Assembly (NCBI RefSeq): GCF_000428945.1 | Contig: NZ_AUAX01000005.1 | Span: 310,001 to 374,000 of the forward strand | DNA: 64,000 nucleotides | Direction: 5' to 3' | Source: Hamadaea tsunoensis DSM 44101 | GTDB taxonomy: Bacteria > Actinomycetota > Actinomycetes > Mycobacteriales > Micromonosporaceae | Shown here: positions 1 through 64,000 of the stretch, one piece after another | How positions within the stretch are numbered: position 1 is the first letter of the stretch | How the letters are laid out: every line of letters starts with the position of its first letter | Program-made: the position numbers and the translations under genes | Notes under the pieces: generated by a model | What the model was told of the DNA's origin: nothing | The model's database searches: none | The model's input: only the letters and a program-made list of their open reading frames with translations

Positions 1-502
1 AGATCTGCGGGATGACGCCGGACGCCCGTACGTTGCGGAAGAAGATCTCGCCGTACAGGCCCAGCGAGACGACGCCTTCCTGGATCCGCGCGCCGCCGGA
101 GTCGTTGATCCCGACGACCGGGCAGCCGATCTTCATCGCCAGGTCCATGACCTTGACGATCTTCTCGCCGAACACCTCGCCCAGCGACCCGCCGAACACC
201 GTGAAGTCCTGCGCGAACACGCACACCTGACGCCCGCCGACCGTGCCGTACCCGGTCACCACGCCGTCGCCGTAAGGCCGTGTCTTCTCCAGGCCGAAGT
301 TCTGCGACCGGTGCCGCGCCAACTCGTCGAGCTCCACGAAGCTGCCCTCGTCGAGCAGCATCGCGATCCGCTCGCGGGCGGTCCGCTTGCCCCGCGCGTG
401 CTGCTTCTCCACGGCCCGCGCCGAGCCGGCGTGCACGGCCTCGTCGATGTGGGCGGCGAGGAGGGCCAGCTTGCCGGCGGTGGTGTGGGGATCGGGCGTC
501 AT
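1..502 (-). CDS. pccB: Acyl-CoA carboxylase, carboxyltransferase (beta) subunit, partial
   Basis: This is the N-terminal part of the biotin-dependent acetyl/propionyl-CoA carboxylase beta subunit, which moves carboxyl from biotin to acyl-CoA in the cytoplasm. About 167 residues are present; the gene runs off the left edge. The translation starts [18 protein letters not shown] and contains the family signatures [20 protein letters not shown] and [14 protein letters not shown] followed by [14 protein letters not shown], the oxyanion/acyl-CoA pocket segment of the crotonase-like fold. The ATG lies at 500-502. A biotin ligase gene (birA) sits 2.2 kb away in the divergent direction, the usual actinobacterial arrangement, but here two accessory genes lie between them. 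It could be accD- or pccB-annotated; substrate choice cannot be told from this part. Confidence 0.93.
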
Positions 503-710
503 GCGCTCGATCCTAAATCAGCGTTCAGGAGAAAATCTGTGACTGTGGTCATTCCTGAGATTCAAGATCAAATTCTGGAGGATAAAGATCATTTTGTCCC
601 GGGTTCGTCGATCTCACCTCCGCTCCTCGCGCGGGAGACCGTTCCGGCCCTGGGGGGCCTCCACTGCCAGGTGAGTGGGGCGACGCATCGTTCGCCGTCG
701 GCCGGTCGCG

Positions 711-1388
711 CTATTCGGCGGCGAAAAAGACGTCGCCCGCGGCGATCTGTGCGGCTGTCGCTCCGCTCAGGCTGACGAGGCCCTTGGCGCCGTCGGCGAG
801 CTCTGTGGCCATGCCGTCGCGGAGGCGGACTCCGGCCACGGTGACGCGCTCGTCGGTGCCGTGCCGGATGAACTCGGCGCCTACGGTGATCGGGCCGCCG
901 GTTGCCGAGGCGCCGCAGAGGGCCAGGGTTTCGTCGCCGGTGCCGGTGACTTCGCGGACGAGGATGACGTCGAGGCGTACGCGGTCGTCGGCCGAGGCCG
1001 GGCGCGGGGTCAGGAGCGTGCGGTTGGCTTCGAAGATCTCGATAAGCTCTTCGCGCTCGACGGTCGGCGGCACGTAGGCGGCGGCGCGGATGCGGGCGAG
1101 GAACTCCTCAGGCAGGTCCATGTCGTAGGTGGCCACGAGGTACGCGGCCATCGTCGGCCACGCCCATTCCCCGTCGGTACGCACACCGGACCCGCCGTCG
1201 ACGGTCTGCGTCCCGCCGATGGGGTCCTGCTCCGGGCCCGGGACGGCGATGAGCGTCGTACCCCGGTCGAGGTACGCGACGACCCGGTCGCGGTCGATGA
1301 GGCGGATCCGGTCGCCCAGCACGGATCGGGGTTCGACCCCGGTCCCGACGGTGTAGCCGAGGGCGTCGTAGAAGCCGGCGTACCTCAT
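711..1388 (-). CDS. Probable immunity protein for the adjacent WXG toxin
   Basis: A protein of 225 residues that I do not recognise by name. The start is an ATG at 1388 that overlaps the stop of the upstream toxin gene as ATGA, so the two are translationally coupled. The N-terminal two thirds contain a segment around TDGEWAWPTMAAYLV and DLPEEFLARI, a module I associate with accessory proteins next to secreted toxins. The last 60 residues (ITVGAEFIRHGTDERVTVAG onward) look like a small beta barrel resembling domain II of translational GTPases. There is no signal peptide or membrane segment, as expected for a cytoplasmic neutraliser. Immunity function is inferred only from position, coupling and solubility. 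A longer reading frame upstream of this start exists but overlaps the toxin gene extensively and is rejected. Confidence 0.6.
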   Translation of the reverse strand: MRYAGFYDALGYTVGTGVEPRSVLGDRIRLIDRDRVVAYLDRGTTLIAVPGPEQDPIGGTQTVDGGSGVRTDGEWAWPTMAAYLVATYDMDLPEEFLARIRAAAYVPPTVEREELIEIFEANRTLLTPRPASADDRVRLDVILVREVTGTGDETLALCGASATGGPITVGAEFIRHGTDERVTVAGVRLRDGMATELADGAKGLVSLSGATAAQIAAGDVFFAAE

Positions 1389-2602
1389 TCGAGCATCCAC
1401 CCGTCGTTCTCCCAGTCGAAGTTCTGCCATTGGCCGCCGCCCGCGAACGAGCCGTCCGGGTTCACGTAGAGCTTCGTATTGTAGCCGTGAACAGTGGTTT
1501 TGAGCTCTCTGGCCATCGGGGTCGTCATGTTGCCGCCCCAGCACGTGATGAGCCGGATCGGCTGACCGGGCACGTAGGACGGATTGGCCCGGACGGCCGC
1601 CGCGACCTCCTCGGGCGTCGTGCCCATGGCGAAACCGTGCTGGTTGCCGTGGATGACGACGTTGTGGACGCCGTCCTCGCGGGGCGCGAACGCCAGCGCG
1701 TCCGCGGTGTTGGGGTCGTTGCCGATCGCGGTCGCGCCGGGCTCGTGGGTGACGGTGGGTTCCCAGGTCGCCGGGTCGAAGTCCTCGGCCATCCCGCGGC
1801 CGTGCGGCGCGTGCGGGTCACCGTGCAGCGGATCGGCCCGGCCCAGCTTCTTCAGCAGGGCGCGCAGTTCGGTGAGGATGTCGCCGAGCTTGCCGACGAG
1901 CGGGCGCAGCCGCTTGAGGGAGCGCAGGAGTGCCTCGATGAATCCTTTGATCTTGTTGACCCACTTGGCGACCAGGGCGGTGACCTGGCCGATGACGACC
2001 GGTGTGCCGAGGCCGAGGGTGAGTCCCTCCTCGGCCAGCCACTGCGGCAGCCGGGCGGCGAGGGTCGCGATGAACTGGGCGATCAGGTCGCGGACGATGC
2101 CCCGGACCAGGCCGACGAGCAGCCCCGCGCCCTCGACGGCATAGGAGATCGCGTTGGTCGCCTTCGAGATCCCTTCCAGCGCCTGCAGGTGGATCCCCGC
2201 GTGCTCCCGGTACGCGTCGCCGGAATCCCCGACCCACTGGGCGGTCTGCGTACGCACGGCGTCGGCGAACTGCTCGCGCGCCTGATCGGTGAACTGGGAG
2301 ACGTTCTTCCACGTCTGCGCGTGCGCGGCGATCTTGTCAGGGTTGCCGGCCAGCCAGTCGAGGGCTTCCTTCAACGGTTTGAGGTGCTCCATCAGCCAGG
2401 AGACGCCCCACGCGACCAGCGAACCGATCGGGTCGATGACCATGCCGAGGATGTCGAGAGTGCCGCCGACCCCGCCGAGGGTGGCGTCCACCCAGGAATG
2501 GTTGTGAATGCCGTTCGCCACCTGGGCGGCGTCCTCGACGAGACCGAGGCCGGTATTCCACGTCGTCGAGGAATGCGCCTGCGCGACGAGTGGATTCGTC
2601 AT
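1385..2602 (-). CDS. WXG-type (type VII-like) polymorphic toxin with C-terminal His/Cys domain
   Basis: A 405-residue protein. Residues about 90-260 form a long alpha-helical region of the WXG100/ESX type, with the W-V-G motif at 123-125 and a YREHAG helix, then hydrophobic helices (ISYAVEGAGLLVGLVRGI). Residues about 265-310 are a polar linker, and residues 313-405 are a separate compact domain with VVIHGNQHGF (His318) and IRLITCWGG (Cys354), then HGYNTKLYVNPDG. A His-then-Cys pair in strands of this kind resembles caspase/C80-like cysteine peptidase or deamidase toxin tips, but that activity is inference. Such proteins are exported by ESX systems and delivered to competitors. The start is ATG at 2602. 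The following gene overlaps by four bases and probably gives immunity. The pair interrupts the normally compact pccB/birA locus. Confidence 0.72.
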   Translation of the reverse strand: MTNPLVAQAHSSTTWNTGLGLVEDAAQVANGIHNHSWVDATLGGVGGTLDILGMVIDPIGSLVAWGVSWLMEHLKPLKEALDWLAGNPDKIAAHAQTWKNVSQFTDQAREQFADAVRTQTAQWVGDSGDAYREHAGIHLQALEGISKATNAISYAVEGAGLLVGLVRGIVRDLIAQFIATLAARLPQWLAEEGLTLGLGTPVVIGQVTALVAKWVNKIKGFIEALLRSLKRLRPLVGKLGDILTELRALLKKLGRADPLHGDPHAPHGRGMAEDFDPATWEPTVTHEPGATAIGNDPNTADALAFAPREDGVHNVVIHGNQHGFAMGTTPEEVAAAVRANPSYVPGQPIRLITCWGGNMTTPMARELKTTVHGYNTKLYVNPDGSFAGGGQWQNFDWENDGWMLE

Positions 2603-2676
2603 AGCTCACGGCCCCCCGGAGTGTGCGGACACCAGAAAAGTACGGGCGCCGGCCAGGTGGCACAAGGGGGTGTGGA

Positions 2677-2682
2677 TAACCT
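2677..2682 (+). promoter_or_regulatory. -10 box TAACCT, leaderless birA promoter
   Basis: TAACCT ends six bases before the birA ATG, so transcription would begin at or next to the start codon. There is no Shine-Dalgarno sequence upstream of the ATG. The same spacing recurs at many genes in this window, which supports the call. No clear -35 box is visible. Confidence 0.45.
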
Positions 2683-2688
2683 GATGAC

Positions 2689-3450
2689 ATGCAGTTCCGC
2701 GTACGCCGGGTCGCCGAAACCGGGTCCACCAACGCCGATGTCCTGGCCGCCGCGGCCGCCGGGGAGCCCGAAGGTCTGGTGATCGTCGCCGGTACGCAGA
2801 CCGCGGGCCGCGGGCGGCTCGGCCGCAGCTGGCAGTCGCCGCCGGACGGCGGGCTCTGGTGTACCACGCTGCTGCGCCCGGTGGACGTGCCGACGGCGCG
2901 GATCGGCTGGCTGCCGCTGCTCGCGGGGGTGGCCCTCGCCGAGGCCGTCCGGGCCGTCACCGGGCTCGACGCCGGTCTGAAGTGGCCCAACGACCTGCTC
3001 GTACGCGACGCGAAGTGCGCCGGTGTCCTCGCCGAGTCCGACGGTGCCGGTGCGATCGCGCTCGGTGTGGGCCTCAACACCAACCTGGAGCCGGGTGAGC
3101 TGCCCCCGACCCCGACCGGCATCCGCGCGACGTCGCTCGCGTATGAGCAGAGGAAGGCCGTCGACAACGAGGAGATCCTCGACGGCTTTCTGACACGACT
3201 CGGCGAACGTTACGACAGCTGGCAGGCCGCTTCCGGGGACGCGGCGGCGAACGGCCTGCACTCCGCGTACGCCGGAATGTGCGTGACGATCGGCCGCGAG
3301 GTGAGAGTGATCCTGCCCGGGGGCGCGGAGCGGCGGGGTCTGGTGACCACTGTGGACGGTGACGGGCGTCTCGTCGTGGCCGGTACGCCGGTCGCGGCGG
3401 GTGACGTGGTGCATGTGCGGCCGATGGCGCGACTGGACGGCACCGTCTAA
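2689..3450 (+). CDS. birA: Biotin--[acetyl-CoA carboxylase] ligase
   Basis: BirA makes biotinyl-5'-AMP from biotin and ATP and transfers biotin to the carrier lysine of acyl-CoA carboxylases in the cytoplasm. The 253-residue protein has the ligase core near its N-terminus: TGSTNADVL, then GRGRLGRSW (the glycine/arginine-rich ATP-biotin loop), LKWPNDLL with the catalytic-pocket lysine, and CAGVLAES. A small C-terminal SH3-like domain follows (VRVILPGGAERRGLVTTVDG). There is no N-terminal helix-turn-helix, so this is the monofunctional class that does not repress transcription. The ATG at 2689 follows a TAACCT -10 box by six bases. The substrate carboxylase is encoded divergently at the left edge. 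Confidence 0.95.
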   Translation: MQFRVRRVAETGSTNADVLAAAAAGEPEGLVIVAGTQTAGRGRLGRSWQSPPDGGLWCTTLLRPVDVPTARIGWLPLLAGVALAEAVRAVTGLDAGLKWPNDLLVRDAKCAGVLAESDGAGAIALGVGLNTNLEPGELPPTPTGIRATSLAYEQRKAVDNEEILDGFLTRLGERYDSWQAASGDAAANGLHSAYAGMCVTIGREVRVILPGGAERRGLVTTVDGDGRLVVAGTPVAAGDVVHVRPMARLDGTV

Positions 3451-3487
3451 CCTCAGCGCGACCCACCGAGTAAGCAGGAGGTAAGTC

Positions 3488-4018
3488 GTGGCATTCCCCG
3501 AAGACGTGCTCAGCGAGGACGAGCGCGTCGTGATGCACCTGCACCCGCACTGGAAGGCGCTGATCTGGCCGGTGATCCTGACGGTCCTGGGCATCGCGCT
3601 GACCGTGGTCGCGGGCGTCGCCATCAGTGCGATCGGGCTGTACATCGTGGGGGCGCTCGCGCTGATCGCGATCGTCTGGCTGGCGCTGTGGCCGTACCTG
3701 AAGTGGCGCACCACCCACTACGTGTTCACCAACGAGCGGGTGCTGCTGCAGACGGGCGTCTTCTCCCGCAACCGCCGGGACATCCCGGTGAACCGGATCA
3801 ACGACCACTCGATGAGCCAGACGTTCCTGGAGCGGATCCTCGGTTGCGGCACCCTCACGATCGAGTCGGCCGGCGAGCGCGGCCAGTCGATCCTGAAGGA
3901 GATCCCGCACGTCGAGCGCGTGCAGACGTCGCTCTACGAGATCGTCGAGGCCGATCGCGACTCGCACAGCTACGACGACGACGAGCGCCCCGCGCAGCCC
4001 ACGCGCGAGAAGAAATGA
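3488..4018 (+). CDS. PH (bPH2) domain membrane protein
   Basis: A 176-residue membrane protein. Residues about 23-67 hold two closely spaced transmembrane helices (LIWPVILTVLGIALTVVAGV and IGLYIVGALALIAIVWLAL). The rest is a bacterial PH-like domain of the YdbS/DUF304 type, with the characteristic TTHYVFTNERVLLQTGVFSR and IPVNRINDHSMSQTFLERIL strands facing the cytoplasm. The tail is acidic then basic (DDDERPAQPTREKK). The GTG start at 3488 has a strong AGGAGG at 3476-3481. It follows birA by 37 bases and is probably co-transcribed. No precise role is known for the family; membrane-associated scaffolding is the usual suggestion. Confidence 0.88.
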   Translation: MAFPEDVLSEDERVVMHLHPHWKALIWPVILTVLGIALTVVAGVAISAIGLYIVGALALIAIVWLALWPYLKWRTTHYVFTNERVLLQTGVFSRNRRDIPVNRINDHSMSQTFLERILGCGTLTIESAGERGQSILKEIPHVERVQTSLYEIVEADRDSHSYDDDERPAQPTREKK

Positions 4019-4037
4019 CGGCTCGTACGCACAGCAG

Positions 4038-4063
4038 AAAGGCCCGCCGACCGGCGGGCCTTT
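4038..4063. terminator. Bidirectional intrinsic terminator
   Basis: A 12-base-pair perfect stem (AAAGGCCCGCCG / CGGCGGGCCTTT) with a two-base loop and a T-run on the + side and A-run on the other. It lies between the convergent PH-domain gene (ends 4018) and the GtrA gene (ends 4122), so it can stop transcription both ways. Confidence 0.88.
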
Positions 4064-4121
4064 TCGTTTCCGTGCCTTCCTGCGCCTCCCTGCGCCTTCC
4101 CGTGCCGTCGTACGCGTCCGG

Positions 4122-4733
4122 TCAGACGGCGCCGGACGAGTGCGCCTGCGCGAAGCGGCGGAACTCCTCCTCGGTGAGGTGGCCGGCGGCGTACGCCTGC
4201 TCGATCTCGGCGAGCGTCGCCTCGACCCCGAGGGTGCCGGTCGTCGCCACGGCCGCGGCCAGCGCCTCGCCCTCGGCGATCTGGGCGGTCGACGGCTTGA
4301 AGACGAACGTGCGGTACGCCCAGAACCGGAAGATCGTGCCGAGCACCAGGCCGACGATCTTGGCGATGTTGGCGGCGAGGATCGACTTCGCGTCGAGCAT
4401 GTAGACCGCGGCGCCGATGACGGCCGACTCGATGCCGAGCCCGATCAGGTTCAGGAAGACGAAGAGCAGGAACTCACGCGAGGCCGAGTGCCCGCTCGGC
4501 CGGTCCTTGAAGGTCCAGTACCGGCTCATCAGGTACGCGAACACGGTCGCGACGGCGGTGGCGACGAAGTTGGCCTTCAGCCGGCCGACGTCGGCGATCG
4601 AGACCAGCAGGGCGTCGAAGACGGCCAGGTTGATCAGCGTATTGAGCACGCCGACCACGCCGAACTTCATGATCTCGTGGGCCAGCCGCTGGAAGCGCGG
4701 AGGTAGGAACCGGACAAGACGCACCCGATTCAC
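4122..4733 (-). CDS. GtrA family membrane protein (first of pair)
   Basis: A 203-residue GtrA-like protein. The family has four transmembrane helices and is thought to help flip or present polyprenyl-phosphate-linked sugars in cell-envelope glycan synthesis. Visible hallmarks are IMKFGVVGVLNTLINLAVFD, then ATVFAYLMSRYWTFKDR, LNLIGLGIESAVIG and GTIFRFWAYRTFVFK. The last 45 residues after the membrane domain (EIEQAYAAGHLTEEEFRRF) are a short helical tail resembling the SHOCT type. The start is GTG at 4733. It lies 16 bases downstream of a second GtrA gene, so the two form one operon and probably arose by duplication or act as partners. Confidence 0.88.
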   Translation of the reverse strand: MNRVRLVRFLPPRFQRLAHEIMKFGVVGVLNTLINLAVFDALLVSIADVGRLKANFVATAVATVFAYLMSRYWTFKDRPSGHSASREFLLFVFLNLIGLGIESAVIGAAVYMLDAKSILAANIAKIVGLVLGTIFRFWAYRTFVFKPSTAQIAEGEALAAAVATTGTLGVEATLAEIEQAYAAGHLTEEEFRRFAQAHSSGAV

Positions 4734-4749
4734 CTTACCCGGGTCGCCT

Positions 4750-5250
4750 TCAGGCCCGCTCGGCCTGTGGCTGAGCGAACACGAACCGCCGGTACGCCCA
4801 GAACCGGAACACGGTCGCCGCGGCGTTGCCGACGATCTGCCCGGAGATCAGGTCGGCGACGGGGGACTGCAGAACCGGCCACATGCCGCCGAGCAGGTAG
4901 TGCGTGATCCACAGCACCACCAACGTGATGCCGAGGCCGATCAGGTTGAACAGGAAGTACAGCAGGTACTCCCGGTGCAGCGCGGTACGCGGCCGGTCGC
5001 GCCAGGTCCAGAACCGGTTGCCGAGGAAGGCGCAGGTCGCCGCGATCGCCGTGGAGATCGTCTTGGCCAGCGTGGTCTCGAGGCCGAGGCCCAGGAACAC
5101 CGCATAGAGAATGGTGTCCGTGGCGAAGGCGAGAACACCGACGACGCCGAACTTGCCCAGCTCGTGCAGGATGCCCCGGAAACGCCGGTACAACCTGGTT
5201 ACCAGCCCCGCGCTATCGGCCTCGGGCTCCGGCCTGGTGACGGTCGACAC
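4750..5250 (-). CDS. GtrA family membrane protein (second of pair)
   Basis: A 166-residue GtrA-like protein with four predicted membrane helices (LGKFGVVGVLAFATDTILYA; AIAATCAFLGNRFWTWRDR; LIGLGITLVVLWITHYLLG; VGNAAATVFRFWAYRRFVFA). The same core motifs as in the downstream paralogue (NRFWTWRDR, FRFWAYRRFVF) show common ancestry. The start is GTG at 5250 with a hydrophilic 30-residue N-terminus on the cytoplasmic side. It is transcribed before the 4122-4733 gene. The family is linked to lipid-linked sugar transport in arabinogalactan and O-antigen pathways; the specific sugar is not evident. Confidence 0.88.
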   Translation of the reverse strand: MSTVTRPEPEADSAGLVTRLYRRFRGILHELGKFGVVGVLAFATDTILYAVFLGLGLETTLAKTISTAIAATCAFLGNRFWTWRDRPRTALHREYLLYFLFNLIGLGITLVVLWITHYLLGGMWPVLQSPVADLISGQIVGNAAATVFRFWAYRRFVFAQPQAERA

Positions 5251-5268
5251 GCGGCCAGCGTACCGGGC

Positions 5269-7938
5269 TCAGCGGGCCCGCTGCTCGCCCACGGCCAGAA
5301 GTCCCCACCCCAGCGGATCATCGCCCGGGTCGACCGTCACGCCGCCCGTGCCGCTGGTCCGGGCCTGGACGACCCCGAGATCCACTCCCGGCGTACGCCC
5401 GTCGCACCGGGGCCGGCCGGCGCACTCCAGCGCGGCCGCGCTCGGATTGAACCCCTGTGCGAAGTTCCCGGGTACGCCGACCGCCGTCCCGCCGATCCGC
5501 AGCGTGTCACCCGCGTACCCCTTGTCCCCGTCCCACATGGCGTAGGCGACGTCGATCAGCGAGTGCCGGGACGTGCGTACCGTCAGGGGGGTCTGGAGGG
5601 CGAGCGGGCCGAGATGGACGGCGACCTCGGCGACCGGCAGGGTCGGCAGTTCGTAGACGACGGCGAGCGACCAGCCTGCGAAGGCGCCCAGACCGGCGGG
5701 CAGCCGGCCGGCGGGCGCGGCCACCCACCAGGCCGGCCCGTGTCCGGCCCGCAGCAGCGCGGTGACGTCCGCGAACCCCTGCCGTACGCGTCGCGTGCCC
5801 TCGGCGGCGCCCGAGGTGGCGATGTGGGACGTGAGCTCGACCTGGTGCCAGCCGTGCCCGTCGTGGAGCTGGACGGCGTCCGGGCTGGCCGCGTTCGAAC
5901 CGGCCACGATCAGCCCGGCCCAACGGATCCTGGCCGTCGCGGGGAGATCGAGCAGCGCGCCGCTGGCCGCCCGCGGGCCCGGCAGGACGAGCCCGGCCGG
6001 GACACCCGGCTCGACGTCGGTCGGCAGCAGCGGCCCGACCTGGACGTCGTTGTTGTCCTGGCTCAGGCACACCGGCCGCGGTACGCACGACACCAGCGTG
6101 TTCCCCGCGACGGTGGTACGCAGCCGGCCCGCCGCGGCGAACGCGACCCTGGCCCCGGCCGGCGCGACGGGTACCCGGAAGGACGTCACGCGGCCATCGA
6201 TCTTGAGGGTGACCTGCTGGAAGCCCGTGACGTTCTTGCCTATCTCGACCGGTATGCGGGCCACCGACCCCGCCGCGGTACGCGTCCGCGCGCAGCCGAT
6301 ACGCGTACCGGTCTTGTCCGTCTTGTCGTTCGCGCAGGACCAGCCGTCCCCGGCGTCAGCGTCGGCGAGGGTGATCCCCTCCGGCAACGTCACACTCACC
6401 ACCCACCCCTTCCCTTCCTTCCCTCCGCCCGGCTTTTCGACGCCCGGCTTTTCGACGATCTTGCGCGAATGTTCGGGCGAATCGGGCGAAGTAGGGCAGT
6501 TTCTGGGGCATTCGCGCAAGATCGTCGAGGGATCCGGCGCGGGGGCGACGGCGGGGGCGACGGCGGGGGCGGGGGCGACCGCGAGGGCGACCGGGGTGGG
6601 GGCGGGCGTGCGGGCGGACTCCTCGCGGCCGCTCTCCTCCGTCCGGCTGAACGCGATCGGCAGCACCCCGCGCCCGCCCGCGACGAGTTCGCTTCCCGAC
6701 GTGTCCGGCGTGACCGCGACCGTTCCCGGCGCGGTGGCCGGCCGGATCGACGCCGCGCTCGGCGATGCGCCGGTCGCCCTGTGCGAGCCTGCGCCCGATG
6801 CCGCGGCCGGCGACGACGGGGCGGCGGCCGGTGCGGTGGGAGTCGAGCCCGGACCGACGGCTGGCGCGGGGATCGGCAGCGGCGCCGCGTCGGTGTGCCG
6901 TGATCCCGGCGTGCCGGTGTGCGCGAGCACGGTCACCACGAACATGGTGATGCCGAGCATCGCTGCCACGATCAGGCCGCCCGCCGCGGCGACGTTGGCG
7001 CCGCCGTAGCGCCGGGCCAGCCGGCGCGGCAGGGTGCTCACCCACCACCAGGCGGTCCGCACACCTTCGACCCACCGTCCGCACACCGCGGCGAGACCGT
7101 GCCACCCGCCCGCCAGCAGGCCGGTGAGCGCGGCCGCGAGGCCGGCCCGGCCGCCCGCCGTCGCCAGGTATCCGGGTGCCGCGCTGCCGAGAAGCAGCGG
7201 CGCGAGCACCACCCGTAAGCTCACGTTCGCCTCGGTGAGCTCCCGGTGCAGCCGCCGGCATTCCGCGCACTCGCCCAGATGATCCTCCACTTTCGTACGC
7301 TCACGGCCGGGCAGGCCGGCGCGTACGTAGCCGGGGAGGTGCTCGCCGGTCCAATGGCAGCGCGGCGATCCGGTGACCGTGATGTGCTCGGCCAGATAGC
7401 CCTGGCGCAGCCGTTCCCGCGCCCGGTAAGCGAGTACCGACACCGCGTTCGCGGTCAGCCCGAACAGCGGGGCGATCTGGGTCGGCGACTCGCCTTCCAC
7501 CTCGGTGTGCCAGAGCACGGCCCGCCACCGTTCGGGCAGCCGGGCGAAGGCGCGGGCGGCGTACGAGCGCTCGAGGGCGGCGATCGACGGGTCCTCATAG
7601 GGCTCCGGCGTCTCGTAGTCCTCGATCGCGTCGGTCGGCTCGACCCGCTGCGCCCGGCGTACGCGGTCGTAGAAGGCGTTGCGCACCGACGTCAGCAGGT
7701 ACGGCCGGAACGCCGTGCGGGGGCCGCCGCCCGACCGGAGGCTCGCCAGCACCCGGGCGAACGCGTCGGCGGCCAGGTCCTCGGCCTCGCCGCGGTCGTG
7801 CGCGAGGACGACGGCCAGCCGCCGGGCGGCGTCGACGTGGCGGCGGTAGAGCTCGCCGTAGGCTTCGGAGTCGCCGTCGCGTACGCGCGTCAGCAACTCC
7901 GCGTCCGAGGTCAGGGCAGAGTGGATCTGAACGGTCAC
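5269..7938 (-). CDS. ECF sigma factor fused to zinc finger, membrane segment and extracellular domain
   Basis: An 889-residue fusion. Residues about 24-95 are sigma region 2 (DLAADAFARVLASLR), about 125-180 region 4 (LPERWRAVLWHTEVEG, LTANAVSVLAYRARERL). An anti-sigma-type zinc finger follows (H220, C224, C227 in DHLGECAEC), then a transmembrane helix at about 315-340 (GLIVAAMLGITMFVVTVLAH), a long Pro/Ala/Ser/Thr linker (350-500) and a 380-residue C-terminal domain with paired cysteines that would lie outside the cell. The GTG at 7938 follows GGAGGCGGA; an upstream frame extension is discarded because it has no coding character. The design implies a sigma factor held at the membrane and controlled by an external signal, perhaps by cleavage, which is inference. 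Residues about 471-497 are encoded by a dispersed palindrome. Confidence 0.85.
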   Translation of the reverse strand: MTVQIHSALTSDAELLTRVRDGDSEAYGELYRRHVDAARRLAVVLAHDRGEAEDLAADAFARVLASLRSGGGPRTAFRPYLLTSVRNAFYDRVRRAQRVEPTDAIEDYETPEPYEDPSIAALERSYAARAFARLPERWRAVLWHTEVEGESPTQIAPLFGLTANAVSVLAYRARERLRQGYLAEHITVTGSPRCHWTGEHLPGYVRAGLPGRERTKVEDHLGECAECRRLHRELTEANVSLRVVLAPLLLGSAAPGYLATAGGRAGLAAALTGLLAGGWHGLAAVCGRWVEGVRTAWWWVSTLPRRLARRYGGANVAAAGGLIVAAMLGITMFVVTVLAHTGTPGSRHTDAAPLPIPAPAVGPGSTPTAPAAAPSSPAAASGAGSHRATGASPSAASIRPATAPGTVAVTPDTSGSELVAGGRGVLPIAFSRTEESGREESARTPAPTPVALAVAPAPAVAPAVAPAPDPSTILRECPRNCPTSPDSPEHSRKIVEKPGVEKPGGGKEGKGWVVSVTLPEGITLADADAGDGWSCANDKTDKTGTRIGCARTRTAAGSVARIPVEIGKNVTGFQQVTLKIDGRVTSFRVPVAPAGARVAFAAAGRLRTTVAGNTLVSCVPRPVCLSQDNNDVQVGPLLPTDVEPGVPAGLVLPGPRAASGALLDLPATARIRWAGLIVAGSNAASPDAVQLHDGHGWHQVELTSHIATSGAAEGTRRVRQGFADVTALLRAGHGPAWWVAAPAGRLPAGLGAFAGWSLAVVYELPTLPVAEVAVHLGPLALQTPLTVRTSRHSLIDVAYAMWDGDKGYAGDTLRIGGTAVGVPGNFAQGFNPSAAALECAGRPRCDGRTPGVDLGVVQARTSGTGGVTVDPGDDPLGWGLLAVGEQRAR
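6452..6528. repeat. Dispersed palindrome family A, copy 1 (inside the sigma-factor gene)
   Basis: A perfect 20-base inverted repeat: TCGACGATCTTGCGCGAATG at 6452-6471 and its complement at 6509-6528, with a 37-base loop. A second copy with nearly identical arms lies at 21166-21238 between genes. This copy is inside the linker-coding part of the sigma-factor gene and keeps the frame open. Confidence 0.85.
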
Positions 7939-8114
7939 TTCCGCCTCCGGGGGGAGTTTTAGAGCGGGTTGCCCGATTTGCCCAAACTCTAACCGGGGTC
8001 GCCCTGGCGAGGGAAGACCCCCAGGTCGACTCGGTCGTTTACCGGCGCGGCCGCAGGTTTTGCGCATGCGCGCGCGGGTAACCGGAGAAACGAGCGTCCG
8101 CGCGCAAAAGCGCC

Positions 8115-8216
8115 GCAGCTTGTGCAGTTCTTCACAAGCTGCCCCGGGAAAAACGGGACTGCCAGGGCTTACGCTGAGGGCACGTTCAGGTGAACGCATT
8201 CCACCGGGGCGTTCAC
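8115..8216. promoter_or_regulatory. Inverted repeats upstream of pckG
   Basis: The 323-base gap 7939-8261 between the divergent sigma-factor and pckG genes holds no ORF. It has a perfect 10-base inverted repeat GCAGCTTGTG (8115-8124) / CACAAGCTGC (8133-8142), and further on three half sites of the form GTTCA/TGAAC: CGTTCA 8183-8188, TGAACG 8191-8196 and CGTTCAC 8210-8216. GTGAACGC (8190-8197) and GCGTTCAC (8209-8216) make a perfect 8-base dyad. These look like regulator binding sites for pckG or the sigma gene; no factor can be named. Confidence 0.5.
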
Positions 8217-8261
8217 ACTTCTTTTCTTCCCGGGTCAGTGTCGACCACATAGGAGAGAGCA

Positions 8262-10091
8262 ATGACCGCAGCGACCGTCCTAGCGGGGTTGGATCAGGCC
8301 CCGACCACCCATCCGAAGTTGCTCGCCTGGGTACGCGAGGTCGCCGAACTCACCACCCCCGAACGGATCGTCTGGGTGGACGGTTCCGATCAGGAGTGGG
8401 ACGGCCTCACGTCCGAACTGGTCGAAGCGGGCACGCTGGTACGCCTGAACCCGGAGATCAAGCCCAACTCGTTCTGGGCGCGGACCGACCCGACGGATGT
8501 CGCGCGGGTGGAGGAGCGGACGTTCATCTGCTCGGTCGACGAGGCCGACGCCGGGCCGACCAACAACTGGATGGCCCCGGCCGAGATGAAGCGGGTCATG
8601 ACGGACCTGTACCGGGGCTGCATGGCGGGCCGGACCCTCTACGTCATCCCGTTCTGCATGGGCCCGCTCACCGCCGAGAAGCCCATGTTCGGTGTGGAGC
8701 TGACCGACTCGGCGTACGTGGTGGCGTCGATGCGGGTCATGACGCGGATGGGTGCCGAGGTGCTCGCCGCCATGGCCGACGACGCGGACTTCGTGCACGC
8801 GCTGCACTCCGTCGGCGCCCCGCTGCGGCCGGGTGACGAGGACGTCGCGTGGCCGTGCAGCCAGACGAAGTACATCACCCACTTCCCGGAGGAGCGGCTC
8901 ATCTGGAGCTTCGGCTCCGGCTACGGCGGCAACTCGCTGCTCGGCAAGAAGTGCTTCTCGCTGCGGATCGGCTCGGTCATGGGCCGGGACGAGGGCTGGC
9001 TCGCCGAGCACATGCTGATCATGCGACTGACCAGCCCGGAGGGGAAGGTCTACCACGTCACCGGCGCGTTCCCGAGCGCCTGCGGCAAGACCAATCTCGC
9101 CATGCTGGAGCCGACCATCCCGGGCTGGAAGGTCGAGACGCTCGGCGACGACATCGCTTGGATGCGGTTCGGCTCCGACGGCCGCCTGTACGCCGTGAAC
9201 CCGGAGTACGGCCTGTTCGGCGTCGCGCCCGGCACGGACTACCGGACCAACCCGAACGCGATGCGGACGATCGCGAAGGGCAATTCGATCTTCACCAACG
9301 TGGCCCTCACCGACGACGGCGACATCTGGTGGGAGGGCATGGGCGAGCCGCCCGCGCACCTGATCGACTGGCACGGCAACGACTGGACGCCGGAGTCGGG
9401 CGAGCTGTCGAGCCACCCCAATTCCCGCTTCTGCACGCCGATCAAGCAGTGCCCGATCCTCGCGGACTCCTATGAGGACCCGGCCGGCGTACCGATCGAC
9501 GCGATCCTGTTCGGCGGCCGCCGCAAGACGACGATCCCGCTCGTCAGCGAGGCGCGCGACTGGGTGCACGGCGTCTTCCAGGGGGCCACGCTCTCCTCGG
9601 AGACCACGGCCGCCGCGGTCGGCCAGGTCGGCGTCGTGCGCCGCGACCCGATGGCGATGCTGCCCTTCATCGGCTACAACGCCGGCGACTACTTCCGCCA
9701 CTGGATCGAGATGGGCAAGGGCGGCACCGGCGACGCCGGCAAGCTGCCGAAGATCTTCTACGTGAACTGGTTCCGCCGCGGCGACGAGGGCCAGTTCCTG
9801 TGGCCCGGATACGGCGAGAACTCGCGCGTCCTCAAGTGGGTCGTCGAGCGGCTGGAAGGTCGCGGCGCGGCCGTCGAGACGCCCGTCGGCTACGTGCCGA
9901 CGCCCGAGGGCCTCGACGTGTCCGGCCTCGACATCTCGACCGACGACCTGGCCGCCGCGCTGCGTGTCGACCCCGAGGAGTGGCGGGCCGAACTGCCGCA
10001 GATCACGGAGTGGTTCGAGAAGTTCGGCGACAAGCTGCCCGGCGTGCTCTGGGCCGAGCTGGACGCCCTGAAGGCACGGCTCGGCGCCTGA
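8262..10091 (+). CDS. pckG: Phosphoenolpyruvate carboxykinase (GTP)
   Basis: PckG converts oxaloacetate and GTP to phosphoenolpyruvate, CO2 and GDP, the first committed step of gluconeogenesis and an anaplerotic control point. The 609-residue length is normal for the GTP class. Hallmarks are [20 protein letters not shown], the lysine-rich metal/substrate site [20 protein letters not shown], the hyper-reactive-cysteine P-loop [13 protein letters not shown], the [11 protein letters not shown] kinase motif, and NSRFCTP with [12 protein letters not shown]. The ATG at 8262 follows AGGAGAGAG. It is monocistronic, divergent from the fused sigma factor, and preceded by dyad elements that suggest specific regulation by carbon status. 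Confidence 0.97.
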
Positions 10092-10101
10092 CGCGTACCC
10101 G

Positions 10102-10131
10102 CCCGCCGCGGATCTCCGGGTCCGCGGCGGG
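10102..10131 (+). terminator. GC-rich hairpin after pckG
   Basis: An 11-base perfect stem (CCCGCCGCGGA 10102-10112 / TCCGCGGCGGG 10121-10131) ten bases past the pckG stop. There is no T-run, so termination may be weak; U-less hairpins are common in high-GC actinobacteria. Confidence 0.5.
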
Positions 10132-10172
10132 TGCCGACCGGACGCGGCTCCTCCTTCCGGCCGAGGTTCACC

Positions 10173-10178
10173 TACGCT
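10173..10178 (+). promoter_or_regulatory. -10 box TACGCT, leaderless promoter of Rrf2 gene
   Basis: TACGCT stands six bases before the GTG at 10185, with no ribosome-binding site in between, matching the leaderless layout seen elsewhere in the window. Confidence 0.4.
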
Positions 10179-10184
10179 GGGACC

Positions 10185-10640
10185 GTGCAAATCTCCGCAC
10201 GTGGGGAGTACGCGGTACGGGCCACGCTCGAACTGGCCGCCGCGCACCCGGCCACGATTTCCGCTCAGGCGCTCGCCGATGCGCAGGGCCTGCCGCGCAA
10301 GTTCCTGGAAGCAATCTTGGCCGACCTCCGCCGGGGCGGGATCGTGATATCGATCCGGGGCGCGGAAGGCGGCTACTGCCTGACCCGGCCACCCGAGGAG
10401 ACGACGGTCGGCTCGGTGCTGCGGGCGGTCGACGGGCCGCTGGCCGGCGTACGCGGGCACCGTCCCGAGCAGACCAGTTACTCGGGAACCTCCGAGCACC
10501 TGCCGACGCTCTGGGTCGCCGTCCGGGCGGCCGTCCGCAACGTCGTTGACGAGGTAACTCTCGGGCAGATAGTGCGCGGCGAGCTACCCGCTCCGGTCAT
10601 GGCCCTCACGACCGCGCCGGATGCGTGGCAGTCACGATGA
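10185..10640 (+). CDS. Rrf2 family transcriptional regulator
   Basis: A 151-residue Rrf2-type regulator: winged helix at the N-terminus (ISARGEYAVRATLELAA), recognition helix region SAQALADAQGLPRKFLEAIL, and the wing GGIVISIRGAEGGYCLTRPP. Rrf2 proteins such as IscR and NsrR sense through a [2Fe-2S] cluster held by three cysteines in the middle of the protein; here only one cysteine is visible (in GGYCL) and the usual cluster loop is absent, so this one probably senses something else. GTG at 10185 is chosen because the ISARGEYA motif begins Rrf2 proteins; an upstream extension is disregarded. It precedes the prenyl transferase gene by 17 bases. Confidence 0.85.
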   Translation: MQISARGEYAVRATLELAAAHPATISAQALADAQGLPRKFLEAILADLRRGGIVISIRGAEGGYCLTRPPEETTVGSVLRAVDGPLAGVRGHRPEQTSYSGTSEHLPTLWVAVRAAVRNVVDEVTLGQIVRGELPAPVMALTTAPDAWQSR

Positions 10641-10657
10641 GGTCTAGGCTGCCGGGG

Positions 10658-11431
10658 GTGAAGACCGTGCGCAATCTGGTGTATTCCGTCTACGAGCAGC
10701 GGCTCAAGCGGAAGCTGACCGGCAAGCCGCGCCCCCGTCACGTCGGCGTCATGTGCGACGGCAACCGCCGTTGGGCCCGGGAGATGGGGTACGTCGATCC
10801 CAACGACGGCCACCGGGTCGGCGCGCGCCGGATCATCGATCTGCTGCGCTGGTGCGACGAAGCCGAGATCCCGCACGTCACGCTCTACATGCTGGCCACC
10901 GACAACCTCCGCCGCCCGGCCGCCGAGCTGGACCCGCTGCTGCAGATCATCTCCGACCTGGCCACCGAGCTGGCCGAGGACGGCAATCCCTGGCGGCTCG
11001 TCATGGCCGGCGCGCTCGACCTGCTGCCCCCGGAGAACGCGGCGGCGCTGAAGGCGGCCGAGGAGAAGACGGCCGACCGCACCGGCGGGGCGACCGTCAA
11101 CATGGCCGTCGGCTACGGCGGCCGCCGCGAGATCGCCGACGCCGTCCGCTCGCTGCTGCAGGAGCACGCCCGGGCCGGCGGGACGCTGGAAGAGCTGGCC
11201 GAGATCCTCGACGTCGAGCACATCGCCGAGCACCTCTACACCAAGGGCCAGCCGGATCCCGACCTGATCATCCGGACCAGCGGCGAGCAGCGGCTGTCGG
11301 GATTCCTGCTGTGGCAGTCGGCCCACTCGGAGTTCTACTTCGCCGACATGAACTGGCCGGATTTCCGGCACATCGACTTCCTGCGGGCCCTGCGCGCGTA
11401 CGCGATCCGGCAACGGCGCTTCGGGGCCTGA
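10658..11431 (+). CDS. uppS: Isoprenyl (cis-prenyl) transferase
   Basis: This condenses isopentenyl diphosphate with an allylic primer to make Z-polyprenyl diphosphates, precursors of the undecaprenyl or decaprenyl phosphate carriers used in wall synthesis. The 257-residue protein has the family signature VGVMCDGNRRWAREMG (catalytic Asp and the diphosphate-binding Asn/Arg), MLATDNLRRP, a short NMAVGYGGRREIADA, and the C-terminal LIIRTSGEQRLSGFLLWQS. The GTG at 10658 is preferred because TAGGCT lies seven bases before it and homologues usually begin near KTVRNLVY; an ATG at 10637 overlapping the Rrf2 stop is the alternative. Chain length (C15, C50 or C55) cannot be decided here. Confidence 0.92.
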   Translation: MKTVRNLVYSVYEQRLKRKLTGKPRPRHVGVMCDGNRRWAREMGYVDPNDGHRVGARRIIDLLRWCDEAEIPHVTLYMLATDNLRRPAAELDPLLQIISDLATELAEDGNPWRLVMAGALDLLPPENAAALKAAEEKTADRTGGATVNMAVGYGGRREIADAVRSLLQEHARAGGTLEELAEILDVEHIAEHLYTKGQPDPDLIIRTSGEQRLSGFLLWQSAHSEFYFADMNWPDFRHIDFLRALRAYAIRQRRFGA

Positions 11432-11444
11432 TCACCCCGACCTG

Positions 11445-11474
11445 AAAGCCGGCTGGACAAAACAGCCGGCTTTT
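11445..11474 (+). terminator. Intrinsic terminator after uppS
   Basis: An 11-base stem AAAGCCGGCTG (11445-11455) / CAGCCGGCTTT (11463-11473), followed by a short T-run, 14 bases past the uppS stop. Confidence 0.85.
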
Positions 11475-11613
11475 CGTGGCGAAGTCCACAGAATTCGCGG
11501 TTTTCCTTGGCGATCTCTCCGGTCGAGGGGGAGTGTCGGCGACTTGCGCCGCCCCCCGGCGCTTCGCGTTCACCCCCTGAGCGCGCTCCGCGTACCCCCG
11601 ATCGGAGACACTC

Positions 11614-12279
11614 GTGAATATCGGTTCCCTGCTGCGTGCCGTTCGCCGGCGGAAGATCGTGGTCGGCCTGGCCGCGACCGGCGTACTGGCGATCGGCGGC
11701 GTGGCCCTCGCGGCCGTCCCCTCGCACGGTCCGGATCCCGCCCAGGTGGCCGAGCTCGACAGCCAACGTTCGGCCCAGGCGGCCGACCGGGATCTCGACC
11801 GGACGCTCGCCTCGGCCAGTCCCAGCAGCTCGCCCAGCACCGGCCCCAGCCTCAGCCCGAGTCCGTCGCCGAGCGCCGCCCAACCCAGCCCGAAGGCGAC
11901 CACGGCGAAGGCCGCGCCCAAGGCGACGGCCACCCGCAAGACGACCACCACGGCGACCCCGGCGAGCTGCAGGGCGTACACCGGGAACCGGCTCATCGCC
12001 TGCAAGCTGCTGCCTTCCTTCGGTTTCGCGTACGCGCAGATGAGTTCCCTCGACAAGCTGTGGACGCGGGAGAGCGACTGGACGACGACGGCCGAGAACT
12101 CGGGTTCGGGTGCCTACGGCATCCCGCAGTCGCTGCCGGGCAGCAAGATGGCCAGCGCCGGGTCGGACTGGCGGACGAATCCCGCGACGCAGATCAAGTG
12201 GGGCCTGGGCTACATCAGGTCGGTCTACGGCAGCCCGTCGGCGGCGTGGGCCCACTCCGAAGCGACCGGATGGTACTAG
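11614..12279 (+). CDS. Secreted SLT-like (transglycosylase-type) protein
   Basis: A 221-residue exported protein. The N-terminus is a signal sequence or anchor (RRRKIVVGLAATGVLAIGGVALAAV), followed by a Ser/Pro/Thr/Lys-rich linker (residues about 60-115) that would span the wall, and a C-terminal domain of about 95 residues: LWTRESDW, GSGAYGIPQSLPGSKM, WRTNPATQIKWGLGYI and AWAHSEATGWY. That pattern belongs to the lysozyme-fold SLT/aggregation-promoting-factor group, with the Glu of TRES as the likely catalytic acid on peptidoglycan. A close paralogue lies at 13852. The GTG at 11614 has little ribosome-binding signal but follows GGAG. Role in wall remodelling or resuscitation is by family only. 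Confidence 0.85.
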   Translation: MNIGSLLRAVRRRKIVVGLAATGVLAIGGVALAAVPSHGPDPAQVAELDSQRSAQAADRDLDRTLASASPSSSPSTGPSLSPSPSPSAAQPSPKATTAKAAPKATATRKTTTTATPASCRAYTGNRLIACKLLPSFGFAYAQMSSLDKLWTRESDWTTTAENSGSGAYGIPQSLPGSKMASAGSDWRTNPATQIKWGLGYIRSVYGSPSAAWAHSEATGWY

Positions 12280-12341
12280 ACGCGTTTCATCGATCGGCGT
12301 GGGGGCTGGTGTCCATGCCTGATTTACCGCTAACGTGAGTC

Positions 12342-13661
12342 ATGGTCGCCCCAGCTCCAGGCAAGACATCCGAGGCCGCCAGGCACGTCTACGTGCTGGA
12401 CACCTCCGTCCTTCTCGCCGATCCCGCGGCCGTCTTCCGTTTCGCCGAGCATGACGTCGTGCTGCCGCTCGTCGTCATCAGCGAACTGGAGGCGAAGCGC
12501 CATCATCCCGAACTCGGCTGGTTCGCCCGGCAGGCGTTGCGTCACCTCGACGAGCTGCGCATCCGCCATGGCCGACTCGACCAGCCGCTGCCGGTCAACG
12601 ATCTCGGTGGAACGCTGCGCGTGGAGCTCAACCACGCCGATCCGCAGCTGTTGCCGGCCGGGTTCCGCACCGGCTCGAACGACGCCCGCATCCTGTCGGT
12701 CGCGCTGGGCCTCGGTGCCGAGGGCCAGACCGTCACGCTGGTCAGCAAGGACATGCCGCTGCGCGTGAAGGCGGCGGCGGTCGGGCTGGCGGCGGACGAG
12801 TACCGGCACGGCCAGGCCGCCGACGGCACCTGGACCGGACTCGTGGAGCTGGACGTGGACGCCGAGCGCGTCGACCGGCTCTACGGCGGCTCGCCGATCG
12901 AGGTCGACGCCGACCTGCCCGTCCACACGGGACTCGTGCTGCACAGCCCCAAGGGCAGCGCGCTGGCCCGGATGCAGGCCGACAAGACCGTCCGCCTCGT
13001 GCGGGGCGACCGGGAGGTGTTCGGCGTACGCGGGCGCTCGGCCGAGCAGCGCATCGCGATCGATCTGCTGCTCGACGACTCGATCGGGATCGTGTCGCTC
13101 GGCGGCCGGGCCGGCACGGGCAAGTCCGCGCTCGCCCTGTGCGCCGGTCTGGAGCAGGCGATGGAGCGCCGCAAGCACAAGAAGGTGATCGTCTTCCGCC
13201 CCCTGTACGCCGTCGGCGGCCAGGAGCTCGGCTACCTGCCCGGTTCCGAGACGGAGAAGATGAATCCCTGGGCGCAGGCGGTCTTCGACACCCTCGGCGC
13301 GGTCGTGCACGAGAACGTGCTCGAGGAGGTGATGGCGCGGGGGCTGGTCGAGGTGCTGCCGCTGACCCACATCCGCGGCCGCAGCCTGCACGACGCCTTC
13401 GTGATCGTCGACGAGGCCCAGTCGCTGGAGCGGGGCGTCCTGCTGACCGTCCTGTCCCGGATCGGCCAGGGGTCGCGTGTGGTGCTGACGCACGACGTGG
13501 CGCAGCGCGACAACCTGCGGGTCGGCCGGCACGACGGCGTCACCGCGGTGATCGAGGCGATGAAGGGCCACCCGCTCTTCGCGCACGTCACCCTGACGCG
13601 GTCGGAACGGTCGCCGATCGCCGAGATGGTCACCGACCTGCTGGAGGATTTGCCGAATTAA
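12342..13661 (+). CDS. phoH: PIN-PhoH family ATPase
   Basis: A 439-residue PhoH2-type protein. Residues about 15-150 are a PIN-domain RNase ([13 protein letters not shown], the acidic [10 protein letters not shown], and [12 protein letters not shown] with the third Asp). Residues about 235-439 are the PhoH ATPase: Walker [24 protein letters not shown] as Walker B, and [13 protein letters not shown] at the end. In mycobacteria such proteins are sequence-specific RNA helicase/RNases. The ATG at 12342 has TAACGT five bases upstream and no ribosome-binding site, so it is probably leaderless. It sits between two secreted SLT-like genes transcribed the same way. Confidence 0.93.
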
Positions 13662-13675
13662 GCCCTGATTTGCGG

Positions 13676-13691
13676 CGTGACAGCGGTCACA
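13676..13691 (+). promoter_or_regulatory. CRP-like binding site upstream of the second SLT gene
   Basis: CGTGACAGCGGTCACA fits the CRP/FNR-family consensus TGTGA-N6-TCACA with one mismatch in the first base. It is located 14 bases after the phoH stop and 160 bases before the start of the 13852 gene. CRP control of resuscitation-factor genes is known in mycobacteria, which makes a functional site plausible. The 190-base gap 13662-13851 contains no ORF; the rest is a GC-rich leader with several possible hairpins. Confidence 0.5.
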
Positions 13692-13851
13692 ATGGCCTGC
13701 CCACGCCGTGCGGAGCCATAGACGCCGGGCGAGGGTGGTGGGCGTGCCACGGCGGCACCCCCTCCGCCCCCCCGGCGGTACCTCCGGCGCCCCGCGCCGT
13801 ACCGCACGTCGCCGTCGTGGTGGTTCTGTCGCCCCACGAAAGGGACTGTGA

Positions 13852-14493
13852 GTGCTGGTCAGCCGCATCGGCGTACGCGCCGCTGCCGTCGCGCTGCTCG
13901 TCGCCGGTGTCGCCGGCGGCGTCTACCTGAACTCCGGCAAGGACTCGTCCTCGTCGACGTCGGGTCAGGCGACGGCCGCGAACGCCGCCGAGAACGCCAC
14001 GCAGAAACAGGACCTCGCCGCCGCCGCGAGCCTTACGGCCGAGCAGCAGGCCAAGGCGAAGGAGGCCGCCACGAAGGCGGCCCAGGAGGCCAAGCTCGCC
14101 GCCGACCGGGCCAAGGCGGCCGAGGACGAGGCCAACCGGCGCGCCAACCGGCCGCCGTCCTACGGTCCGATTCCGACCTCGTGCAAGGCGTACACGGGAG
14201 CCAAGGCCATCGGCTGCTCCGAACTGCTCAAGGCCGGCTTCGGCCTCGACCAGATGCCGTGCCTGGACAAGCTGTGGACGCGCGAGAGTCACTGGAACTA
14301 CAAGTCGTACAACAAGTCGTCGGGCGCCTTCGGGATCCCGCAGGCCGTCCCCGGCGACAAGATGAAGGCGTTCGGCGCCGACTGGCAGACCAACCCCGCG
14401 ACGCAGATCAAGTGGGGTCTGGACTACATCGAGAAGCGTTACAAGACGCCCTGCGGCGCATGGCAACACTCGGAGGACCAAGGCTGGTACTAA
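13852..14493 (+). CDS. Secreted SLT-like (transglycosylase-type) protein, second copy
   Basis: A 213-residue paralogue of the 11614 gene. It has a signal or anchor helix (GVRAAAVALLVAGVAGGVYL), an alanine/lysine/glutamate-rich stretch at about 55-100 that is probably coiled coil (AKAKEAATKAAQEAKLAADR), then the same C-terminal domain: LDKLWTRESHW, SSGAFGIPQAVPGDKM, WQTNPATQIKWGLDYI and AWQHSEDQGWY. Two extra cysteine pairs (SCKAYTGAKAIGC, PCLDK and TPCGAW) suggest disulfides after export. The GTG at 13852 has AAAGGGA upstream. The long leader and CRP-like site upstream suggest regulated expression. Peptidoglycan cleavage is the likely role. Confidence 0.86.
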   Translation: MLVSRIGVRAAAVALLVAGVAGGVYLNSGKDSSSSTSGQATAANAAENATQKQDLAAAASLTAEQQAKAKEAATKAAQEAKLAADRAKAAEDEANRRANRPPSYGPIPTSCKAYTGAKAIGCSELLKAGFGLDQMPCLDKLWTRESHWNYKSYNKSSGAFGIPQAVPGDKMKAFGADWQTNPATQIKWGLDYIEKRYKTPCGAWQHSEDQGWY

Positions 14494-14572
14494 CGGAGGA
14501 GGTGGTGGCGACTTTGCGCCAGGGCGTCTTGTCGCCACTTCGATACCGTTGATCGAGGGGATGGCGCGCCGG

Positions 14573-14578
14573 TAGACA
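14573..14578 (+). promoter_or_regulatory. -10-like box TAGACA before the subtilisin gene
   Basis: TAGACA ends six bases before the ATG at 14585, the leaderless spacing seen throughout the window. A small hairpin (GTGGCGAC 14505-14512 / GTCGCCAC 14531-14538) lies further upstream and may end transcription from the SLT gene. Confidence 0.35.
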
Positions 14579-14584
14579 GCTGGC

Positions 14585-17500
14585 ATGCCATCCCCCTCCT
14601 TGTTCTCCCGGCGCCGGCGGTGGTCGCTTCTCGCGGCCGTCACCGCCCTACCCCTTCTGACGCCGGGCACCGCCGCCCTGTCGGCCCCGGCGGTCGCCGG
14701 GCAGCCGGCGCCGGCCACAGCGCGAGCAGCCGCCGCCACCCACAAGATCACCCTTGTCACGGGCGACGTCGTCACGGTCACCACCCTGGCCGACGGCAAG
14801 CAGGCCGCCTCGGTCGTCCGGCCGTCCTCCGCCACCGGCGGCGTACGCGTCCAGAAGGTGAAGGGCGACCTCTACGTCCTGCCCGACGAGGTGCTGCCGC
14901 TGCTGGCCGCCGACAAGCTGGACAGCCGCCTGTTCGACGTCTCCGACCTGATCGAGATGGGTTACGACGACGCGAAGTCGGGATCCGTCCCGATGATCGC
15001 CACGTTCGTCCCGCCGAAGACGCGTACGGCGGCGGCCCCGGCGGCGCCCAAGGGCAGCAAGCTCACCCGGCGGTTCGCCACCATCGGCGGAGCGGCGCTC
15101 ACGGCCGACAAGCGGCAGACGCGTACCTTCTGGACGAGCGTCGCGCCGCGACCCGAGAGCAAGACCTTCGCGGAGGGCGTGGCCAAGATCTGGCTCGACG
15201 GCCGGGCCAAGGTCAACCTGAAGGACAGCGTGCCGCAGATCGGCGCGCCGGAGGCGTGGGCGGCCGGCTACGACGGCAAGGGCGTCAAGGTGGCGGTGCT
15301 GGACACCGGTATCGACGCGACCCATCCGGACCTCGCCACCCAGATCGATGACAAGGTCAGCTTCGTGCCCGGCGAGGACACGTCCGACCTCCACGGCCAC
15401 GGTACGCATGTCGCCTCCACCATCGTCGGCACGGGCGCGGCGTCCGGCGGCGTGTACAAGGGCGTGGCGCCCGGCGCCGACCTGATCGTCGGGAAGGTGC
15501 TGAGCAACGAGGGCTGGGGCGACGACTCCTGGATCCTCGCGGGCATGGAGTGGGCCGCGCAGTCCGGCGCCTCGGTCGTGAGCATGAGCCTCGGCGAGGA
15601 CCGCCCCTCCGACGGCCAGGATCCGCTGTCGCTGGCGGTGAACGCGCTGTCCGAGCAGTACGGCACGCTCTTCGTGATCGCGGCCGGCAACTCCGGCCCG
15701 GAGACGATCGGCGCGCCCGGTGCGGCGGCCGACGCGCTGACCGTCGGCGCCGTCGACAAGCAGGACTACCTCGCGTACTTCTCGGCGACCGGGCCGCTGA
15801 TGTCGACCGGGGCGATCAAGCCCGACATCGTGGCGCCGGGCGTGGACATCACCGCCGCCCGTTCGCAGCAGCAGAATCCGGCCCAGGGCGACGGGTACTA
15901 CTGGACGATCAGCGGCACGTCGATGGCGACGCCGCACGTCTCCGGCGCGGCCGCCATCCTCAAGCAGCGCCACCCCGACTGGTCGGGGCAGCAGCTGAAG
16001 CTGGCGCTGATGTCGACCTCGAAGGCGCTGGACTACACGCCGTTCGAGATGGGCGCCGGCCGCGTCGACGTGGCCGCCGCGATCAAGGCGGACGTCACGA
16101 GCAGCGGTTCGGTGCTCTTCGGCAACTTCACCTGGCCGCACGGCCCGAGCGAGGGCCCGGTCACCAAGCAGGTCACCTACACGAACACCGGAGCGGCGGA
16201 CGTCACCCTGAACCTGGCGGTGTCCGGCGACCCGGCGTTCACGGTCGGCGTACCGAGTGTGCGGGTTCCGGCCGGCGGGACGGCCACAGTGGACGTCACC
16301 GGCGATCCCACCGCCGTCGGCTACGGCCGCTTCACCGGTTTCCTCGTCGGCACCGACGCGGCGACGGGGAAGGCGGTCGCGCGTACGGGGCTGGCCCTGA
16401 TCAAGGAAGACGAGCACTACGACCTGACGATCAAGCTGGTGGGCCGGGACGGCAAGCCGGCCTCGGGCACGGTCGTCGTGTACGACTCGTCGGACCTGTG
16501 GTTCCCCTACCTGTTCGCGGTCGACGGCGAGATGACCGTACGCCTGCGCCCCGGCGACTACGCCGCGGAGGTCTCCCTCGACACCACCGGGGAGAAGCCG
16601 GACCACCTCGGCATCGCCGACCTGGTGGCGCCGCAGGTCACGCTGAACCAGGCCCGGACGGTGACGCTCGACGCGAGCAAGGCCCGGCTGGTCGACACGG
16701 CCGCGCCGGAGCGGGCCGAGGACCGGCAGCGCTCGTTCGGCTACGACCTGACGTTCCCCAACGGCGCGCAGATCAGCTCGGGTTACGTGCTGCCGATCAT
16801 GTACGACGACTTCTACCTGTCGCCGACCGCGAAGGTGACCGCGGGCGCCTTCACGATGGAGACCCACTGGCGGTTCGGGGCGCGGTCGATCGACCTGTCC
16901 CTGCTCGGCGGCCTGATCACGTTCGACGCCACCGTTCAGCCCGGCAGCGCCCTGACCACCGGTACGCAGCACCTCAAGGCGGTGTACGCCGGCACGGGCT
17001 CGGCCGCGGACTTCGCCAAGGTACGCGCGAAGGGCCGGCTCGCCGTCGTCGTCCGTAGCGACGCGGTGGCCCCGGACGAGCGGGCGGCCAACGCGGCGGC
17101 GGCCGGCGCGGCGGCTCTCGTGGTCGTCGACGACGGCCCCGGCCGGCTCAACGAGGTGGTCGGCGCGGCGACGATCCCCGTCGCGACCGTGCACAAGAAC
17201 GAGGGGCAGCTGCTGCTCGGCTTCGCGAAGGCCGGGCTGCCGCTGACGGTGAAGACCTCGGCGTACACGCCGTTCACCTACGACCTCTCGCAGACCTATG
17301 CCGGCCAGGTACCGGACCGGTCGCTCGCGTACCACCCGCGGCAGCGGGACCTCGGCAAGGTCGAGGCGCGGTACTTCAACCCCGTCGACGCGGTCGAGGG
17401 TTCGGGCGCACGGTACGACGTCGTCACCAACGCCGTCCTCACGTTCGCGGAGCGGGAGCTGTACCCGAGCACGCGTACCGAGTGGGTGACGCCGGGGATG

Positions 17501-18280
17501 CCGTGGGTCGAGGTGCACGATCACGGCGGCTGGAGCGACACCTCCGACGATCACGTGTACGCGGCCGGCAGCACCACGAAGATCGACTGGTTCGCCCCGG
17601 CGGCCCGGCCGGCGTTCAACAACGTGTACGCGGTCCGCAACCAGCGGGTCGGCGACCAGATGACGCTGCACCCGCTGGCGTGGTCGTCGTCGGGGACCAC
17701 GGTCAACCACGGCGGCCTGATGGACTGGGGAACGATGCCCACCAGCGCCAAGATCTACCAGGGCGACACGTTGCTGGACTCCAACGACTGGGACACCGAT
17801 TTCCAGTGGCTGCAGGTTCCGTCCGGCAAGTTGCCGTACCACCTGGTCGTCGACGCGGCCCGGCCGGCGGCGGACTGGCGGCTGAGCACGCGTACGCACA
17901 CGGAGTGGGACTTCGTCTCCGGTACCGCGGCGACCGACCGCTTCGAGCCGGTGACCCTGCTGCAGCTGAACTACCAGCTCCCCACCGACCTGCACGGGGA
18001 CGTGCCGGCCGGGTCGAAGCAGACCATCGCGCTGCAGGCGGTGCCGCAGCCCGGCGGCAGCGGCACCGGGAAGATCACCAAGGTCACGCTGGACGTGTCC
18101 TATGACGACGGTGCCACCTGGCAGACCGTGACGCTCCGTAAGGGTGCCGACGGCTGGTGGTCCGGCGACGTGCGGCTGGCGAAGAAGCCCGGCGGCTTCC
18201 TGTCCGTCCGCGCGTCGGCGGTCTCCGACAACGGGTTCTCGATCAGCCAGGAGATCGAGCGGGCGTACGGCCTGCGCTGA
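14585..18280 (+). CDS. Secreted S8 family serine peptidase (subtilisin-like), large
   Basis: A 1231-residue exported subtilase. Residues 1-40 are a signal peptide (RRRRWSLLAAVTALPLLTPG), followed by an inhibitor-like propeptide to about 200. The catalytic domain has Asp240 (VAVLDTGIDATHPDL), His272 (HGHGTHVAS), Asn369 (AAGNSGP, oxyanion hole) and Ser446 (ISGTSMATPHVSGAAAIL). After it come beta-sandwich repeats and, near residues 790-880, a protease-associated-like insert (LAVVVRSDAV, AGAAALVVVDDGPG). The C-terminal 400 residues are probably further binding or stabilising domains. The triad is intact. The gene is followed by a hairpin and a TrmB/LuxR-type regulator, then a trypsin gene, suggesting a secreted-protease locus for scavenging protein. 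Confidence 0.93.
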   Translation: MPSPSLFSRRRRWSLLAAVTALPLLTPGTAALSAPAVAGQPAPATARAAAATHKITLVTGDVVTVTTLADGKQAASVVRPSSATGGVRVQKVKGDLYVLPDEVLPLLAADKLDSRLFDVSDLIEMGYDDAKSGSVPMIATFVPPKTRTAAAPAAPKGSKLTRRFATIGGAALTADKRQTRTFWTSVAPRPESKTFAEGVAKIWLDGRAKVNLKDSVPQIGAPEAWAAGYDGKGVKVAVLDTGIDATHPDLATQIDDKVSFVPGEDTSDLHGHGTHVASTIVGTGAASGGVYKGVAPGADLIVGKVLSNEGWGDDSWILAGMEWAAQSGASVVSMSLGEDRPSDGQDPLSLAVNALSEQYGTLFVIAAGNSGPETIGAPGAAADALTVGAVDKQDYLAYFSATGPLMSTGAIKPDIVAPGVDITAARSQQQNPAQGDGYYWTISGTSMATPHVSGAAAILKQRHPDWSGQQLKLALMSTSKALDYTPFEMGAGRVDVAAAIKADVTSSGSVLFGNFTWPHGPSEGPVTKQVTYTNTGAADVTLNLAVSGDPAFTVGVPSVRVPAGGTATVDVTGDPTAVGYGRFTGFLVGTDAATGKAVARTGLALIKEDEHYDLTIKLVGRDGKPASGTVVVYDSSDLWFPYLFAVDGEMTVRLRPGDYAAEVSLDTTGEKPDHLGIADLVAPQVTLNQARTVTLDASKARLVDTAAPERAEDRQRSFGYDLTFPNGAQISSGYVLPIMYDDFYLSPTAKVTAGAFTMETHWRFGARSIDLSLLGGLITFDATVQPGSALTTGTQHLKAVYAGTGSAADFAKVRAKGRLAVVVRSDAVAPDERAANAAAAGAAALVVVDDGPGRLNEVVGAATIPVATVHKNEGQLLLGFAKAGLPLTVKTSAYTPFTYDLSQTYAGQVPDRSLAYHPRQRDLGKVEARYFNPVDAVEGSGARYDVVTNAVLTFAERELYPSTRTEWVTPGMPWVEVHDHGGWSDTSDDHVYAAGSTTKIDWFAPAARPAFNNVYAVRNQRVGDQMTLHPLAWSSSGTTVNHGGLMDWGTMPTSAKIYQGDTLLDSNDWDTDFQWLQVPSGKLPYHLVVDAARPAADWRLSTRTHTEWDFVSGTAATDRFEPVTLLQLNYQLPTDLHGDVPAGSKQTIALQAVPQPGGSGTGKITKVTLDVSYDDGATWQTVTLRKGADGWWSGDVRLAKKPGGFLSVRASAVSDNGFSISQEIERAYGLR

Positions 18281-18295
18281 TAGCAGTTTGGTCAC

Positions 18296-18334
18296 AAGGT
18301 GGCCCCGGGGGCGTGCGCTCACCGGGGCCACCTT
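18296..18334 (+). terminator. Strong hairpin between subtilisin and regulator genes
   Basis: A perfect 13-base stem AAGGTGGCCCCGG (18296-18308) / CCGGGGCCACCTT (18322-18334) with a 13-base loop. It begins 16 bases after the S8 stop and ends 14 bases before the next ATG, so it can terminate the peptidase transcript or act in the leader of the regulator gene. Confidence 0.7.
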
Positions 18335-18348
18335 CGTACTGTCCGGAC

Positions 18349-19302
18349 ATGCTCTCCGCGCTCGGGCTCTCCGCGGACGAGGAGCGGCTCTACCGCTTCC
18401 TCGTCGCGCGTCCCGGTCCGGTCCCGGCCGCGCAGCTCGCCCTGCCGGACCTGCCGGCCGCCGCCGTGCCCGTGCTCCTCGGTTCGCTCACGGAGCGTGG
18501 CCTCGTCATCTTTCAGGACGGGGAGTACGCGATGGCGCCCCCCGCGGTCGCGCTGGGCGCCCTGCTCCGGCGGCGCCGCGACGATCTGCGGTCGGCCGAG
18601 CTGGAACTGGTCGCGCTGGCCGAGGAGCACCGCCTCGCGACGCTGGGCCGCACGGCCGGGGACGTCATCGAGGTGATCAGCGGCGCGGACGCCGTACGCC
18701 ACCGGTTCGCCCAGATCCAGCACGCCGCCCGCGAGGAGATCCGCTCGATGGTGGTCCCGTACGCGACGGTCGTCCCGCCGGGCGAGAACGAAGCCGAACC
18801 CGTGACGATGGCCCGCGGCGTGCGCTACCGGGTCATCATCGACCGCGAGTTCCTGGAGATGCCGTCGGCGCACGCGATCCTCACCCAGGCGCTCGAAGAG
18901 GGCGAGGACGTCCGCGTGGTCGATCGCGTACCGATCAAGATGATCATCGCTGACCGGCAGCTCGGCATGCTCCCGCTGACCGACGGCCGGACGACCGCCC
19001 CGGCCTCGGTGCTGGTGCACGCCAGCGGCATCCTCGACGCGCTCATCGCCCTCTACGACGAGGTCTGGGAGCGGGGCCGGCCCCTGCGGCTCACCCCGGC
19101 GGTGGAGGGCGGCGAACTCGAGGAACTCGACGTACGCGTACTGACGCTGCTGCTCGCGGGGTTGACCGACCATGCGATCGCGAGCAGCTTGGACCTGTCC
19201 GCGCGTACCGTCCAGAGGCGCATCCGCGGCCTGATGGATCTCGCCGGGGTGACCACCCGGGTGCAGTTGGGCTGGCACGCCGCGCGCAAGGACTGGATCT
19301 AG
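18349..19302 (+). CDS. TrmB-like / LuxR-type helix-turn-helix regulator
   Basis: A 317-residue regulator with two DNA-binding-like parts. Residues 1-65 form a TrmB-like winged helix (LSADEERLYRFLVARPGPV, LGSLTERGLVIF), followed by a coiled stretch and a central domain resembling the phospholipase-D-like TrmB sensor fold (EEIRSMVVPYAT, RYRVIIDREFLE, VDRVPIKMIIADRQLGMLPL). The last 65 residues are a LuxR HTH (LLLAGLTDHAIASSLDLSARTVQRRI). This architecture is common in actinobacteria beside secreted-protease genes, and control of the flanking peptidases is a reasonable inference. The ATG at 18349 is chosen because the upstream part of the frame overlaps the S8 gene. Confidence 0.85.
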   Translation: MLSALGLSADEERLYRFLVARPGPVPAAQLALPDLPAAAVPVLLGSLTERGLVIFQDGEYAMAPPAVALGALLRRRRDDLRSAELELVALAEEHRLATLGRTAGDVIEVISGADAVRHRFAQIQHAAREEIRSMVVPYATVVPPGENEAEPVTMARGVRYRVIIDREFLEMPSAHAILTQALEEGEDVRVVDRVPIKMIIADRQLGMLPLTDGRTTAPASVLVHASGILDALIALYDEVWERGRPLRLTPAVEGGELEELDVRVLTLLLAGLTDHAIASSLDLSARTVQRRIRGLMDLAGVTTRVQLGWHAARKDWI

Positions 19303-19372
19303 GGCCGGTCTCGCTCGCAACCCGCGGCGCGCATTCGCGTTGTGCCTGATGACGGCTCACACGGGGGTGGCG

Positions 19373-20152
19373 ATGCGGCGCGTGCTGGCGTTGATTCTGG
19401 CGTTCGTCCTGACCGGACCGATCCCCGCGTACGCGAGCCCCGACCCCGGTACGCGGATCGAGGTGGTCGGCGGCAGGACGGCCGCGCCGGCGGACTTCCC
19501 CTGGGTGGTGCACCTGTCGATGGGGTGCGGCGGCGCGCTGATCCAGCCGCGCATCGTGCTGACGGCGGCGCACTGCGCGGGGCCGACCGGGAACAACACC
19601 CGCATCCGGGTGATCGCCGGTTCGCGCGACCTGTACGGTGCGCACGCGAAGACCGTCAAGAGCGTCTACGTACGCCGGGCCGCCGGTTTCCGTGACGTCA
19701 CGAGCGGCCACGACTGGGCGGTCATCAAGCTCGACCGCACGCTCGACCTGCCCACGTTGCGGCTGAGCGGTGGTGGCTCGGACGACGTCGGCCCGTTCAC
19801 GATCATGGGCTGGGGCACGACCGGTGAGAAGGAGTACCGCTCGCAGCGGTACCTGCGGTTCGCCCAGGTCCCCGGTCTCGCCGACAACACCTGCGCCCGG
19901 CTGTACGCGCCCGACTACACCTTCGTCGGCCCGGAGATGATCTGCGCGGGCGACACGAAGCGGGGCGGTGTCGACACGTGCCAGGGCGACTCCGGCGGGC
20001 CCATGGTCCGCAAGGCGGCCGACGGCCAGTACGTCGAGGTCGGGATCGTCAGCTGGGGGATCGGCTGCGCCCGCAAGGAGTACCCGGGGGTTTACACCCA
20101 GGTGTCCCACTTCACGAAAGACATCCGGGCCGCGATCGACGATCTCCTGTGA
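19373..20152 (+). CDS. Secreted trypsin-like serine protease (S1 family)
   Basis: A 259-residue chymotrypsin-fold protease with a signal peptide (MRRVLALILAFVLTGPIPAYA). The mature enzyme would begin near VVGGRTAAPADFPWVV. The triad is complete: His in LTAAHC, Asp in HDWAVIKL, Ser in TCQGDSGGPMV; the specificity-pocket region VDTCQGDSGG has an Asp six residues before the Ser, as in trypsin, so cleavage after Arg/Lys is expected. WG.GCARKEYPGVYT is the C-terminal signature. The ATG at 19373 follows GGGGGTGG; an in-frame ATG 33 bases upstream is less likely because it would put charged residues before the signal helix. Confidence 0.93.
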   Translation: MRRVLALILAFVLTGPIPAYASPDPGTRIEVVGGRTAAPADFPWVVHLSMGCGGALIQPRIVLTAAHCAGPTGNNTRIRVIAGSRDLYGAHAKTVKSVYVRRAAGFRDVTSGHDWAVIKLDRTLDLPTLRLSGGGSDDVGPFTIMGWGTTGEKEYRSQRYLRFAQVPGLADNTCARLYAPDYTFVGPEMICAGDTKRGGVDTCQGDSGGPMVRKAADGQYVEVGIVSWGIGCARKEYPGVYTQVSHFTKDIRAAIDDLL

Positions 20153-20180
20153 GCCCCTTCCGCCGCCAACGTTACGGCTC

Positions 20181-20186
20181 TATTTT
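20181..20186 (+). promoter_or_regulatory. -10 box TATTTT, leaderless promoter of ferredoxin reductase gene
   Basis: TATTTT, an AT-rich hexamer in very GC-rich surroundings, ends six bases before the ATG at 20193. The intervening TCTCCC has no ribosome-binding site. Confidence 0.45.
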
Positions 20187-20192
20187 CTCCCT

Positions 20193-21164
20193 ATGAATGA
20201 GATCGATGTAGCGATCATCGGCGCGGGACCGACGGGGCTGTACGCCGCGTACTATGCGGGCTTCCGCGGGCTGACGACCGCCGTCATCGACGCGCTGCCC
20301 GAACCGGGCGGCCAGATCACGGCCATGTACCCGGAGAAGCTCATCTTCGACGTGGCCGGCTTTCCCGCCATCCGGGGCCGGGAGCTCGTCGCCAACCTGG
20401 TCGCGCAGGCGGACGGGTTCGCGCCCGCGTACAAGCTGGGGACACAGGCCCGCGGACTGACCTATGAGGACGGACTTCCGGTCCTCGAACTCGTGGACGG
20501 GACCGCGTACCGGTGCGGGGCCGTCCTCGTCACCGGCGGCCTCGGCTCCTTCAAGCCCCGGCCGCTGCCCGCCGCCGACGTGTTCACCGGCGAGGGCATC
20601 ATCTACTTCGTCCCGCACCTCGACGACCTCGCCGGCCGCGACGTGGTCATCGTCGGCGGCGGCGACTCCGCCTTCGACTGGGCGCTCGCCCTCGCCGACC
20701 TGGCCTCCTCCGTCACGCTGGTGCACCGCCGCGACAAGTTCCGCGCGCACGCCGCCACCGTGGACCGCGTACGCGCACTGCCGGTCGACATCCGCGTCAA
20801 CGCCCAGGTCACGAAGATCATCGGGAACGGCACGGTGTCGGCGGTCGAGATCAGCGATCCGTCCGGAGTGGACGTACGCCCGGCCGACGTGGTGGTGGCG
20901 GCGCTCGGCTTCACGGCCGACCTCGGCCCGCTCGCCGAGTGGGGGATGAAACTCGACCGCCGGCACATCGTGGTGGACTCGACGATGGCGACGAACCTGC
21001 CGCGGGTGTTCGCGGCCGGCGACATCGTCGAATACCCCGGCAAGGTACGCCTCATCGCGACCGGTTTCGGCGAAGCGGCGACGGCGGTGAACAACGCGGC
21101 GGTCATCATCAACCCCGACGCGCACCTGTTCCCCGGCCACTCCTCCGGCGGCTCCGCCGACTAA
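20193..21164 (+). CDS. Ferredoxin/flavodoxin--NADP+ reductase (thioredoxin-reductase-like)
   Basis: A 323-residue flavoprotein that passes electrons between NADPH and ferredoxin. It has the FAD-binding GxGxxG (VAIIGAGPTGLYAAYYAG), EPGGQITAMYPEKLIFDVAG, the NAD(P)-binding VVIVGGGDSAFDWALALAD with HRRDKFRAH, and the C-terminal FAD motif VFAAGDIVEYPGKVRLIATGFGEAATAVNNA. The redox CxxC of thioredoxin reductase is missing, which places it in the YumC/TrxR-like FNR group. The start is the first ATG, with a leaderless-type -10 box. A longer frame upstream overlaps the trypsin gene and is excluded. Confidence 0.92.
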   Translation: MNEIDVAIIGAGPTGLYAAYYAGFRGLTTAVIDALPEPGGQITAMYPEKLIFDVAGFPAIRGRELVANLVAQADGFAPAYKLGTQARGLTYEDGLPVLELVDGTAYRCGAVLVTGGLGSFKPRPLPAADVFTGEGIIYFVPHLDDLAGRDVVIVGGGDSAFDWALALADLASSVTLVHRRDKFRAHAATVDRVRALPVDIRVNAQVTKIIGNGTVSAVEISDPSGVDVRPADVVVAALGFTADLGPLAEWGMKLDRRHIVVDSTMATNLPRVFAAGDIVEYPGKVRLIATGFGEAATAVNNAAVIINPDAHLFPGHSSGGSAD

Positions 21165-21165
21165 T

Positions 21166-21238
21166 TCGACGATCTTGCGCGAATGTTCGGGCAATGCGGA
21201 CATTTGCCGCGTAATTCGAGGCATTCGCGCAAGATCGT
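21166..21238. repeat. Dispersed palindrome family A, copy 2
   Basis: Starts two bases after the ferredoxin-reductase stop. Left arm TCGACGATCTTGCGCGAATG (21166-21185) is identical to that of copy 1 at 6452; right arm CATTCGCGCAAGATCGT (21222-21238) matches over 17 bases. The loop differs except for GTTCGGGC next to the left arm. It lies between convergent genes and may also serve as a terminator. Confidence 0.85.
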
Positions 21239-21274
21239 TGGGGTTCGTGGGTGCGGGCGGGGCGGGGAGGCGGG

Positions 21275-21967
21275 CTATTTCAGGCCCATGTAGTCGGCCA
21301 TCTCGGCCAGCTGGTGGTCGAGGATCGCGCCCGCGTCGGTGACGCCCGGTCCGTAGCGGCCGAACAGCTCGAAGCTGATCGAGCCGAACAGCATCGCCCA
21401 GGACGTCGTCGCCCGGAAGACCACCGGCTCCGACAGCCCCTCGAACACGACACCGCTGCGCAGCAGGGCCAGCTGGTCGCGCGCGGCCTTGGGGATCCGC
21501 TCACCCGGCGACGGCCGCAGCGCACCGGCGGCCACCGCGTCGTTGAGGATCGCCACGCAGACGCGTACCGGGCGGATGCCGGGTTCGACCGTCTCCTGCG
21601 GCGCCTGGTAGCCGGGCACCGGCGAGCCGAAGAGCAACGCGTACTCGGGGGGGTGGGCGATCGCCCAGGCGCGCATCTCGCGGCCGAGGGCGAGCCAGCG
21701 CCCGCGGTAGTCGGTGCGCTCGACCGCGGCCTCGGCGGCGTCGATCGCGTCGCCCAGATCGTTGTACGCGTCGATAATCAGTGCCGTGAGCAGGTCATCC
21801 CGGCTGGCGAAGTACCGGTAGACGGCCGACGAGACCATGCCGAGGTCGCGGGTGACCGCCCGGAGCGAGAGGTTTGCGCCGTCGGTCGCGAGGTGGCGGC
21901 GGGCGACCGCCTTGATCTCGTTGATCATTTCGGCGCGTACGCGGGAGCGCACGGATGCGGCTGTCAT
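21275..21967 (-). CDS. TetR family transcriptional regulator
   Basis: A 230-residue TetR-type repressor. The N-terminal HTH is clear (INEIKAVARRHLATDGANLS, LRAVTRDLGMVSSAVYRYFASRDDLLTALI). The C-terminal ligand domain contains WLALGREMRAWAIAHPPEYALLFGSPVPGY, typical of the TetR_C_25/WHG group. It is transcribed away from an NAD-dependent epimerase gene; the 125-base gap contains two copies of a near-perfect palindrome, presumably its operators. Likely a repressor of itself and of the neighbouring reductase/epimerase, with an unknown small-molecule inducer. Confidence 0.9.
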   Translation of the reverse strand: MTAASVRSRVRAEMINEIKAVARRHLATDGANLSLRAVTRDLGMVSSAVYRYFASRDDLLTALIIDAYNDLGDAIDAAEAAVERTDYRGRWLALGREMRAWAIAHPPEYALLFGSPVPGYQAPQETVEPGIRPVRVCVAILNDAVAAGALRPSPGERIPKAARDQLALLRSGVVFEGLSEPVVFRATTSWAMLFGSISFELFGRYGPGVTDAGAILDHQLAEMADYMGLK

Positions 21968-21983
21968 GGTTCACGAACATATC

Positions 21984-22050
21984 AGAGCACTGCTCTTGAC
22001 AGGGAGCAGGGGTCCGTGAGAGCGTTTGTCGTTATAGAGAGCAGTGCTCA
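21984..22050. promoter_or_regulatory. Two palindromic operators in the TetR/epimerase divergon
   Basis: AGAGCACTGCTCT (21984-21996) is a palindrome around one central base, and AGAGCAGTGCTCA (22038-22050) is a second copy with one end mismatch. They are 54 bases apart, start to start, and flank the region where both divergent promoters must lie. TTGACA at 21996-22001 overlaps the first. Confidence 0.65.
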
Positions 22051-22092
22051 CCAAATGATGAGGAGCTCTCGTCGACCAGGGGGTGAGAGATC

Positions 22093-23010
22093 ATGGGCAA
22101 GCACGTCATCGTCGGCGCCGGCCGCGTGGGCAAGGCGGTCGCCGCGGAACTCGTCGCGCACGGGCACGAGGTCGTGATCGTCACGCGGCGCGGAACGACG
22201 ATCGAAGGCGCGACCGGCGTGACGGCCGACGCGTCCGACGGCGTACGCCTCGCGGAGATCACGCAGGGCGCCGACGCCCTGTACAACTGCGCGAATCCTG
22301 CGGACTACAGCAGATGGCAGGAGCTGTGGCCGCCGATCGCCGCCGCGCTGCTGTACACCGCCGAGGCGACCGGCGCGGTGCTCGTCGCCGCGAACAACGT
22401 CTACGGCTACGGACCGGTCGACGTGCCGATGACCGAGGACATGCCGTTCGTCGCCGAGACCGAGCACGGCAGGATCCGCGTGAAGATGACGAAGGACGCG
22501 TTCGACCTGCACCGGGCGGGCCGCATCCGCTACACCGAGGTACGCGCCAGCGACTACGTCGGCGGTGGCGAGATGGCGGTCCTGGACACGCTGGTGCTGA
22601 GCAAGATCGCCACCGGCGGTACGCCGCAATGGCTCGGCGATCCGGACGCGCCGCACGCGTTCACGACGATCGAGGACCTGGCGAAGGCGATGGTGGCCGT
22701 CGCGACCGACGAGCGGGCCTGGGGCCGGGCCTGGCATGCCCCGACCAATCCGGCGATCTCGGCCCGGGCCGCGGCCGAACGCGCCGCCGAACTCGTGGGC
22801 GCGCCCAAGCCGAAGATCGTCCGGATCCCGTACCCGCTGTTCTGGGTGAGCGGGGTGTTCAACGGCCAGTACAAGGCGATGCGGGAGATGAACTACCAGT
22901 TCCAGCGCCCGTTCCGGCTGGACTCGACGCTGACCGAGCGCACCTTCGGCCTGACGCCGTCCGACCTGGACACCGCGCTGCGGGACGCGACCCTCGCCTA
23001 CCGCGCCTGA
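22093..23010 (+). CDS. NAD(P)-dependent epimerase/dehydratase family protein
   Basis: A 305-residue extended short-chain dehydrogenase. The Rossmann start is HVIVGAGRVGKAVAAELVA (GxGxxG variant), with NPADYSRW, NNVYGYGPVDVPM (the substrate loop), and RYTEVRASDYVGGG. The catalytic YxxxK of the classic family is not obvious, so it may be an atypical reductase that acts on small carbonyl compounds. The ATG at 22093 follows GGGGGTGAGAG. Divergent from the TetR gene with two shared operators, so it is the likely target of that repressor, perhaps a xenobiotic- or aldehyde-responsive enzyme. Confidence 0.87.
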   Translation: MGKHVIVGAGRVGKAVAAELVAHGHEVVIVTRRGTTIEGATGVTADASDGVRLAEITQGADALYNCANPADYSRWQELWPPIAAALLYTAEATGAVLVAANNVYGYGPVDVPMTEDMPFVAETEHGRIRVKMTKDAFDLHRAGRIRYTEVRASDYVGGGEMAVLDTLVLSKIATGGTPQWLGDPDAPHAFTTIEDLAKAMVAVATDERAWGRAWHAPTNPAISARAAAERAAELVGAPKPKIVRIPYPLFWVSGVFNGQYKAMREMNYQFQRPFRLDSTLTERTFGLTPSDLDTALRDATLAYRA

Positions 23011-23017
23011 CCGTCAT

Positions 23018-23100
23018 GATCCCGTTTGGATCACGGTTGTCACCCGAATCATGGCCCAAGATTCGGGTGATTTCCCTGATCCAAACGGGATCTTGGGCCA
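23018..23100. repeat. Dispersed nested palindrome family B, copy 1
   Basis: Outer arms GATCCCGTTTGGATCA (23018-23033) / TGATCCAAACGGGATC (23077-23092), inner arms CACCCGAATC (23041-23050) / GATTCGGGTG (23060-23069). The inner loop TGGCCCAA (23052-23059) is complementary to TTGGGCCA (23093-23100), so a pseudoknot is possible. A second copy is at 61479. It lies between two convergent genes. Confidence 0.85.
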
Positions 23101-23121
23101 GCGGGCCAGGGGCCAGCAGGG

Positions 23122-24060
23122 TCAGGGGGTGGGGGTCTTGCGGGGTAGGGCGGCGATCCAGACCGCGACCAGCGTCAGCCCCGCCCCGATGTAGGTCGCG
23201 ATCCCGGGCTTGTTGTCCACCGGCAGGATCAGGTCGAGCAGCACCGCGCCGATCACCTGCCCCGCGATCATCCCCAGCCCCAGCAGGAGTACGCCGATGT
23301 GGCGTACCAGGGCGGCGGCGATCGCGATGAAGATGATGCCGAGCGTGCCGCCGAGGTAGAGCCACGGTTCCGAGGGCAGTGATCCGGTCGGGGCACCCTT
23401 GAAGATCATCGAGATCAGGAAGGCGATGATCAGGGCCACCGTGCCGACCAGGAAGTTGATGAAGGTCGTCGCGACGACACCTTCGCCCGCCTGGCGTACG
23501 CGGCCGTTCATGGCCTGCTGCCAGGCTGATCCGAAGCCGGCGAGCAGCGGCAGGACGGCGAGTCCGAGCGCGGCCGGCGTACCGAGGTGTCCGGCGACCG
23601 CGATCGGAACGGCGACGACGGTGAGCACCGTGCCGATCGCGCGATTCGGGGTGATCGGCCGCGGGCCGCCCGGCGCCAGGCCGGCCCGGTCCACGAAGAG
23701 GCTGCTCACGGACTGTCCGCCGACCAGCGAGACGATGAAGACGGCCACGCCGAGCGAGCCGACGGTGATGCCTTGGCTCGCGACGAGGAACGCGCCGGCC
23801 GCCCCGCCGACACACTCCCACCAGCGAAGTCCGCCCTTGCGCAGGAGCGCGGCGACCTTGCCGAGCCCGCGGCGGGCGTTGGGTGTGACGGCGGTGGCGA
23901 TCGCCATGATCACCAAGCCCGTGCCGAAAGAGATGACGGCGGCCAGGAAACCGCTGCCCACGCGCCCGGCGAGCTCGCCGTTGATCCTGCTCTGCAGGGC
24001 CACGCCCGCCCCGCCGAGAAGGGCCAGCCCGACCCCGAACGCCTTACCGGATGATCTCAC
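23122..24060 (-). CDS. DMT family transporter (DUF606/YdcZ type)
   Basis: A 312-residue inner-membrane protein with about ten helices, arranged as two related halves (FGVGLALLGGAGVALQSRINGELAG and LGLAVLPLLAGFGSAWQQAMNGRV begin the halves). Motifs such as ISFGTGLVIM, FINFLVGTVALI and GQVIGAVLLDLI recur in both halves, as in the fused YdcZ/DUF606 members of the drug/metabolite transporter superfamily. Substrate unknown. The GTG at 24060 overlaps the last base of the glpX stop (TAGTG), so it is translationally coupled to glpX. Upstream frame extension into glpX is discarded. Confidence 0.87.
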   Translation of the reverse strand: MRSSGKAFGVGLALLGGAGVALQSRINGELAGRVGSGFLAAVISFGTGLVIMAIATAVTPNARRGLGKVAALLRKGGLRWWECVGGAAGAFLVASQGITVGSLGVAVFIVSLVGGQSVSSLFVDRAGLAPGGPRPITPNRAIGTVLTVVAVPIAVAGHLGTPAALGLAVLPLLAGFGSAWQQAMNGRVRQAGEGVVATTFINFLVGTVALIIAFLISMIFKGAPTGSLPSEPWLYLGGTLGIIFIAIAAALVRHIGVLLLGLGMIAGQVIGAVLLDLILPVDNKPGIATYIGAGLTLVAVWIAALPRKTPTP

Positions 24061-25082
24061 TACTCGGAGGCTAGTGGCTGCCCGTCGAAGTCCACCACCG
24101 AGTACAGGCTGAGCTTCTCCAGTCGGTGGTAGGAGTCGATGAACCGGATCGTGCCCGACTTCGACCGCATGACCAGCGACTGCGTGTACGCGGTTCCGGC
24201 CCGGTAGCGTACGCCGCGCAGCAGGTCGCCCGAGGTGACACCGGTCGCGACGAAGAAGATGTTCTCCCCGGCGACCAGATCGTCGGTGTGCAGTACGCGA
24301 TCCAGATCGTGGCCGGCCGCGATCGCCTTCTCCCGTTCGGCATCGCTGCTCGGCCACAGCTTCGCCTGGATGGCACCGCCCATGCACTTGAGCGCGCAGG
24401 CCGCCGTGATGCCCTCGGGCGTACCGCCGATGCCCATGAGCACGTCGACGTCCGAGCGCTCCCGGGCCGCGCTGATCGCACCCGCGATGTCGCCGTCGCT
24501 GATGAAGTGGATGCGGGCGCCCGTCTGGCGTACCTCCTCGACGAGGCGGGTGTGCCGGGGCCGGTCCAGGATGCAGACGGTCACGTCGGAGACCGTGGAT
24601 TTCTTGACCTTCGCGATCCGGCGCAGGTTCTCCGCCACTCCGGCCTCGATGTCGATCACGTCCGCGCAGTCCGGGCCGACCGCCAGCTTCTCCATGTAGA
24701 AGACCGCGCTCGGGTCGAACATCGCGCCGCGCTCGGCCACCGCCAGCACCGCGAGCGCGTTGGGCATCCCCTTGCTCATCAGCGTGGTCCCGTCGATCGG
24801 GTCCACCGCCACGTCCACCTCGGGCCCGGTGCCGTCGCCCACCTGCTCGCCGTTGAAGAGCATGGGCGCGTTGTCCTTCTCACCCTCGCCGATCACCACG
24901 ACGCCGCGCATCGGGAGCGAGTTGATCAGCTTGCGCATGGCGTCGACCGCGGCGCCGTCGCCGCCTTCCTTCTCACCCCGCCCGACCCACCGGCCCGCGC
25001 TCATCGCGGCCGCCTCGGTCACCCGGACCAGGTCCAGCGCCAGGTTTCGATCAAGATCTTGGGGAGTACGCGCGCCAGCCAT
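24060..25082 (-). CDS. glpX: Fructose-1,6-bisphosphatase, class II
   Basis: GlpX hydrolyses fructose-1,6-bisphosphate to fructose-6-phosphate, the irreversible gluconeogenic step. The 340-residue protein shows the class II motifs: [33 protein letters not shown] (metal site), the lithium-sensitive-phosphatase signature [25 protein letters not shown], and [20 protein letters not shown]. The ATG at 25082 has GGAAAGG upstream. The gene neighbours DUF4245, xseBA and ispH as in mycobacteria. It complements pckG 15 kb away in the same pathway. Confidence 0.96.
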
Positions 25083-25246
25083 CTCTCGCCTTTCCTCGCT
25101 CCGTTGCGGGGGTCCTCGCGGGGGATGCTGCCATCCTCACATGGCGTTCACGTTAACGCTCGTTTGGGGCTGCTGGGAGCGGCTGCCGCACATGGCATCG
25201 CAGGGCGCCCCGAGCAGGCACGGGGGCCGGAGTCATACTGGGCGAC

Positions 25247-25837
25247 GTGACATCCCCAGCTCCCGCCCCCGAGACCGTGGACGACGCCGAGGCGGTGGAC
25301 GCCGCCGAGGCCGCGGACGAGATCACCGACGCGCCCGCCGAGGCCCGCCGCATCCGCCGTCCCCGTGACATGGCGCTCTCGCTGGCCGTGCTGTTCGTCC
25401 CGATCCTGATCGTCCTCGCGATCGGGCGCTTCTTCTACGGCGACTCGACGACCGGCACCGTCGATCCGAGCACGGCCCTGTCCGGCGCGGTACGCGCGAG
25501 CATGGCCCCGTTCCCGTCGGCGACCCCGCCGGCCGGATGGAAGATCGTCAGCGCCCAGTACAAGGACGGCGTCCTGCGGATCGGCTACCTGACACCCGGT
25601 GACAAGGGCGTACAGATCGCGCAGACGAACAAGGGTGGGGACACGTTCGTCAAGGCGGAACTGTCCGCGACCGCCCGCAAGGCCGGCACCACCGAGATCG
25701 GCGGCGTCGAGTGGCAGCAGTGGACCGGCCGGGCCCACGAGTCCGCCCTCGTCCGCACCGCCGGTACGCAGACCGTCCTCATCGTCGGCGAGGTCGGCGC
25801 GTCCGACCTGGTCACCCTGGCGGCCTACGGCTCCTGA
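25247..25837 (+). CDS. DUF4245 domain-containing membrane protein
   Basis: A 196-residue protein with an acidic N-terminus, one membrane helix at about 43-62 (MALSLAVLFVPILIVLAIG) and an extracytoplasmic domain of about 125 residues ending in VLIVGEVGASDLVTLAAYGS. The domain matches what is conserved in DUF4245 proteins beside xseB and glpX in many actinobacteria; function unknown. The GTG at 25247 lies seven bases after the -10-like CATACT (25234-25239), so it may be leaderless. Convergent with xseB. Confidence 0.82.
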   Translation: MTSPAPAPETVDDAEAVDAAEAADEITDAPAEARRIRRPRDMALSLAVLFVPILIVLAIGRFFYGDSTTGTVDPSTALSGAVRASMAPFPSATPPAGWKIVSAQYKDGVLRIGYLTPGDKGVQIAQTNKGGDTFVKAELSATARKAGTTEIGGVEWQQWTGRAHESALVRTAGTQTVLIVGEVGASDLVTLAAYGS

Positions 25838-25844
25838 CCGCCGG

Positions 25845-26045
25845 CTATCCGGCGTCGGGGGCGGCCTTGGCGGCGTCCAGGCGGGCGCGGGCGTTGTCCA
25901 GCCAGCGCTGGCAGACGGTGGCGAGCTGCTCACCGCGCTCCCACAGGGCCAGCGACTCCTCCAGCGTGGAGCCGCCGGCCTCCAGCTTCTCGACCACTCC
26001 GGCCAGTTCGGCGCGGGCCTGCTCGTAGCTCAGCGACTCGGTCAT
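25845..26045 (-). CDS. xseB: Exodeoxyribonuclease VII small subunit
   Basis: A 66-residue helical protein ([49 protein letters not shown]) that packs in several copies on the large subunit of exonuclease VII, which degrades single-stranded DNA into oligonucleotides. The ATG at 26045 overlaps the xseA stop (ATGA), so it is translationally coupled. Length and motifs are as in the family; only a short Ala/Pro tail (AKAAPDAG) is extra. Confidence 0.95.
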
Positions 26046-27235
26046 CCCGCCACCGTAACGTCCACGGTCCCGTCGCCGAGCCGCACCCGCAGCGCGTCGC
26101 CGGCCCCGGCCTCCTCGACCGACCGCAGTACGCGTCCGTCGGCCTGCTGGACGATCGCGTATCCCCGGGCGAGGGTGGCCGCCGGCGACAGGGCGCGCAG
26201 CCGGGCCAGGGTGTGCCCGAGATCGGCGTCGGCCCGGGTCAGCCGGTGATCCAGGGTTCGCCGGGCCCGGTCGACGGCGGCGCGTACGTCGTCGGAGTGG
26301 CGGTCGATGAGGGCGGTCGGGCGGGCCAGGCTCGGCCGCGACCGGACGGCGTCCAGCCGGTGCTGTTCCCGGTCGAGCCGGTTGCGCACCGCCCGGTCGA
26401 GGCGGCCGCGCAGGACCAGGACCAGCCGCTGCTCCTCGGTGAGGTCGGGGACCACGCGTTTGGCGGCGTCGGTGGGGGTGGAGGCGCGTACATCGGCGAC
26501 GTAGTCGACTAGTGGGGTGTCCGGTTCGTGGCCGATCGCGGAGATCACCGGCGTCCGGCACGCGAACACCGCCCGGCACAGCGCCTCGTCGGAGAAGGGG
26601 AGCAGATCCTCGAAGGAGCCGCCGCCGCGGGCCAGGATGATCACGTCGACGCCCTCGTCCCGGTCGAGGACGCCGAGCGCCCCCACGATGTCCGGCACGG
26701 CGTTGACGCCCTGCACGGAGACGTTGACGACCCGGAAGTCGACGCTGGGCCACCGGCGCTGGGCGTTGGTCAGCACGTCCCGCTCGGCGGCGCTGGCCCG
26801 GCCGGTGATCAGCCCGACCCGGTGCGGCAGGAACGGCGGGCGCCGCTTGCGGCGGGGGTCGAACAAGCCCTCCGCTTCCAGGAGTTTGCGCAGCGTCTCG
26901 ATGCGCGCCTTCAGCTCGCCCTCGCCGACCTGCCGGATCTCGTCCGCCCGCAGCGACAGGGTGCCGCGCGTCGCGTACCACTCGGGTTTGGCGTGGATGA
27001 GGACGCGGGCGCCGTCGGTGAGGGCCGGGTCGACGACGTCGCGGGGGGCCGTGACGGTGACGCTGACGTCGGCCGCGGGATCACGGAGAGTGAGGAAGAC
27101 GGTGCTCATGCCGGGCCGGCGGCCGATCTGGGCGATCTGGCCGTCGATCCAGATCCAACCCAGGCGGTTCACCCATTGGCCTATGTTGTGGCTCACTCTA
27201 CGGACTGGCCATGGTTCCTCAGGGCTGCTCGTCAC
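26042..27235 (-). CDS. xseA: Exodeoxyribonuclease VII large subunit
   Basis: A 397-residue catalytic subunit of exonuclease VII, acting in mismatch repair and on single-stranded DNA ends. The N-terminal OB fold ([29 protein letters not shown]) binds DNA; the nuclease domain has [37 protein letters not shown] and [26 protein letters not shown] with the conserved His/Asp catalytic set. A C-terminal coiled coil follows. The GTG at 27235 is chosen because TAGGCT lies seven bases before it and a longer start would overlap the divergent ispH promoter. Confidence 0.95.
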
Positions 27236-27242
27236 AGAGCAC

Positions 27243-27252
27243 AGCCTAAGAT
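27243..27252. promoter_or_regulatory. Overlapping divergent -10 boxes, xseA / ispH
   Basis: TAAGAT (27247-27252, + strand) ends six bases before the ispH GTG. TAGGCT on the minus strand (27248 down to 27243) ends seven bases before the xseA GTG. The two hexamers share the TA at 27247-27248, so only one polymerase can occupy the pair at a time. Both genes are leaderless by this reading. Confidence 0.55.
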
Positions 27253-27258
27253 GAGGGG

Positions 27259-28224
27259 GTGACATCTCCCCGTAAGCGTGTCCTGCTCGCCAAGCCCCGC
27301 GGTTACTGCGCCGGGGTCGACCGCGCCGTCCAGACGGTCGAGAAGGCCCTGGAGACGTACGGGTCGCCGATCTACGTGCGCAAGCAGATCGTCCACAACA
27401 AGCACGTCGTGAGCGAGCTGGAGAAGCGCGGCGCGATCTTCGTGGAGGAGAACGAGGAGGTGCCCGAGGGCGCCACCGTCATCTTCTCGGCGCACGGCGT
27501 CGCCCCGGTCGTCTACGACGAGGCCAAGCAGCGCAACCTGCGGGCGATCGACGCGACCTGCCCGCTGGTCACGAAGGTCCACCACGAGGCCCGCCGGTTC
27601 GCCGCCGACGACTACGACATCCTGCTCATCGGGCACGAGGGCCACGAAGAGGTGATCGGCACCGCCGGTGAGGCGCCCGAGCACATCCAGCTCGTGGACG
27701 GCCCGGACGGCGTCGACAAGGTCACCGTACGTGATCCCGAGAAGGTCGTCTGGCTCTCCCAGACCACGTTGAGCGTGGACGAGACGCTGGAGACGGTCGC
27801 GCGGCTCAAGCAGCGCCTGCCGATGCTCCAGTCGCCGCCGAGCGACGACATCTGCTACGCGACGCAGAACCGCCAGCAGGTCGTCAAGCAGATCGCGCCG
27901 GAGTGCGACGTCATGATCGTCGTGGGCTCCCGCAACTCCTCCAATTCCGTACGCCTCGTCGAGGTCGCCGTCGACGCCGGGGCCCGCTCGGGTCACCTGG
28001 TCGACTTCGCCCACGAGATCCAGGAGGAGTGGCTGGCGGGTGCCACCACCGTCGGCCTCTCGTCCGGCGCGAGCGTGCCCGAGGACCTGGTCTCCGACGT
28101 GCTGGCGTACCTGGCCGAGCGGGGGTTCGGCGAGGTCGAGGAGATCCTGGCGGTCGAGGAGCGGCTCGTGTTCTCGCTGCCGCAGGACCTCAAGCGCGAC
28201 ATGAAGGCCGCCGGCGTCAGCTGA
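27259..28224 (+). CDS. ispH: 4-hydroxy-3-methylbut-2-enyl diphosphate reductase
   Basis: IspH makes IPP and DMAPP from HMBPP in the last step of the MEP isoprenoid pathway, using a [4Fe-4S] cluster. The 321-residue protein has the three cluster cysteines in [24 protein letters not shown] and [11 protein letters not shown], the substrate-binding VHNKHVV and FSAHGVAP histidines, the LSQTTLS loop and [17 protein letters not shown]. The GTG at 27259 is directly downstream of a -10 box. It overlaps the rmuC gene by eight bases at their convergent ends. It supplies the prenyl pathway in which uppS in this window acts. Confidence 0.96.
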
Positions 28225-29371
28225 TCTGGTGGTGGCCGTTGGTGTCGGTCAGTTCCGGCGCCTGCAGCTGCCGCGGGGCCAGTTCCACCACGGCGATCTC
28301 CGGCAGCGGCGCGTCGGCCACGCCCAGTTCGGCGAGCTGCCGGGCGGTCACCAGCGTCTGCCGTTCCAGCGACCCCACGGTGGAGTTGTACGCGTCGACC
28401 GACGCCTTCAGCGAGCTGCCCAGTTTCGTGAGGTGGCCGCCGAGCGTACCGATGCGGGTGTAGAGGCGCTTCGCCAGCTCCTGAACCTTGAGCGCGTCCC
28501 TCGTCAGCGCCTCGGACCGCCATGAGTACGCGATCGTGCGCAGCAGCGCCACCAGGGTCGCCGGCGTGGCGAGGACGATGTCGCGGGCGAACGCGTACTC
28601 CAGCAGGGTCGGGTCGCGTTGCAGGGCGGCGTCGAGGAACGGGTCGGCCGGCACGAAGAGGACCACGAATTCCGGCGTCTGCGTGAACGCCTGCCAGTAC
28701 GCCTTCCCGCTCAGCGCGTCCACATGGGACCGGAGTGCCCGGGCGTGCGAGTCGAGGTGGGTGTCCCGCAGGCGCCCGTCGCGGGCCTCCATCGCGGTCA
28801 GGTACGCGTCGAACGGCGCCTTCGCGTCCACCACGACGGTCCGTCCGCCGTGGAGGGTGACGACGAGGTCGGGGCGTACCACGCCGTTGTCGGTCGACGC
28901 GGTGACCTGCTCGGCGAAGTCGCAGTGTTCCAGCATCCCGGCCGCCTCGACGATCCGGCGCAGCTGGTGCTCGCCCCAGCGGCCGCGTACCTGGGGGGCC
29001 CGCAGCGCCGCGACGAGTTGCGCCGTCTCGGTACGCAGTCCGGACGACACCTCCGAGACGACCTTCACCTCGGTGCGCAGGGCCGCGTACGCGTCCACGC
29101 GGTCCCGTTCCAGCTGCGCGACCTGGTCTTCGTAGCGGCGCAGCGTCTCGTGCAGCGGGGCGATGGCCCGGGAGACCGCCTCGTGGGACTGGGCCGTCGC
29201 CTCGTACGTGAGGGCCCGCATCGACTGTTCGAGCCGGGCCTCGCCGGTCTGCGCCGCCTCCAGGGTCGCCTTCAGGCGGGCGACCTCGGCGGCGCTGCGA
29301 TTGCTCGCGGCGAGCCAGCCGAGGGCCGCACCGGCCGCAAGACAGAGGATCGCGATCAGAACGGTCTCCAC
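28217..29371 (-). CDS. rmuC: DNA recombination protein RmuC
   Basis: A 384-residue RmuC protein. It has an N-terminal membrane helix ([19 protein letters not shown]), a coiled coil (residues about 25-115), then the RmuC nuclease-like core: [46 protein letters not shown] (the PD-(D/E)xK-like signature), and [17 protein letters not shown]. RmuC limits inversions at short inverted repeats in E. coli, of interest because this window is rich in palindromes. The GTG at 29371 starts the membrane helix cleanly. Confidence 0.93.
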
Positions 29372-29459
29372 GTTCGGCAGGATAGCCGCCGTGGTCGCGC
29401 CCGCCCCGCCGCCGCGCTCGTCCCCGCGGTCCGGCGCCGGCCCCGCCCGGCCGGAAGGT

Positions 29460-29798
29460 TCAGCGCACCCGGACGATGCGTACGCGGTCGGTGTCGTCGA
29501 GCCGGTAGCCGAATCCGTGCACCGTCGCGATCGTCGGACCGTAGCCGCGCAGCTTGACGCGGATCCGTCGCACGTGGACGTCCACGGTGCGCTCGCCGCT
29601 GAACTCGTGGCCCCACACCGCGCGCAGCAGTTGCAGGCGGGTGAAGCAGATGCCCGGGTGCTCGGAGAGGAACAGCAGGAGGTCGAATTCCCGGCGGGTG
29701 AACCGGATCGGCACCTCGAGGAGGCTGCTGGTGCGGGCGTCGACGTTGAGTTCCAGCTGGGCGGTGGCCCGCGACAGGGGTTCGGCGAGTACGCTCAT
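29460..29798 (-). CDS. Stand-alone OmpR-type winged-helix DNA-binding protein
   Basis: A 112-residue protein with the OmpR/PhoB effector domain: VPIRFTRREFDLLLFLSEHPG, CFTRLQLLRAVWGHEF, RTVDVHVRRIRVKLRGYG and IATVHGFGYRLDD. There is no receiver domain and no kinase gene nearby, so control would be by another route. The ATG at 29798 is chosen; an ATG six residues upstream is possible. The 95-base gap to the Ada-AlkA gene is AT-rich for this genome. Target unknown. Confidence 0.83.
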   Translation of the reverse strand: MSVLAEPLSRATAQLELNVDARTSSLLEVPIRFTRREFDLLLFLSEHPGICFTRLQLLRAVWGHEFSGERTVDVHVRRIRVKLRGYGPTIATVHGFGYRLDDTDRVRIVRVR

Positions 29799-29893
29799 GC
29801 CTTCGAGCCTAAACATAGTTTTCCTATCTGTCTACTAGGAGATCTCTGTGATCTCCGTTAAACAGCGGGACATCTTCGATGTTCAGGCCGCGT

Positions 29894-31246
29894 TCAGGCC
29901 GCCGCGGCGGCCCGCCACAGGTGCATCTGGGCGTACGAGCGCCAGGGCCGCCAGCGTTCGGCGTACGCGAGCAGCTCCTCGGGGTCCGTCGGCAGGCCGA
30001 GTGCCTGGGCGCCGTGCCGCGTACCGAGATCGGTCGGCAGCAGGACGTCGGGGTCGCCGAGCGCGCGCATCAGCACGTAGTCGGCGGTCCACGGGCCGAT
30101 GCCGGGGATCTCCAGCAACGCCGCCCGGGTGGTCGCCCGGTCGGCCCCCGGCGACAGGTCGAGGCTGGCCCCGGCCAGGTCGCGCAGGGTCTGGCGGCGC
30201 CTCGTCGGCATCGCGAACGCCTCGTCCGGCAGCGCCAGCAGCTGCTCCGGCGTCGGGAACAGGCCGTCGGCGCACAGCTTGGCGAGCACCGTCCGGGCCC
30301 CGGCCACGCTGATCTGCTGGCCGACGACCGCGCGTACGGCCGCTTCGAAGCCGTCGATGACGTGGGGCACGCGCACGCCCGCGGCGGCCGGGAAGTGCGG
30401 GCCCAGCGCGGTCGCGACGGCCTGCGGGTCGGCGTCCAGGTCGAGCAGGCGGCGCAGGCGCGCCACGGCGGGCGCGAGGTCGCGCGCGTCGGCGAGGGAC
30501 AGCGTGGCCGCGACGTGCCCGTCGCCGTCGGCCACCGCGAGGCTCGCCCGCCCGTGCGGCAGCAGGAGGGTACGCCGATAGGTCGCGCCGTCGAACTCCT
30601 CCACCCCGGTGATCGCCCGGTCGGCGAGGAACCGCAGCAGATGCGGCAGGTCGATCGGCGCCCGGTACGCGAGTTTCAGCCGGATCTCCCCGGCGGCCGG
30701 CGACACGGGCCGGCGCAACTGCGACGGCGGGCACCCGTAGACCTCGAGCATGGTCTCGTTGAACTGGCGTACGCTGCCGAACCCGGCCGCGAAGGCGATC
30801 TGGGCCAGCCCGAGCGACGTGGATTCGATGAGCGTACGCGCGGTCTGCGCCCGTTGCGTGCGGGCCAGGGCCAGCGGTCCGGCCCCGAGTTCGGTGGTCA
30901 GCAGCCGGTTCAGCTGCCGCTCCGAATAGCCGACCCGGTTCGCCAGCCCCGGTACGCCCTCCCGGTCGACCACGCCGTCCGCGATCAGCCGCATCGACCG
31001 GGCGGTCACGTCGGCGCGTAGGTCCCACTGCGGGGAGCCCGGCACGGCGTTGGGCAGGCACCGGCGGCAGGCCCGGAAACCGGCCCGGGTGGCGGCCGCC
31101 GGACTCGGGAAGAACCGGACGTTCTGCGGTTTCGGCGTACGCGCGGGGCAGCTCGGGCGGCAGAAGACGCCGGTAGAGGTGACTCCGAACCAGAACGTCC
31201 CGTCGAAGCGCCGGTCGCGGCCAGAGATCGCAGGGTATAGATCCAC
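29894..31246 (-). CDS. Ada-AlkA type methyl-DNA repair protein
   Basis: A 450-residue three-part protein. Residues 1-75 are the Ada zinc domain with cysteines in GVFCRPSC and FRACRRC (methyl acceptor on methylphosphotriesters). Residues about 80-180 are an AraC HTH (LANRVGYSERQLNRLLTTEL, IAFAAGFGSVRQFNETM). From about 190 come the AlkA N-terminal domain and the HhH-GPD glycosylase (FEAAVRAVVGQQISVAGA, LLEIPGIGPWTADYVLMRAL, PTDLG with the catalytic Asp). It both senses and excises alkylated bases. The GTG at 31246 is supported by a CAGACT six bases upstream. A large palindrome lies just beyond its promoter. Confidence 0.93.
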   Translation of the reverse strand: MDLYPAISGRDRRFDGTFWFGVTSTGVFCRPSCPARTPKPQNVRFFPSPAAATRAGFRACRRCLPNAVPGSPQWDLRADVTARSMRLIADGVVDREGVPGLANRVGYSERQLNRLLTTELGAGPLALARTQRAQTARTLIESTSLGLAQIAFAAGFGSVRQFNETMLEVYGCPPSQLRRPVSPAAGEIRLKLAYRAPIDLPHLLRFLADRAITGVEEFDGATYRRTLLLPHGRASLAVADGDGHVAATLSLADARDLAPAVARLRRLLDLDADPQAVATALGPHFPAAAGVRVPHVIDGFEAAVRAVVGQQISVAGARTVLAKLCADGLFPTPEQLLALPDEAFAMPTRRRQTLRDLAGASLDLSPGADRATTRAALLEIPGIGPWTADYVLMRALGDPDVLLPTDLGTRHGAQALGLPTDPEELLAYAERWRPWRSYAQMHLWRAAAAA

Positions 31247-31323
31247 AGCCCCAGTCTGGCCCGGCCGGAGCTCGTTCGCTAGCGGAAATCCGCCATCACG
31301 TTTCGCGCGCCGGGTGGAGGGGT

Positions 31324-31431
31324 GCAGCCGGGTCGCGTACGCCCGGCCCACCGGGTTGGGGGTCCCGGCAGGCGCCCGTGGGATTTCAGTCGGGGGGAAT
31401 CCCACGGGATGTGCGTACGCGACCCGGCTGC
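31324..31431. repeat. Nested cruciform palindrome (family D)
   Basis: Outer arms are a perfect 19-base inverted repeat, GCAGCCGGGTCGCGTACGC (31324-31342) / complement (31413-31431). Inner arms are CCCGTGGGATT (31375-31385) / AATCCCACGGG (31398-31408), perfect over 11 bases. It fills most of the 202-base gap between the Ada-AlkA start and the sigma operon end. No ORF is present in the gap. Confidence 0.85.
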
Positions 31432-31448
31432 GGATCGGGGTGGAAGGT

Positions 31449-32231
31449 CTAACGGGCCATCGGAGAACGCTGCGGCCGGTCCCCGCCGGGCCGGCCCTGA
31501 CCGCCGGGCTGACCGGAGTCACCGGGCTGGTCGGAGTCGCCGGACTGGGGGACGCGCGAGCCCGACGGCCGGGGGAAGGCTCGGGAACCGCTCGGCCACG
31601 GCCAGGCCGACGGGCCGCGCCCGCCGCAGAACCGCTCGACGTGCTCGGCGTCCTTGCCGCCGGCGCCGCGGACGAGGTCGGCGAACTCCGGCCGGTCCAG
31701 GTCCGCACGCCGCTGGTCGCCGTCGTGGTCGTGCCAGCGCCGGCACAGCGCCGGGAAGTCCGGCCTGTCCCACCCGGCGCAGAGGCTCGGCTCAGCGCTC
31801 TTGGCCGCCTGCGCGTCGCCCTGCCGGCCGTCGTGGTCGCCGCCGGTGCTCTCGGGGCGGGGCGTACCGCTGACGCAGCTCCAGGGCTGCTCGCCGCTGC
31901 CAGGTTTGCCCTGGCCGGGCTGGTCGTGACGGGTCGAACCCGCGAACGGGTTGACCCGCTCCGGCAGCGCCCCGGTGCCGGCCGCGACGGCCACACCGGT
32001 CGTGCCGAGCACCGCGAGGCAGACCGCGGCCAGCTTGGCCCCCGCGTACCGGGCGAAAAGACTCTTGATCATGCTCGGTCTCCGGGTGTCGGTGGATCGA
32101 CGGGCACCCCGGAACGCCGCCAGGGCTGCCTCCTCACCCGCGTACTCACCGGCGTGCGGCGCCGCGGTCGCCGCCGCCAGCAGAGCGGCCACGTGCGGGC
32201 CACTCGCGGGAAGATCGTGTCGGGTGCTCAT
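31449..32231 (-). CDS. Membrane-anchored protein of an ECF sigma operon
   Basis: A 260-residue protein of no recognised family. Residues 1-65 are cytoplasmic (HDLPASGPHVAALLAAATAA), followed by a membrane helix (AKLAAVCLAVLGTTGVAVAAG) and a polar, Gly/Pro-rich exterior with four cysteines (WSCVSG, SLCAGW, ALCRRW, RFCGG) and repeated DRPDF/DRPEF elements. The ATG overlaps the stop of the sigma-factor gene (ATGA), so the pair is translationally coupled. Topology and position are those of an anti-sigma factor, but no zinc finger is present; the repeated short W/H/C units suggest a bound metal or disulfides. Confidence 0.7.
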   Translation of the reverse strand: MSTRHDLPASGPHVAALLAAATAAPHAGEYAGEEAALAAFRGARRSTDTRRPSMIKSLFARYAGAKLAAVCLAVLGTTGVAVAAGTGALPERVNPFAGSTRHDQPGQGKPGSGEQPWSCVSGTPRPESTGGDHDGRQGDAQAAKSAEPSLCAGWDRPDFPALCRRWHDHDGDQRRADLDRPEFADLVRGAGGKDAEHVERFCGGRGPSAWPWPSGSRAFPRPSGSRVPQSGDSDQPGDSGQPGGQGRPGGDRPQRSPMAR

Positions 32232-32797
32232 CTCACCTCCTCCAGCGCCGAGCGCGCCGCCACCGTTACAAGCCGCTTCTCCAGGGCCTTCAGACCCCGA
32301 TGCACGAGTACGCGGACGGTGCCCTCCCGCTTGGCCATGATCGACCCGGTCGTCCGCGCGTCGAAGTCGAGCACGACCCGCAGGATCACGGCTTCGGCCT
32401 GGTCCCGGGGGAGCGTGGCGATCAGTCGCAGGGCGGCGTAGGTTCCGGCCCGGTCCACCACCGCCTGGGCGGGATCGGCCGGGTCGAGCAGTCCCGCCAG
32501 CTCCTCGGGCGCCACCGCGTACGCGTTGCGCCGCCTGTGCTGGCGCAGATGGTCGAGCGCCCGGTGGCGGACGACCGTGGCGGCCCAGCGGCGGAAGTCC
32601 GTCCAGCCGCCCCGGAAGGCGCCGAGATCCCGGATGATCTGCAGCCACGCCTCGGACGCCACGTCCTCGCCGTCGGGACCGGCCAGCGTGGTCGCGTACC
32701 GCTGGAGGGAGGGGGCGAGCGCGCGGTAGACCGACCGGAACGCGCCCTCGTCGCCCGCGCGGGCCGCGCCGAGGCGCTCGTCCCACTCGTCGGCCAC
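32228..32797 (-). CDS. ECF RNA polymerase sigma factor
   Basis: A 189-residue ECF sigma factor. Region 2 is seen in DEGAFRSVYRALAPSLQRYA, DVASEAWLQIIRDL and FRRWAATVVRHRALDHLR; region 4 in LIATLPRDQAEAVILRVVLDF and the HTH GSIMAKREGTVRVLVHRGLKAL. The GTG at 32797 has GGAGGACGG at good spacing; an ATG 33 bases upstream is a weaker start. It is followed by a coupled membrane protein that probably controls it. Regulon and trigger unknown. Confidence 0.9.
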   Translation of the reverse strand: MADEWDERLGAARAGDEGAFRSVYRALAPSLQRYATTLAGPDGEDVASEAWLQIIRDLGAFRGGWTDFRRWAATVVRHRALDHLRQHRRRNAYAVAPEELAGLLDPADPAQAVVDRAGTYAALRLIATLPRDQAEAVILRVVLDFDARTTGSIMAKREGTVRVLVHRGLKALEKRLVTVAARSALEEVR

Positions 32798-32874
32798 GGG
32801 CCGTCCTCCTCCGCTCGCAGTGCTCCTCATCGCATGAGCGTTCGCCGGGCCGGGGACGTTACACAGGCGGGCCG

Positions 32875-32880
32875 TAGACT
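32875..32880 (+). promoter_or_regulatory. -10 box TAGACT, leaderless ychF promoter
   Basis: TAGACT ends six bases before the GTG at 32887; no ribosome-binding site lies between. Confidence 0.5.
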
Positions 32881-32886
32881 GGGCGG

Positions 32887-33972
<1,086 letters not shown>

Positions 33973-33989
33973 GACGCCGGAGGGCGCGG

Positions 33990-34454
33990 ATGTCGTACGT
34001 CGTGGATTTCGAGCACGTCTCCACCGTCGGTCTGGAGTCGTCGCCGGTCGCGGAGGCCTTGGCCGGCCTGCGGGCCAACGAAGCCCGCTACTTCAGGAAC
34101 AAGTACGACCACGCGTTCACGGTCGAGCCGGCGTCGGCGGCCGAGGATGCGGTGACCTACGTGCACCGCATCCTGCGCGACGAGCGGGGCATCGTCATCG
34201 GCTCGCGGCCGCTGGAGGCGACGGCCTTCGAGGTCGAGGGCGTTCGCTGGACCTACGTCTTCTACGAGTCGGGCCTGTCCGTCAACGTGCTCTACACGCT
34301 CGAAGACGGCGGGAAGCGGGCGGTCGGCTTCAAGCTCTCCGACGGGATGGAGATCCCGGCGGAGCTCGCCGACCGCTTCAAGTTCGTCCGCCAGAAGTCC
34401 AAGCTCGCCGGTACCATCCGCGGCTCGTACTTCGTCGTCAAGGGCGCGTACTAG
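33990..34454 (+). CDS. Hypothetical protein downstream of ychF
   Basis: A 154-residue soluble protein I do not recognise. It is mixed alpha/beta with no cysteine, membrane segment or signal. The middle has RWTYVFYESGLSVNVLYTLEDG and a basic C-terminus (KFVRQKSKLAGTIRGSYFVVKGAY). The ATG at 33990 has GGAGGGCG just upstream and lies 17 bases after ychF, so it is likely read with it. It meets the next gene tail to tail with a four-base overlap. Accessory status is possible. Confidence 0.7.
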   Translation: MSYVVDFEHVSTVGLESSPVAEALAGLRANEARYFRNKYDHAFTVEPASAAEDAVTYVHRILRDERGIVIGSRPLEATAFEVEGVRWTYVFYESGLSVNVLYTLEDGGKRAVGFKLSDGMEIPAELADRFKFVRQKSKLAGTIRGSYFVVKGAY

Positions 34455-34759
34455 CGATTCGCGATCTCGCCGTACGCGGCTTCGATACGGGCCGCGAGTG
34501 AAACTTCACTGGCTGTGAGGGGCCCAGTGTCGTCGGCGGTGCAGAGCTGGATCTGAGTGTGCCCGTCGAGCCGACGGATCTGCGCGTGCACCTCGGCCGC
34601 GTCCGCGTACACCGTGATGTGCTCGGCCAGCTCGCGATGCTGTGAATCGTCCAACGTGAGCGTCCTGCGCAGGCCACGGGGGTCACGTGTCCACCCCTGC
34701 AGCTGCGAAAGCGCATCCGTCAGATAGTTCGTCTGGTCCCGCCGCCAGACCGCACCCAT
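34451..34759 (-). CDS. Pterin-4a-carbinolamine dehydratase-like protein lacking active-site His
   Basis: A 102-residue protein. Its pattern GWTRDPRGLRRTLTLDDSQ, then IQLCTADDTGPLTASEVSLA and ARIEAAYGEI follows the PCD/DCoH fold (W at the start, THDxGGLTxxDxxLA near the end). The catalytic HHP segment in the middle is missing: where it should be the sequence reads DAAEVHAQIRRLDGHTQ. So it is probably a non-catalytic PCD relative, perhaps with a regulatory or binding role, as happens in other actinobacteria. The ATG at 34759 has GGAGGTGGG upstream. Confidence 0.62.
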   Translation of the reverse strand: MGAVWRRDQTNYLTDALSQLQGWTRDPRGLRRTLTLDDSQHRELAEHITVYADAAEVHAQIRRLDGHTQIQLCTADDTGPLTASEVSLAARIEAAYGEIANR

Positions 34760-34939
34760 GGGCCCACCTCCAGGCGTCGTTGCCGGCTTGTGGCCTAGTC
34801 GTCGCCGTGTCGCAATAAATCTTCACCCACAGTCTTATCGCGCTCGGGTGCGTGTGTCCACGGCCACATTCCCGACTTCCGCCCCGCTAAAGGACAAGGG
34901 TGCTACCCGAACGGCTGATTTCTCTGGCAGTCTTTCGCC

Positions 34940-35344
34940 GTGACTTTCGATCACCCCGTACGCGTCATCGTCGGCGCGGCCATCATCGAGGGCGACCGCG
35001 TCCTGGCGTGTGAGCGTTCCGATCCACCGGAGACGGCCGGGCGCTGGGAGTTCCCCGGCGGCAAGGTCGAGCCCGGCGAGACGGAGGAGCAGGCGCTGAT
35101 CCGTGAGTGCTGGGAAGAGCTGGGCGTACACGTCACCATCGGGGACCGGGTCGGCGGTGACGTGCCGATGGGGCACGGCCGCGCGGTGCTGAAGGTCTAT
35201 GCGGCGACGTTAGCGGACGGCGAGCGACCGCGAAAGATCGAGCACGCCGACCTGCGCTGGCTCACGGCGGGCGAACTCGGCGACGTGCCGTGGCTGCCGG
35301 CCGACGCCCCGATCGTCGCCGTCCTGCCCGAGCTGCTCGGCTAG
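34940..35344 (+). CDS. Nudix hydrolase (MutT-like)
   Basis: A 134-residue Nudix enzyme of the 8-oxo-dGTP/nucleotide pyrophosphohydrolase group. The Nudix box is complete: GGKVEPGETEEQALIRECWE continuing ELGV (Gx5Ex7REUxEExGU). RVLACERSDPPETAGRWEFPGG precedes it, as in MutT proteins that clean the dNTP pool, and RWLTAGELGDVPWLPAD follows. The GTG at 34940 follows CAGTCT by six bases. The gap 34760-34939 has no other gene. Confidence 0.9.
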   Translation: MTFDHPVRVIVGAAIIEGDRVLACERSDPPETAGRWEFPGGKVEPGETEEQALIRECWEELGVHVTIGDRVGGDVPMGHGRAVLKVYAATLADGERPRKIEHADLRWLTAGELGDVPWLPADAPIVAVLPELLG

Positions 35345-35356
35345 CCGGACAGAAAG

Positions 35357-35390
35357 AGAGCGGGACCGGCGACGTGGCCGGCCCCGCTCT
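35357..35390. terminator. Bidirectional terminator between Nudix and sdhB genes
   Basis: A 14-base stem with one mismatch (AGAGCGGGACCGGC 35357-35370 / GCCGGCCCCGCTCT 35377-35390) between convergent genes that stop at 35344 and 35405. Confidence 0.75.
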
Positions 35391-35404
35391 CGGTGTCTAC
35401 GGGA

Positions 35405-36403
35405 TCAGTCCCGGTCCGGGTGGTAGTAGTTCAGGGTCGCCGGGTCGACGGGGAACTCGATCTCGTCCCCGAACGGCGAGCTCGCGCCCGTACGGTCCGA
35501 CAGGACCTCGTTCAGGGGCAGCTTGTCGCCCTCCGCCACCGCGGCCTGCGGCGCCGGGATCTCCCGGTGCCAGTTGATCGGGGCCGCACCGTCCGGCTGC
35601 GGGGTCGGCTCACCCGCGTGCAAGGTCGTCACCGCTACTGCCTCCTGCTCCAGTTCGTCTCGCCGCATGATCTTACGGCCCAGCCAGACGAGGGGGTCGT
35701 AGCGCCGGTCGACCACGCGCTCCTTCATCGGGATGATCGCGTTGTCGGTGATCTTGATGTGCTCCGGGCAGACCTCGGTGCAGCACTTGGTGATGTTGCA
35801 GAAGCCGAGACCCATCGCGCTCTGGGCGTACTCCTTGCGGTCGGTCTTGGCGTCCAGCGGGTGCATGTCCAGCTCCGCGGCCCGGATGAAGAACCGGGGA
35901 CCGGCGAACGCCTTCTTGTTCTCCTCGTGGTCGCGTACCACGTGGCAGGTGTTCTGGCAGAGGTAGCACTCGATGCACTTGCGGAACTCCTGCGAGCGCT
36001 CGACGTCGACCTGCTTCATCCGGTACTCGCCGGGGGCGACGCCGGCCGGCGGGGCGAAGGCGGGGGTCTCGCGGGCCTTCTCGTAGTTGAAGGACACGTC
36101 GGTGACGAGGTCCCGGATCACCGGGAAGGTACGCAGCGGCGTGACCGTGACCGTCTCGTCCTCCTCGAAGGTCGACATCCGGGTCATGCAGCTGAGCCGG
36201 GGCATGCCGTTGATCTCCATCGAGCACGAGCCGCACTTGCCGGCCTTGCAGTTCCAGCGGCAGGCGAGGTCGGGCTCCTGGGTGGCCTGCAGGCGGTGGA
36301 TGATGTCGAGGACGACCTCGCCCTCGTTCACCTCCACCTGGTAGTCGTTGAGCTGGCCGCCGGAGCCGTCGCCACGCCAGACCTTGAAGTTCCTGACCGT
36401 CAT
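35405..36403 (-). CDS. sdhB: Succinate dehydrogenase iron-sulfur subunit
   Basis: A 332-residue SdhB that carries electrons from FAD to the membrane quinone. The [2Fe-2S] motif is CRWNCKAGKCGSC; the other clusters are in CIECYLCQNTC and CNITKCCTEVCP with the third near it. The first 250 residues match the ordinary protein; about 80 residues follow (ELEQEAVAVTTLHAGEPTPQ through PVDPATLNYYHPDRD) that are not part of the usual fold. ATG at 36403 overlaps the sdhA stop (ATGA). Part of the sdhC-sdhA-sdhB operon; it acts in the TCA cycle and respiration. Confidence 0.95.
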   Translation of the reverse strand: MTVRNFKVWRGDGSGGQLNDYQVEVNEGEVVLDIIHRLQATQEPDLACRWNCKAGKCGSCSMEINGMPRLSCMTRMSTFEEDETVTVTPLRTFPVIRDLVTDVSFNYEKARETPAFAPPAGVAPGEYRMKQVDVERSQEFRKCIECYLCQNTCHVVRDHEENKKAFAGPRFFIRAAELDMHPLDAKTDRKEYAQSAMGLGFCNITKCCTEVCPEHIKITDNAIIPMKERVVDRRYDPLVWLGRKIMRRDELEQEAVAVTTLHAGEPTPQPDGAAPINWHREIPAPQAAVAEGDKLPLNEVLSDRTGASSPFGDEIEFPVDPATLNYYHPDRD

Positions 36404-38286
36404 GCGAGTTCGTCCTCCGTCAAGTACTTGGCCAGCTCCGAGCGCTCGAACAGGTCGAGCAGGTCCTGGCGCCAGACCGGGATCGGCTTGTGCGTGAGGT
36501 CGACCTCGCCGGTCTTGGCGACCGAGCTGACGAGGTTCACCTTGCGCCACGTCGCGTCCATCTTCGGGAAGTCCTCCCGGGTGTGCCCGCCGCGCGACTC
36601 CTCGCGCTCCAGGGCGGCCATGGCGGTGCACTCCGAGACCAGCAGCATGTTGCGCAGGTCCAGGGCGAGGTGCCAGCCCGGGTTGTAGCGGCGGCCGCCG
36701 GTCGCGCCGACCTTGGCCACCCGCTCCTTCAGCTCGCCCAGCCGGGCCAGCGACTCCTCCAGCTCGCCCTTGCGCCGGATGATGCCGACGAGGTCGCCCA
36801 TCACCTGCTGCAGCTCGTGGTGCAGGGTGTACGGGTTCTCGCCGCCGGCGCGGTTCAGCGGAGCGAGCGCGGTCTCGACCGCCGCGTCGAGGTCGGCATT
36901 CGCGATGGCCGGCCGCTTCTCCAGCGAATCGGTGTACGCGGCCGCGTACTCGCCGGCGCGCTTGCCGAAGACCAGCAGGTCGGACAGGGAGTTGCCGCCC
37001 AGCCGGTTCGAGCCGTGCATGCCGCCGGAGACCTCGCCGGCCGCGAAGAGACCCTGCACCGTGCCGGTGACGGAGAGCGCCGCCGCCGTGTCCGGGTCCA
37101 CCTCGACGCCGCCCATGACGTAGTGGCAGGTCGGCCCGACCTCCATCGGCTGCTTGGTGATGTCGACGTCGGCCAGCTCCTTGAACTGGTGGTACATCGA
37201 CGGGAGCCGCTTGAGAATCTCGGCGGCCGGCCGGCGGGACGCGATGTCGAGGTAGACGCCGCCGGCCTTGGTGCCCCGGCCGGCCTTGACCTCGGAGTTG
37301 ATCGCGCGGGCCACCTCGTCGCGGGGCAGCAGCTCCGGGGGACGCCGGTTGTTGTCCGGGTCGGTGTACCAGCGGTCGGCCTCCTCCGGCGTCTCGGCGT
37401 ACTGCTTGCGGAAGACGTCCGGCACGTAGTCGAACATGAACCGCTTGCCGTCGCTGTTCTTGAGGATGCCGCCGTCGCCGCGTACGGACTCGGTGACGAG
37501 GATGCCCTTCACCGACGGCGGCCACACCATGCCGGTCGGGTGGAACTGCAGGAACTCCATGTTGATGAGCGTCGCCCCGGCGCGCAGGGCCAGCGCGTGG
37601 CCGTCGCCGGTGTACTCCCAGGAGTTGCTGGTGACCTTGTACGACTTGCCGACGCCGCCCGTCGCCAGCACCACGGCCGGCGCCTGGAACAGCACGAAGT
37701 TGCCGCTCTCGCGGTAGTAGCCGAAGGCGCCGGCGATGCGGTCGCCGTCCAGCAGCAGCTCGGTGATGGTCGTCTCGGCGAAGACCTTGATCCGCGCCTC
37801 GTAGTCCCCGTGGGCCTTCTTGTCCTCCTGCTGCAACGACACGATCTTCTGCTGCAGGGTGCGGATCAGCTCCAGGCCGGTGCGGTCGCCCACGTGGGCC
37901 AGCCGCGGGTACTCGTGGCCGCCGAAGTTGCGCTGGCTGATCTTGCCGTCCTTGGTCCGGTCGAACAGCGCGCCGTAGGTCTCCAGCTCCCAGATGCGGT
38001 CCGGAGCCTCCTTGGCGTGCAGCTCGGCCATCCGGAAGTTGTTGAGGAACTTCCCGCCGCGCATGGTGTCGCGGAAGTGGACCATCCAGTTGTCGTTGCT
38101 GTTGACGTTGCCCATCGCGGCGGCCGCGCCGCCCTCGGCCATGACCGTGTGGGCCTTGCCGAACAGCGACTTGGAGATGATCGCCGTACGCTTGCCGGCC
38201 AGCCGGGCCTCGATCGCTGCCCGCAGGCCCGCGCCGCCGGCGCCGATCACGACGACGTCGTACTCGTGCTTCTCAATGTTTTCCAC
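36400..38286 (-). CDS. sdhA: Succinate dehydrogenase flavoprotein subunit
   Basis: The catalytic subunit that oxidises succinate to fumarate with covalent FAD. Hallmarks: YDVVVIGAGGAGLRAAIEARL (FAD site), SKSLFGKAHTVMAEGGAAAA (the His for FAD attachment is in the HTVMAEGG segment), YTGDGHALALRAG, the active-site HPTGM and RGDGGILKN, and HGSNRLGGNSLSDLLVFG. The GTG at 38286, four bases after the sdhC stop, is preferred; a TTG at 38298 overlapping sdhC is the alternative, giving 632 residues. No odd insertions. Confidence 0.95.
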   Translation of the reverse strand: MENIEKHEYDVVVIGAGGAGLRAAIEARLAGKRTAIISKSLFGKAHTVMAEGGAAAAMGNVNSNDNWMVHFRDTMRGGKFLNNFRMAELHAKEAPDRIWELETYGALFDRTKDGKISQRNFGGHEYPRLAHVGDRTGLELIRTLQQKIVSLQQEDKKAHGDYEARIKVFAETTITELLLDGDRIAGAFGYYRESGNFVLFQAPAVVLATGGVGKSYKVTSNSWEYTGDGHALALRAGATLINMEFLQFHPTGMVWPPSVKGILVTESVRGDGGILKNSDGKRFMFDYVPDVFRKQYAETPEEADRWYTDPDNNRRPPELLPRDEVARAINSEVKAGRGTKAGGVYLDIASRRPAAEILKRLPSMYHQFKELADVDITKQPMEVGPTCHYVMGGVEVDPDTAAALSVTGTVQGLFAAGEVSGGMHGSNRLGGNSLSDLLVFGKRAGEYAAAYTDSLEKRPAIANADLDAAVETALAPLNRAGGENPYTLHHELQQVMGDLVGIIRRKGELEESLARLGELKERVAKVGATGGRRYNPGWHLALDLRNMLLVSECTAMAALEREESRGGHTREDFPKMDATWRKVNLVSSVAKTGEVDLTHKPIPVWRQDLLDLFERSELAKYLTEDELA

Positions 38287-38290
38287 TGTG

Positions 38291-39097
38291 TCACCCAACG
38301 AATCGCAGATCGGTGATCCAGCCGGCGGAGACGGCCATCACGTAGAAGTCGGTGATCGCCAGCGTGGCCAGCGTCGTCCAGGCCAGTCCCATGTGGCGGG
38401 TGTTCAGCTTGGACACGAAGGTCCAGAACCGGTACCGCACCGGGTGCTGGGAGAAGTGCTTGAGCCGGCCGCCGACGATGTGCCGGCAGGAGTGGCAGGA
38501 CAGCGTGTACGCCCACAACGCGATCACGTTCACCCACAGCACCACGTTGCCGAGGCCGAATCCGAAGCCGCCCGGCGAGTGCATCGCCTTGACCGCGTCC
38601 CACGTGTTGATGAGGGAGATGAGGCCCGCGGCGTAGAAGGCGTACCGGTGGGCGTTCTGGAACAGCAGCGGGAACCGCGTCTCGCCCGAGTAGGTCTTGT
38701 GCCCGTCCGGTACGGCGCAGGCCGGCGGCGACATCCAGAAGCTGCGGTAGTACGCCTTGCGGTAGTAGTAGCAGGTGAGCCGGAAGAGCAGCAGGAACGG
38801 CAGGCTCAGCGCGGCCTCGGGGATGAACCATTTCGCCGGCAGGAAGGTGCCGAACTCGGCGGCCCCCGGCGGGCAGCGGTCGGTGATGCAAGGCGAGTAG
38901 AACGGGGTCAGGTAGTGGTATTCCTCGACCCAGAACCACTTGTGCATGAAGACGCGCACGGTCGCGTACGCGACCCATGCCGTCAGGCCGATCACGGTCA
39001 GCAGCGGTGCGATCCACCACTTGTCCGTCCGCAACGTCTTGGCGTCGATCGCGGCGCGCGGGCGCGCTCCGATCGGCCTCGTTGCCGTCGATGTCAT
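38291..39097 (-). CDS. sdhC: Succinate dehydrogenase membrane anchor (cytochrome b-like, Sdh1 type)
   Basis: A 268-residue anchor with about five helices (WIAPLLTVIGLTAWVAYATV; AALSLPFLLLFRLTCYYY; HRYAFYAAGLISLINTWDAV; NVVLWVNVIALWAYTLSCHS; GLAWTTLATLAITDFYVMAV). It has conserved histidines in SCHSCRHIVGGRLKHFS and FQNAHRYAF that could bind haem. Size and order match the one-anchor Sdh1 complexes of mycobacteria (Rv0249c type) rather than the two-anchor SdhCD type. ATG at 39097 follows GGGAG. A likely -10 TAACCT lies at 39153-39148 on the minus strand. Confidence 0.9.
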   Translation of the reverse strand: MTSTATRPIGARPRAAIDAKTLRTDKWWIAPLLTVIGLTAWVAYATVRVFMHKWFWVEEYHYLTPFYSPCITDRCPPGAAEFGTFLPAKWFIPEAALSLPFLLLFRLTCYYYRKAYYRSFWMSPPACAVPDGHKTYSGETRFPLLFQNAHRYAFYAAGLISLINTWDAVKAMHSPGGFGFGLGNVVLWVNVIALWAYTLSCHSCRHIVGGRLKHFSQHPVRYRFWTFVSKLNTRHMGLAWTTLATLAITDFYVMAVSAGWITDLRFVG

Positions 39098-39235
39098 CTG
39101 TACTCCCGGGCTGGCAGCTCGTCTCGCGGGGCGAGTGAACGTGGCTTAGGTTACGCCCGAGGAAGTGGATATTGGTGGACAGGCACGCCTCACCTGGTAG
39201 CCGCAGGTATGAGGAGATCGCGATGCGGCATGTGA

Positions 39236-39266
39236 GAGGCTCGCGGCCCGGCCGGCCGCGAGCCTC
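39236..39266 (-). terminator. Strong hairpin upstream of sdhC, 3' of TldE
   Basis: A perfect 13-base stem GAGGCTCGCGGCC (39236-39248) / GGCCGCGAGCCTC (39254-39266). It lies 52 bases past the TldE stop on the minus strand and separates the tldDE operon from sdhCAB. No long T-run is present. Confidence 0.65.
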
Positions 39267-39317
39267 CGCGGGACCCGGCATACGTCACAGGCGTGCCCGT
39301 CCAGAGCGGAGAGTGGC

Positions 39318-40643
39318 TCAGCCGGACGCGGTTCCCGTGAAATTCCACGAGGCCAGATGCAGCGCGGGGCCGGTCCACGAACCGAATCCCCAGCGCGAAG
39401 GTTGTGGCACGGCGGTGTCGCCGACGCCGAGCACCCGCCCCGGCCCGAGCGCGCCCGCGTACGCCTGGGTGAACCGGAAGTTCTTGACCGGCGTACCGAT
39501 CTCGCCGTTCTCGATGAGCCAGACGCCGTTGCGGGTCAGGCCGGTCAGGGTCAGCTTGCGGGGATCGAGGACCCGGGTGTACCAGAAGTCCTTGATCAGC
39601 AGGCCCCGGCCGACCGTCTTCACCAGGTCGTTGATGCTCGCGGTGCCGGCGGCGAGGACGAGGTTCTCCGTCATCGGCCCCCAGTCGCCGCCCGAGTAGT
39701 GGCCCGTGCTGGTGGTGCCGGCGACGGCCGCGCTGCGCCGGTCGTGGCCGAGCGCCGCCGTGACGCCCCGGTCGACCAGGGTCAACGCGTGCCGGGGAGT
39801 GCCCTCGCCGTCGAACGGTACGCCGATGCGGCCCGGGCTCACCGGATCGTCCATGAGGGTCACGGCCTCGTCGAACTGCTGCTCGCCCAGGCGGGCGAAC
39901 GACCGGCCCTCGTTGTGGTGCTTGCCGTTGAAGCCGTAGAAGGCGAAGTTGTTGAGGATGTCGCCGACCGCCTCGGGCAGCAGCACCACCTCGTACTCGC
40001 CGGCCGGCAGCTCGACCGCCGCGGCCAGGCCGGGCGCCTGCCGGGCGACCCGGGCGCCCATCGCGGCGGCGTCGATGTCGCCCAGCGCCGTCGAGGCCAT
40101 CCGCGTGGCGGCGTCGTTGCCCTCGAACCGCGCGATGCCGTCGAAGTCGGCCACCGTGGACTCACCGTCGATCAGCTGCCCGCCGGTCGTCCCGAAGGCG
40201 CCGGTCCAGTGGATCGTGCGGCAGTAGCCCGCCGTCTCCAGGCCGCCGGCCGCGTCCACGAAGGCGCGTACCAGGGCCGCGCGGTCCGCGGGGGTTGCCC
40301 CGGCGGTGGCGGCGTCGACGGTCCCGCGCCCGGCCAGGTCCGCGGGAGTGGCGACCCCGGGCCAGGCCGGGTCCGCCGGCGCCTGCCGGGCCGCGGACAC
40401 GGTGCGCTCCACGAGGTCCCGCACACCGTCCGCGCCGGTCAAGGTCGTGGTCGCGACGGAGGTACGCCCGTCCAGGTGCACGGTCAACTTCACCGTGGTC
40501 GTCTCGTCGGCCACGTTCTGGTGGATGAACGAGGTGGCGAACCGGGTCAGCCACTGCGACCGGTGGTCGGCGGCGACCGCGGCCTCGGCGTTCGGCGCCG
40601 CGGCGCGTACCAGGTCGAGGGTCTGCTGAACGAGGTCCCTCAT
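39318..40643 (-). CDS. TldE/PmbA family protein
   Basis: A 441-residue partner of TldD in a heterodimeric metalloprotease that trims unfolded or modified peptides and matures some peptide antibiotics. Family sequence is seen in RFATSFIHQNVADETTTVKL, YEVVLLPEAVGDILNNFAFY, FARLGEQQFDEAVTLMDDP and GLLIKDFWYTRVLDPRKLTL. It lacks the HExxxH zinc site, as expected for the E subunit. ATG at 40643 overlaps the TldD stop (ATGA), so the pair is coupled. Confidence 0.92.
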   Translation of the reverse strand: MRDLVQQTLDLVRAAAPNAEAAVAADHRSQWLTRFATSFIHQNVADETTTVKLTVHLDGRTSVATTTLTGADGVRDLVERTVSAARQAPADPAWPGVATPADLAGRGTVDAATAGATPADRAALVRAFVDAAGGLETAGYCRTIHWTGAFGTTGGQLIDGESTVADFDGIARFEGNDAATRMASTALGDIDAAAMGARVARQAPGLAAAVELPAGEYEVVLLPEAVGDILNNFAFYGFNGKHHNEGRSFARLGEQQFDEAVTLMDDPVSPGRIGVPFDGEGTPRHALTLVDRGVTAALGHDRRSAAVAGTTSTGHYSGGDWGPMTENLVLAAGTASINDLVKTVGRGLLIKDFWYTRVLDPRKLTLTGLTRNGVWLIENGEIGTPVKNFRFTQAYAGALGPGRVLGVGDTAVPQPSRWGFGSWTGPALHLASWNFTGTASG

Positions 40644-42076
40644 GCCGTCACCCCCACGCGGACGTTCTGGAAACGGGCCGGGGCGGCCGGGTGTCCCGTG
40701 TGCCCGATCTGGCCGGGCTGGCCCTTGCCGCAGTTGGGCGTGCCCCAGGCGACGGTCTCGCTGGAGAGCATGTCCATGGACTGCCAGAAGCGCGGCCCGA
40801 TGCCGGTGTAGGTGGGGTTGCGCAGCATCCGGCCCAGCCTCCCGTTCTTGATCTCGTAGCCGACCTCGCAGCCGAATTGGAAGTTCAGCCGCTTGTCGTC
40901 GATCGACCAGGACCGGTTGTAGTCCATGAAGACGCCGTCGCGGGTCTCGGCGATGATCTCGTCGAGGGTGTGCGGGCCCGGTTCGAGGCCGACGTTGGTC
41001 ATCCGGACCATCGGCAGCCGCGCCCAGCCGTCCGCGCGTACGCTGCCCGCGTAGTCCAGGCCCGCCCGGCTCGCCGAGTCGCGGCCGGCCAGGACGCCGA
41101 CCCAGATCCCGTCGCGGACCGCCGGCCGGGCCACGGCGGCGGTGCCCTCGTCGTCGAAGCCGAACGAACCCAGCGCGCCGGGGATCGTCGGGTCGATCGT
41201 GATGTTCATCAGCTCGGAGCCGTACCGCAGCGATCCCAGCTTCGACAGGTCCAGCCAGGACGTTCCGGCGAACGCGGCCTCCCAGCCGAGGATCCGGTCG
41301 AGCTCGATGGCGTGCCCGACGGACTCGTGGATCTGCAGGCACATCTGCTCGCCGCCGAGCACCAGCGTGGTCTCGCCGGCCGGGCAGGCGGGCGCGGTCA
41401 GCAGCGCCCGGGCCTCGTCGGCGATCCGGGCCGCGTGCGCGGTCAGGTCGAGGTCGCGTACCAGCTCCCAGCCCTGGGTGCCGTACTGGCCGCGGTAGGA
41501 GGGGTAGGACCGGCGCTGGGTCTCGTCCGGCCCGATCGCGGTCGCCGAGATGCCGGCGCCGCACTCGCGTACGTGCTGGTCGATGCGGTGGCCCTCACTG
41601 GAGACGAACCATTTGCGGGTGTCCCAGATCTGGTAGAGGCCCTCGGCGAGGTCGGCGCCGTGTTCCAGCATGATCGAGGTGGCCGTGGTCAGCAGGTCGC
41701 CCTTCTCGCCCAGCGGTACGCCGAGCGGGTCGACCGCGCAGCCGGACGACCACGAGGCCGCCACCGGGGTCGAGGCGACCAGATCCAAGGGGGGCCCGGG
41801 AACGTTGCCGCTGGCGGCGGCTACCCTTGCCGCGGTCGTACCGGCTCGCCGGGCGGCCGCATCGGACAGATCGGGGACCGCGTAGAAACCCCAGCCGCTG
41901 CCGACGAGCGCGCGTACGCCGATCCCGGCGTCCTCGTTCTGGGTGAGATCCTCGATCTCCCCGTTACGCGCGTTCATCGACTCGGTACGCCGGTGCATCA
42001 CGCGGGCGTCCGCGTAGCGCGCGCCGGCGTCGAGGGCCGCCTGGACGGCCGTCGAGGCGACGTCGAAATGTGACAT
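40640..42076 (-). CDS. tldD: TldD family metalloprotease
   Basis: A 478-residue catalytic subunit with the zinc motif HESVGH (in MCLQIHESVGHAIELDRILG) and, further on, DDEGTAAVARPAVRDGIWVG. The N-terminus has ARVMHRRTESMNARNGEIED, which in the family binds substrate in the dimer with TldE. The cytosolic TldDE protease processes peptides such as microcin precursors in E. coli; no ripp genes are visible here, so it is likely housekeeping. The ATG at 42076 is preceded by TAGTGT (42088-42083, minus strand) with six bases between, and no ribosome-binding site, so it is leaderless. Confidence 0.93.
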   Translation of the reverse strand: MSHFDVASTAVQAALDAGARYADARVMHRRTESMNARNGEIEDLTQNEDAGIGVRALVGSGWGFYAVPDLSDAAARRAGTTAARVAAASGNVPGPPLDLVASTPVAASWSSGCAVDPLGVPLGEKGDLLTTATSIMLEHGADLAEGLYQIWDTRKWFVSSEGHRIDQHVRECGAGISATAIGPDETQRRSYPSYRGQYGTQGWELVRDLDLTAHAARIADEARALLTAPACPAGETTLVLGGEQMCLQIHESVGHAIELDRILGWEAAFAGTSWLDLSKLGSLRYGSELMNITIDPTIPGALGSFGFDDEGTAAVARPAVRDGIWVGVLAGRDSASRAGLDYAGSVRADGWARLPMVRMTNVGLEPGPHTLDEIIAETRDGVFMDYNRSWSIDDKRLNFQFGCEVGYEIKNGRLGRMLRNPTYTGIGPRFWQSMDMLSSETVAWGTPNCGKGQPGQIGHTGHPAAPARFQNVRVGVTA

Positions 42077-42082
42077 GGGCCG

Positions 42083-42088
42083 ACACTA
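42083..42088 (-). promoter_or_regulatory. -10 box TAGTGT, leaderless tldD promoter
   Basis: TAGTGT read on the minus strand ends six bases before the tldD ATG at 42076. Confidence 0.45.
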
Positions 42089-42394
42089 CAAGTCACGAAA
42101 TGACAAGCCATCGACGAAGCACGGTGTGCCGCGAACCCGGTAGATTTTTCGATCATTTTCTTCACCAGCCGAAGAAACCGCTAATCAGCAGGTCATCAGC
42201 GGTGCATCTTGCATCGGCAAGGGTCGGGCAAGGGCGCGTACATCCGTGACGCTGTTGTTATCGAACTGATGTTGAGCAGCCTTCACGCCGAAGCCTCGCG
42301 GCACTAGCGTCCACACCTAACACGCGGTCGGCTCATGTTCGCGTGTGCACAGGCAACCGGACGGAGCACGTTCTTGAGTGGGGAGACACGGCCC
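42089..42394. other. Intergenic region between tldD and the opp operon
   Basis: The 318-base gap between the two divergent starts contains no ORF of coding character. It is the least GC-rich stretch nearby. A candidate -10 box TAGCGT at 42305-42310 could drive the opp operon with a leader of about 80 bases; GGGGAG at 42380-42385 serves the first ATG. No hairpin of note is present. Confidence 0.5.
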
Positions 42395-43495
42395 ATGGGC
42401 GAGCCGATGCAGCGCGACGGCAACCAGGCCGACGCGACCGCGGCCGCCGGCGTCGCCACCGCGGCGTCGGGACAGGCCGCTACCGCCGGGCGGACGGACG
42501 ATTCGGTCACCGTCGGCAGCGTGCTGACGGAGACCAAGGCGCCGGCGAAGATCGTCGCCGGGCGGTCGCCCGGCCAGATCGCCTGGCTGCGCCTCAAGCG
42601 CGACAAAGCGGGCATGGTCAGCCTCTACGTGCTGGTGGTTCTCGTCGTACTCTCGCTGCTGGCGCCGCTGATCAGCAAGTTCTACGGCGACGGCCCGAGC
42701 GACGGCCACAGCGAACTGCTGGACCTGCAAGGCATCCCGCTCGGCTACATCGGCGGGGTCAGCGGCGACCACTGGCTCGGTGTCATGCCGCAGCGCGGCC
42801 AGGACCTCATGATGCAGCTGATCTTCGGCATGCGGACGTCGCTCGGCATCGCCCTGGTCGCCTCGATCATCTCGCTGACCATCGGCGTCGTCATCGGCAT
42901 CACCGCCGGCTACGCGCGCGGCTGGCTGGACAAGTTCCTGACCTGGCTGATCGACGTCTGGCTGAGCTTCCCGTTCTTCCTGTTCGCGCTCGCGATCGTG
43001 CCGGTTCTCATCGTGAACCTGCAGGACGAGGTGGGCCGGGTCGCCCTCTGGAAGAAGCTGTTCGTGATCATGTCGGTCTTCTTCCTCTTCGGCTGGACCT
43101 ATCCCGCCCGCATCGTGCGCGGCCAGGTCATCTCGATGCGTGAGCGCGAGTACGTGGAGGCGGCCAAGGCCGCCGGAGCGGGCCTCGGGCACATCCTGTT
43201 CAAGCAGCTGCTGCCGAACCTCTGGGCGCCGATCCTGGTCGCGTTCTCGCTGGCGGTGCCGACGACGATCAGCGCCGAGGCGGCCTTGGCGATCTTCGGT
43301 GTGGGCATCAAGCCCTCCGACGACGTCGCCGACCTCGGCCAGTTGGTCAACTTCGGCGTGGGCTACATGAGCAACGCCCACCTCGCGCCGCTGACGGTCT
43401 ACCTGCCCGGAACCCTGGTCTTCGTTCTGGTGCTGTGCTTCAACCTCTTCGGCGACGCCCTGCGCGACGCGCTGGACCCCAGGTCCCTGCGCTGA
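42395..43495 (+). CDS. Oligopeptide ABC transporter permease (OppC/DppC type)
   Basis: A 366-residue inner-membrane permease. Residues 1-75 are hydrophilic and Ala/Thr-rich; the rest has six helices (MVSLYVLVVLVVLSLLAPLI; LGIALVASIISLTIGVVIGI; FLTWLIDVWLSFPFFLFALA; and so on). The EAA loop EYVEAAKAAGAGLGHILFKQLLPN contacts the ATPase. It begins a five-gene operon with binding protein, second permease and two ATPases, an unusual order because the C-type permease normally follows the B-type. ATG at 42395 has GGGGAG nine bases upstream. Confidence 0.92.
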   Translation: MGEPMQRDGNQADATAAAGVATAASGQAATAGRTDDSVTVGSVLTETKAPAKIVAGRSPGQIAWLRLKRDKAGMVSLYVLVVLVVLSLLAPLISKFYGDGPSDGHSELLDLQGIPLGYIGGVSGDHWLGVMPQRGQDLMMQLIFGMRTSLGIALVASIISLTIGVVIGITAGYARGWLDKFLTWLIDVWLSFPFFLFALAIVPVLIVNLQDEVGRVALWKKLFVIMSVFFLFGWTYPARIVRGQVISMREREYVEAAKAAGAGLGHILFKQLLPNLWAPILVAFSLAVPTTISAEAALAIFGVGIKPSDDVADLGQLVNFGVGYMSNAHLAPLTVYLPGTLVFVLVLCFNLFGDALRDALDPRSLR

Positions 43496-43626
43496 CCGGA
43501 GATCCACCCGGCGGGCGCCACGAAGCGCCCGCCGCCTACCGGCCCACCGGCCGGAACCACATTGAGACGTCGTCTGGCAACTACGGGTGGCCGACAGGCC
43601 ATAGCCAGGCGGGGAGGGAGAAGAAA

Positions 43627-45375
43627 GTGCGACGCACTTGGAGTGTGGCCGCGATCGGCCTGCTCACTGTCGCGGTCGGCGCAGCCGGCTGCACCAAGAA
43701 CACCGGCAACGACGATACGGGTAGCAAGGGTCCGCAGAACAACTCGAAGCTCGTCTACGTGGACGACGCCAAGGGTCCGGCTCCGGAGATCAAGGACGCG
43801 AAGAAGGGTGGCATCCTCACCGTTCTCAACGTTCAGGACTTCGACCACCTGGAGCCGCAGAACACGTACGTCGGTGCCGCCATCATGGTCGGCAACCAGC
43901 TCGGTCTGCGTACGCTGACCAGCTACTACGAGAAGGACGACGGCCAGATCGAGCTCATGGGCGACCTGGCGACCACGACCGGCCAGCAGACTGAGAACTG
44001 CAAGGTCTGGACGTACAAGCTGCGCGACAACATCAAGTTCGAGGACGGCACGGCTGTCACCGCGAAGGACATCGCCTACGGTGTCTCCCGCGCGTTCGAC
44101 GAGAGCCAGGCGGACGGCCCGACCTACATCCAGCGCTGGCTCGCCGGCGAGGACTTCGGCAAGGCGTACACCGGCCCGTTCAAGAACCCGGGGACCATCG
44201 CGCCCGGCATCACCACGCCGGACGACAAGACGATCGTCTTCACGCTCCAGGGTTCGCACTGTGACTTCCCGCTGGCCGCGGCGCTGCCGACGACCGTTCC
44301 GGTCCTGGCTGCGAAGGACCCGGGCGGCGGCAAGATGGAATCCCCGATGTCGACCGGTCCCTACAAGATCAAGTCGTACACCCGGGGCCAGCGCCTGGAG
44401 TGGGTGCGCAACGACAACTGGGACCCGACCAGCGACCCGCTGCGGCACAACTACGCCGACGGCTTCGTCTTCGACTTCTCGCAGTCGGACCCGGACATCA
44501 TCACCAAGCGCCTCGTCGCCGACCAGGGTGCCGACCAGCTCGCGATCGGGTTCCCGAACCCGACCTCGGCCAGCCTCCCCGACATCCAGAGCAACGAGTC
44601 GGCCAAGAAGCGGGTCATCGAGGGTGACACGATCTTCTCGCAGATCGTCAGCATCAACACCCAGCGTGTGACCGATGTGGACATCCGTCGCGCGATGATC
44701 TACGCGTACAACAAGCAGGCGGTGCTGCAGATCATCGGTGGCGCCACGGCCGGTACGCCGTCGACGACGCTGACCCCGCCGGTGACCCCGGGCTACAAGA
44801 AGTTCGACGCCTACAACGTCCCGCTGACCGGTGACCCGGACAAGGCGAAGACGCTGCTGCAGGGCAAGACGCTGCGTCCGTTCAAGTACTGCTACCGGGC
44901 CGGCGGCGTTCGCCCGCAGGTCGCCGCGGCGGTCAAGGAGGCGTTCGCGAAGGCCGGCATCGAGATCGTGCCGACCGAGCTCGACCGGACCACCTTCTAC
45001 AGCCTGATCGGCAAGAAGGGCAACGACTGCGACCTCGCGCCGACCGGCTGGGGCCAGGACTACCCGTCCCCGACCACGGTGCTCGGCGTTCTCGCCAGCG
45101 GCCACGAGGCCTCCCACGACGGCAGCAACAACAACTCGTGGCTGGACGTGCCCGAGGTGACCAGCAAGCTCGACGAGCTCGCCTCGAACCCGGACCCGGC
45201 CTCGGCGCTGCCGCAGTACGGCGACCTCGAAGAGAAGATCATGAAGGACTACGCGCCGTGGATCCCGATCTACTACGTGCACTCCTACACGATCAACGGC
45301 TCGAAGGTCGGCGGCATCTACCTCAGCCAGCTGTGGGGTTCGCCGTCGCTGCAGAACGCGTACGTCATCCAGTAA
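43627..45375 (+). CDS. Peptide ABC transporter substrate-binding lipoprotein
   Basis: A 582-residue family 5 solute-binding protein. The signal peptide ends in the lipobox VGAAGC with Cys22 as lipid anchor. The mature protein shows LRDNIKFEDGTAVTAKDIAYG (the SBP_bac_5 signature), MSTGPYKIKSYTRGQRLEW and VSINTQRVTDVDIRRAMIYAYN, ending in APWIPIYYVHSYTING. Located outside the membrane, it hands oligopeptides or dipeptides to the permeases. GTG at 43627 follows GGAGGGAGAAG. It is the most GC-balanced gene of the operon, fitting high expression. Confidence 0.94.
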   Translation: MRRTWSVAAIGLLTVAVGAAGCTKNTGNDDTGSKGPQNNSKLVYVDDAKGPAPEIKDAKKGGILTVLNVQDFDHLEPQNTYVGAAIMVGNQLGLRTLTSYYEKDDGQIELMGDLATTTGQQTENCKVWTYKLRDNIKFEDGTAVTAKDIAYGVSRAFDESQADGPTYIQRWLAGEDFGKAYTGPFKNPGTIAPGITTPDDKTIVFTLQGSHCDFPLAAALPTTVPVLAAKDPGGGKMESPMSTGPYKIKSYTRGQRLEWVRNDNWDPTSDPLRHNYADGFVFDFSQSDPDIITKRLVADQGADQLAIGFPNPTSASLPDIQSNESAKKRVIEGDTIFSQIVSINTQRVTDVDIRRAMIYAYNKQAVLQIIGGATAGTPSTTLTPPVTPGYKKFDAYNVPLTGDPDKAKTLLQGKTLRPFKYCYRAGGVRPQVAAAVKEAFAKAGIEIVPTELDRTTFYSLIGKKGNDCDLAPTGWGQDYPSPTTVLGVLASGHEASHDGSNNNSWLDVPEVTSKLDELASNPDPASALPQYGDLEEKIMKDYAPWIPIYYVHSYTINGSKVGGIYLSQLWGSPSLQNAYVIQ

Positions 45376-45424
45376 CACGTCGATCTGATCGATCGATCTG
45401 ATCGGTCGATCCGAGAGATTCACC

Positions 45425-45458
45425 GGGGTGGCAGTCTCGAACCCGGGGCTGCCACCCC
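45425..45458 (+). terminator. Hairpin within the opp operon
   Basis: A 10-base perfect stem GGGGTGGCAG (45425-45434) / CTGCCACCCC (45449-45458) in the 123-base gap after the binding-protein gene. It probably lowers read-through or protects the 3' end of the abundant binding-protein mRNA. GATC-rich repeats (around 45385-45412) precede it. Confidence 0.55.
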
Positions 45459-45498
45459 CACCCGGGCACCGGACCGGTGCAGGCTTGAAAGGCCCGAG

Positions 45499-46506
45499 AT
45501 GCTTCGCTTCATCATCAAACGCGTCCTCGCGGCGCTTCTGACCCTCGTCGCGATCGACGTCATCACGTTTGTGATGTTCTTCGCCATCCCGTCGAGTCCG
45601 GCCGAGGCGAACTGCGGCAAGAACTGCACCCCGGAGACGATCGCCCGGGTCAACCACTACCTCGGTGTGGACCGGCCGTTCATGGTCCAGTTCGCCGAGT
45701 TCAACCGGGGCATCTTCCTTGGCCGCGACGTCGACGGTGGCCGTGTGCTCAACGGCAAGCCGGTCATCGACCACTGCCACATTCCGTGCCTCGGGTACTC
45801 GTTCAAGACGCAGGAGCAGGTCACCGACGTCATTGGCCGCGCGCTGCCGGTCACCACGAGCATCGTCATCGGTGCCGCCGTGCTGTGGCTGGTCACCGGG
45901 GTCGGGCTCGGCGTCTATTCAGCCTTGCACAGGGGCAAATTCGGCGACAAGTTCGCGATCGGCGTCTCGTTGGTGGGCACGTCGATGCCGGTGTACTTCT
46001 TCGCCCTCCTACTTTTGAGCATCTTCGTCTTCTCGACCGGCCTCTTACCGTATCCGCAGTACACGTCGATAGCGACGAATCCGGCGAAGTGGGCGCTCGC
46101 GCTGATCCTGCCCTGGATCGCGCTGACCTTCGTCCAGGCCGCCGGCTACGCGCGGTACTCGCGGTCGCAGATGCTCGAAACCCTGTCCGAGGACTACATC
46201 CGCACCGCGCGGGCGATCGGCCTACCGGCGCGTACCGTGCACCTGCGGCACGCGCTGCGGGCGGCGATCACCCCGGTGATCACGCTGTTCGGCCTCGACC
46301 TCGGCGCCTTCCTCGGCGGTGTCGCCATCACCGAGACGATCTTCGGCATGCACGGCATGGGCTGGGCCTCGGTGCAGGCGGCCAGTGACCTGAACCTGCC
46401 GGTCATCATGGCCACCGTGCTCATCGCCTCCGTCTTCGTCGTGATCATGAACGTGATCGTCGACGTGCTGTACGCGTTCATCGACCCGCGCGTCAAGCTG
46501 AGCTGA
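45499..46506 (+). CDS. Oligopeptide ABC transporter permease (OppB/DppB type)
   Basis: A 335-residue permease with about six helices (IIKRVLAALLTLVAIDVITF near the N-terminus; TTSIVIGAAVLWLVTGVGLG; ALALILPWIALTFVQAAGYA). The EAA loop DYIRTARAIGLPARTVHLRH contacts the ATPase. A long first external loop holds a cysteine pair (NCGKNC) and a second (CHIPC), as in actinobacterial DppB. ATG at 45499 follows AAAGG. It pairs with the OppC-type permease encoded three kilobases upstream in the same operon. Confidence 0.93.
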   Translation: MLRFIIKRVLAALLTLVAIDVITFVMFFAIPSSPAEANCGKNCTPETIARVNHYLGVDRPFMVQFAEFNRGIFLGRDVDGGRVLNGKPVIDHCHIPCLGYSFKTQEQVTDVIGRALPVTTSIVIGAAVLWLVTGVGLGVYSALHRGKFGDKFAIGVSLVGTSMPVYFFALLLLSIFVFSTGLLPYPQYTSIATNPAKWALALILPWIALTFVQAAGYARYSRSQMLETLSEDYIRTARAIGLPARTVHLRHALRAAITPVITLFGLDLGAFLGGVAITETIFGMHGMGWASVQAASDLNLPVIMATVLIASVFVVIMNVIVDVLYAFIDPRVKLS

Positions 46507-46520
46507 AAGGGGCCGCTGCC

Positions 46521-47579
46521 ATGACGACACAATCGACGACGGCGCAGCCGTACCTCGTGGTGGAGGATCTGAAGGTCCGCTTCACGACCGAGGACGGCGT
46601 GGTCCGCGCCGTGGACGGCGTCTCCTTCGAACTGCCGCGCGGCCGCACGCTGGGCATCGTCGGCGAATCCGGCTCCGGTAAGAGCGTGACCAGCATGGCC
46701 GTCATGGGCCTGCACGCGCGGGGAAAGCGTACCGAGATCGCCGGCAAGATCCTCGTGAACGGCAAGAACATCGTCACGATGACCGACGAGGAAACGCGGA
46801 AGATGCGCGGGAACGACATGGCGATGGTCTTCCAGGACCCGCTGTCGGCGCTGCACCCGTTCTACACGATCGGCCGCCAGATCACGACGGCGTACAAGGT
46901 CCACCACCCGCGGGCGTCCAAGGAGGACGCCCGCAAGCGCGCGATCGAGATGCTCGACCGGGTCGGGATCCCCGAGCCGCACCGCCGGGTCGACCAGTAC
47001 CCGCACGAGTTCTCCGGCGGCATGCGCCAGCGGGCGATGATCGCGATGGCGCTGGTCAACAACCCGGCCCTGCTGATCGCCGACGAGCCGACCACCGCGC
47101 TCGACGTGACGGTGCAGGCGCAGATCCTCGACCTGCTCACGGACCTGCAGAAGGAGTTCAACTCGGCGATCATCATGATCACCCACGACCTCGGTGTGAT
47201 CAGCCAGATCGCCGACGAGGTCCTGGTCATGTACGCCGGCCGCGTCGCCGAGCACGGCTCGATCGAGCAGGTGATGCGCTCCGCCCAGCACCCGTACGCG
47301 TGGGGTCTGCTGGAGAGCATCCCGTCGCTGCACGGCGACCCGGAAGAGGACCTGAAGCCGATCAAGGGCAACCCGCCGAGCTTGATCAACGTCCCGTCGG
47401 GCTGCGCCTTCCACCCGCGGTGCCCCTACCGGATGATGAACCCCGGCCCGTGTGACCTCGAAGTGCCGCAGTTGCTGGCGATCAGCCAGCCCGGCCACTC
47501 GGTCGCCTGCCACCTGCCGGAGGACCGCCGGGTCGCCATCTACACCAACGAGGTCTCGGAAGTCGGAGTCGCACAATGA
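46521..47579 (+). CDS. Oligopeptide ABC transporter ATP-binding protein (OppD type)
   Basis: A 352-residue ATPase. Walker A GIVGESGSGKSVTSMAVMGL, Q-loop MVFQDPLSALHPF, signature FSGGMRQRAMIAMALVNNP, Walker B LLIADEPTTALDVTV and the H-loop IMITHDLGVI. The C-terminal oligo_HPY domain has SGCAFHPRCPYRM with cysteines that can hold an Fe-S cluster in this family. Begins 15 bases after the second permease; its stop overlaps the next start. Confidence 0.95.
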   Translation: MTTQSTTAQPYLVVEDLKVRFTTEDGVVRAVDGVSFELPRGRTLGIVGESGSGKSVTSMAVMGLHARGKRTEIAGKILVNGKNIVTMTDEETRKMRGNDMAMVFQDPLSALHPFYTIGRQITTAYKVHHPRASKEDARKRAIEMLDRVGIPEPHRRVDQYPHEFSGGMRQRAMIAMALVNNPALLIADEPTTALDVTVQAQILDLLTDLQKEFNSAIIMITHDLGVISQIADEVLVMYAGRVAEHGSIEQVMRSAQHPYAWGLLESIPSLHGDPEEDLKPIKGNPPSLINVPSGCAFHPRCPYRMMNPGPCDLEVPQLLAISQPGHSVACHLPEDRRVAIYTNEVSEVGVAQ

Positions 47580-48604
47580 TCATCACGCAGCCCTCCGCTT
47601 CGCCTCTGGAGCAGGCGTCGGTCGCACCCCTGCTGACGGTCAGCGGCCTGACGAAGCATTTCACCGTCCGCAGTGGACTGCTCGGCACCGCCGCCAAGGT
47701 CCGCGCCGTCGACGGCGTCTCGTTCGACGTCCGTCCCGGTGAGACGGTCGGCCTGGTCGGCGAGTCCGGCTGTGGCAAGACGACCACCGGCCGGATGCTG
47801 GTCGGCCTGCTCGACCCGACCGCCGGGAAGATCACGTACCAGGGGCAGGACGTCACGCACCGCCGGTCCAAGAAGGTCCGCCAGGACGTCCAGATCATCT
47901 TCCAGGACCCCTACTCCTCGCTGAACCCGCGGCACACGGTCGGAAAGATCATCAGCATGCCGCTGCTGGTCAACGGCGTGAACCCGCCCGGCGGCGTGAA
48001 GAAGCGCGTGCAGGAGCTGCTGGAGCTCGTGGGTCTGAACCCGGAGCACTACAACCGGTTCCCGCACGAGTTCTCCGGCGGCCAGCGCCAGCGCATCGGC
48101 ATCGCCCGCGCGCTGGCCCTGCGGCCGAAGCTGATCATCGCGGACGAGCCGGTGTCGGCGCTCGACGTGTCGATCCAGGCACAGGTCATCAACCTGCTGC
48201 GGGATCTGCAGCGGGAGATGGGCCTGGCGTTCGTCTTCATCGCCCACGACCTGTCGATCGTGCGCCACTTCTGCCAGCGCATCGGCGTCATGTACCTCGG
48301 CAAGCTGGTCGAGATCGGTTCGCGCGAGCAGATCTACGGCCAGCCCGCCCACCCGTACACGAAGGCGCTGCTGTCGGCCGTGCCGGACGCGTCCCGCATC
48401 GGCCAGTCGGCCGGCCGCATCCGGCTGGAAGGCGACGTGCCCACGCCGCTCAACCCGCCGTCCGGATGCCGCTTCCGTACGCGCTGCTGGAAGGCTCAGG
48501 ATGTCTGCGCCGTCCAGGAGCCGCCGCTGACGCTGAAGAACAACGGCGCCTTCGCCGCGTGCCACTTCCCCGAGGAGGGCGTGCTCATCCCGCAGGCCGC
48601 CTGA
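47576..48604 (+). CDS. Oligopeptide ABC transporter ATP-binding protein (OppF type)
   Basis: A 342-residue ATPase. Walker A GLVGESGCGKTTTGRMLVGL, IIFQDPYSSLNPRHTVGKII, signature FSGGQRQRIGIARALALRP, Walker B LIIADEPVSALDVSIQAQ, H-loop FIAHDLSIVRHFC. C-terminal PSGCRFRTRCWKAQDVCAVQEPPL carries the family's cysteines. Start ATG at 47576 overlaps the OppD stop as ATGA. With OppD it forms the ATPase heterodimer. Confidence 0.95.
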   Translation: MIITQPSASPLEQASVAPLLTVSGLTKHFTVRSGLLGTAAKVRAVDGVSFDVRPGETVGLVGESGCGKTTTGRMLVGLLDPTAGKITYQGQDVTHRRSKKVRQDVQIIFQDPYSSLNPRHTVGKIISMPLLVNGVNPPGGVKKRVQELLELVGLNPEHYNRFPHEFSGGQRQRIGIARALALRPKLIIADEPVSALDVSIQAQVINLLRDLQREMGLAFVFIAHDLSIVRHFCQRIGVMYLGKLVEIGSREQIYGQPAHPYTKALLSAVPDASRIGQSAGRIRLEGDVPTPLNPPSGCRFRTRCWKAQDVCAVQEPPLTLKNNGAFAACHFPEEGVLIPQAA

Positions 48605-48651
48605 TCACAGCGGTTCAGGGTCACAGCGGTTCAGGGTCACAGCAGTTCGCG
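48605..48651. repeat. Tandem 16-base repeat at the end of the S9 gene
   Basis: TCACAGCGGTTCAGGG occurs twice in tandem (48605-48620, 48621-48636) directly after the OppF stop, followed by a third partial copy (48637-48651). The stop codon of the minus-strand S9 gene lies in the third copy. Confidence 0.8.
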
Positions 48652-50427
48652 CAGCAGTTCCAGTTCCGCCTGCACGGTGGCGTACGCATCGGTTTCGCGT
48701 ACGCCGTCGGGCAGGCGGTTCAGTTCGTGGTGGGTCCACACCTCGGTGTTGTCCTCGGGATTGCCCAGGTAGCGCTCGCCGAGCACCGGCGGCAGTTCGG
48801 ACCAGGAGCGTACGGGGGAGCGGACCACCGCGCCCCGGAAGACCTCCGGCCGATCGCCGACCGCGCGCGCCGCGAGCCAGCCGCCGAGTCCCATACCGCG
48901 CAGCAGGACCCGGCTCAGGTCGAGATCGGGGTCCTTGGCGCCGAGTTCGCCCACCGCGTCGGCCAGGTCGGCCACCATCAGGTCGACCAGCCGGCGGTGG
49001 ACCACCTTCTCGAAGCTCGGTGCCACGCCGGTGCTGCCCCGCGGGTCGACGGCCACCACGGCGAAACCCGCGTCCGCCCAGAGCTGGCGGGCCTCCCACA
49101 CGTCGGCCCGGGCCAGCACCGCCTGACCGCCGAGATCCGGTGGCAGGTCGAGCAGGACGGGCAGCCGCCGGCCGACGAGATGCCGGGGCGGGTAGAGCAC
49201 GCCCACCGGCAGGCGCCGGTCGGTGACCCGGTCGAGAACCGGCCGGGGTTGCGGCTCCGGCGGCAGGACCAGTGTCGCCGGGGCGCCGTCGTCCTCGAGG
49301 CGGCCGACAGGCGTACCGCGGTGCAGGACGGTCCAGCGGGTGCCGGGGTGGTCCAGCCCCGCCGATCCGATCACCAGCGTCTCGCCGCCGCAGTGGCCGG
49401 TGTGCCAGCCGGGCTCGTGGGTCAGGCGCTGCGCGGTCAGTCCGCCGCCGCGGCCGATCGCACCCCGGATCCGGTACAGGTGCTGCTCGGCCGGGTCGGT
49501 ACCGGCCTCGACGAGCAGGTCGCCGAGTTCCGGGTCGAGCGCGCCCGCCTCGGGCGTGCCCGTGCAGAACGGGCCGAGACGGCCGGCGACCCGGCGTACG
49601 TAGAGATTCGGCGGGGTCAGCAGGGTCCCGTCGGCGAACAGGCACCGGGAATCGTAGGACTCGTGCGCGATCTCGCTGCCGACCAGGACCCGGCCGTCGG
49701 CCAGGTGACACGGGGTGCCGGCGACGGGGCGTACGAAGCGGGGATCGGAGAGCTCGGCGTGCACCTGCGTCTCCCCGGTACGCGGATCGACCGCGAGGAC
49801 GAGACCGTGACTCTGGCTCCGGCGCAGCACGGTGATCAACGGCGGACCGTCCTGCCAGCTCGCCGTGGCGACATAGGGGTACACCCAGCGGTCCCAGTGC
49901 ACGTCGACCCAGCCGCCGTCGAGTTCGAGCAGGTGCAGCGAGGTGCTGTGCGGCCCGTCGGTACGCGCGGCCAGGATCGCCGTCCCGTCCGGCGCCCACC
50001 ACCAGCCGCGCCCGCGGCCGAAGCCGGCCCCGTCGGCGTCCACGCCGCCCCAGCTGACGTCGGGGTTCTCCTCGCCGGCCAGCAGCATCGGGGCGTCGGC
50101 GCCGTCGAGCAGCACGTGCAGCCCCCGGCCGCCGCGGTACGCGAGATGCCGGCCGGTCGGGTCCGGCCGCGGCTCCCACCCGACGATGGTGAGTTCGTCG
50201 GTGGCGTCCGGCTCCGCCACGCGTACTCGATGAATGGCGGTGTGGGACGTGTACGCCGCGACCGTGGCGCGCAGATCGGTGGCGTAGGTGGCGACGCCCT
50301 CGGCGACGGTGCGGGACCGGCCCGTGGCGGTCTCGAAGACGCGGAGCCGATCGCCGAGCAGGTAGAGAACACGCTCGCCGTCGCGTCCGACCGTGATGCA
50401 CCGTGGCCTTTCCGCCTTCGCCGTCAC
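48637..50427 (-). CDS. S9-family (prolyl oligopeptidase-like) protein, truncated and lacking the catalytic serine
   Basis: A 596-residue protein with an N-terminal seven-bladed beta-propeller-like region (about 1-390) and an alpha/beta-hydrolase part. The nucleophile elbow, normally GxSxGG, reads GMGLGG (G511-M-G513-L-G515), so the Ser is replaced by Gly. The sequence ends at ELELLRELL before the parts that hold the Asp and His (usually PLLLVHGxxDxxV and a final TH). So it is both shortened by about 90 residues and catalytically dead. Start GTG at 50427, TAGGCT six bases upstream. Could act as a non-catalytic scaffold or be decaying. Confidence 0.85.
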   Translation of the reverse strand: MTAKAERPRCITVGRDGERVLYLLGDRLRVFETATGRSRTVAEGVATYATDLRATVAAYTSHTAIHRVRVAEPDATDELTIVGWEPRPDPTGRHLAYRGGRGLHVLLDGADAPMLLAGEENPDVSWGGVDADGAGFGRGRGWWWAPDGTAILAARTDGPHSTSLHLLELDGGWVDVHWDRWVYPYVATASWQDGPPLITVLRRSQSHGLVLAVDPRTGETQVHAELSDPRFVRPVAGTPCHLADGRVLVGSEIAHESYDSRCLFADGTLLTPPNLYVRRVAGRLGPFCTGTPEAGALDPELGDLLVEAGTDPAEQHLYRIRGAIGRGGGLTAQRLTHEPGWHTGHCGGETLVIGSAGLDHPGTRWTVLHRGTPVGRLEDDGAPATLVLPPEPQPRPVLDRVTDRRLPVGVLYPPRHLVGRRLPVLLDLPPDLGGQAVLARADVWEARQLWADAGFAVVAVDPRGSTGVAPSFEKVVHRRLVDLMVADLADAVGELGAKDPDLDLSRVLLRGMGLGGWLAARAVGDRPEVFRGAVVRSPVRSWSELPPVLGERYLGNPEDNTEVWTHHELNRLPDGVRETDAYATVQAELELLRELL

Positions 50428-50433
50428 ACCGTG

Positions 50434-50439
50434 AGCCTA
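50434..50439 (-). promoter_or_regulatory. -10 box TAGGCT, leaderless S9 promoter
   Basis: TAGGCT on the minus strand (50439 down to 50434) ends six bases before the GTG at 50427. Confidence 0.45.
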
Positions 50440-50531
50440 AGCAGCGAGGTGGCCGATTCGTGGTGGTTTTGGTGATTCGCCGCGGGACGCGCGGCGCGCA
50501 TCGCGACGCGCGGGGACGGACGCGCGAGGAC

Positions 50532-50537
50532 TAGAGT
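50532..50537 (+). promoter_or_regulatory. -10 box TAGAGT, leaderless mshB promoter
   Basis: TAGAGT ends six bases before the mshB GTG at 50544; no ribosome-binding site is present. Confidence 0.5.
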
Positions 50538-50543
50538 GGCCGG

Positions 50544-51398
50544 GTGGACCGCAGCATCTTGTTCGTGCATGCCCATCCGGACGACGAGACCGTCGGCACG
50601 GGGGCCACCATGGCCTACTACGCGAAGGCCGGTGCCCATGTCACCCTCGTGACCTGCACGCTCGGCGAGGAGGGTGAGATCCACGTCCCGGCGCTGGCGC
50701 AGCTGGAGGCCGCACAGGCCGACCAGCTCGGCGGCTACCGGCTGGTGGAGCTGGAGCGCGCGTGCGAGTCGCTCGGCGTCGGCGACCACCGCTTCCTCGG
50801 GGGCGCCGGGCGCTACCGCGACTCCGGGATGATGGGAACGCCGGCCAACGAGAACCCGCGCTGCTTCTGGCGGGCGGACCTGGACGAGGCCTCGGCGCAC
50901 CTGGTCGAGATCATGCGCGAGACCCGGCCGCAGGTCGTCGTCACCTACGACCCGAACGGGTTCTACGGCCACCCCGACCACATCCAGGCGCACCGCGTCG
51001 CGATGCGGGCGAGCGAGCTGGCCGCGGCCGAGGGTTTCGGACCCGCCAAGATCTACTGGACGGCGATGCCGCTCGGCGTGCTCAAAGCCGGGCTGGAAGC
51101 GTTCCAGGACTCCAGCGACAACCCGTTCGAGGGCGTCGAGAACGTGGAGGACTTCCCGTTCGGCACGCCCGACGAGCAGATCGCGGCCTGCATCGACGCG
51201 ACCGACCTGCACGAGGCGAAGCTCGGCGCGGTCCGGGCGCACGCCTCGCAGATCCCCACCAGCTCCTGGCTCTACTCGATCGCGGGGAACTTCGGCAACG
51301 AGTTCATGGGCGTCGAGTACTACACGCTGGCGGTGGGGGAGAAGGGTCCGGGCGAGGGAAGGCACGGCTGGGAACGAGATCTCTTCGCCGGCCTGTAG
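50544..51398 (+). CDS. mshB: N-acetyl-GlcN-inositol deacetylase of mycothiol biosynthesis
   Basis: MshB removes acetyl from N-acetyl-glucosaminyl-inositol in mycothiol biosynthesis, the main thiol of actinobacteria. The 284-residue zinc enzyme has the family motif HAHPDDE (His11, Asp13/Asp14), a second metal ligand in [13 protein letters not shown], and [20 protein letters not shown] with [23 protein letters not shown] (substrate loop). It could instead be a paralogue acting on mycothiol conjugates (Mca), but the length and [14 protein letters not shown] region favour MshB. Start GTG at 50544, leaderless. Confidence 0.92.
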
Positions 51399-51400
51399 CC

Positions 51401-51814
51401 GTGGATCTCCTGCTGCGGATCGCCGGCGGGATCGTGGTGGCGGTCCTGGGCGCGGTCACCGCCGTCTACGAGGCGTTCTACGCCAACCTGCGGATCGGCT
51501 CGATCCCGCTGCCGGTCACGATCCTGGGCGCGTTCGCCGCCTGCTACCTGCTCACGCTGTTCGCCTGGACGACCGTCGGAGCGTACTGGGCGCCCGCGCT
51601 CGCCATCGCACCCTGGGCAGCCGTCATGATCGCCGCGGTGAGCCAGACGGCCGAGGGCGACTGGATCATCCTGCCGGACAGCTGGGCGGGCGCGGTGACC
51701 GTCGTCGCCGGAATGCTCGGCTTCGCGGCGCCCTTCCTCAGGCTCGTGCGGCCCCGCCGGAAGCTCAGCGAATCCACAGCGGACTCCCGGCCCGCACCCG
51801 GGGGTATGGCGTAA
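51401..51814 (+). CDS. Small membrane protein downstream of mshB
   Basis: A 137-residue protein with four hydrophobic helices (LLLRIAGGIVVAVLGAVTAV; PVTILGAFAACYLLTLFAWT; APALAIAPWAAVMIAAVSQ; AGAVTVVAGMLGFAAPFLRL) and a short polar tail. GTG at 51401 lies two bases after the mshB stop, so it is translationally coupled. Its close tie to mshB suggests a linked role, but nothing in the sequence names one. Confidence 0.75.
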   Translation: MDLLLRIAGGIVVAVLGAVTAVYEAFYANLRIGSIPLPVTILGAFAACYLLTLFAWTTVGAYWAPALAIAPWAAVMIAAVSQTAEGDWIILPDSWAGAVTVVAGMLGFAAPFLRLVRPRRKLSESTADSRPAPGGMA

Positions 51815-51873
51815 CTTCCATCCGCGGCGTATAAGGATTCCCTACAGCAACGCGTACGCGGGAGGGCGACAAG

Positions 51874-52326
51874 ATGGCGCAGCGGTGGAAGCGCATCGGC
51901 ATTCTGGCCGGGGTGCTTTTCGTGGTCAACCTGCTCAGTCGGTTGGCGTCGAAATACTGGCTCACGTCGAACAGTCAGCAGAAGGTCATCGCCGTCGTGG
52001 GCGTCGGCGCGATCGTGCTGATCTTCGCCGTCCTAGCCTTCTCCTGGGGGCGTACGCGTCCCGCCGGTGTCGTCGCCGCCGACCTGGCCGCCGCCGCGCT
52101 CGGGTCGTGCCTGCTCATCATCTTCGCCGCGCCCCTGATCATGGGGCAGAGCCCGTTCGCCAACGGGGCCGGCGACTTCTTCGCCGAGATCTGGCAGTAC
52201 GCCGGCCTCGCGATCGGCGGTTCGCTGCTCGGCTTCCTCGTGCTCATGGCGACCGGCCAGGACCTGCGGGCCAAGCAGCTCAAGCAGTACACCCGGGCCG
52301 CCAAGGCGAAGCCGAAGCGCGTCTAG
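51874..52326 (+). CDS. Membrane protein, hypothetical
   Basis: A 150-residue protein with four helices (IGILAGVLFVVNLLSRLAS; VIAVVGVGAIVLIFAVLAF; AAALGSCLLIIFAAPLIM; YAGLAIGGSLLGFLVLMATG) and a basic C-terminal tail (KQYTRAAKAKPKRV). ATG at 51874 follows GGGAGGGCGAC. It meets the GNAT gene tail to tail with a four-base overlap. Function unknown. Confidence 0.75.
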   Translation: MAQRWKRIGILAGVLFVVNLLSRLASKYWLTSNSQQKVIAVVGVGAIVLIFAVLAFSWGRTRPAGVVAADLAAAALGSCLLIIFAAPLIMGQSPFANGAGDFFAEIWQYAGLAIGGSLLGFLVLMATGQDLRAKQLKQYTRAAKAKPKRV

Positions 52327-53276
52327 GCCTCGACCTTCCGGTAGCGCGTATAGCGGTGGTGCGTCGAGAAGCCGAGCTTCTCGTACAGCGCCATCGCTGT
52401 CGTGTTCGTGGACTCCACCTGGAGGAAGGCGTTGCGGGCCCCGGCCGTGCGCGCCCACCGGGCCAGGACGCCGACCGCCTGCCGGGCCAGCCCCCGCCGG
52501 CGCGCCGCCGTGACGGTCTCGATCGCGAACAGTCCCAGCCACTGCCTGGTCACGCTGCCGCGGGCCATCGCCAGCAGATCGCCGGATTCGGCGTACTCGG
52601 CGAAGCGCAGGTCCGCCACCGCGGTCAGCACATGCCGCGCCGCCTCGGGCAGCGGTCCGCGGCGGCCCGCGACGATCTCCAGTGCGGCGGCCGACGGCTG
52701 TGCGGCGAGCGTCCATCCCGTCGCCTCGGGGGTCGCCGCGATCAGCTCGTCCAGCGCCATGACCTGCAGGTAGACCGTGCATTCCGGGTGCCAGCCGGCC
52801 TTGATCAGCTCACGCTCGACCGGCCCCGCGAGCGGCAGCGGCACGTCGACCTGCGGCGGCAGCCCGCGCTCGCGGTAGAACTCCACGACCCGCCCGATCG
52901 CCTCGCCCAGCGACACGCCGGGATCGCCCACCGGCAGCGCGGAATTCGCCCGGCCCGTGTACCCGCCGGCCGCACGCAGCCGCCAGTCGCCGAGCCACGC
53001 GAGCTCCGTCGGCGGCCACGCCTCCGCCGCCGCCAGTTCCAGGGCGGCGACCTCCCGGGCGGTCACCCCGCGTCGCTCCGGCACCGTTTTCGCCCGATGG
53101 ATCTCATTCAGTGGTACGCGTACCTCATCCGACGCCGTGCGGATGACGACCCCGGACGCGTCGATCGACCGGAGTTCTCCCAGCAAATCGGTGTAAAGCG
53201 GGCGCTCGCCGGCGTCGATCCGGCGGCGTACCACGACTCGGCGACCGATGTCGGCCGCGGTGAGCCCGAGCACCAT
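52323..53276 (-). CDS. GNAT family N-acetyltransferase with N-terminal SH3-like domain
   Basis: A 317-residue protein. The first 65 residues are a beta-rich SH3-like domain (VVVRRRIDAGERPLYTDLLG, GVVIRTASDEVRVPL), followed by a degenerate GNAT half and a C-terminal GNAT fold with the acetyl-CoA loop ARRRGLARQAVGVLARWA (RxxGxA) and NAFLQVESTNTTAMALYEKL. The closest layout I know is mycobacterial Rv0428c. Substrate unknown. ATG at 53276 has GGGAGGTGG; the minus-strand -10 TATATT lies just beyond. Confidence 0.88.
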   Translation of the reverse strand: MVLGLTAADIGRRVVVRRRIDAGERPLYTDLLGELRSIDASGVVIRTASDEVRVPLNEIHRAKTVPERRGVTAREVAALELAAAEAWPPTELAWLGDWRLRAAGGYTGRANSALPVGDPGVSLGEAIGRVVEFYRERGLPPQVDVPLPLAGPVERELIKAGWHPECTVYLQVMALDELIAATPEATGWTLAAQPSAAALEIVAGRRGPLPEAARHVLTAVADLRFAEYAESGDLLAMARGSVTRQWLGLFAIETVTAARRRGLARQAVGVLARWARTAGARNAFLQVESTNTTAMALYEKLGFSTHHRYTRYRKVEA

Positions 53277-53295
53277 CGACCACCTCCCGGTGGGG

Positions 53296-53305
53296 AATAT
53301 AGGCT
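53296..53305. promoter_or_regulatory. Overlapping divergent -10 boxes, GNAT / fdxA
   Basis: TAGGCT (53300-53305, + strand) and TATATT (minus strand, 53301 down to 53296) share the TA at 53300-53301, as in the xseA/ispH pair. The fdxA leader would be about 80 bases, the GNAT leader about 13 with a ribosome-binding site inside. Confidence 0.5.
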
Positions 53306-53392
53306 GTACCCCGTTGCCCGGAATTCACCGCCCCGCACGCTGTGGCGCCCCGGGTGAGCAGCCGATATGGCACCGCCATGGAAGGACGACCC

Positions 53393-53719
53393 GTGACATA
53401 CATCATCGCCGAGCCCTGCGTCGACGTCCTCGACAAGGCGTGCATCGAGGAATGCCCCGTGGACTGCATCTACGAGGGTAACCGGATGCTGTACATCCAC
53501 CCCGATGAGTGTGTGGACTGCGGCGCCTGCGAGCCGGTGTGCCCGGTGGAGGCCATCTTCTACGAGGACGACGTCCCGCAGGAGTGGAAGGACTTCACCG
53601 ACGCCAACTACAAGTTCTTCGAGGACCTGGGCTCGCCCGGGGGCGCCTCCAAGATCGGCAAGATCGACAAGGACGCGCCGTTCGTCGTCAGCCAGCCGCC
53701 GCGGGAGTCGGAGCACTGA
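53393..53719 (+). CDS. fdxA: Ferredoxin (7Fe, [3Fe-4S]/[4Fe-4S])
   Basis: A 108-residue FdxA-type ferredoxin. [20 protein letters not shown] holds the first cluster's cysteines, then [20 protein letters not shown] and [16 protein letters not shown] for the second. The conserved C-terminal half ([20 protein letters not shown]) is normal for the family. Such proteins feed electrons to cytochrome P450s and other oxygenases. The GTG at 53393 follows GGAAGGACGAC. It overlaps dapC by four bases at the 3' end. Confidence 0.95.
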
Positions 53720-54834
53720 GCACGCACGTCGCCCGGGCGGGCCGCCGGTCACTCGCCGCCGGCCTGCCCGACTTTCCCTGGGACACGCTGGAACCCGCCA
53801 AGACCAGGGCGTCCGCGCACCCGGACGGCCTGGTCGACCTGTCGATCGGTACGCCCGTCGACCCGGTCGCACCCGTCATCCAGCAGGCGCTCGCCGACGC
53901 CGCCGACGCGCCCGGCTACCCGCTGACCATGGGCAACCCGCGACTGCGGGCGGCGCTGCACGCGTACGTGACGCGTACGTGCTCGGCACCCGACGGCTTC
54001 GGCGCGATCCCCAGCATCGGCTCCAAGGAACTCGTCGCCTGGCTGCCCACCCTCCTCGGGCTCGGCGCCGGTGACACGGTCGTCATCCCGGGCGTCTGCT
54101 ACCCGACCTACGAGGTCGGCGCCCGCCTGACCGGGGCCACCGTCGTCCGCGCCGACACCCCGCCGGCCGAACCCGCCGCCCTCGTCTGGCTGAACTCGCC
54201 CGGCAATCCGCACGGTCGCGTACTGAGCCTGGACGAGATGCGTACCTGGGTGGCGTGGGCGCGGTCGGTGGACGCCGTGATCGCCTCCGACGAGTGCTAC
54301 ATCAACCTGCCCTGGGAGCAGACCCCGGTCAGCGTCCTCGACCCGGCCGTCAACGACGGCGACCTCACCGGCCTGCTCGCGGTGCACTCGCTGTCCAAGC
54401 GCTCCAACCTCGCCGGCTACCGGGCCGGCCTGGTCGCCGGCGACCCCGGCCTGATCGCGGAGATCCTCGCGGTACGCAAGCACGCCGGCATGATCACGCC
54501 GGAGCCCGTGCAGGCGGCCATGGTCGCGGCCCTCTCCGACGACGAGCACGTCCACCTCCAACGCGAGCGGTACGCCGCCCGGCGCACGACCCTGCGTACG
54601 GCGGCCGAGCAGGCGGGCTTCCGCGTCGAACACTCGACGGCGGGCCTCTACCTGTGGCTCACCCGCGACGAGGAGTGCTGGAAGACGGTCGAATGGTTCG
54701 CCGAGCGGGGCATCCTCGTGGCGCCCGGCTCCTTCTACGGCCCGGCCGGCGACCGCTTCGTCCGCGTAGCGCTGACGGCGACGGACGAGCGAGTGCGAGC
54801 GGCCGTCCACAGATTGTCGTCATCCACATCCTGA
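53716..54834 (+). CDS. dapC: Succinyldiaminopimelate transaminase
   Basis: DapC converts N-succinyl-2-amino-6-ketopimelate to succinyl-DAP in the lysine/DAP pathway. The 372-residue class I/II aminotransferase has [66 protein letters not shown] and the PLP lysine in [16 protein letters not shown]. No ATG or GTG occurs near the expected start; a CTG at 53716 that overlaps the fdxA stop as CTGA, with GGGAG eight bases upstream, is the likely start. Paired with dapD and dapE in this window. Confidence 0.9.
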
Positions 54835-54882
54835 TCTTGAGCGGGGTGGGTCCCACGGTGTGACCGAGGGCAGGCTGCCACC

Positions 54883-55752
54883 GTGCACCCTGCCCTCGAA
54901 CTCGAACTGTGTCGGACCGGCTTCCTGCGGGCACCCATCGGACCGCCCTGGGCGGTTCACGACGCGCTGCGCCGCGGACGTATCCGGCGGCTCCTGCCCG
55001 GCGTCTACGTGCGAAGCGATGACGAGGCGCCCGACATGATGCGAGCGGCCACCCTGTACCTGCGCGGCCGCGGCGCCCTCAGCCACACGACGGCACTCGC
55101 CGTGTGGGAGGTGAGCGAGTTCGGTCACGATGACACGCTCCACGTGGTCGTCCCGCGGGGAACCGGTCTGCGCTCGTCGGGTTCGGTGGTCGTCCACACC
55201 AGACATGTGCTCGGCGGCCTGCGCGAACGAAGCGGCCTACCGGTCACGATGGTCGAAGACGCGCTCGTCGACAGCTGGCCGTATCTGGATTCCGCCCGTC
55301 GTACGGGTGTCGTGTTCGCAGCGGTCGCCAACCGGCTGACCACGCCGGACCGGCTGGCCGTCCATCTGGGGCGAACGCCGCACCTGCCGGGGCGCCGAGA
55401 ACTGGTCGCCCTGGTCGATCGGATGGCAGCGGGTTGCCGGAGCCCGCTCGAAGTGTTCGGCGCCGAACACGTCTTCGCCGGGCTGGCCGGCCTGCGCAGA
55501 CAGGTCCCGGTCGAGGTCGGGCATCATCGCTACTACCTCGACCTCTATGCGCCGAGACAACGCGTCGACATCGAGCTGGACGGCGCGGCCTGGCATTCTT
55601 CGCGTGATCAGCGCGAGGCGGATCTGCGCCGCGACGCGGCCCTGGCGACCCGGGGCATCCTTGTCGTTCGCTACAGCTACAGCCGGCTGATCAGAGAGCC
55701 CGAGCGAGTCCGAAGCGAGGTGCTGGCGATTCTCGCGACACGGAGGAATTGA
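54883..55752 (+). CDS. AbiEi-like / DUF559 domain protein
   Basis: A 289-residue protein. The first 90 residues resemble the winged-helix region seen in AbiEi-type antitoxins (RGRIRRLLPGVYVRSDDEA, GALSHTTALAVWEV). The last 100 residues are a DUF559-type restriction-nuclease-like fold (YYLDLYAPRQRVDIELDGA, AWHSSRDQREADLRRDAAL, GILVVRYSYSRLI). The D-x-E-x-D/W-H layout of the very short patch repair nuclease is visible (VDIELDGAAWH). GTG at 54883 follows CAGGCT by six bases. No toxin gene is adjacent, so a toxin-antitoxin role is not supported; a stand-alone DNA-binding nuclease is possible. Confidence 0.75.
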   Translation: MHPALELELCRTGFLRAPIGPPWAVHDALRRGRIRRLLPGVYVRSDDEAPDMMRAATLYLRGRGALSHTTALAVWEVSEFGHDDTLHVVVPRGTGLRSSGSVVVHTRHVLGGLRERSGLPVTMVEDALVDSWPYLDSARRTGVVFAAVANRLTTPDRLAVHLGRTPHLPGRRELVALVDRMAAGCRSPLEVFGAEHVFAGLAGLRRQVPVEVGHHRYYLDLYAPRQRVDIELDGAAWHSSRDQREADLRRDAALATRGILVVRYSYSRLIREPERVRSEVLAILATRRN

Positions 55753-55785
55753 TCATGCTGACGGCCTTGATCGCAGTGTTTGCCT

Positions 55786-55889
55786 TGATCATGTAGCGCT
55801 ATTTCGGCAAAAGAGCGCTCTATCGCCGAAATGGTGTTACTTGATCGAGCTGAAAGGTGCCCAAGTGCCGGAATAGCGCTACATGATCA
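55786..55889. repeat. Large imperfect palindrome (family C)
   Basis: Arms TGATCATGTAGCGCTATTTC (start of the 55786-55809 arm) and 55866-55889 match over 24 bases with one mismatch. A competing inner hairpin is ATTTCGGC (55801-55808) / GCCGAAAT (55825-55832). It fills the 152-base gap between the convergent DUF559 and helicase genes and could end both. Confidence 0.82.
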
Positions 55890-55904
55890 TGGCCTGGGTG
55901 GGCC

Positions 55905-57287
55905 TCAGGAGTGGGGGACGCGGAAGGCTGTCAGGTGGTCGAGGAAGGCGAGGTTGGCGGCCCACCCGTCGATCGCCGGCGGGTCCGTTCCGAGCCAGAC
56001 CGGTTCGTCCGCCGGGAAGTCGTGCAGTTGGGACTCCACTCCGCCGCGGCTCACCACGACGCAGGCTTGGCGGTGCCGTGAGGCGAGTACGCACAGCCGG
56101 CCCGTCTCCAGGTGGAAGGCGGACGGGTCGCGGCGGCCCGACAGCGGGTGCCAGACGAGGGTGATCTCGAATTGGCGGCCCTGGAGCCGGTTGGCCGTGT
56201 CCACGACGACGTCGGTGAGGCCGGCGCGGTCGAGGGCGGCGCGTACGTGGTCGCGCTGGTCGGTGTGGGCGACGCCGATCGCCACGTCGGCCGGGCGCAG
56301 CGGGCGTTCCCGTCGTTCGTCGGCCGCGGTGACGTCGGCTGTGGACAGTTCGCGGGCCAGGCCGACGAGGGCCGAGACCATCTCCGGGTCGGTACGCGGA
56401 CGGTACGCGGCGGGCAGTTCCAGCAGTCCCCATCCGGTGGTGGCGGCCATCTCCAGGACGGGATGCGCCGAGGACGGGACGGAGAGCGTACGCGCGCCGG
56501 GGCCGGTTCCCGAACGGAAGGGGCGGACGTAGAACGAGGAGGAGACGACCGGGGCGGTATGCGCGGCCAGGCGCCAGCTGACCGGCAGGGGTACGACCGG
56601 CGTCGCGGGATGGTGGCGGAGCACCACGCCGGCCGCCGTGGACAACGGCCAGCCGGACAGCGTACGCACGGCGTGCTCGTCGGCGACCGTGAACGGGGAG
56701 AGCTGGCCGGGGTCGCCGACGAGCAGCAGCCGGTCGAAGAGGTCGCCGACGCGGACGAGGTTCGCCGCCGACATCTGGTACGCCTCGTCGATGATTCCCA
56801 GTTCGAATGTCCGGCCGCTGCTGAAGGACCATTTCGCGGCGGTGGCGACGATGATCCGGCAGCCGGCGAGGTCGTCGAGTTTGCCGGAGAACCGGACGCC
56901 CCGGCGGAGGAAGGACGCGGGCGCCTCCCAGCCGGAGGCGTGCAGGCGGCCGACCTCGAAGGCGGGGTGGCGGCGTACGAGGGCGGCGACGAGATCATCG
57001 GCCTGGTCGTTGGTCTGCACCACCACGGGAACGTCGGCCCCCGAAGCGACCAGGCGCAGGGCGAGGTCTCGGACGAGGGTGGACTTCCCGGCCCCGGGCG
57101 GCGAATCGACCACGACCGTCCGGGTGCCGGCCACGAGATGATCCCAGATCGCCGCCTCCGCCGCCGAATGCAGCGAAGCCGCCGAGTCCAGCGAAGCAGC
57201 CGAGTCCAGCGAAGCCGTCGAATGCAGCGAAGCCGCCGAGTCCGGCGACACCGCGGCGGCGGGCGGCGAAGACGAGGGCTCACTCAT
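55905..57287 (-). CDS. SF1-type helicase (Dna2/UPF1-like ATPase) of a nuclease-helicase pair
   Basis: A 460-residue SF1 helicase. Motif I is DSPPGAGKST (residues 61-70), motif II is LGIIDEAYQM (Asp167, Glu168), motif III GDPGQLSPF (191-199). Motif V/VI is around VVVDTANRLQGRQFEITLVW and LCVLASRHRQACVVVSRGG. The N-terminus to about residue 45 is a repetitive Ser/Ala segment. ATG at 57287 overlaps the end of the nuclease gene by eight bases. The core is shorter than that of Dna2/IGHMBP2 relatives, since the accessory barrel appears to be encoded in the partner gene. Likely works in DNA repair or defence; inference. Confidence 0.82.
   Translation of the reverse strand: MSEPSSSPPAAAVSPDSAASLHSTASLDSAASLDSAASLHSAAEAAIWDHLVAGTRTVVVDSPPGAGKSTLVRDLALRLVASGADVPVVVQTNDQADDLVAALVRRHPAFEVGRLHASGWEAPASFLRRGVRFSGKLDDLAGCRIIVATAAKWSFSSGRTFELGIIDEAYQMSAANLVRVGDLFDRLLLVGDPGQLSPFTVADEHAVRTLSGWPLSTAAGVVLRHHPATPVVPLPVSWRLAAHTAPVVSSSFYVRPFRSGTGPGARTLSVPSSAHPVLEMAATTGWGLLELPAAYRPRTDPEMVSALVGLARELSTADVTAADERRERPLRPADVAIGVAHTDQRDHVRAALDRAGLTDVVVDTANRLQGRQFEITLVWHPLSGRRDPSAFHLETGRLCVLASRHRQACVVVSRGGVESQLHDFPADEPVWLGTDPPAIDGWAANLAFLDHLTAFRVPHS
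57160..57249 (-). repeat. Five tandem 18-base repeats in the helicase gene
   Basis: Five units of 18 bases (57160-57177, 57178-57195, 57196-57213, 57214-57231, 57232-57249) encode SAASLD/H-type hexapeptides near the N-terminus. Two alternating unit types are seen (...GAATGCAGCGAA and ...GAGTCCAGCGAA). Copy number may vary between strains. Confidence 0.85.
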
Positions 57288-59412
57288 CCGCGACCACCCC
57301 GAACTGCCAGGGGAGCGCCTCCGGCAGCTGGGCCGGGAACACGTCCTCCCCGCCGAACGGCGCGAACACCACGGCCTCGCCCGCCTGCGGCAGCCGTCCG
57401 AGCGCGTTGCGCTGGACCGCTCCCTTCTGGACGGTCAGTTCGACCGACGCGGGCTCGACCGCCGTGACCGTCGCCATGACGCGCGGGTCGGCGGCGAGCC
57501 AGAGCTGCGTGCCGAGAGGGCGGGCGAACTCGGTCTCGGTCGCGAGCCAGATCCGCGGGCGCAGCAGTTCCCGGCCGGTCGGCGAGGCCAGCGTGTGCTC
57601 GCGGTCGACCTTCGCCACGGTGCCGCCGAGGGCGTCGCCGCTGAGCAGGTAGCCGGACATCACGAGCGGGTCGTCGAGCGCCATCTGCCGTTCCAGCGCG
57701 ACCGTACGCGTCTCCAGCTCGTGCAGGAACCGGTACGCGGGCACCCCGGACAGCCGGGCGGCGTACGCGGCCGTGCCTTCGGCGATGCGCTGCCGGTGGG
57801 AGGTGAACGACCAGCGGTCGCGTTCCCAGCGGTCGGCGACGTGGCCGCCGGGCTCCCCGAGCGTCCTCAGCAGCTCCAGAGACGCCCACGTCTGTCCCCA
57901 CGCGACGGTCGTCAGCGGCTCGACCGCCGCCCGGACCCCGTCGGTCCCGAGGAGGGGCGCGAGCGCCGAGTCCCAGGACGGATCGGTCACCGGCCCCGCC
58001 GGCTGATCCGCCACGGAAAGTCCCTGCCACGCAAGGAGGTAGGGGAGATGGCTCTCCTCCGCCGGCAGCCCGCCCGTCACCCAGTGCGTGCTCAGCGCGG
58101 TCGTGGCCGCCACGAGCGCGTCCGAGCCGGGCAGGACGCGGCGGGACGCGTACCAGCCCAGGTGGCGGCCGGCCAGTTGCAGGTCGGGGTCGTCGGACGC
58201 GCGCAGGTAACGGCCCAGCACATCGGTCAGCCAGTGCGCGGTGGCGGCGTTCGGCACCACGATCTGCGGCGCGTCGACGGAACACTCCACGACGGACATG
58301 TCGCGCCGCACGACGGGTTCGACCGCCTCGAATCCGCCCGCGTACGCGTTCAGGTCCAGCGCGAACTCCCGCAACGCGGCCATGCGCCGGTCGCGGTCGC
58401 GCGGTTCGTCCGCGACGACGAGCTTCCCGCCGTCCGGCGACGTCCCATAGTGGAGGGCCAGCACGGCGGCCGGCTCCCCGGCCAGGTGGTAGCCCGCCAC
58501 CACGAAGGGTGCGGCAGCCACGTGCGTGTGCCGGACGGTCGCGCGCCGGACGGCGCGTCGCTCCACCGCGGCCCGCAGCCGCAGCCGCACCGCCAGGTCC
58601 GGCGGCGCGTCCGGCAGCGCCTCGTCGATCGACGGGTGCTCGACGAGGTTGGCGACCGTCGGGCCTAGCCGGCCGACGCTCCGCGAGCGCTCCAGCTCAC
58701 CGGCGCAATGGGACATCAGCGCGCACTGCGTGCATCCGTCGCCGAACCTCGGCGCCAGCTCCGCGATCCGCGGCTCGCCGCCCCACTCCAGCCGCGCGAG
58801 CAGCCCGCGCACCCGGGCCACCCCCGGCGCCACGTCCAGCACGCTCGCGGTCGGCTTCAGGCCGAAGTTCCTCGGCAGCACCAGGAGAGTACGCGTGGAC
58901 AGCCGCTCGGCCAGTTCGCCCCGCAACGCGGTGATCGCGACGGCCAGCTCCCTCGCGGTGGCGGCCACCTTCGCCGGATCCGCGACCTCGCCGAGCATCG
59001 CGTACGTGCGGATGCCGACGAGGTGCACGGTCGGACCGCTGACGAGCAGTGCGGAGTCCAGGTCGAGGACGCCCTCCCCGAGCGGCAGCCGCTGCGGTCC
59101 GAGCACGTGCAGGCGTACGCCGGAATCCGCGGCGACCGCCGGAAGGCCGGATCCGTCCACAACGGACTCGACGGCGATGCCGAGATGTTCGGTGATCAGA
59201 GCACGGAGATCCGCGTACTCCTGGCTTCTGACGCGGGCCTCGAACTGCGCGGACCGGGCCAGGGCGAACGGCGATTGACCACTCTGCGCGGCGCCGAGCG
59301 AGACGGCGAGCGCGTCGAGGTCCGCCCCGGCCGTCACGAGCCGGGAGCGGCGCTCGCACCCCGGGGTGGCCAGGAGCCCGGCCACCCCTCGGGGCGTGAG
59401 TGGGATGGTCAC
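57280..59412 (-). CDS. Cas4/RecB-like protein with CxxCxxxxxC motif, partner of helicase
   Basis: A 710-residue protein. Cys19 and a C-terminal cluster Cys227-x2-Cys230-x5-Cys236 match the four-cysteine iron-sulfur arrangement of Cas4, AddB and similar RecB-family nucleases. A nuclease-like centre is seen between: FEAR (57-60), VLDLDSALLV (Asp117, Asp119), then VGIRTY (133-137) where the usual E-x-K is replaced by G-I-R. DPAKVAATARELAVAI is typical of these folds. Residues about 270-710 are less conserved, and about 640-705 look like a beta barrel as in SF1 helicase accessory domains. GTG at 59412 follows the dapD TAG directly. Overlaps the helicase by eight bases, so both are one operon. Confidence 0.75.
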   Translation of the reverse strand: MTIPLTPRGVAGLLATPGCERRSRLVTAGADLDALAVSLGAAQSGQSPFALARSAQFEARVRSQEYADLRALITEHLGIAVESVVDGSGLPAVAADSGVRLHVLGPQRLPLGEGVLDLDSALLVSGPTVHLVGIRTYAMLGEVADPAKVAATARELAVAITALRGELAERLSTRTLLVLPRNFGLKPTASVLDVAPGVARVRGLLARLEWGGEPRIAELAPRFGDGCTQCALMSHCAGELERSRSVGRLGPTVANLVEHPSIDEALPDAPPDLAVRLRLRAAVERRAVRRATVRHTHVAAAPFVVAGYHLAGEPAAVLALHYGTSPDGGKLVVADEPRDRDRRMAALREFALDLNAYAGGFEAVEPVVRRDMSVVECSVDAPQIVVPNAATAHWLTDVLGRYLRASDDPDLQLAGRHLGWYASRRVLPGSDALVAATTALSTHWVTGGLPAEESHLPYLLAWQGLSVADQPAGPVTDPSWDSALAPLLGTDGVRAAVEPLTTVAWGQTWASLELLRTLGEPGGHVADRWERDRWSFTSHRQRIAEGTAAYAARLSGVPAYRFLHELETRTVALERQMALDDPLVMSGYLLSGDALGGTVAKVDREHTLASPTGRELLRPRIWLATETEFARPLGTQLWLAADPRVMATVTAVEPASVELTVQKGAVQRNALGRLPQAGEAVVFAPFGGEDVFPAQLPEALPWQFGVVADE

Positions 59413-60375
59413 CTAGTTGGCGTGCAGCGCCGCGTTGAGCGCGATGCCGTGGCCCTCGCGGGGTGTGGCCTCGAGCGCGCCGGTCACGGAGTTGCGCCAG
59501 TAGCGGATGCCGTTCGCGCCGGACAGCTCGCGGGCCTTGACCACGCGGCCGTCGGGCAGCGTCAGCTTCGAGCCGGCGGTGATGTAGCAGCCGGCCTCGA
59601 CCACGCAGTCGTCGCCGAGCGAGATCCCGATGCCGCCGTTCGCGCCCAGCAGGCAGCGTTCGCCGATCGAGATGATCTCCTTGCCGCCGCCGGACAGGGT
59701 GCCCATGATCGACGATCCCGCCCCGATGTCGGAGCCGTCGCCGACGACCACGCCGGCCACGATCCGGCCCTCGACCATGCTGGTACCGAGGGTGCCGGCA
59801 TTGAAGTTCACGAAGCCCTCGTGCATGACGGTGGTGCCCTCGGCCAGGTGGGCGCCCAGGCGGACCCGGTCCGCGTCGGCGATGCGTACGCCGCTCGGCA
59901 CGACGTAGTCGGTCATCCGCGGGAACTTGTCGACACCGTAGACGGACAGGTGCCCGCCGGTGGCCCGGACCGCGAAACGCAGCTCGTCGACCCGGTCGAT
60001 CGGGCACGGCCCGGCGCTCGTCCACGCCACGTTCGGCAGCGCGCCGAAGATGCCGTCGAGATTCGCCTGGTGCGGCTTGATGATCCGGTGCGAGAGCAGG
60101 TGCAGCCGCAGGTACGCGTCCGCCGTACCGTCCGGCGCGTCGGCCAGGCTGGCGATGATCGTGGTGACCGGCGTCAGCCGCATGCCGAGCGGCCGGTCCA
60201 CCTCGTCGAACTTGGGCGCCTCGCCGGGCTCGCCGAGGCCGAGATGGCCGGCGGGGTACCAGACGTCGAGAATTTGCCCGTCCTCAGTGACGGTGGCTAG
60301 TCCGTGGCCATATGCCGAGGAGCGCTCGCGCGAGTCGCCAGGAGTTCGGTCAGCCCTGTCGGTCAGTCTGCTCAC
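59413..60375 (-). CDS. dapD: Tetrahydrodipicolinate N-succinyltransferase
   Basis: DapD adds succinyl from succinyl-CoA to tetrahydrodipicolinate in the DAP/lysine route that feeds the cell wall. The protein, about 320 residues, has the actinobacterial form: an N-terminal alpha/beta part ([20 protein letters not shown]) and a left-handed beta helix of hexapeptide repeats ([40 protein letters not shown]). Motif [16 protein letters not shown] is typical. GTG at 60375 is chosen; GTG at 60381 is the alternative. Its stop directly abuts the nuclease gene. Confidence 0.9.
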
Positions 60376-60382
60376 GGTCACA

Positions 60383-60389
60383 TAGGCTA
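60383..60389. promoter_or_regulatory. Overlapping divergent -10 boxes, dapD / dapE
   Basis: TAGGCT (60383-60388, + strand) ends six bases before the dapE ATG. TAGCCT on the minus strand (60389 down to 60384) can serve dapD. They overlap by five bases in ATAGGCTAC, so the two genes compete for one polymerase site. Confidence 0.5.
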
Positions 60390-60394
60390 CCTGC

Positions 60395-61465
60395 ATGGTT
60401 ACGGTGCTCACCCCACAGGTGCTGGCGGATCCCGTCGAGTTGACCCGCGCCCTCGTCGACATCGAGTCGGTCTCCGGCAACGAGGACGAGATCGCGACGG
60501 CCGTGGTCGACGCGCTTGCCGGCCTCGGCCACCTGACCGTCGAGCGGATCGGCAACACCGTCGTCGCGCGTACGCACCTGGGTCGCGACCAGCGGGTCGT
60601 CCTCGCCGGGCACCTCGACACCGTGCCGCTCGCGGGGAACTTCCCGTCGCGTACGGCCGACGGGATCATGTGGGGCTGCGGCACCTCGGACATGAAGAGC
60701 GGCACCGCGCTCGCCCTGCACCTCGCCGCGACGGTGGCCGAACCGAAGTTCGACGTCACCTACTTCTTCTACGAGGCCGAAGAGGTCGAATCGGAGCGCA
60801 ACGGGCTCTACCTGATCTCGCAGGCCCGCCCGGAGCTGCTCGCCGCCGACTTCGCGATCCTCCTCGAACCGACGTACGGCGCGGTCGAGGCCGGCTGCCA
60901 GGGCACGATGCGGGTCGTCGTCACCACGGAGGGCAAACGCGCCCACTCGGCCCGGTCCTGGCTCGGCGTCAACGCGATCCACGCGGCCGGCGACGTCCTC
61001 ACCCGGCTGTCGGCGTACGCGGCGCGTACCGTCGAGATCGACGGCTGTGTCTACCGCGAGGGCCTCAACGCCGTGACCATCCGGGGCGGCGTGGCCGGCA
61101 ACGTGATCCCGGACGCGTGCGAGATCGAGGTCAACTACCGGTTCGCCCCGTCCCGCTCGGTCGAAGAGGCGTACGCCCACCTCGTCGAGGTGTTCGACGG
61201 CTACCACGTGAAGCTGACCGACGCCGCGCCCGGCGCCCTGCCCGGCCTCACCCTGCCGCCCGCCGCCCAGTTCATCGAGGCGACCGGCGCCCGGCCGGCG
61301 GCGAAGCTGGGCTGGACCGACGTGTCGCGCTTCGCGGGGCTCGGCATCCCCGCGCTCAACTTCGGCCCGGGCGATCCCAACCTCGCCCACAAGCCGGAGG
61401 AACACGTCGAGATCGAGAAGATCGTGGCCGGCGCCCACATCCTCCGCGCCTGGCTCACCGCCTGA
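60395..61465 (+). CDS. dapE: Succinyl-diaminopimelate desuccinylase
   Basis: DapE removes succinyl from succinyl-DAP, giving LL-DAP. The 356-residue M20 metallopeptidase has the zinc ligands [31 protein letters not shown] (bridging Asp) and [15 protein letters not shown] (catalytic Glu then metal Glu), then [20 protein letters not shown] and [20 protein letters not shown]. The lid domain is in the middle. ATG at 60395. It is divergent from dapD, so the two enzymes that bracket DapC are expressed from one intergenic site. Confidence 0.95.
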
Positions 61466-61478
61466 AGTACCCCCTCAT

Positions 61479-61560
61479 GATCCGGTTTGGATCAGGGATC
61501 GCCACGTAATCATGGTCCAAGATTCGGGTGATTTCCCTGATCCAAGCGGGATCTTGGGCG
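61479..61560. repeat. Dispersed nested palindrome family B, copy 2
   Basis: Outer arms GATCCGGTTTGGATCAGGGA (61479-61498) / TCCCTGATCCAAGCGGGATC (61534-61553) match with two mismatches. The centre ATTCGGGTGATTTCCCTGAT and the tail TCTTGGGC match copy 1 at 23018; the second inner arm is weaker. It lies between the dapE and LOG genes, which converge. Confidence 0.85.
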
Positions 61561-61572
61561 TTGTCTGAACGG

Positions 61573-62307
61573 CTATGGGGTGGGTTCGGAGGTGTCGACG
61601 ATGTGGGCGACCGCCTCGGCCACGTCGTCGGTGAGCATGATGAGGTCGAGGTCGTCCTTGGTGACCTTGCCCTCGGCGAGCATCGTGGTACGCATCCACT
61701 CGAACAGCCCGCCCCAGTACGCCGTCCCCATGAGCACGACCGGGAACTGGGTCACCTTGCGGGTCTGCACCAGGGTGAGCGCCTCGAACAGCTCGTCCAT
61801 GGTGCCGAAGCCGCCCGGCAGGACGACGAAGCCCTGGGCGTACTTGAGGAACATCGTCTTGCGGACGAAGAAGTAGCGGAAGTCGATCCCGACCGAGACC
61901 CACTCGTTGAGCCCCTGCTCGAAGGGCAGTTCGATGCCGAGGCCGACCGACAGTCCACCTGCGAGGGTCGCACCCCGGTTGGCGGCCGCCATGACGCCGG
62001 GGCCGCCGCCGGTGATGATGGCGTAGCCGGCCCGGGCGAGCTGCTCGCCGAGCTGTTCGGCCAGGGCGCACTCGAAGCTGTCCTCGGCGCTGCGGGCCGA
62101 GCCGAAGACGCTGACGGCCGGGGGCAGGTCGGAGAGCTCCTCGAAGCCTTCCACGAATTCGCTGAGAATCCGCAGCGTGCGCCAGGCGTCCCGGGTCTTC
62201 CAGTCGGGCCGGTTGACGGTGTCCAGCAGGGCCTGGTCGGCGGTGCCGGTACGCACGGAGGTGCCGCGCAGCGTGACCGGACCGGTGTGCCGCTCTCGGT
62301 TGCTCAT
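61573..62307 (-). CDS. LOG family (TIGR00730) nucleotide-binding protein
   Basis: A 244-residue Rossmann-fold protein of the lysine-decarboxylase-like/LOG group. Motif LPGGFGTMDELFEALTLVQT includes PGGxGTxxE, and SVFGSARS, YAIITGGGPGVMAAANRG and VGIDFRYFFVRKTMFLKYA are typical. Members cleave cytokinin-riboside monophosphates to release adenine-like base and ribose phosphate, and are often annotated as lysine decarboxylases wrongly. The ATG at 62307 is chosen; an upstream in-frame start has no ribosome-binding site. Confidence 0.9.
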   Translation of the reverse strand: MSNRERHTGPVTLRGTSVRTGTADQALLDTVNRPDWKTRDAWRTLRILSEFVEGFEELSDLPPAVSVFGSARSAEDSFECALAEQLGEQLARAGYAIITGGGPGVMAAANRGATLAGGLSVGLGIELPFEQGLNEWVSVGIDFRYFFVRKTMFLKYAQGFVVLPGGFGTMDELFEALTLVQTRKVTQFPVVLMGTAYWGGLFEWMRTTMLAEGKVTKDDLDLIMLTDDVAEAVAHIVDTSEPTP

Positions 62308-62458
62308 GCCTGTGAACATAGCGCCCTCGGCCGAGTGTGCGAGATTCGGCGCGTCGGGCAACCCTCCGAGCCGCGTAGCCCCTTATAAAGGGTGTGACAC
62401 CACGGGGTCCTGGGGTAATGCTGGACGGAACACGGGCCCGGTGGAGGGGGGTTGAGCA

Positions 62459-62590
62459 GTGAATCGGAACGAACAGTTGCGGCAGCGGGAAGTGATGCGC
62501 CGCCGTATCCGCGTCGTCATCGCGCAGCGCAGGCTCGCCCAGGAGACTCCGCAGCCGGCCGAGCCGGTCGCCGCCGAGCGGCGTGATTAG
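62459..62590 (+). CDS. Small basic protein, 43 residues
   Basis: A short ORF (VNRNEQLRQREVMRRRIRVV then IAQRRLAQETPQPAEPVAAE, ending RRD). A strong GGAGGGGG at 62443-62450 lies eight bases before the GTG, which is the main support. The N-terminal half is a basic helix with many Arg and Gln, which could bind RNA or DNA; the C-terminal half is Pro/Ala-rich. Divergent from the LOG gene by 150 bases. Function unknown. Confidence 0.6.
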   Translation: MNRNEQLRQREVMRRRIRVVIAQRRLAQETPQPAEPVAAERRD

Positions 62591-62760
62591 GACTTTCTGA
62601 ACGCCTGCCGCGGTTCTCCCGCGTCCGGGTACGCGTTGAGCGCAAGCCACGCCATCGTGGACGGTCGGCGGCGGCGTCACGGTGAGTGACCTCGCGCGGA
62701 TCGGGACGCAGACGCGGACCGGGGCGGAGGCATCGGCTGATCCGGCGTACGCGGGTCGGG

Positions 62761-62922
62761 AACGCGACTGTCGGCACCCTCGTGGTCAACCATGAGGTGG
62801 GCCACTTTCTCGGGTTCGGCCATGTCGGCCGTCCGGGTGCCGGGCGGCTCGCCCCGCCGGTGACGCGGCGGTACTTCGGGCTGGCCGGATGCAGGCCGAA
62901 CCCCTGGCCCTATCCGGGTGAC
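62761..62922 (+). pseudogene. Remnant of a DUF3152 zinc-metalloprotease-like gene
   Basis: The frame reads TVGTLVVNHEVGHFLGFGHV and, further on, GRLAPPVTRRYFGLAGCRPN then PWPYP. This is the C-terminal half of a DUF3152 domain, with the zinc motif HEVGH and the GLxGCxPNxWP end. The N-terminal two thirds of the domain, signal peptide and start codon are missing, and a Cys that usually precedes PGAGR is Arg. The upstream 170 bases keep no DUF3152 sequence in any frame. So the rest was lost and only a piece remains. The 555-base region 62591-63145 contains nothing else I can call a gene. Confidence 0.72.
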
Positions 62923-63041
62923 GGCGTGCCGGCGGCCCCGGCCGGGGAGCGCTCCCCGGCTGCGGCGGGAGGAAGTGCAGTTTTTGTTCACCAGCGAAGG
63001 GTCTTGTAACCGATTCCGCAGTGCTATTGGATGACATAGGT

Positions 63042-63085
63042 CCGATCGGCCCGGTCTCCGCCATGGCCGAGCCGATCGGGCTTTT
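63042..63085 (+). terminator. Hairpin with T-run before the helicase gene
   Basis: CCGATCGGC (63042-63050) / GCCGATCGG (63071-63079), nine perfect pairs with a 20-base loop, followed by GCTTTTG. Probably ended the transcript of the now-lost DUF3152 gene. Confidence 0.55.
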
Positions 63086-63145
63086 GCGGGTGATCTGTCC
63101 CTTCGGCGCGCGTGCGACGTCGGTCGTGTGTGGTTCCATAGCGCT

Positions 63146-64000
63146 GTGACGAGGGGTGCCTTCCGCCTGGTCCGGCCCGCGCCGGACGGCGACGCGACCG
63201 CACCCCCGCCCGTCCTCGATCCGGCCCAGGCCGCGGTCGTCGCGCATCGCGGCGGGCCGTTGCTGGTGCTCGGCGGACCCGGCACCGGCAAGACGACCGC
63301 GCTGGTCGAGTCGGTCGCCGCGCGCGTCACGGAGGGTGAGGATCCCGAGCGGATCCTGGTGCTCACGTTCGGCCGGCGTACCTCCGCCGAGTTGCGGCGG
63401 CGGATCGAGGCCCGGGTGAGCGGAGCGTCACCACGCCGGGTGATGCGCGAACCGGTGGTGCGGACCTTCCACGCCTGGGCCTTCGGCCTGCTGCGCTCCG
63501 CGGCCGCGCTGCGCGGCGAGCCGGCCCCCCGGCTGCTCACCGGACCCGAGCAGGACCTCCTCATCCGGGAGCTGCTGGAGGACGGCGAGATCGCCTGGCC
63601 CGACGGCGTACGCCCGGCGCTGAAGACCCGCGCGTTCGCCGAGCAGTTGCGCGATCTGATGCAGCGGGCGGCCGAACGGGGGCTCGGTCCGGCCGGCCTG
63701 GACGAGGTCGCCGCGCGGACCGGCCGCGCCGACTGGCACGCGGCCGCCGAGTTCCTGGGGGAGTACGAGCAGATCCTGGCCCTGAGCGAGATGACGACCC
63801 GCAGTGCGGCCGCCTACGACCCGGCGGAACTGGTACGCGCCGCGAGCGAACTGCTGCTGCGCGACCCCGCCCTGCTGGACGGGGAGCGCCGCCGGCTGGG
63901 CCACGTCTACGTCGACGAGTACGCCGAGGTCGACCCGGCCCAGGTGGAGCTGCTCGAGCTCGTGGCGGGCGGCGGGGCGCCGGTGATCGCGTTCGCCGAC
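63146..64000 (+). CDS. UvrD/REP-type ATP-dependent helicase (AdnA/AdnB-like), partial
   Basis: N-terminal 285 residues of a UvrD-family helicase; it runs off the right edge. The Walker A box is VLGGPGTGKTTALVESVAAR, followed by ILVLTFGRRTSAELRRRI (motif Ia), VRTFHAWAFGLLRSAAA, and VYVDEYAEVDPAQVELLELV (motif II, DEYxE in place of DExx). The start of the protein (DPAQAAVVAHRGGPLLVLGG) and its size suggest one half of the AdnAB double-strand-break resection enzyme. GTG at 63146 is the best start in view. Which of AdnA or AdnB cannot be told from this part. Confidence 0.85.
   Translation, partial: MTRGAFRLVRPAPDGDATAPPPVLDPAQAAVVAHRGGPLLVLGGPGTGKTTALVESVAARVTEGEDPERILVLTFGRRTSAELRRRIEARVSGASPRRVMREPVVRTFHAWAFGLLRSAAALRGEPAPRLLTGPEQDLLIRELLEDGEIAWPDGVRPALKTRAFAEQLRDLMQRAAERGLGPAGLDEVAARTGRADWHAAAEFLGEYEQILALSEMTTRSAAAYDPAELVRAASELLLRDPALLDGERRRLGHVYVDEYAEVDPAQVELLELVAGGGAPVIAFAD

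Follow-up and report, generated by a model that had tools for sequence, protein, structure and literature searches.

What do two unannotated genes packed directly behind dapD in Hamadaea encode, and does their product cut DNA, unwind it, or both? The window, i.e. the whole stretch of 64,000 nucleotides that was analyzed, contains both ORFs as earlier described, according to the ORF listing. As read from the junction letters, the stop codon of the upstream gene, identified as dapD by TIGR03535, abuts the start codon of the first gene with 0 bases in between (...AACTAG/GTG...), and the first gene overlaps the second by 8 bases at ATGAGTGA, both as proposed in the initial annotation. A genome search at E 0.001 found a single copy of this pair in its own genome.

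59413..60759, minus strand: ORF with dapD; model-matching residues at 59416-60318 (TIGR03535, 463 bits)
57280..59412, minus strand: AB protein, fusion of an iron-sulfur (pseudo)nuclease, A, and a partner protein, B; 710 aa, GTG start
55905..57287, minus strand: C, SF1 helicase of the DNA2/SMUBP2/UPF1 group; 460 aa, ATG start; Pfam AAA_11 and AAA_30

The prediction that the second gene encodes an SF1 helicase was borne out by the Pfam matches, by the conserved motifs listed below (motif reading), and by DNA2 being its nearest relative in the PDB.

57078..57101, minus strand: Walker A of C, PPGAGKST
56775..56795, minus strand: Walker B of C, IIDEAYQ
56178-56198, minus strand: motif V of C, TANRLQG
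56070..56084, minus strand: motif VI of C, ASRHR

Walker A, Walker B, GDPGQL, TANRLQG and SRHR are invariant across 31 aligned C rows. A C profile matched 18 sequences in the PDB, headed by DNA2 (3.4e-13), SMUBP2 and UPF1, a kinship which suggests that C is an SF1B helicase, probably with 5'-to-3' polarity. AddB/AdnB was set aside as an identity for the first protein because its partner C is not UvrD-like (SF1A) and has PDB matches headed by these three proteins. Across ten genomes of this order, searching with the profile of C gave weak matches only, in five of them, within long open frames (890-1967 aa).

The 710-aa AB protein matches 0 families in Pfam and NCBIfam, for which reason Cas4 of CRISPR systems was set aside. 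Its N-terminal half has the following features, the short motifs being assigned by comparison with relatives.

58588..59412, minus strand: A half, residues 1-275, predicted Cas4/Dna2-type nuclease fold (AlphaFold pLDDT 91.9; Foldseek)
59347..59364, minus strand: PGCERR, first cysteine (Cys19), invariant in 55/55
59053..59067, minus strand: LDLDS, counterpart of LEPD (metal-binding acid position)
59002..59016, minus strand: GIRTY (G133-I-R135), degenerate E-x-K motif, EIKSF in relatives
58930..58956, minus strand: ARELAVAIT, degenerate Q-xxx-Y motif
58705..58734, minus strand: CTQCALMSHC, Cys227-x2-Cys230-x5-Cys236, invariant in 55/55

As assessed with Foldseek, the model of A matches Cas4 SSO0001 (2.4e-4), Dna2 (4.3e-4) and MGME1 (4.6e-4), with modest TM-scores (0.22-0.39) and rmsd of 8-16 Å, pointing to a Cas4/Dna2-type nuclease fold. 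By sequence, no nuclease was among the PDB matches of the A profile; those obtained (two designed helical repeat proteins and two near E 1) were taken as artefacts. The intact A of one relative (L070) matches PDDEXK_1 at 9.8e-4, below the cut-off. The four cysteines and the G-I-R in place of E-x-K were found at the residues predicted. We compared 59 loci, 17 in the window's branch and 42 outside it, of which 55 were taken into the A cysteine alignment, and all four cysteines are invariant in 55/55 aligned A sequences, while the I-R site reads E-[IV]-K-S-F in 41/42 loci outside the branch, where E-x-K is thus kept. This pattern is therefore not due to chance. C-x2-C-x5-C is the cysteine layout of AddB, and the conserved cysteines suggest that A may bind an iron-sulfur cluster. 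The proposal of a Cas4-like iron-sulfur nuclease with a lost site is consequently upheld by the predicted fold, the kept cysteines and the degenerate motifs.

The C-terminal half, B, shows no likeness to A in a profile comparison.

57283..58629, minus strand: B half as modelled, residues 262-710 (AlphaFold pLDDT 90.4)
57361..57630, minus strand: C-terminal beta barrel of B, residues ~595-684 (secondary structure of the AlphaFold model)

B has no match above cut-off in Pfam and NCBIfam, no significant match in the PDB or in a viral fold library, and its barrel has weak barrel matches only in Foldseek. The C-terminal barrel announced by the initial annotation is thus present in the model, but Foldseek gave no significant match to back its resemblance to an accessory domain of the helicase. 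Although a large genus, g75, which is probably Streptomyces, has B in 141/150 of its species, neither Pfam/NCBIfam (above cut-off) nor PADLOC gave any match for those A, B and D proteins that were scanned.

In relatives, A and B are separate genes (55/59 loci), fused in Hamadaea and one more genus of the window's branch, and C, which lay within the fetched stretch for 53 of the 59 loci, mostly comes after them. B and C are adjacent on one strand in 49/59 loci. Of 300 genomes of the family, 204 carry both AB and C, 93 carry neither, and 3 are discordant, two of which have the genes at contig ends. The pieces therefore belong together, with kept order and co-occurrence in 297/300, as expected for halves of one nuclease-helicase; the parts are three rather than two, the 710-aa protein being an A+B fusion. 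Gene order does not demand a tight complex, since AB and C are separated by kilobases to tens of kilobases in several genera.

The nearest characterized enzyme to A-B-C is Bad, a bacterial DNA2-like helicase-nuclease from Geobacillus stearothermophilus. In the relevant passages of PMC7430649, Bad is described as an iron-staple nuclease with four cysteines, a middle domain and an SF1B helicase, sporadic in bacteria. This order of nuclease, middle part and helicase is the A-B-C operon order, B being placed by order, and the four strictly conserved cysteines that span the Bad domain parallel those of A. Indeed, A offers a RecB-family nuclease fold on the N-terminal side (a predicted model with modest TM-scores) and C an SF1B helicase with intact motifs, its polarity assigned by kinship. 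Bad is one polypeptide, whereas Hamadaea has two ORFs and most relatives three genes, and its nuclease works, whereas the nuclease motifs of the window's branch are degenerate. Bad/DNA2-like enzymes further combine 5'-3' unwinding with an ssDNA endonuclease activity. Eukaryotic DNA2 (PDB 5ean, 5eaw) is matched by both the fold of A and helicase C, in the same order, but here the system is split and bacterial, B has no significant counterpart, and the branch has lost its nuclease site. Cas4/AddB iron-sulfur nucleases share the fold and cysteine layout of A, but the AddAB helicases are UvrD-type whereas C is nearest to DNA2/UPF1. UvrD-Cas4 systems likewise have a Cas4-like nuclease beside or fused with a helicase; as presented in the main text of PMC5704561, where "actino" and "streptomyces" occur 0 times, the helicases of these fusions and Cas4-like/helicase operons are UvrD-like or COG1205. 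Among the matches listed in the open-access literature, none dealt with a split Dna2-like operon from actinobacteria, which is no claim of absence from print. We consider it reasonably probable that the genes encode a Bad/DNA2-like motor in split form, its nuclease having turned, in the window's branch, into a structural DNA-binding part. A would be the iron-staple nuclease domain, B a partner with a C-terminal barrel and C the SF1 motor, the three presumably assembling.

In a tree of C only, the 17 loci of the window's branch form one side of a branch (SH-aLRT 100). All 17 have Arg for the Lys of E-x-K. This replacement is by itself no proof of inactivity, and the branch could still cut DNA, with Arg for Lys, the remaining acids holding the metal, and a shifted specificity. 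This is unlikely. The D position is still acidic in 15/17 loci and Glu of E-x-K persists in 9/17 (by eye), and A is under purifying selection, but in the window and its three closest relatives Gly or Ala replaces this Glu, Q-xxx-Y is broken in 17/17, and dN/dS of A (medians of 0.38-0.39) is above that of six intact g75 loci (0.26). These same medians indicate that the A protein is kept in the branch. It is very unlikely that the operon has lost its function with A on its way out. In favor of such decay are the short, degenerate A of the window, its raised dN/dS, and a related locus (L126) whose C is split over two ORFs. Against it, the checked helicase motifs and all four cysteines persist, the medians of dN/dS for A, B and C stay well under 1, and each of nine fetched g17 loci, out of 11 g17 genomes that had a match, contains all three genes. 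The window's branch may thus be a naturally cutting-free motor, most relatives keeping an intact cutter. The intact form is probably older, because a locus of the same phylum (L163 of G746) has an intact A followed by B and C, its B matching the profile at E 4e-19 over the first 290 positions.

In the favored reading, A of the window's branch, without the catalytic lysine and Q-xxx-Y, should hold or guide single-stranded DNA before the motor without cutting, since its site is lost while its cluster cysteines and predicted fold are kept. According to passages of PMC7430649, a DNA2-like nuclease in front of the motor inhibits the enzyme's own unwinding, which is there called counterintuitive, and unwinding by Bad, and likewise by DNA2, is unmasked once the nuclease is inactivated. 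The branch should for this reason be constitutively unwinding. Its motor may perhaps loop DNA too and would serve in repair or in processing forks, with other nucleases doing whatever cutting there is. A branch that does not cut, keeps cysteines and motor, and has intact relatives for comparison would make the nuclease-masking question directly testable.

A broader reading, which we hold to be plausible though somewhat short of an even chance, is that B-C forms an SF1B motor of two pieces whose working partner is exchangeable. In D-A-B-C this partner would be a live iron-sulfur nuclease, some loci having SbcCD-like genes; in the dapD branch a dead nuclease would leave the motor permanently unmasked, which would make the branch nature's equivalent of nuclease-dead Bad and DNA2 mutants; and a MoxR-type ATPase with a VWA-like protein would replace the nuclease in B'-C'. 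On the plasmids of Rhodococcus, Mycolicibacterium and Xylanimonas that carry B'-C', A was looked for and not found. The B-B' likeness is weaker across six loci than across the first three. Dead and live forms can coexist, since G003, of the same genus, also has an intact A-B-C with SbcCD-like genes (L076).

Some neighborhoods bear on a role in anti-phage or anti-plasmid defence. Two Streptomyces plasmid copies lie beside Wadjet-annotated genes, and one of the two neighbors intact SbcCD-like genes as well; one locus sits between HmaA and Ppr genes and another near JetA2/JetB2, and section 22 of PMC7430649 discusses Bad as a possible restriction enzyme. A defence system is nonetheless improbable, considering that B is in 141/150 species of g75 with neighbors common to the six g75 loci compared, that conserved flanks surround the window copy within the dap region, that PADLOC gave no match for the scanned A, B and D proteins and partial matches only for C, and that there are few defence matches among 93 neighbor proteins. 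Known defence systems were set aside, no PADLOC component model having matched over most of its length. For the conserved copies, housekeeping or repair fits better than defence, even if some copies have Wadjet, Hma or SbcCD-like genes as neighbors.

The initial annotation also tied expression to wall-precursor synthesis, which found no support. It is highly improbable that dapD-coupled expression has a role in cell-wall biology or sporulation: dapD adjoins A in 13 of the loci fetched, from three genera, but the stretch fetched for each of the remaining 46 (four in the branch, 42 outside) showed no dapD. The dapD link is lineage-specific. Within it, L058 and L059 have stop-start dapD/A junctions as in the window and L060 a 4-base overlap, which would favor coupling, whereas in L124, by eye, a hairpin-like stretch comes between dapD and A, as does a separate ribosome-binding site.

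Re-reading of the sequence bears out the pair of ORFs, their junctions and every residue named in the initial annotation. The features considered here, in a host genome of 9.48 Mb, are as follows.

57280-59412, minus strand: 710-aa protein AB, a fusion of A (predicted Cas4/Dna2-type nuclease fold) and B
55905-57287, minus strand: C, a 460-aa SF1 helicase
57160-57248: 18-base tandem repeat, 4.9 copies, at the start of C
54883-55752, plus strand: protein with a DUF559/MTES_1575 restriction-endonuclease-like C terminus, convergent to C

Sequence searches of Pfam, NCBIfam, PADLOC and PDB returned no match for AB. The identity of C as an SF1 helicase is confirmed by Pfam AAA_11 and AAA_30, both above cut-off, and its best PDB kin is DNA2, whether searched as a single sequence (1.3e-5) or as a profile (3.4e-13, with SMUBP2 and UPF1 next). 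The repeat encodes a Ser/Ala/Leu-rich, low-complexity N terminus of about 37 aa, which was not seen in ten related C proteins compared. The convergent protein had no best match at 1e-15 among the called genes of the fetched loci L058-L062 and L124-L134.

The Cas4-like fold proposed for A agrees with its predicted model (pLDDT 91.9), which has ten PDB structure matches at 0.001 or below (Cas4 (SSO0001), Dna2, human MGME1, Cas4-Cas1-Cas2 and ACE1), all within this nuclease group, although the matches are modest (TM-scores 0.22-0.39, rmsd 8-16 Å). B was also modeled (pLDDT 90.4), but no structure match of this half attains 0.001: senataxin ranks first (0.03) and Dna2 third (0.07), both with TM-scores of at most 0.15. 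Matches to the barrel that had been likened to a helicase accessory domain span about 90 residues. A helicase 1B-like role for the barrel is therefore suggested by its position ahead of the Walker A motif, the arrangement also found in Dna2 and UPF1.

Counting its own genome each time, AB was detected in 23 of 61 relatives; at class level it occurs in 29 of 197 genomes, and at family level in 205 of 300. We assembled 59 loci, i.e. the window and 58 stretches with A and B from other genomes (40 + 18 from two fetches, some genomes giving two). A and B are separate ORFs in 55 of these and a single ORF in only four (the window, L058, L059 and L060). C lies downstream of B, on the same strand and within about 320 bases, in 49 loci; it is kilobases away in four and outside the fetched stretch in six, and in some genera lies tens of kilobases from AB. 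In searches for AB and for C run at different E-value limits (1e-3 and 1e-40), 204 of the 300 family genomes have both and 93 neither; AB occurs without C once, at a contig end in G028, whose assembly is 80% complete, and C without AB twice (G001, at a contig end, and G418). Co-occurrence supports the earlier view that the pieces belong together, but relatives show three parts rather than two halves. In L126 (9112-10388; genus g17), C is spread over two overlapping ORFs, a frameshift or sequencing error.

The active site of A, with motifs counted by eye, divides the loci. Among the 42 that lie outside the window's branch, 41 retain E-[IV]-K-S-F and all 42 retain E-P-D and Q-xxx-Y. In the branch (n = 17: the window, L058-L062 and L124-L134), the Lys of E-x-K is Arg and Q-xxx-Y is broken in every locus (Gln alone kept in one), the Glu is gone in eight and the D position is non-acidic in two. 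The four cysteines are invariant in all 55 aligned sequences (55 of the 59 loci). The distant homologue L163, from a genome of the same phylum (G746), keeps EIKTY, Q-xxx-Y and all cysteines, and its A is followed by B and C. A tree built only from C (53 rows, midpoint-rooted, with a tool warning of long branches, above all L087) places the 17 loci on one side of a branch (SH-aLRT 100), and site loss in A thus tracks a clade defined by another gene. The exception outside the branch, L085 (L-I-R-S-F), groups with intact rows, so that E-x-K would have been lost there independently, for a second time. Median pairwise dN/dS in three branch groups, versus six intact loci of g75 (probably Streptomyces), is 0.38-0.39 versus 0.26 for A, 0.21-0.26 versus 0.28 for B and 0.17-0.25 versus 0.14 for C, sequence comparisons that indicate a retained, somewhat relaxed A domain.

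This recalls Bad, a DNA2-like protein of bacteria in which an iron-staple nuclease is followed by an uncharacterized middle domain and then an SF1B helicase; its description reports that nuclease inactivation unmasks unwinding, and mentions a second class in Mycobacteria and Rhodococcus (PMC7430649). The A-B-C operon has the same part order, but encodes the parts as separate pieces. The central inference from this analogy is that evolution may have given the window's branch what mutation gave the authors of that work, an inactivated nuclease.

Thirteen loci have dapD beside A: three in g1, the window's genus (the window, L058, L059), one in genus g10 (L060) and the nine fetched from genus g17, in which 11 genomes had a match in the family search. 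The 13 form one side in the C tree (SH-aLRT 92); four members of the degenerate-site clade (genus g13) are not beside dapD. Shared flanking genes include dapE and one for an aminotransferase, a pattern consistent with a single ancient insertion in the dap region. One genome of the window's genus (G003) has an additional, separate intact copy (L076) with SbcCD-like genes. In 21 of the 42 loci outside the branch, and in none of the 17 inside, the gene immediately before A encodes protein D (281 aa in L148); four of five D proteins scanned had no Pfam match, and the fifth (L087) one marginal coiled-coil-like match.

A search of plasmids with C gave 56 records, 53 at <60% identity. We examined six (L169-L174: three Rhodococcus, two Mycolicibacterium and one Xylanimonas), with the following operon.

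L169-L174: AAA/MoxR-type ATPase, VWA-like protein, small protein (59-66 aa in three translated), B', C'

B' (388-409 aa) precedes C' in all six, a transposase gene intervening in L172, and A was not found in these stretches at E 1. The VWA-like gene is upstream in all six and the ATPase in five, the L172 stretch ending before that position; in L169 neither gene is annotated and the ATPase extends over two frames. B' appears to be distantly related to B, as judged by hhalign with three B' sequences (E 1.3e-4, probability 53, 252 columns) and by the B profile against the six (best 7.6e-5 in L172, 0.005 to 0.22 in four, nothing under E 1 in L170). This weak similarity, together with gene order, suggests that the core may consist of B and C, with the nuclease as one partner among several.

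Whether the system serves defence or housekeeping was judged from distribution and neighbors. In g75, 141 of 150 species carry B, which counts against a defence role; in the phylum sample the figure is 13 of 346. We interpret the conserved copies as serving housekeeping or repair, and some extra copies as mobile and possibly defensive. In two Streptomyces plasmids (L148 and L149), D-A-B-C is followed by genes annotated DUF3375, DUF4194, ATP-binding and JetD, the last two matching JetC1 and JetD1 of Wadjet in L148; on the other side are SbcCD-like genes, intact in L148 and only fragments in L149. Of the 59 loci, four have SbcC/SbcD-like neighbors, as does one plasmid copy; these fall at three positions of the C tree. 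Among 93 neighbor proteins scanned (of 150 selected, those of up to 700 aa), eight PADLOC protein names matched at 1e-10, with one or two members each. L096 lies near JetA2/JetB2, and L085 is flanked by the defence genes HmaA and Ppr.
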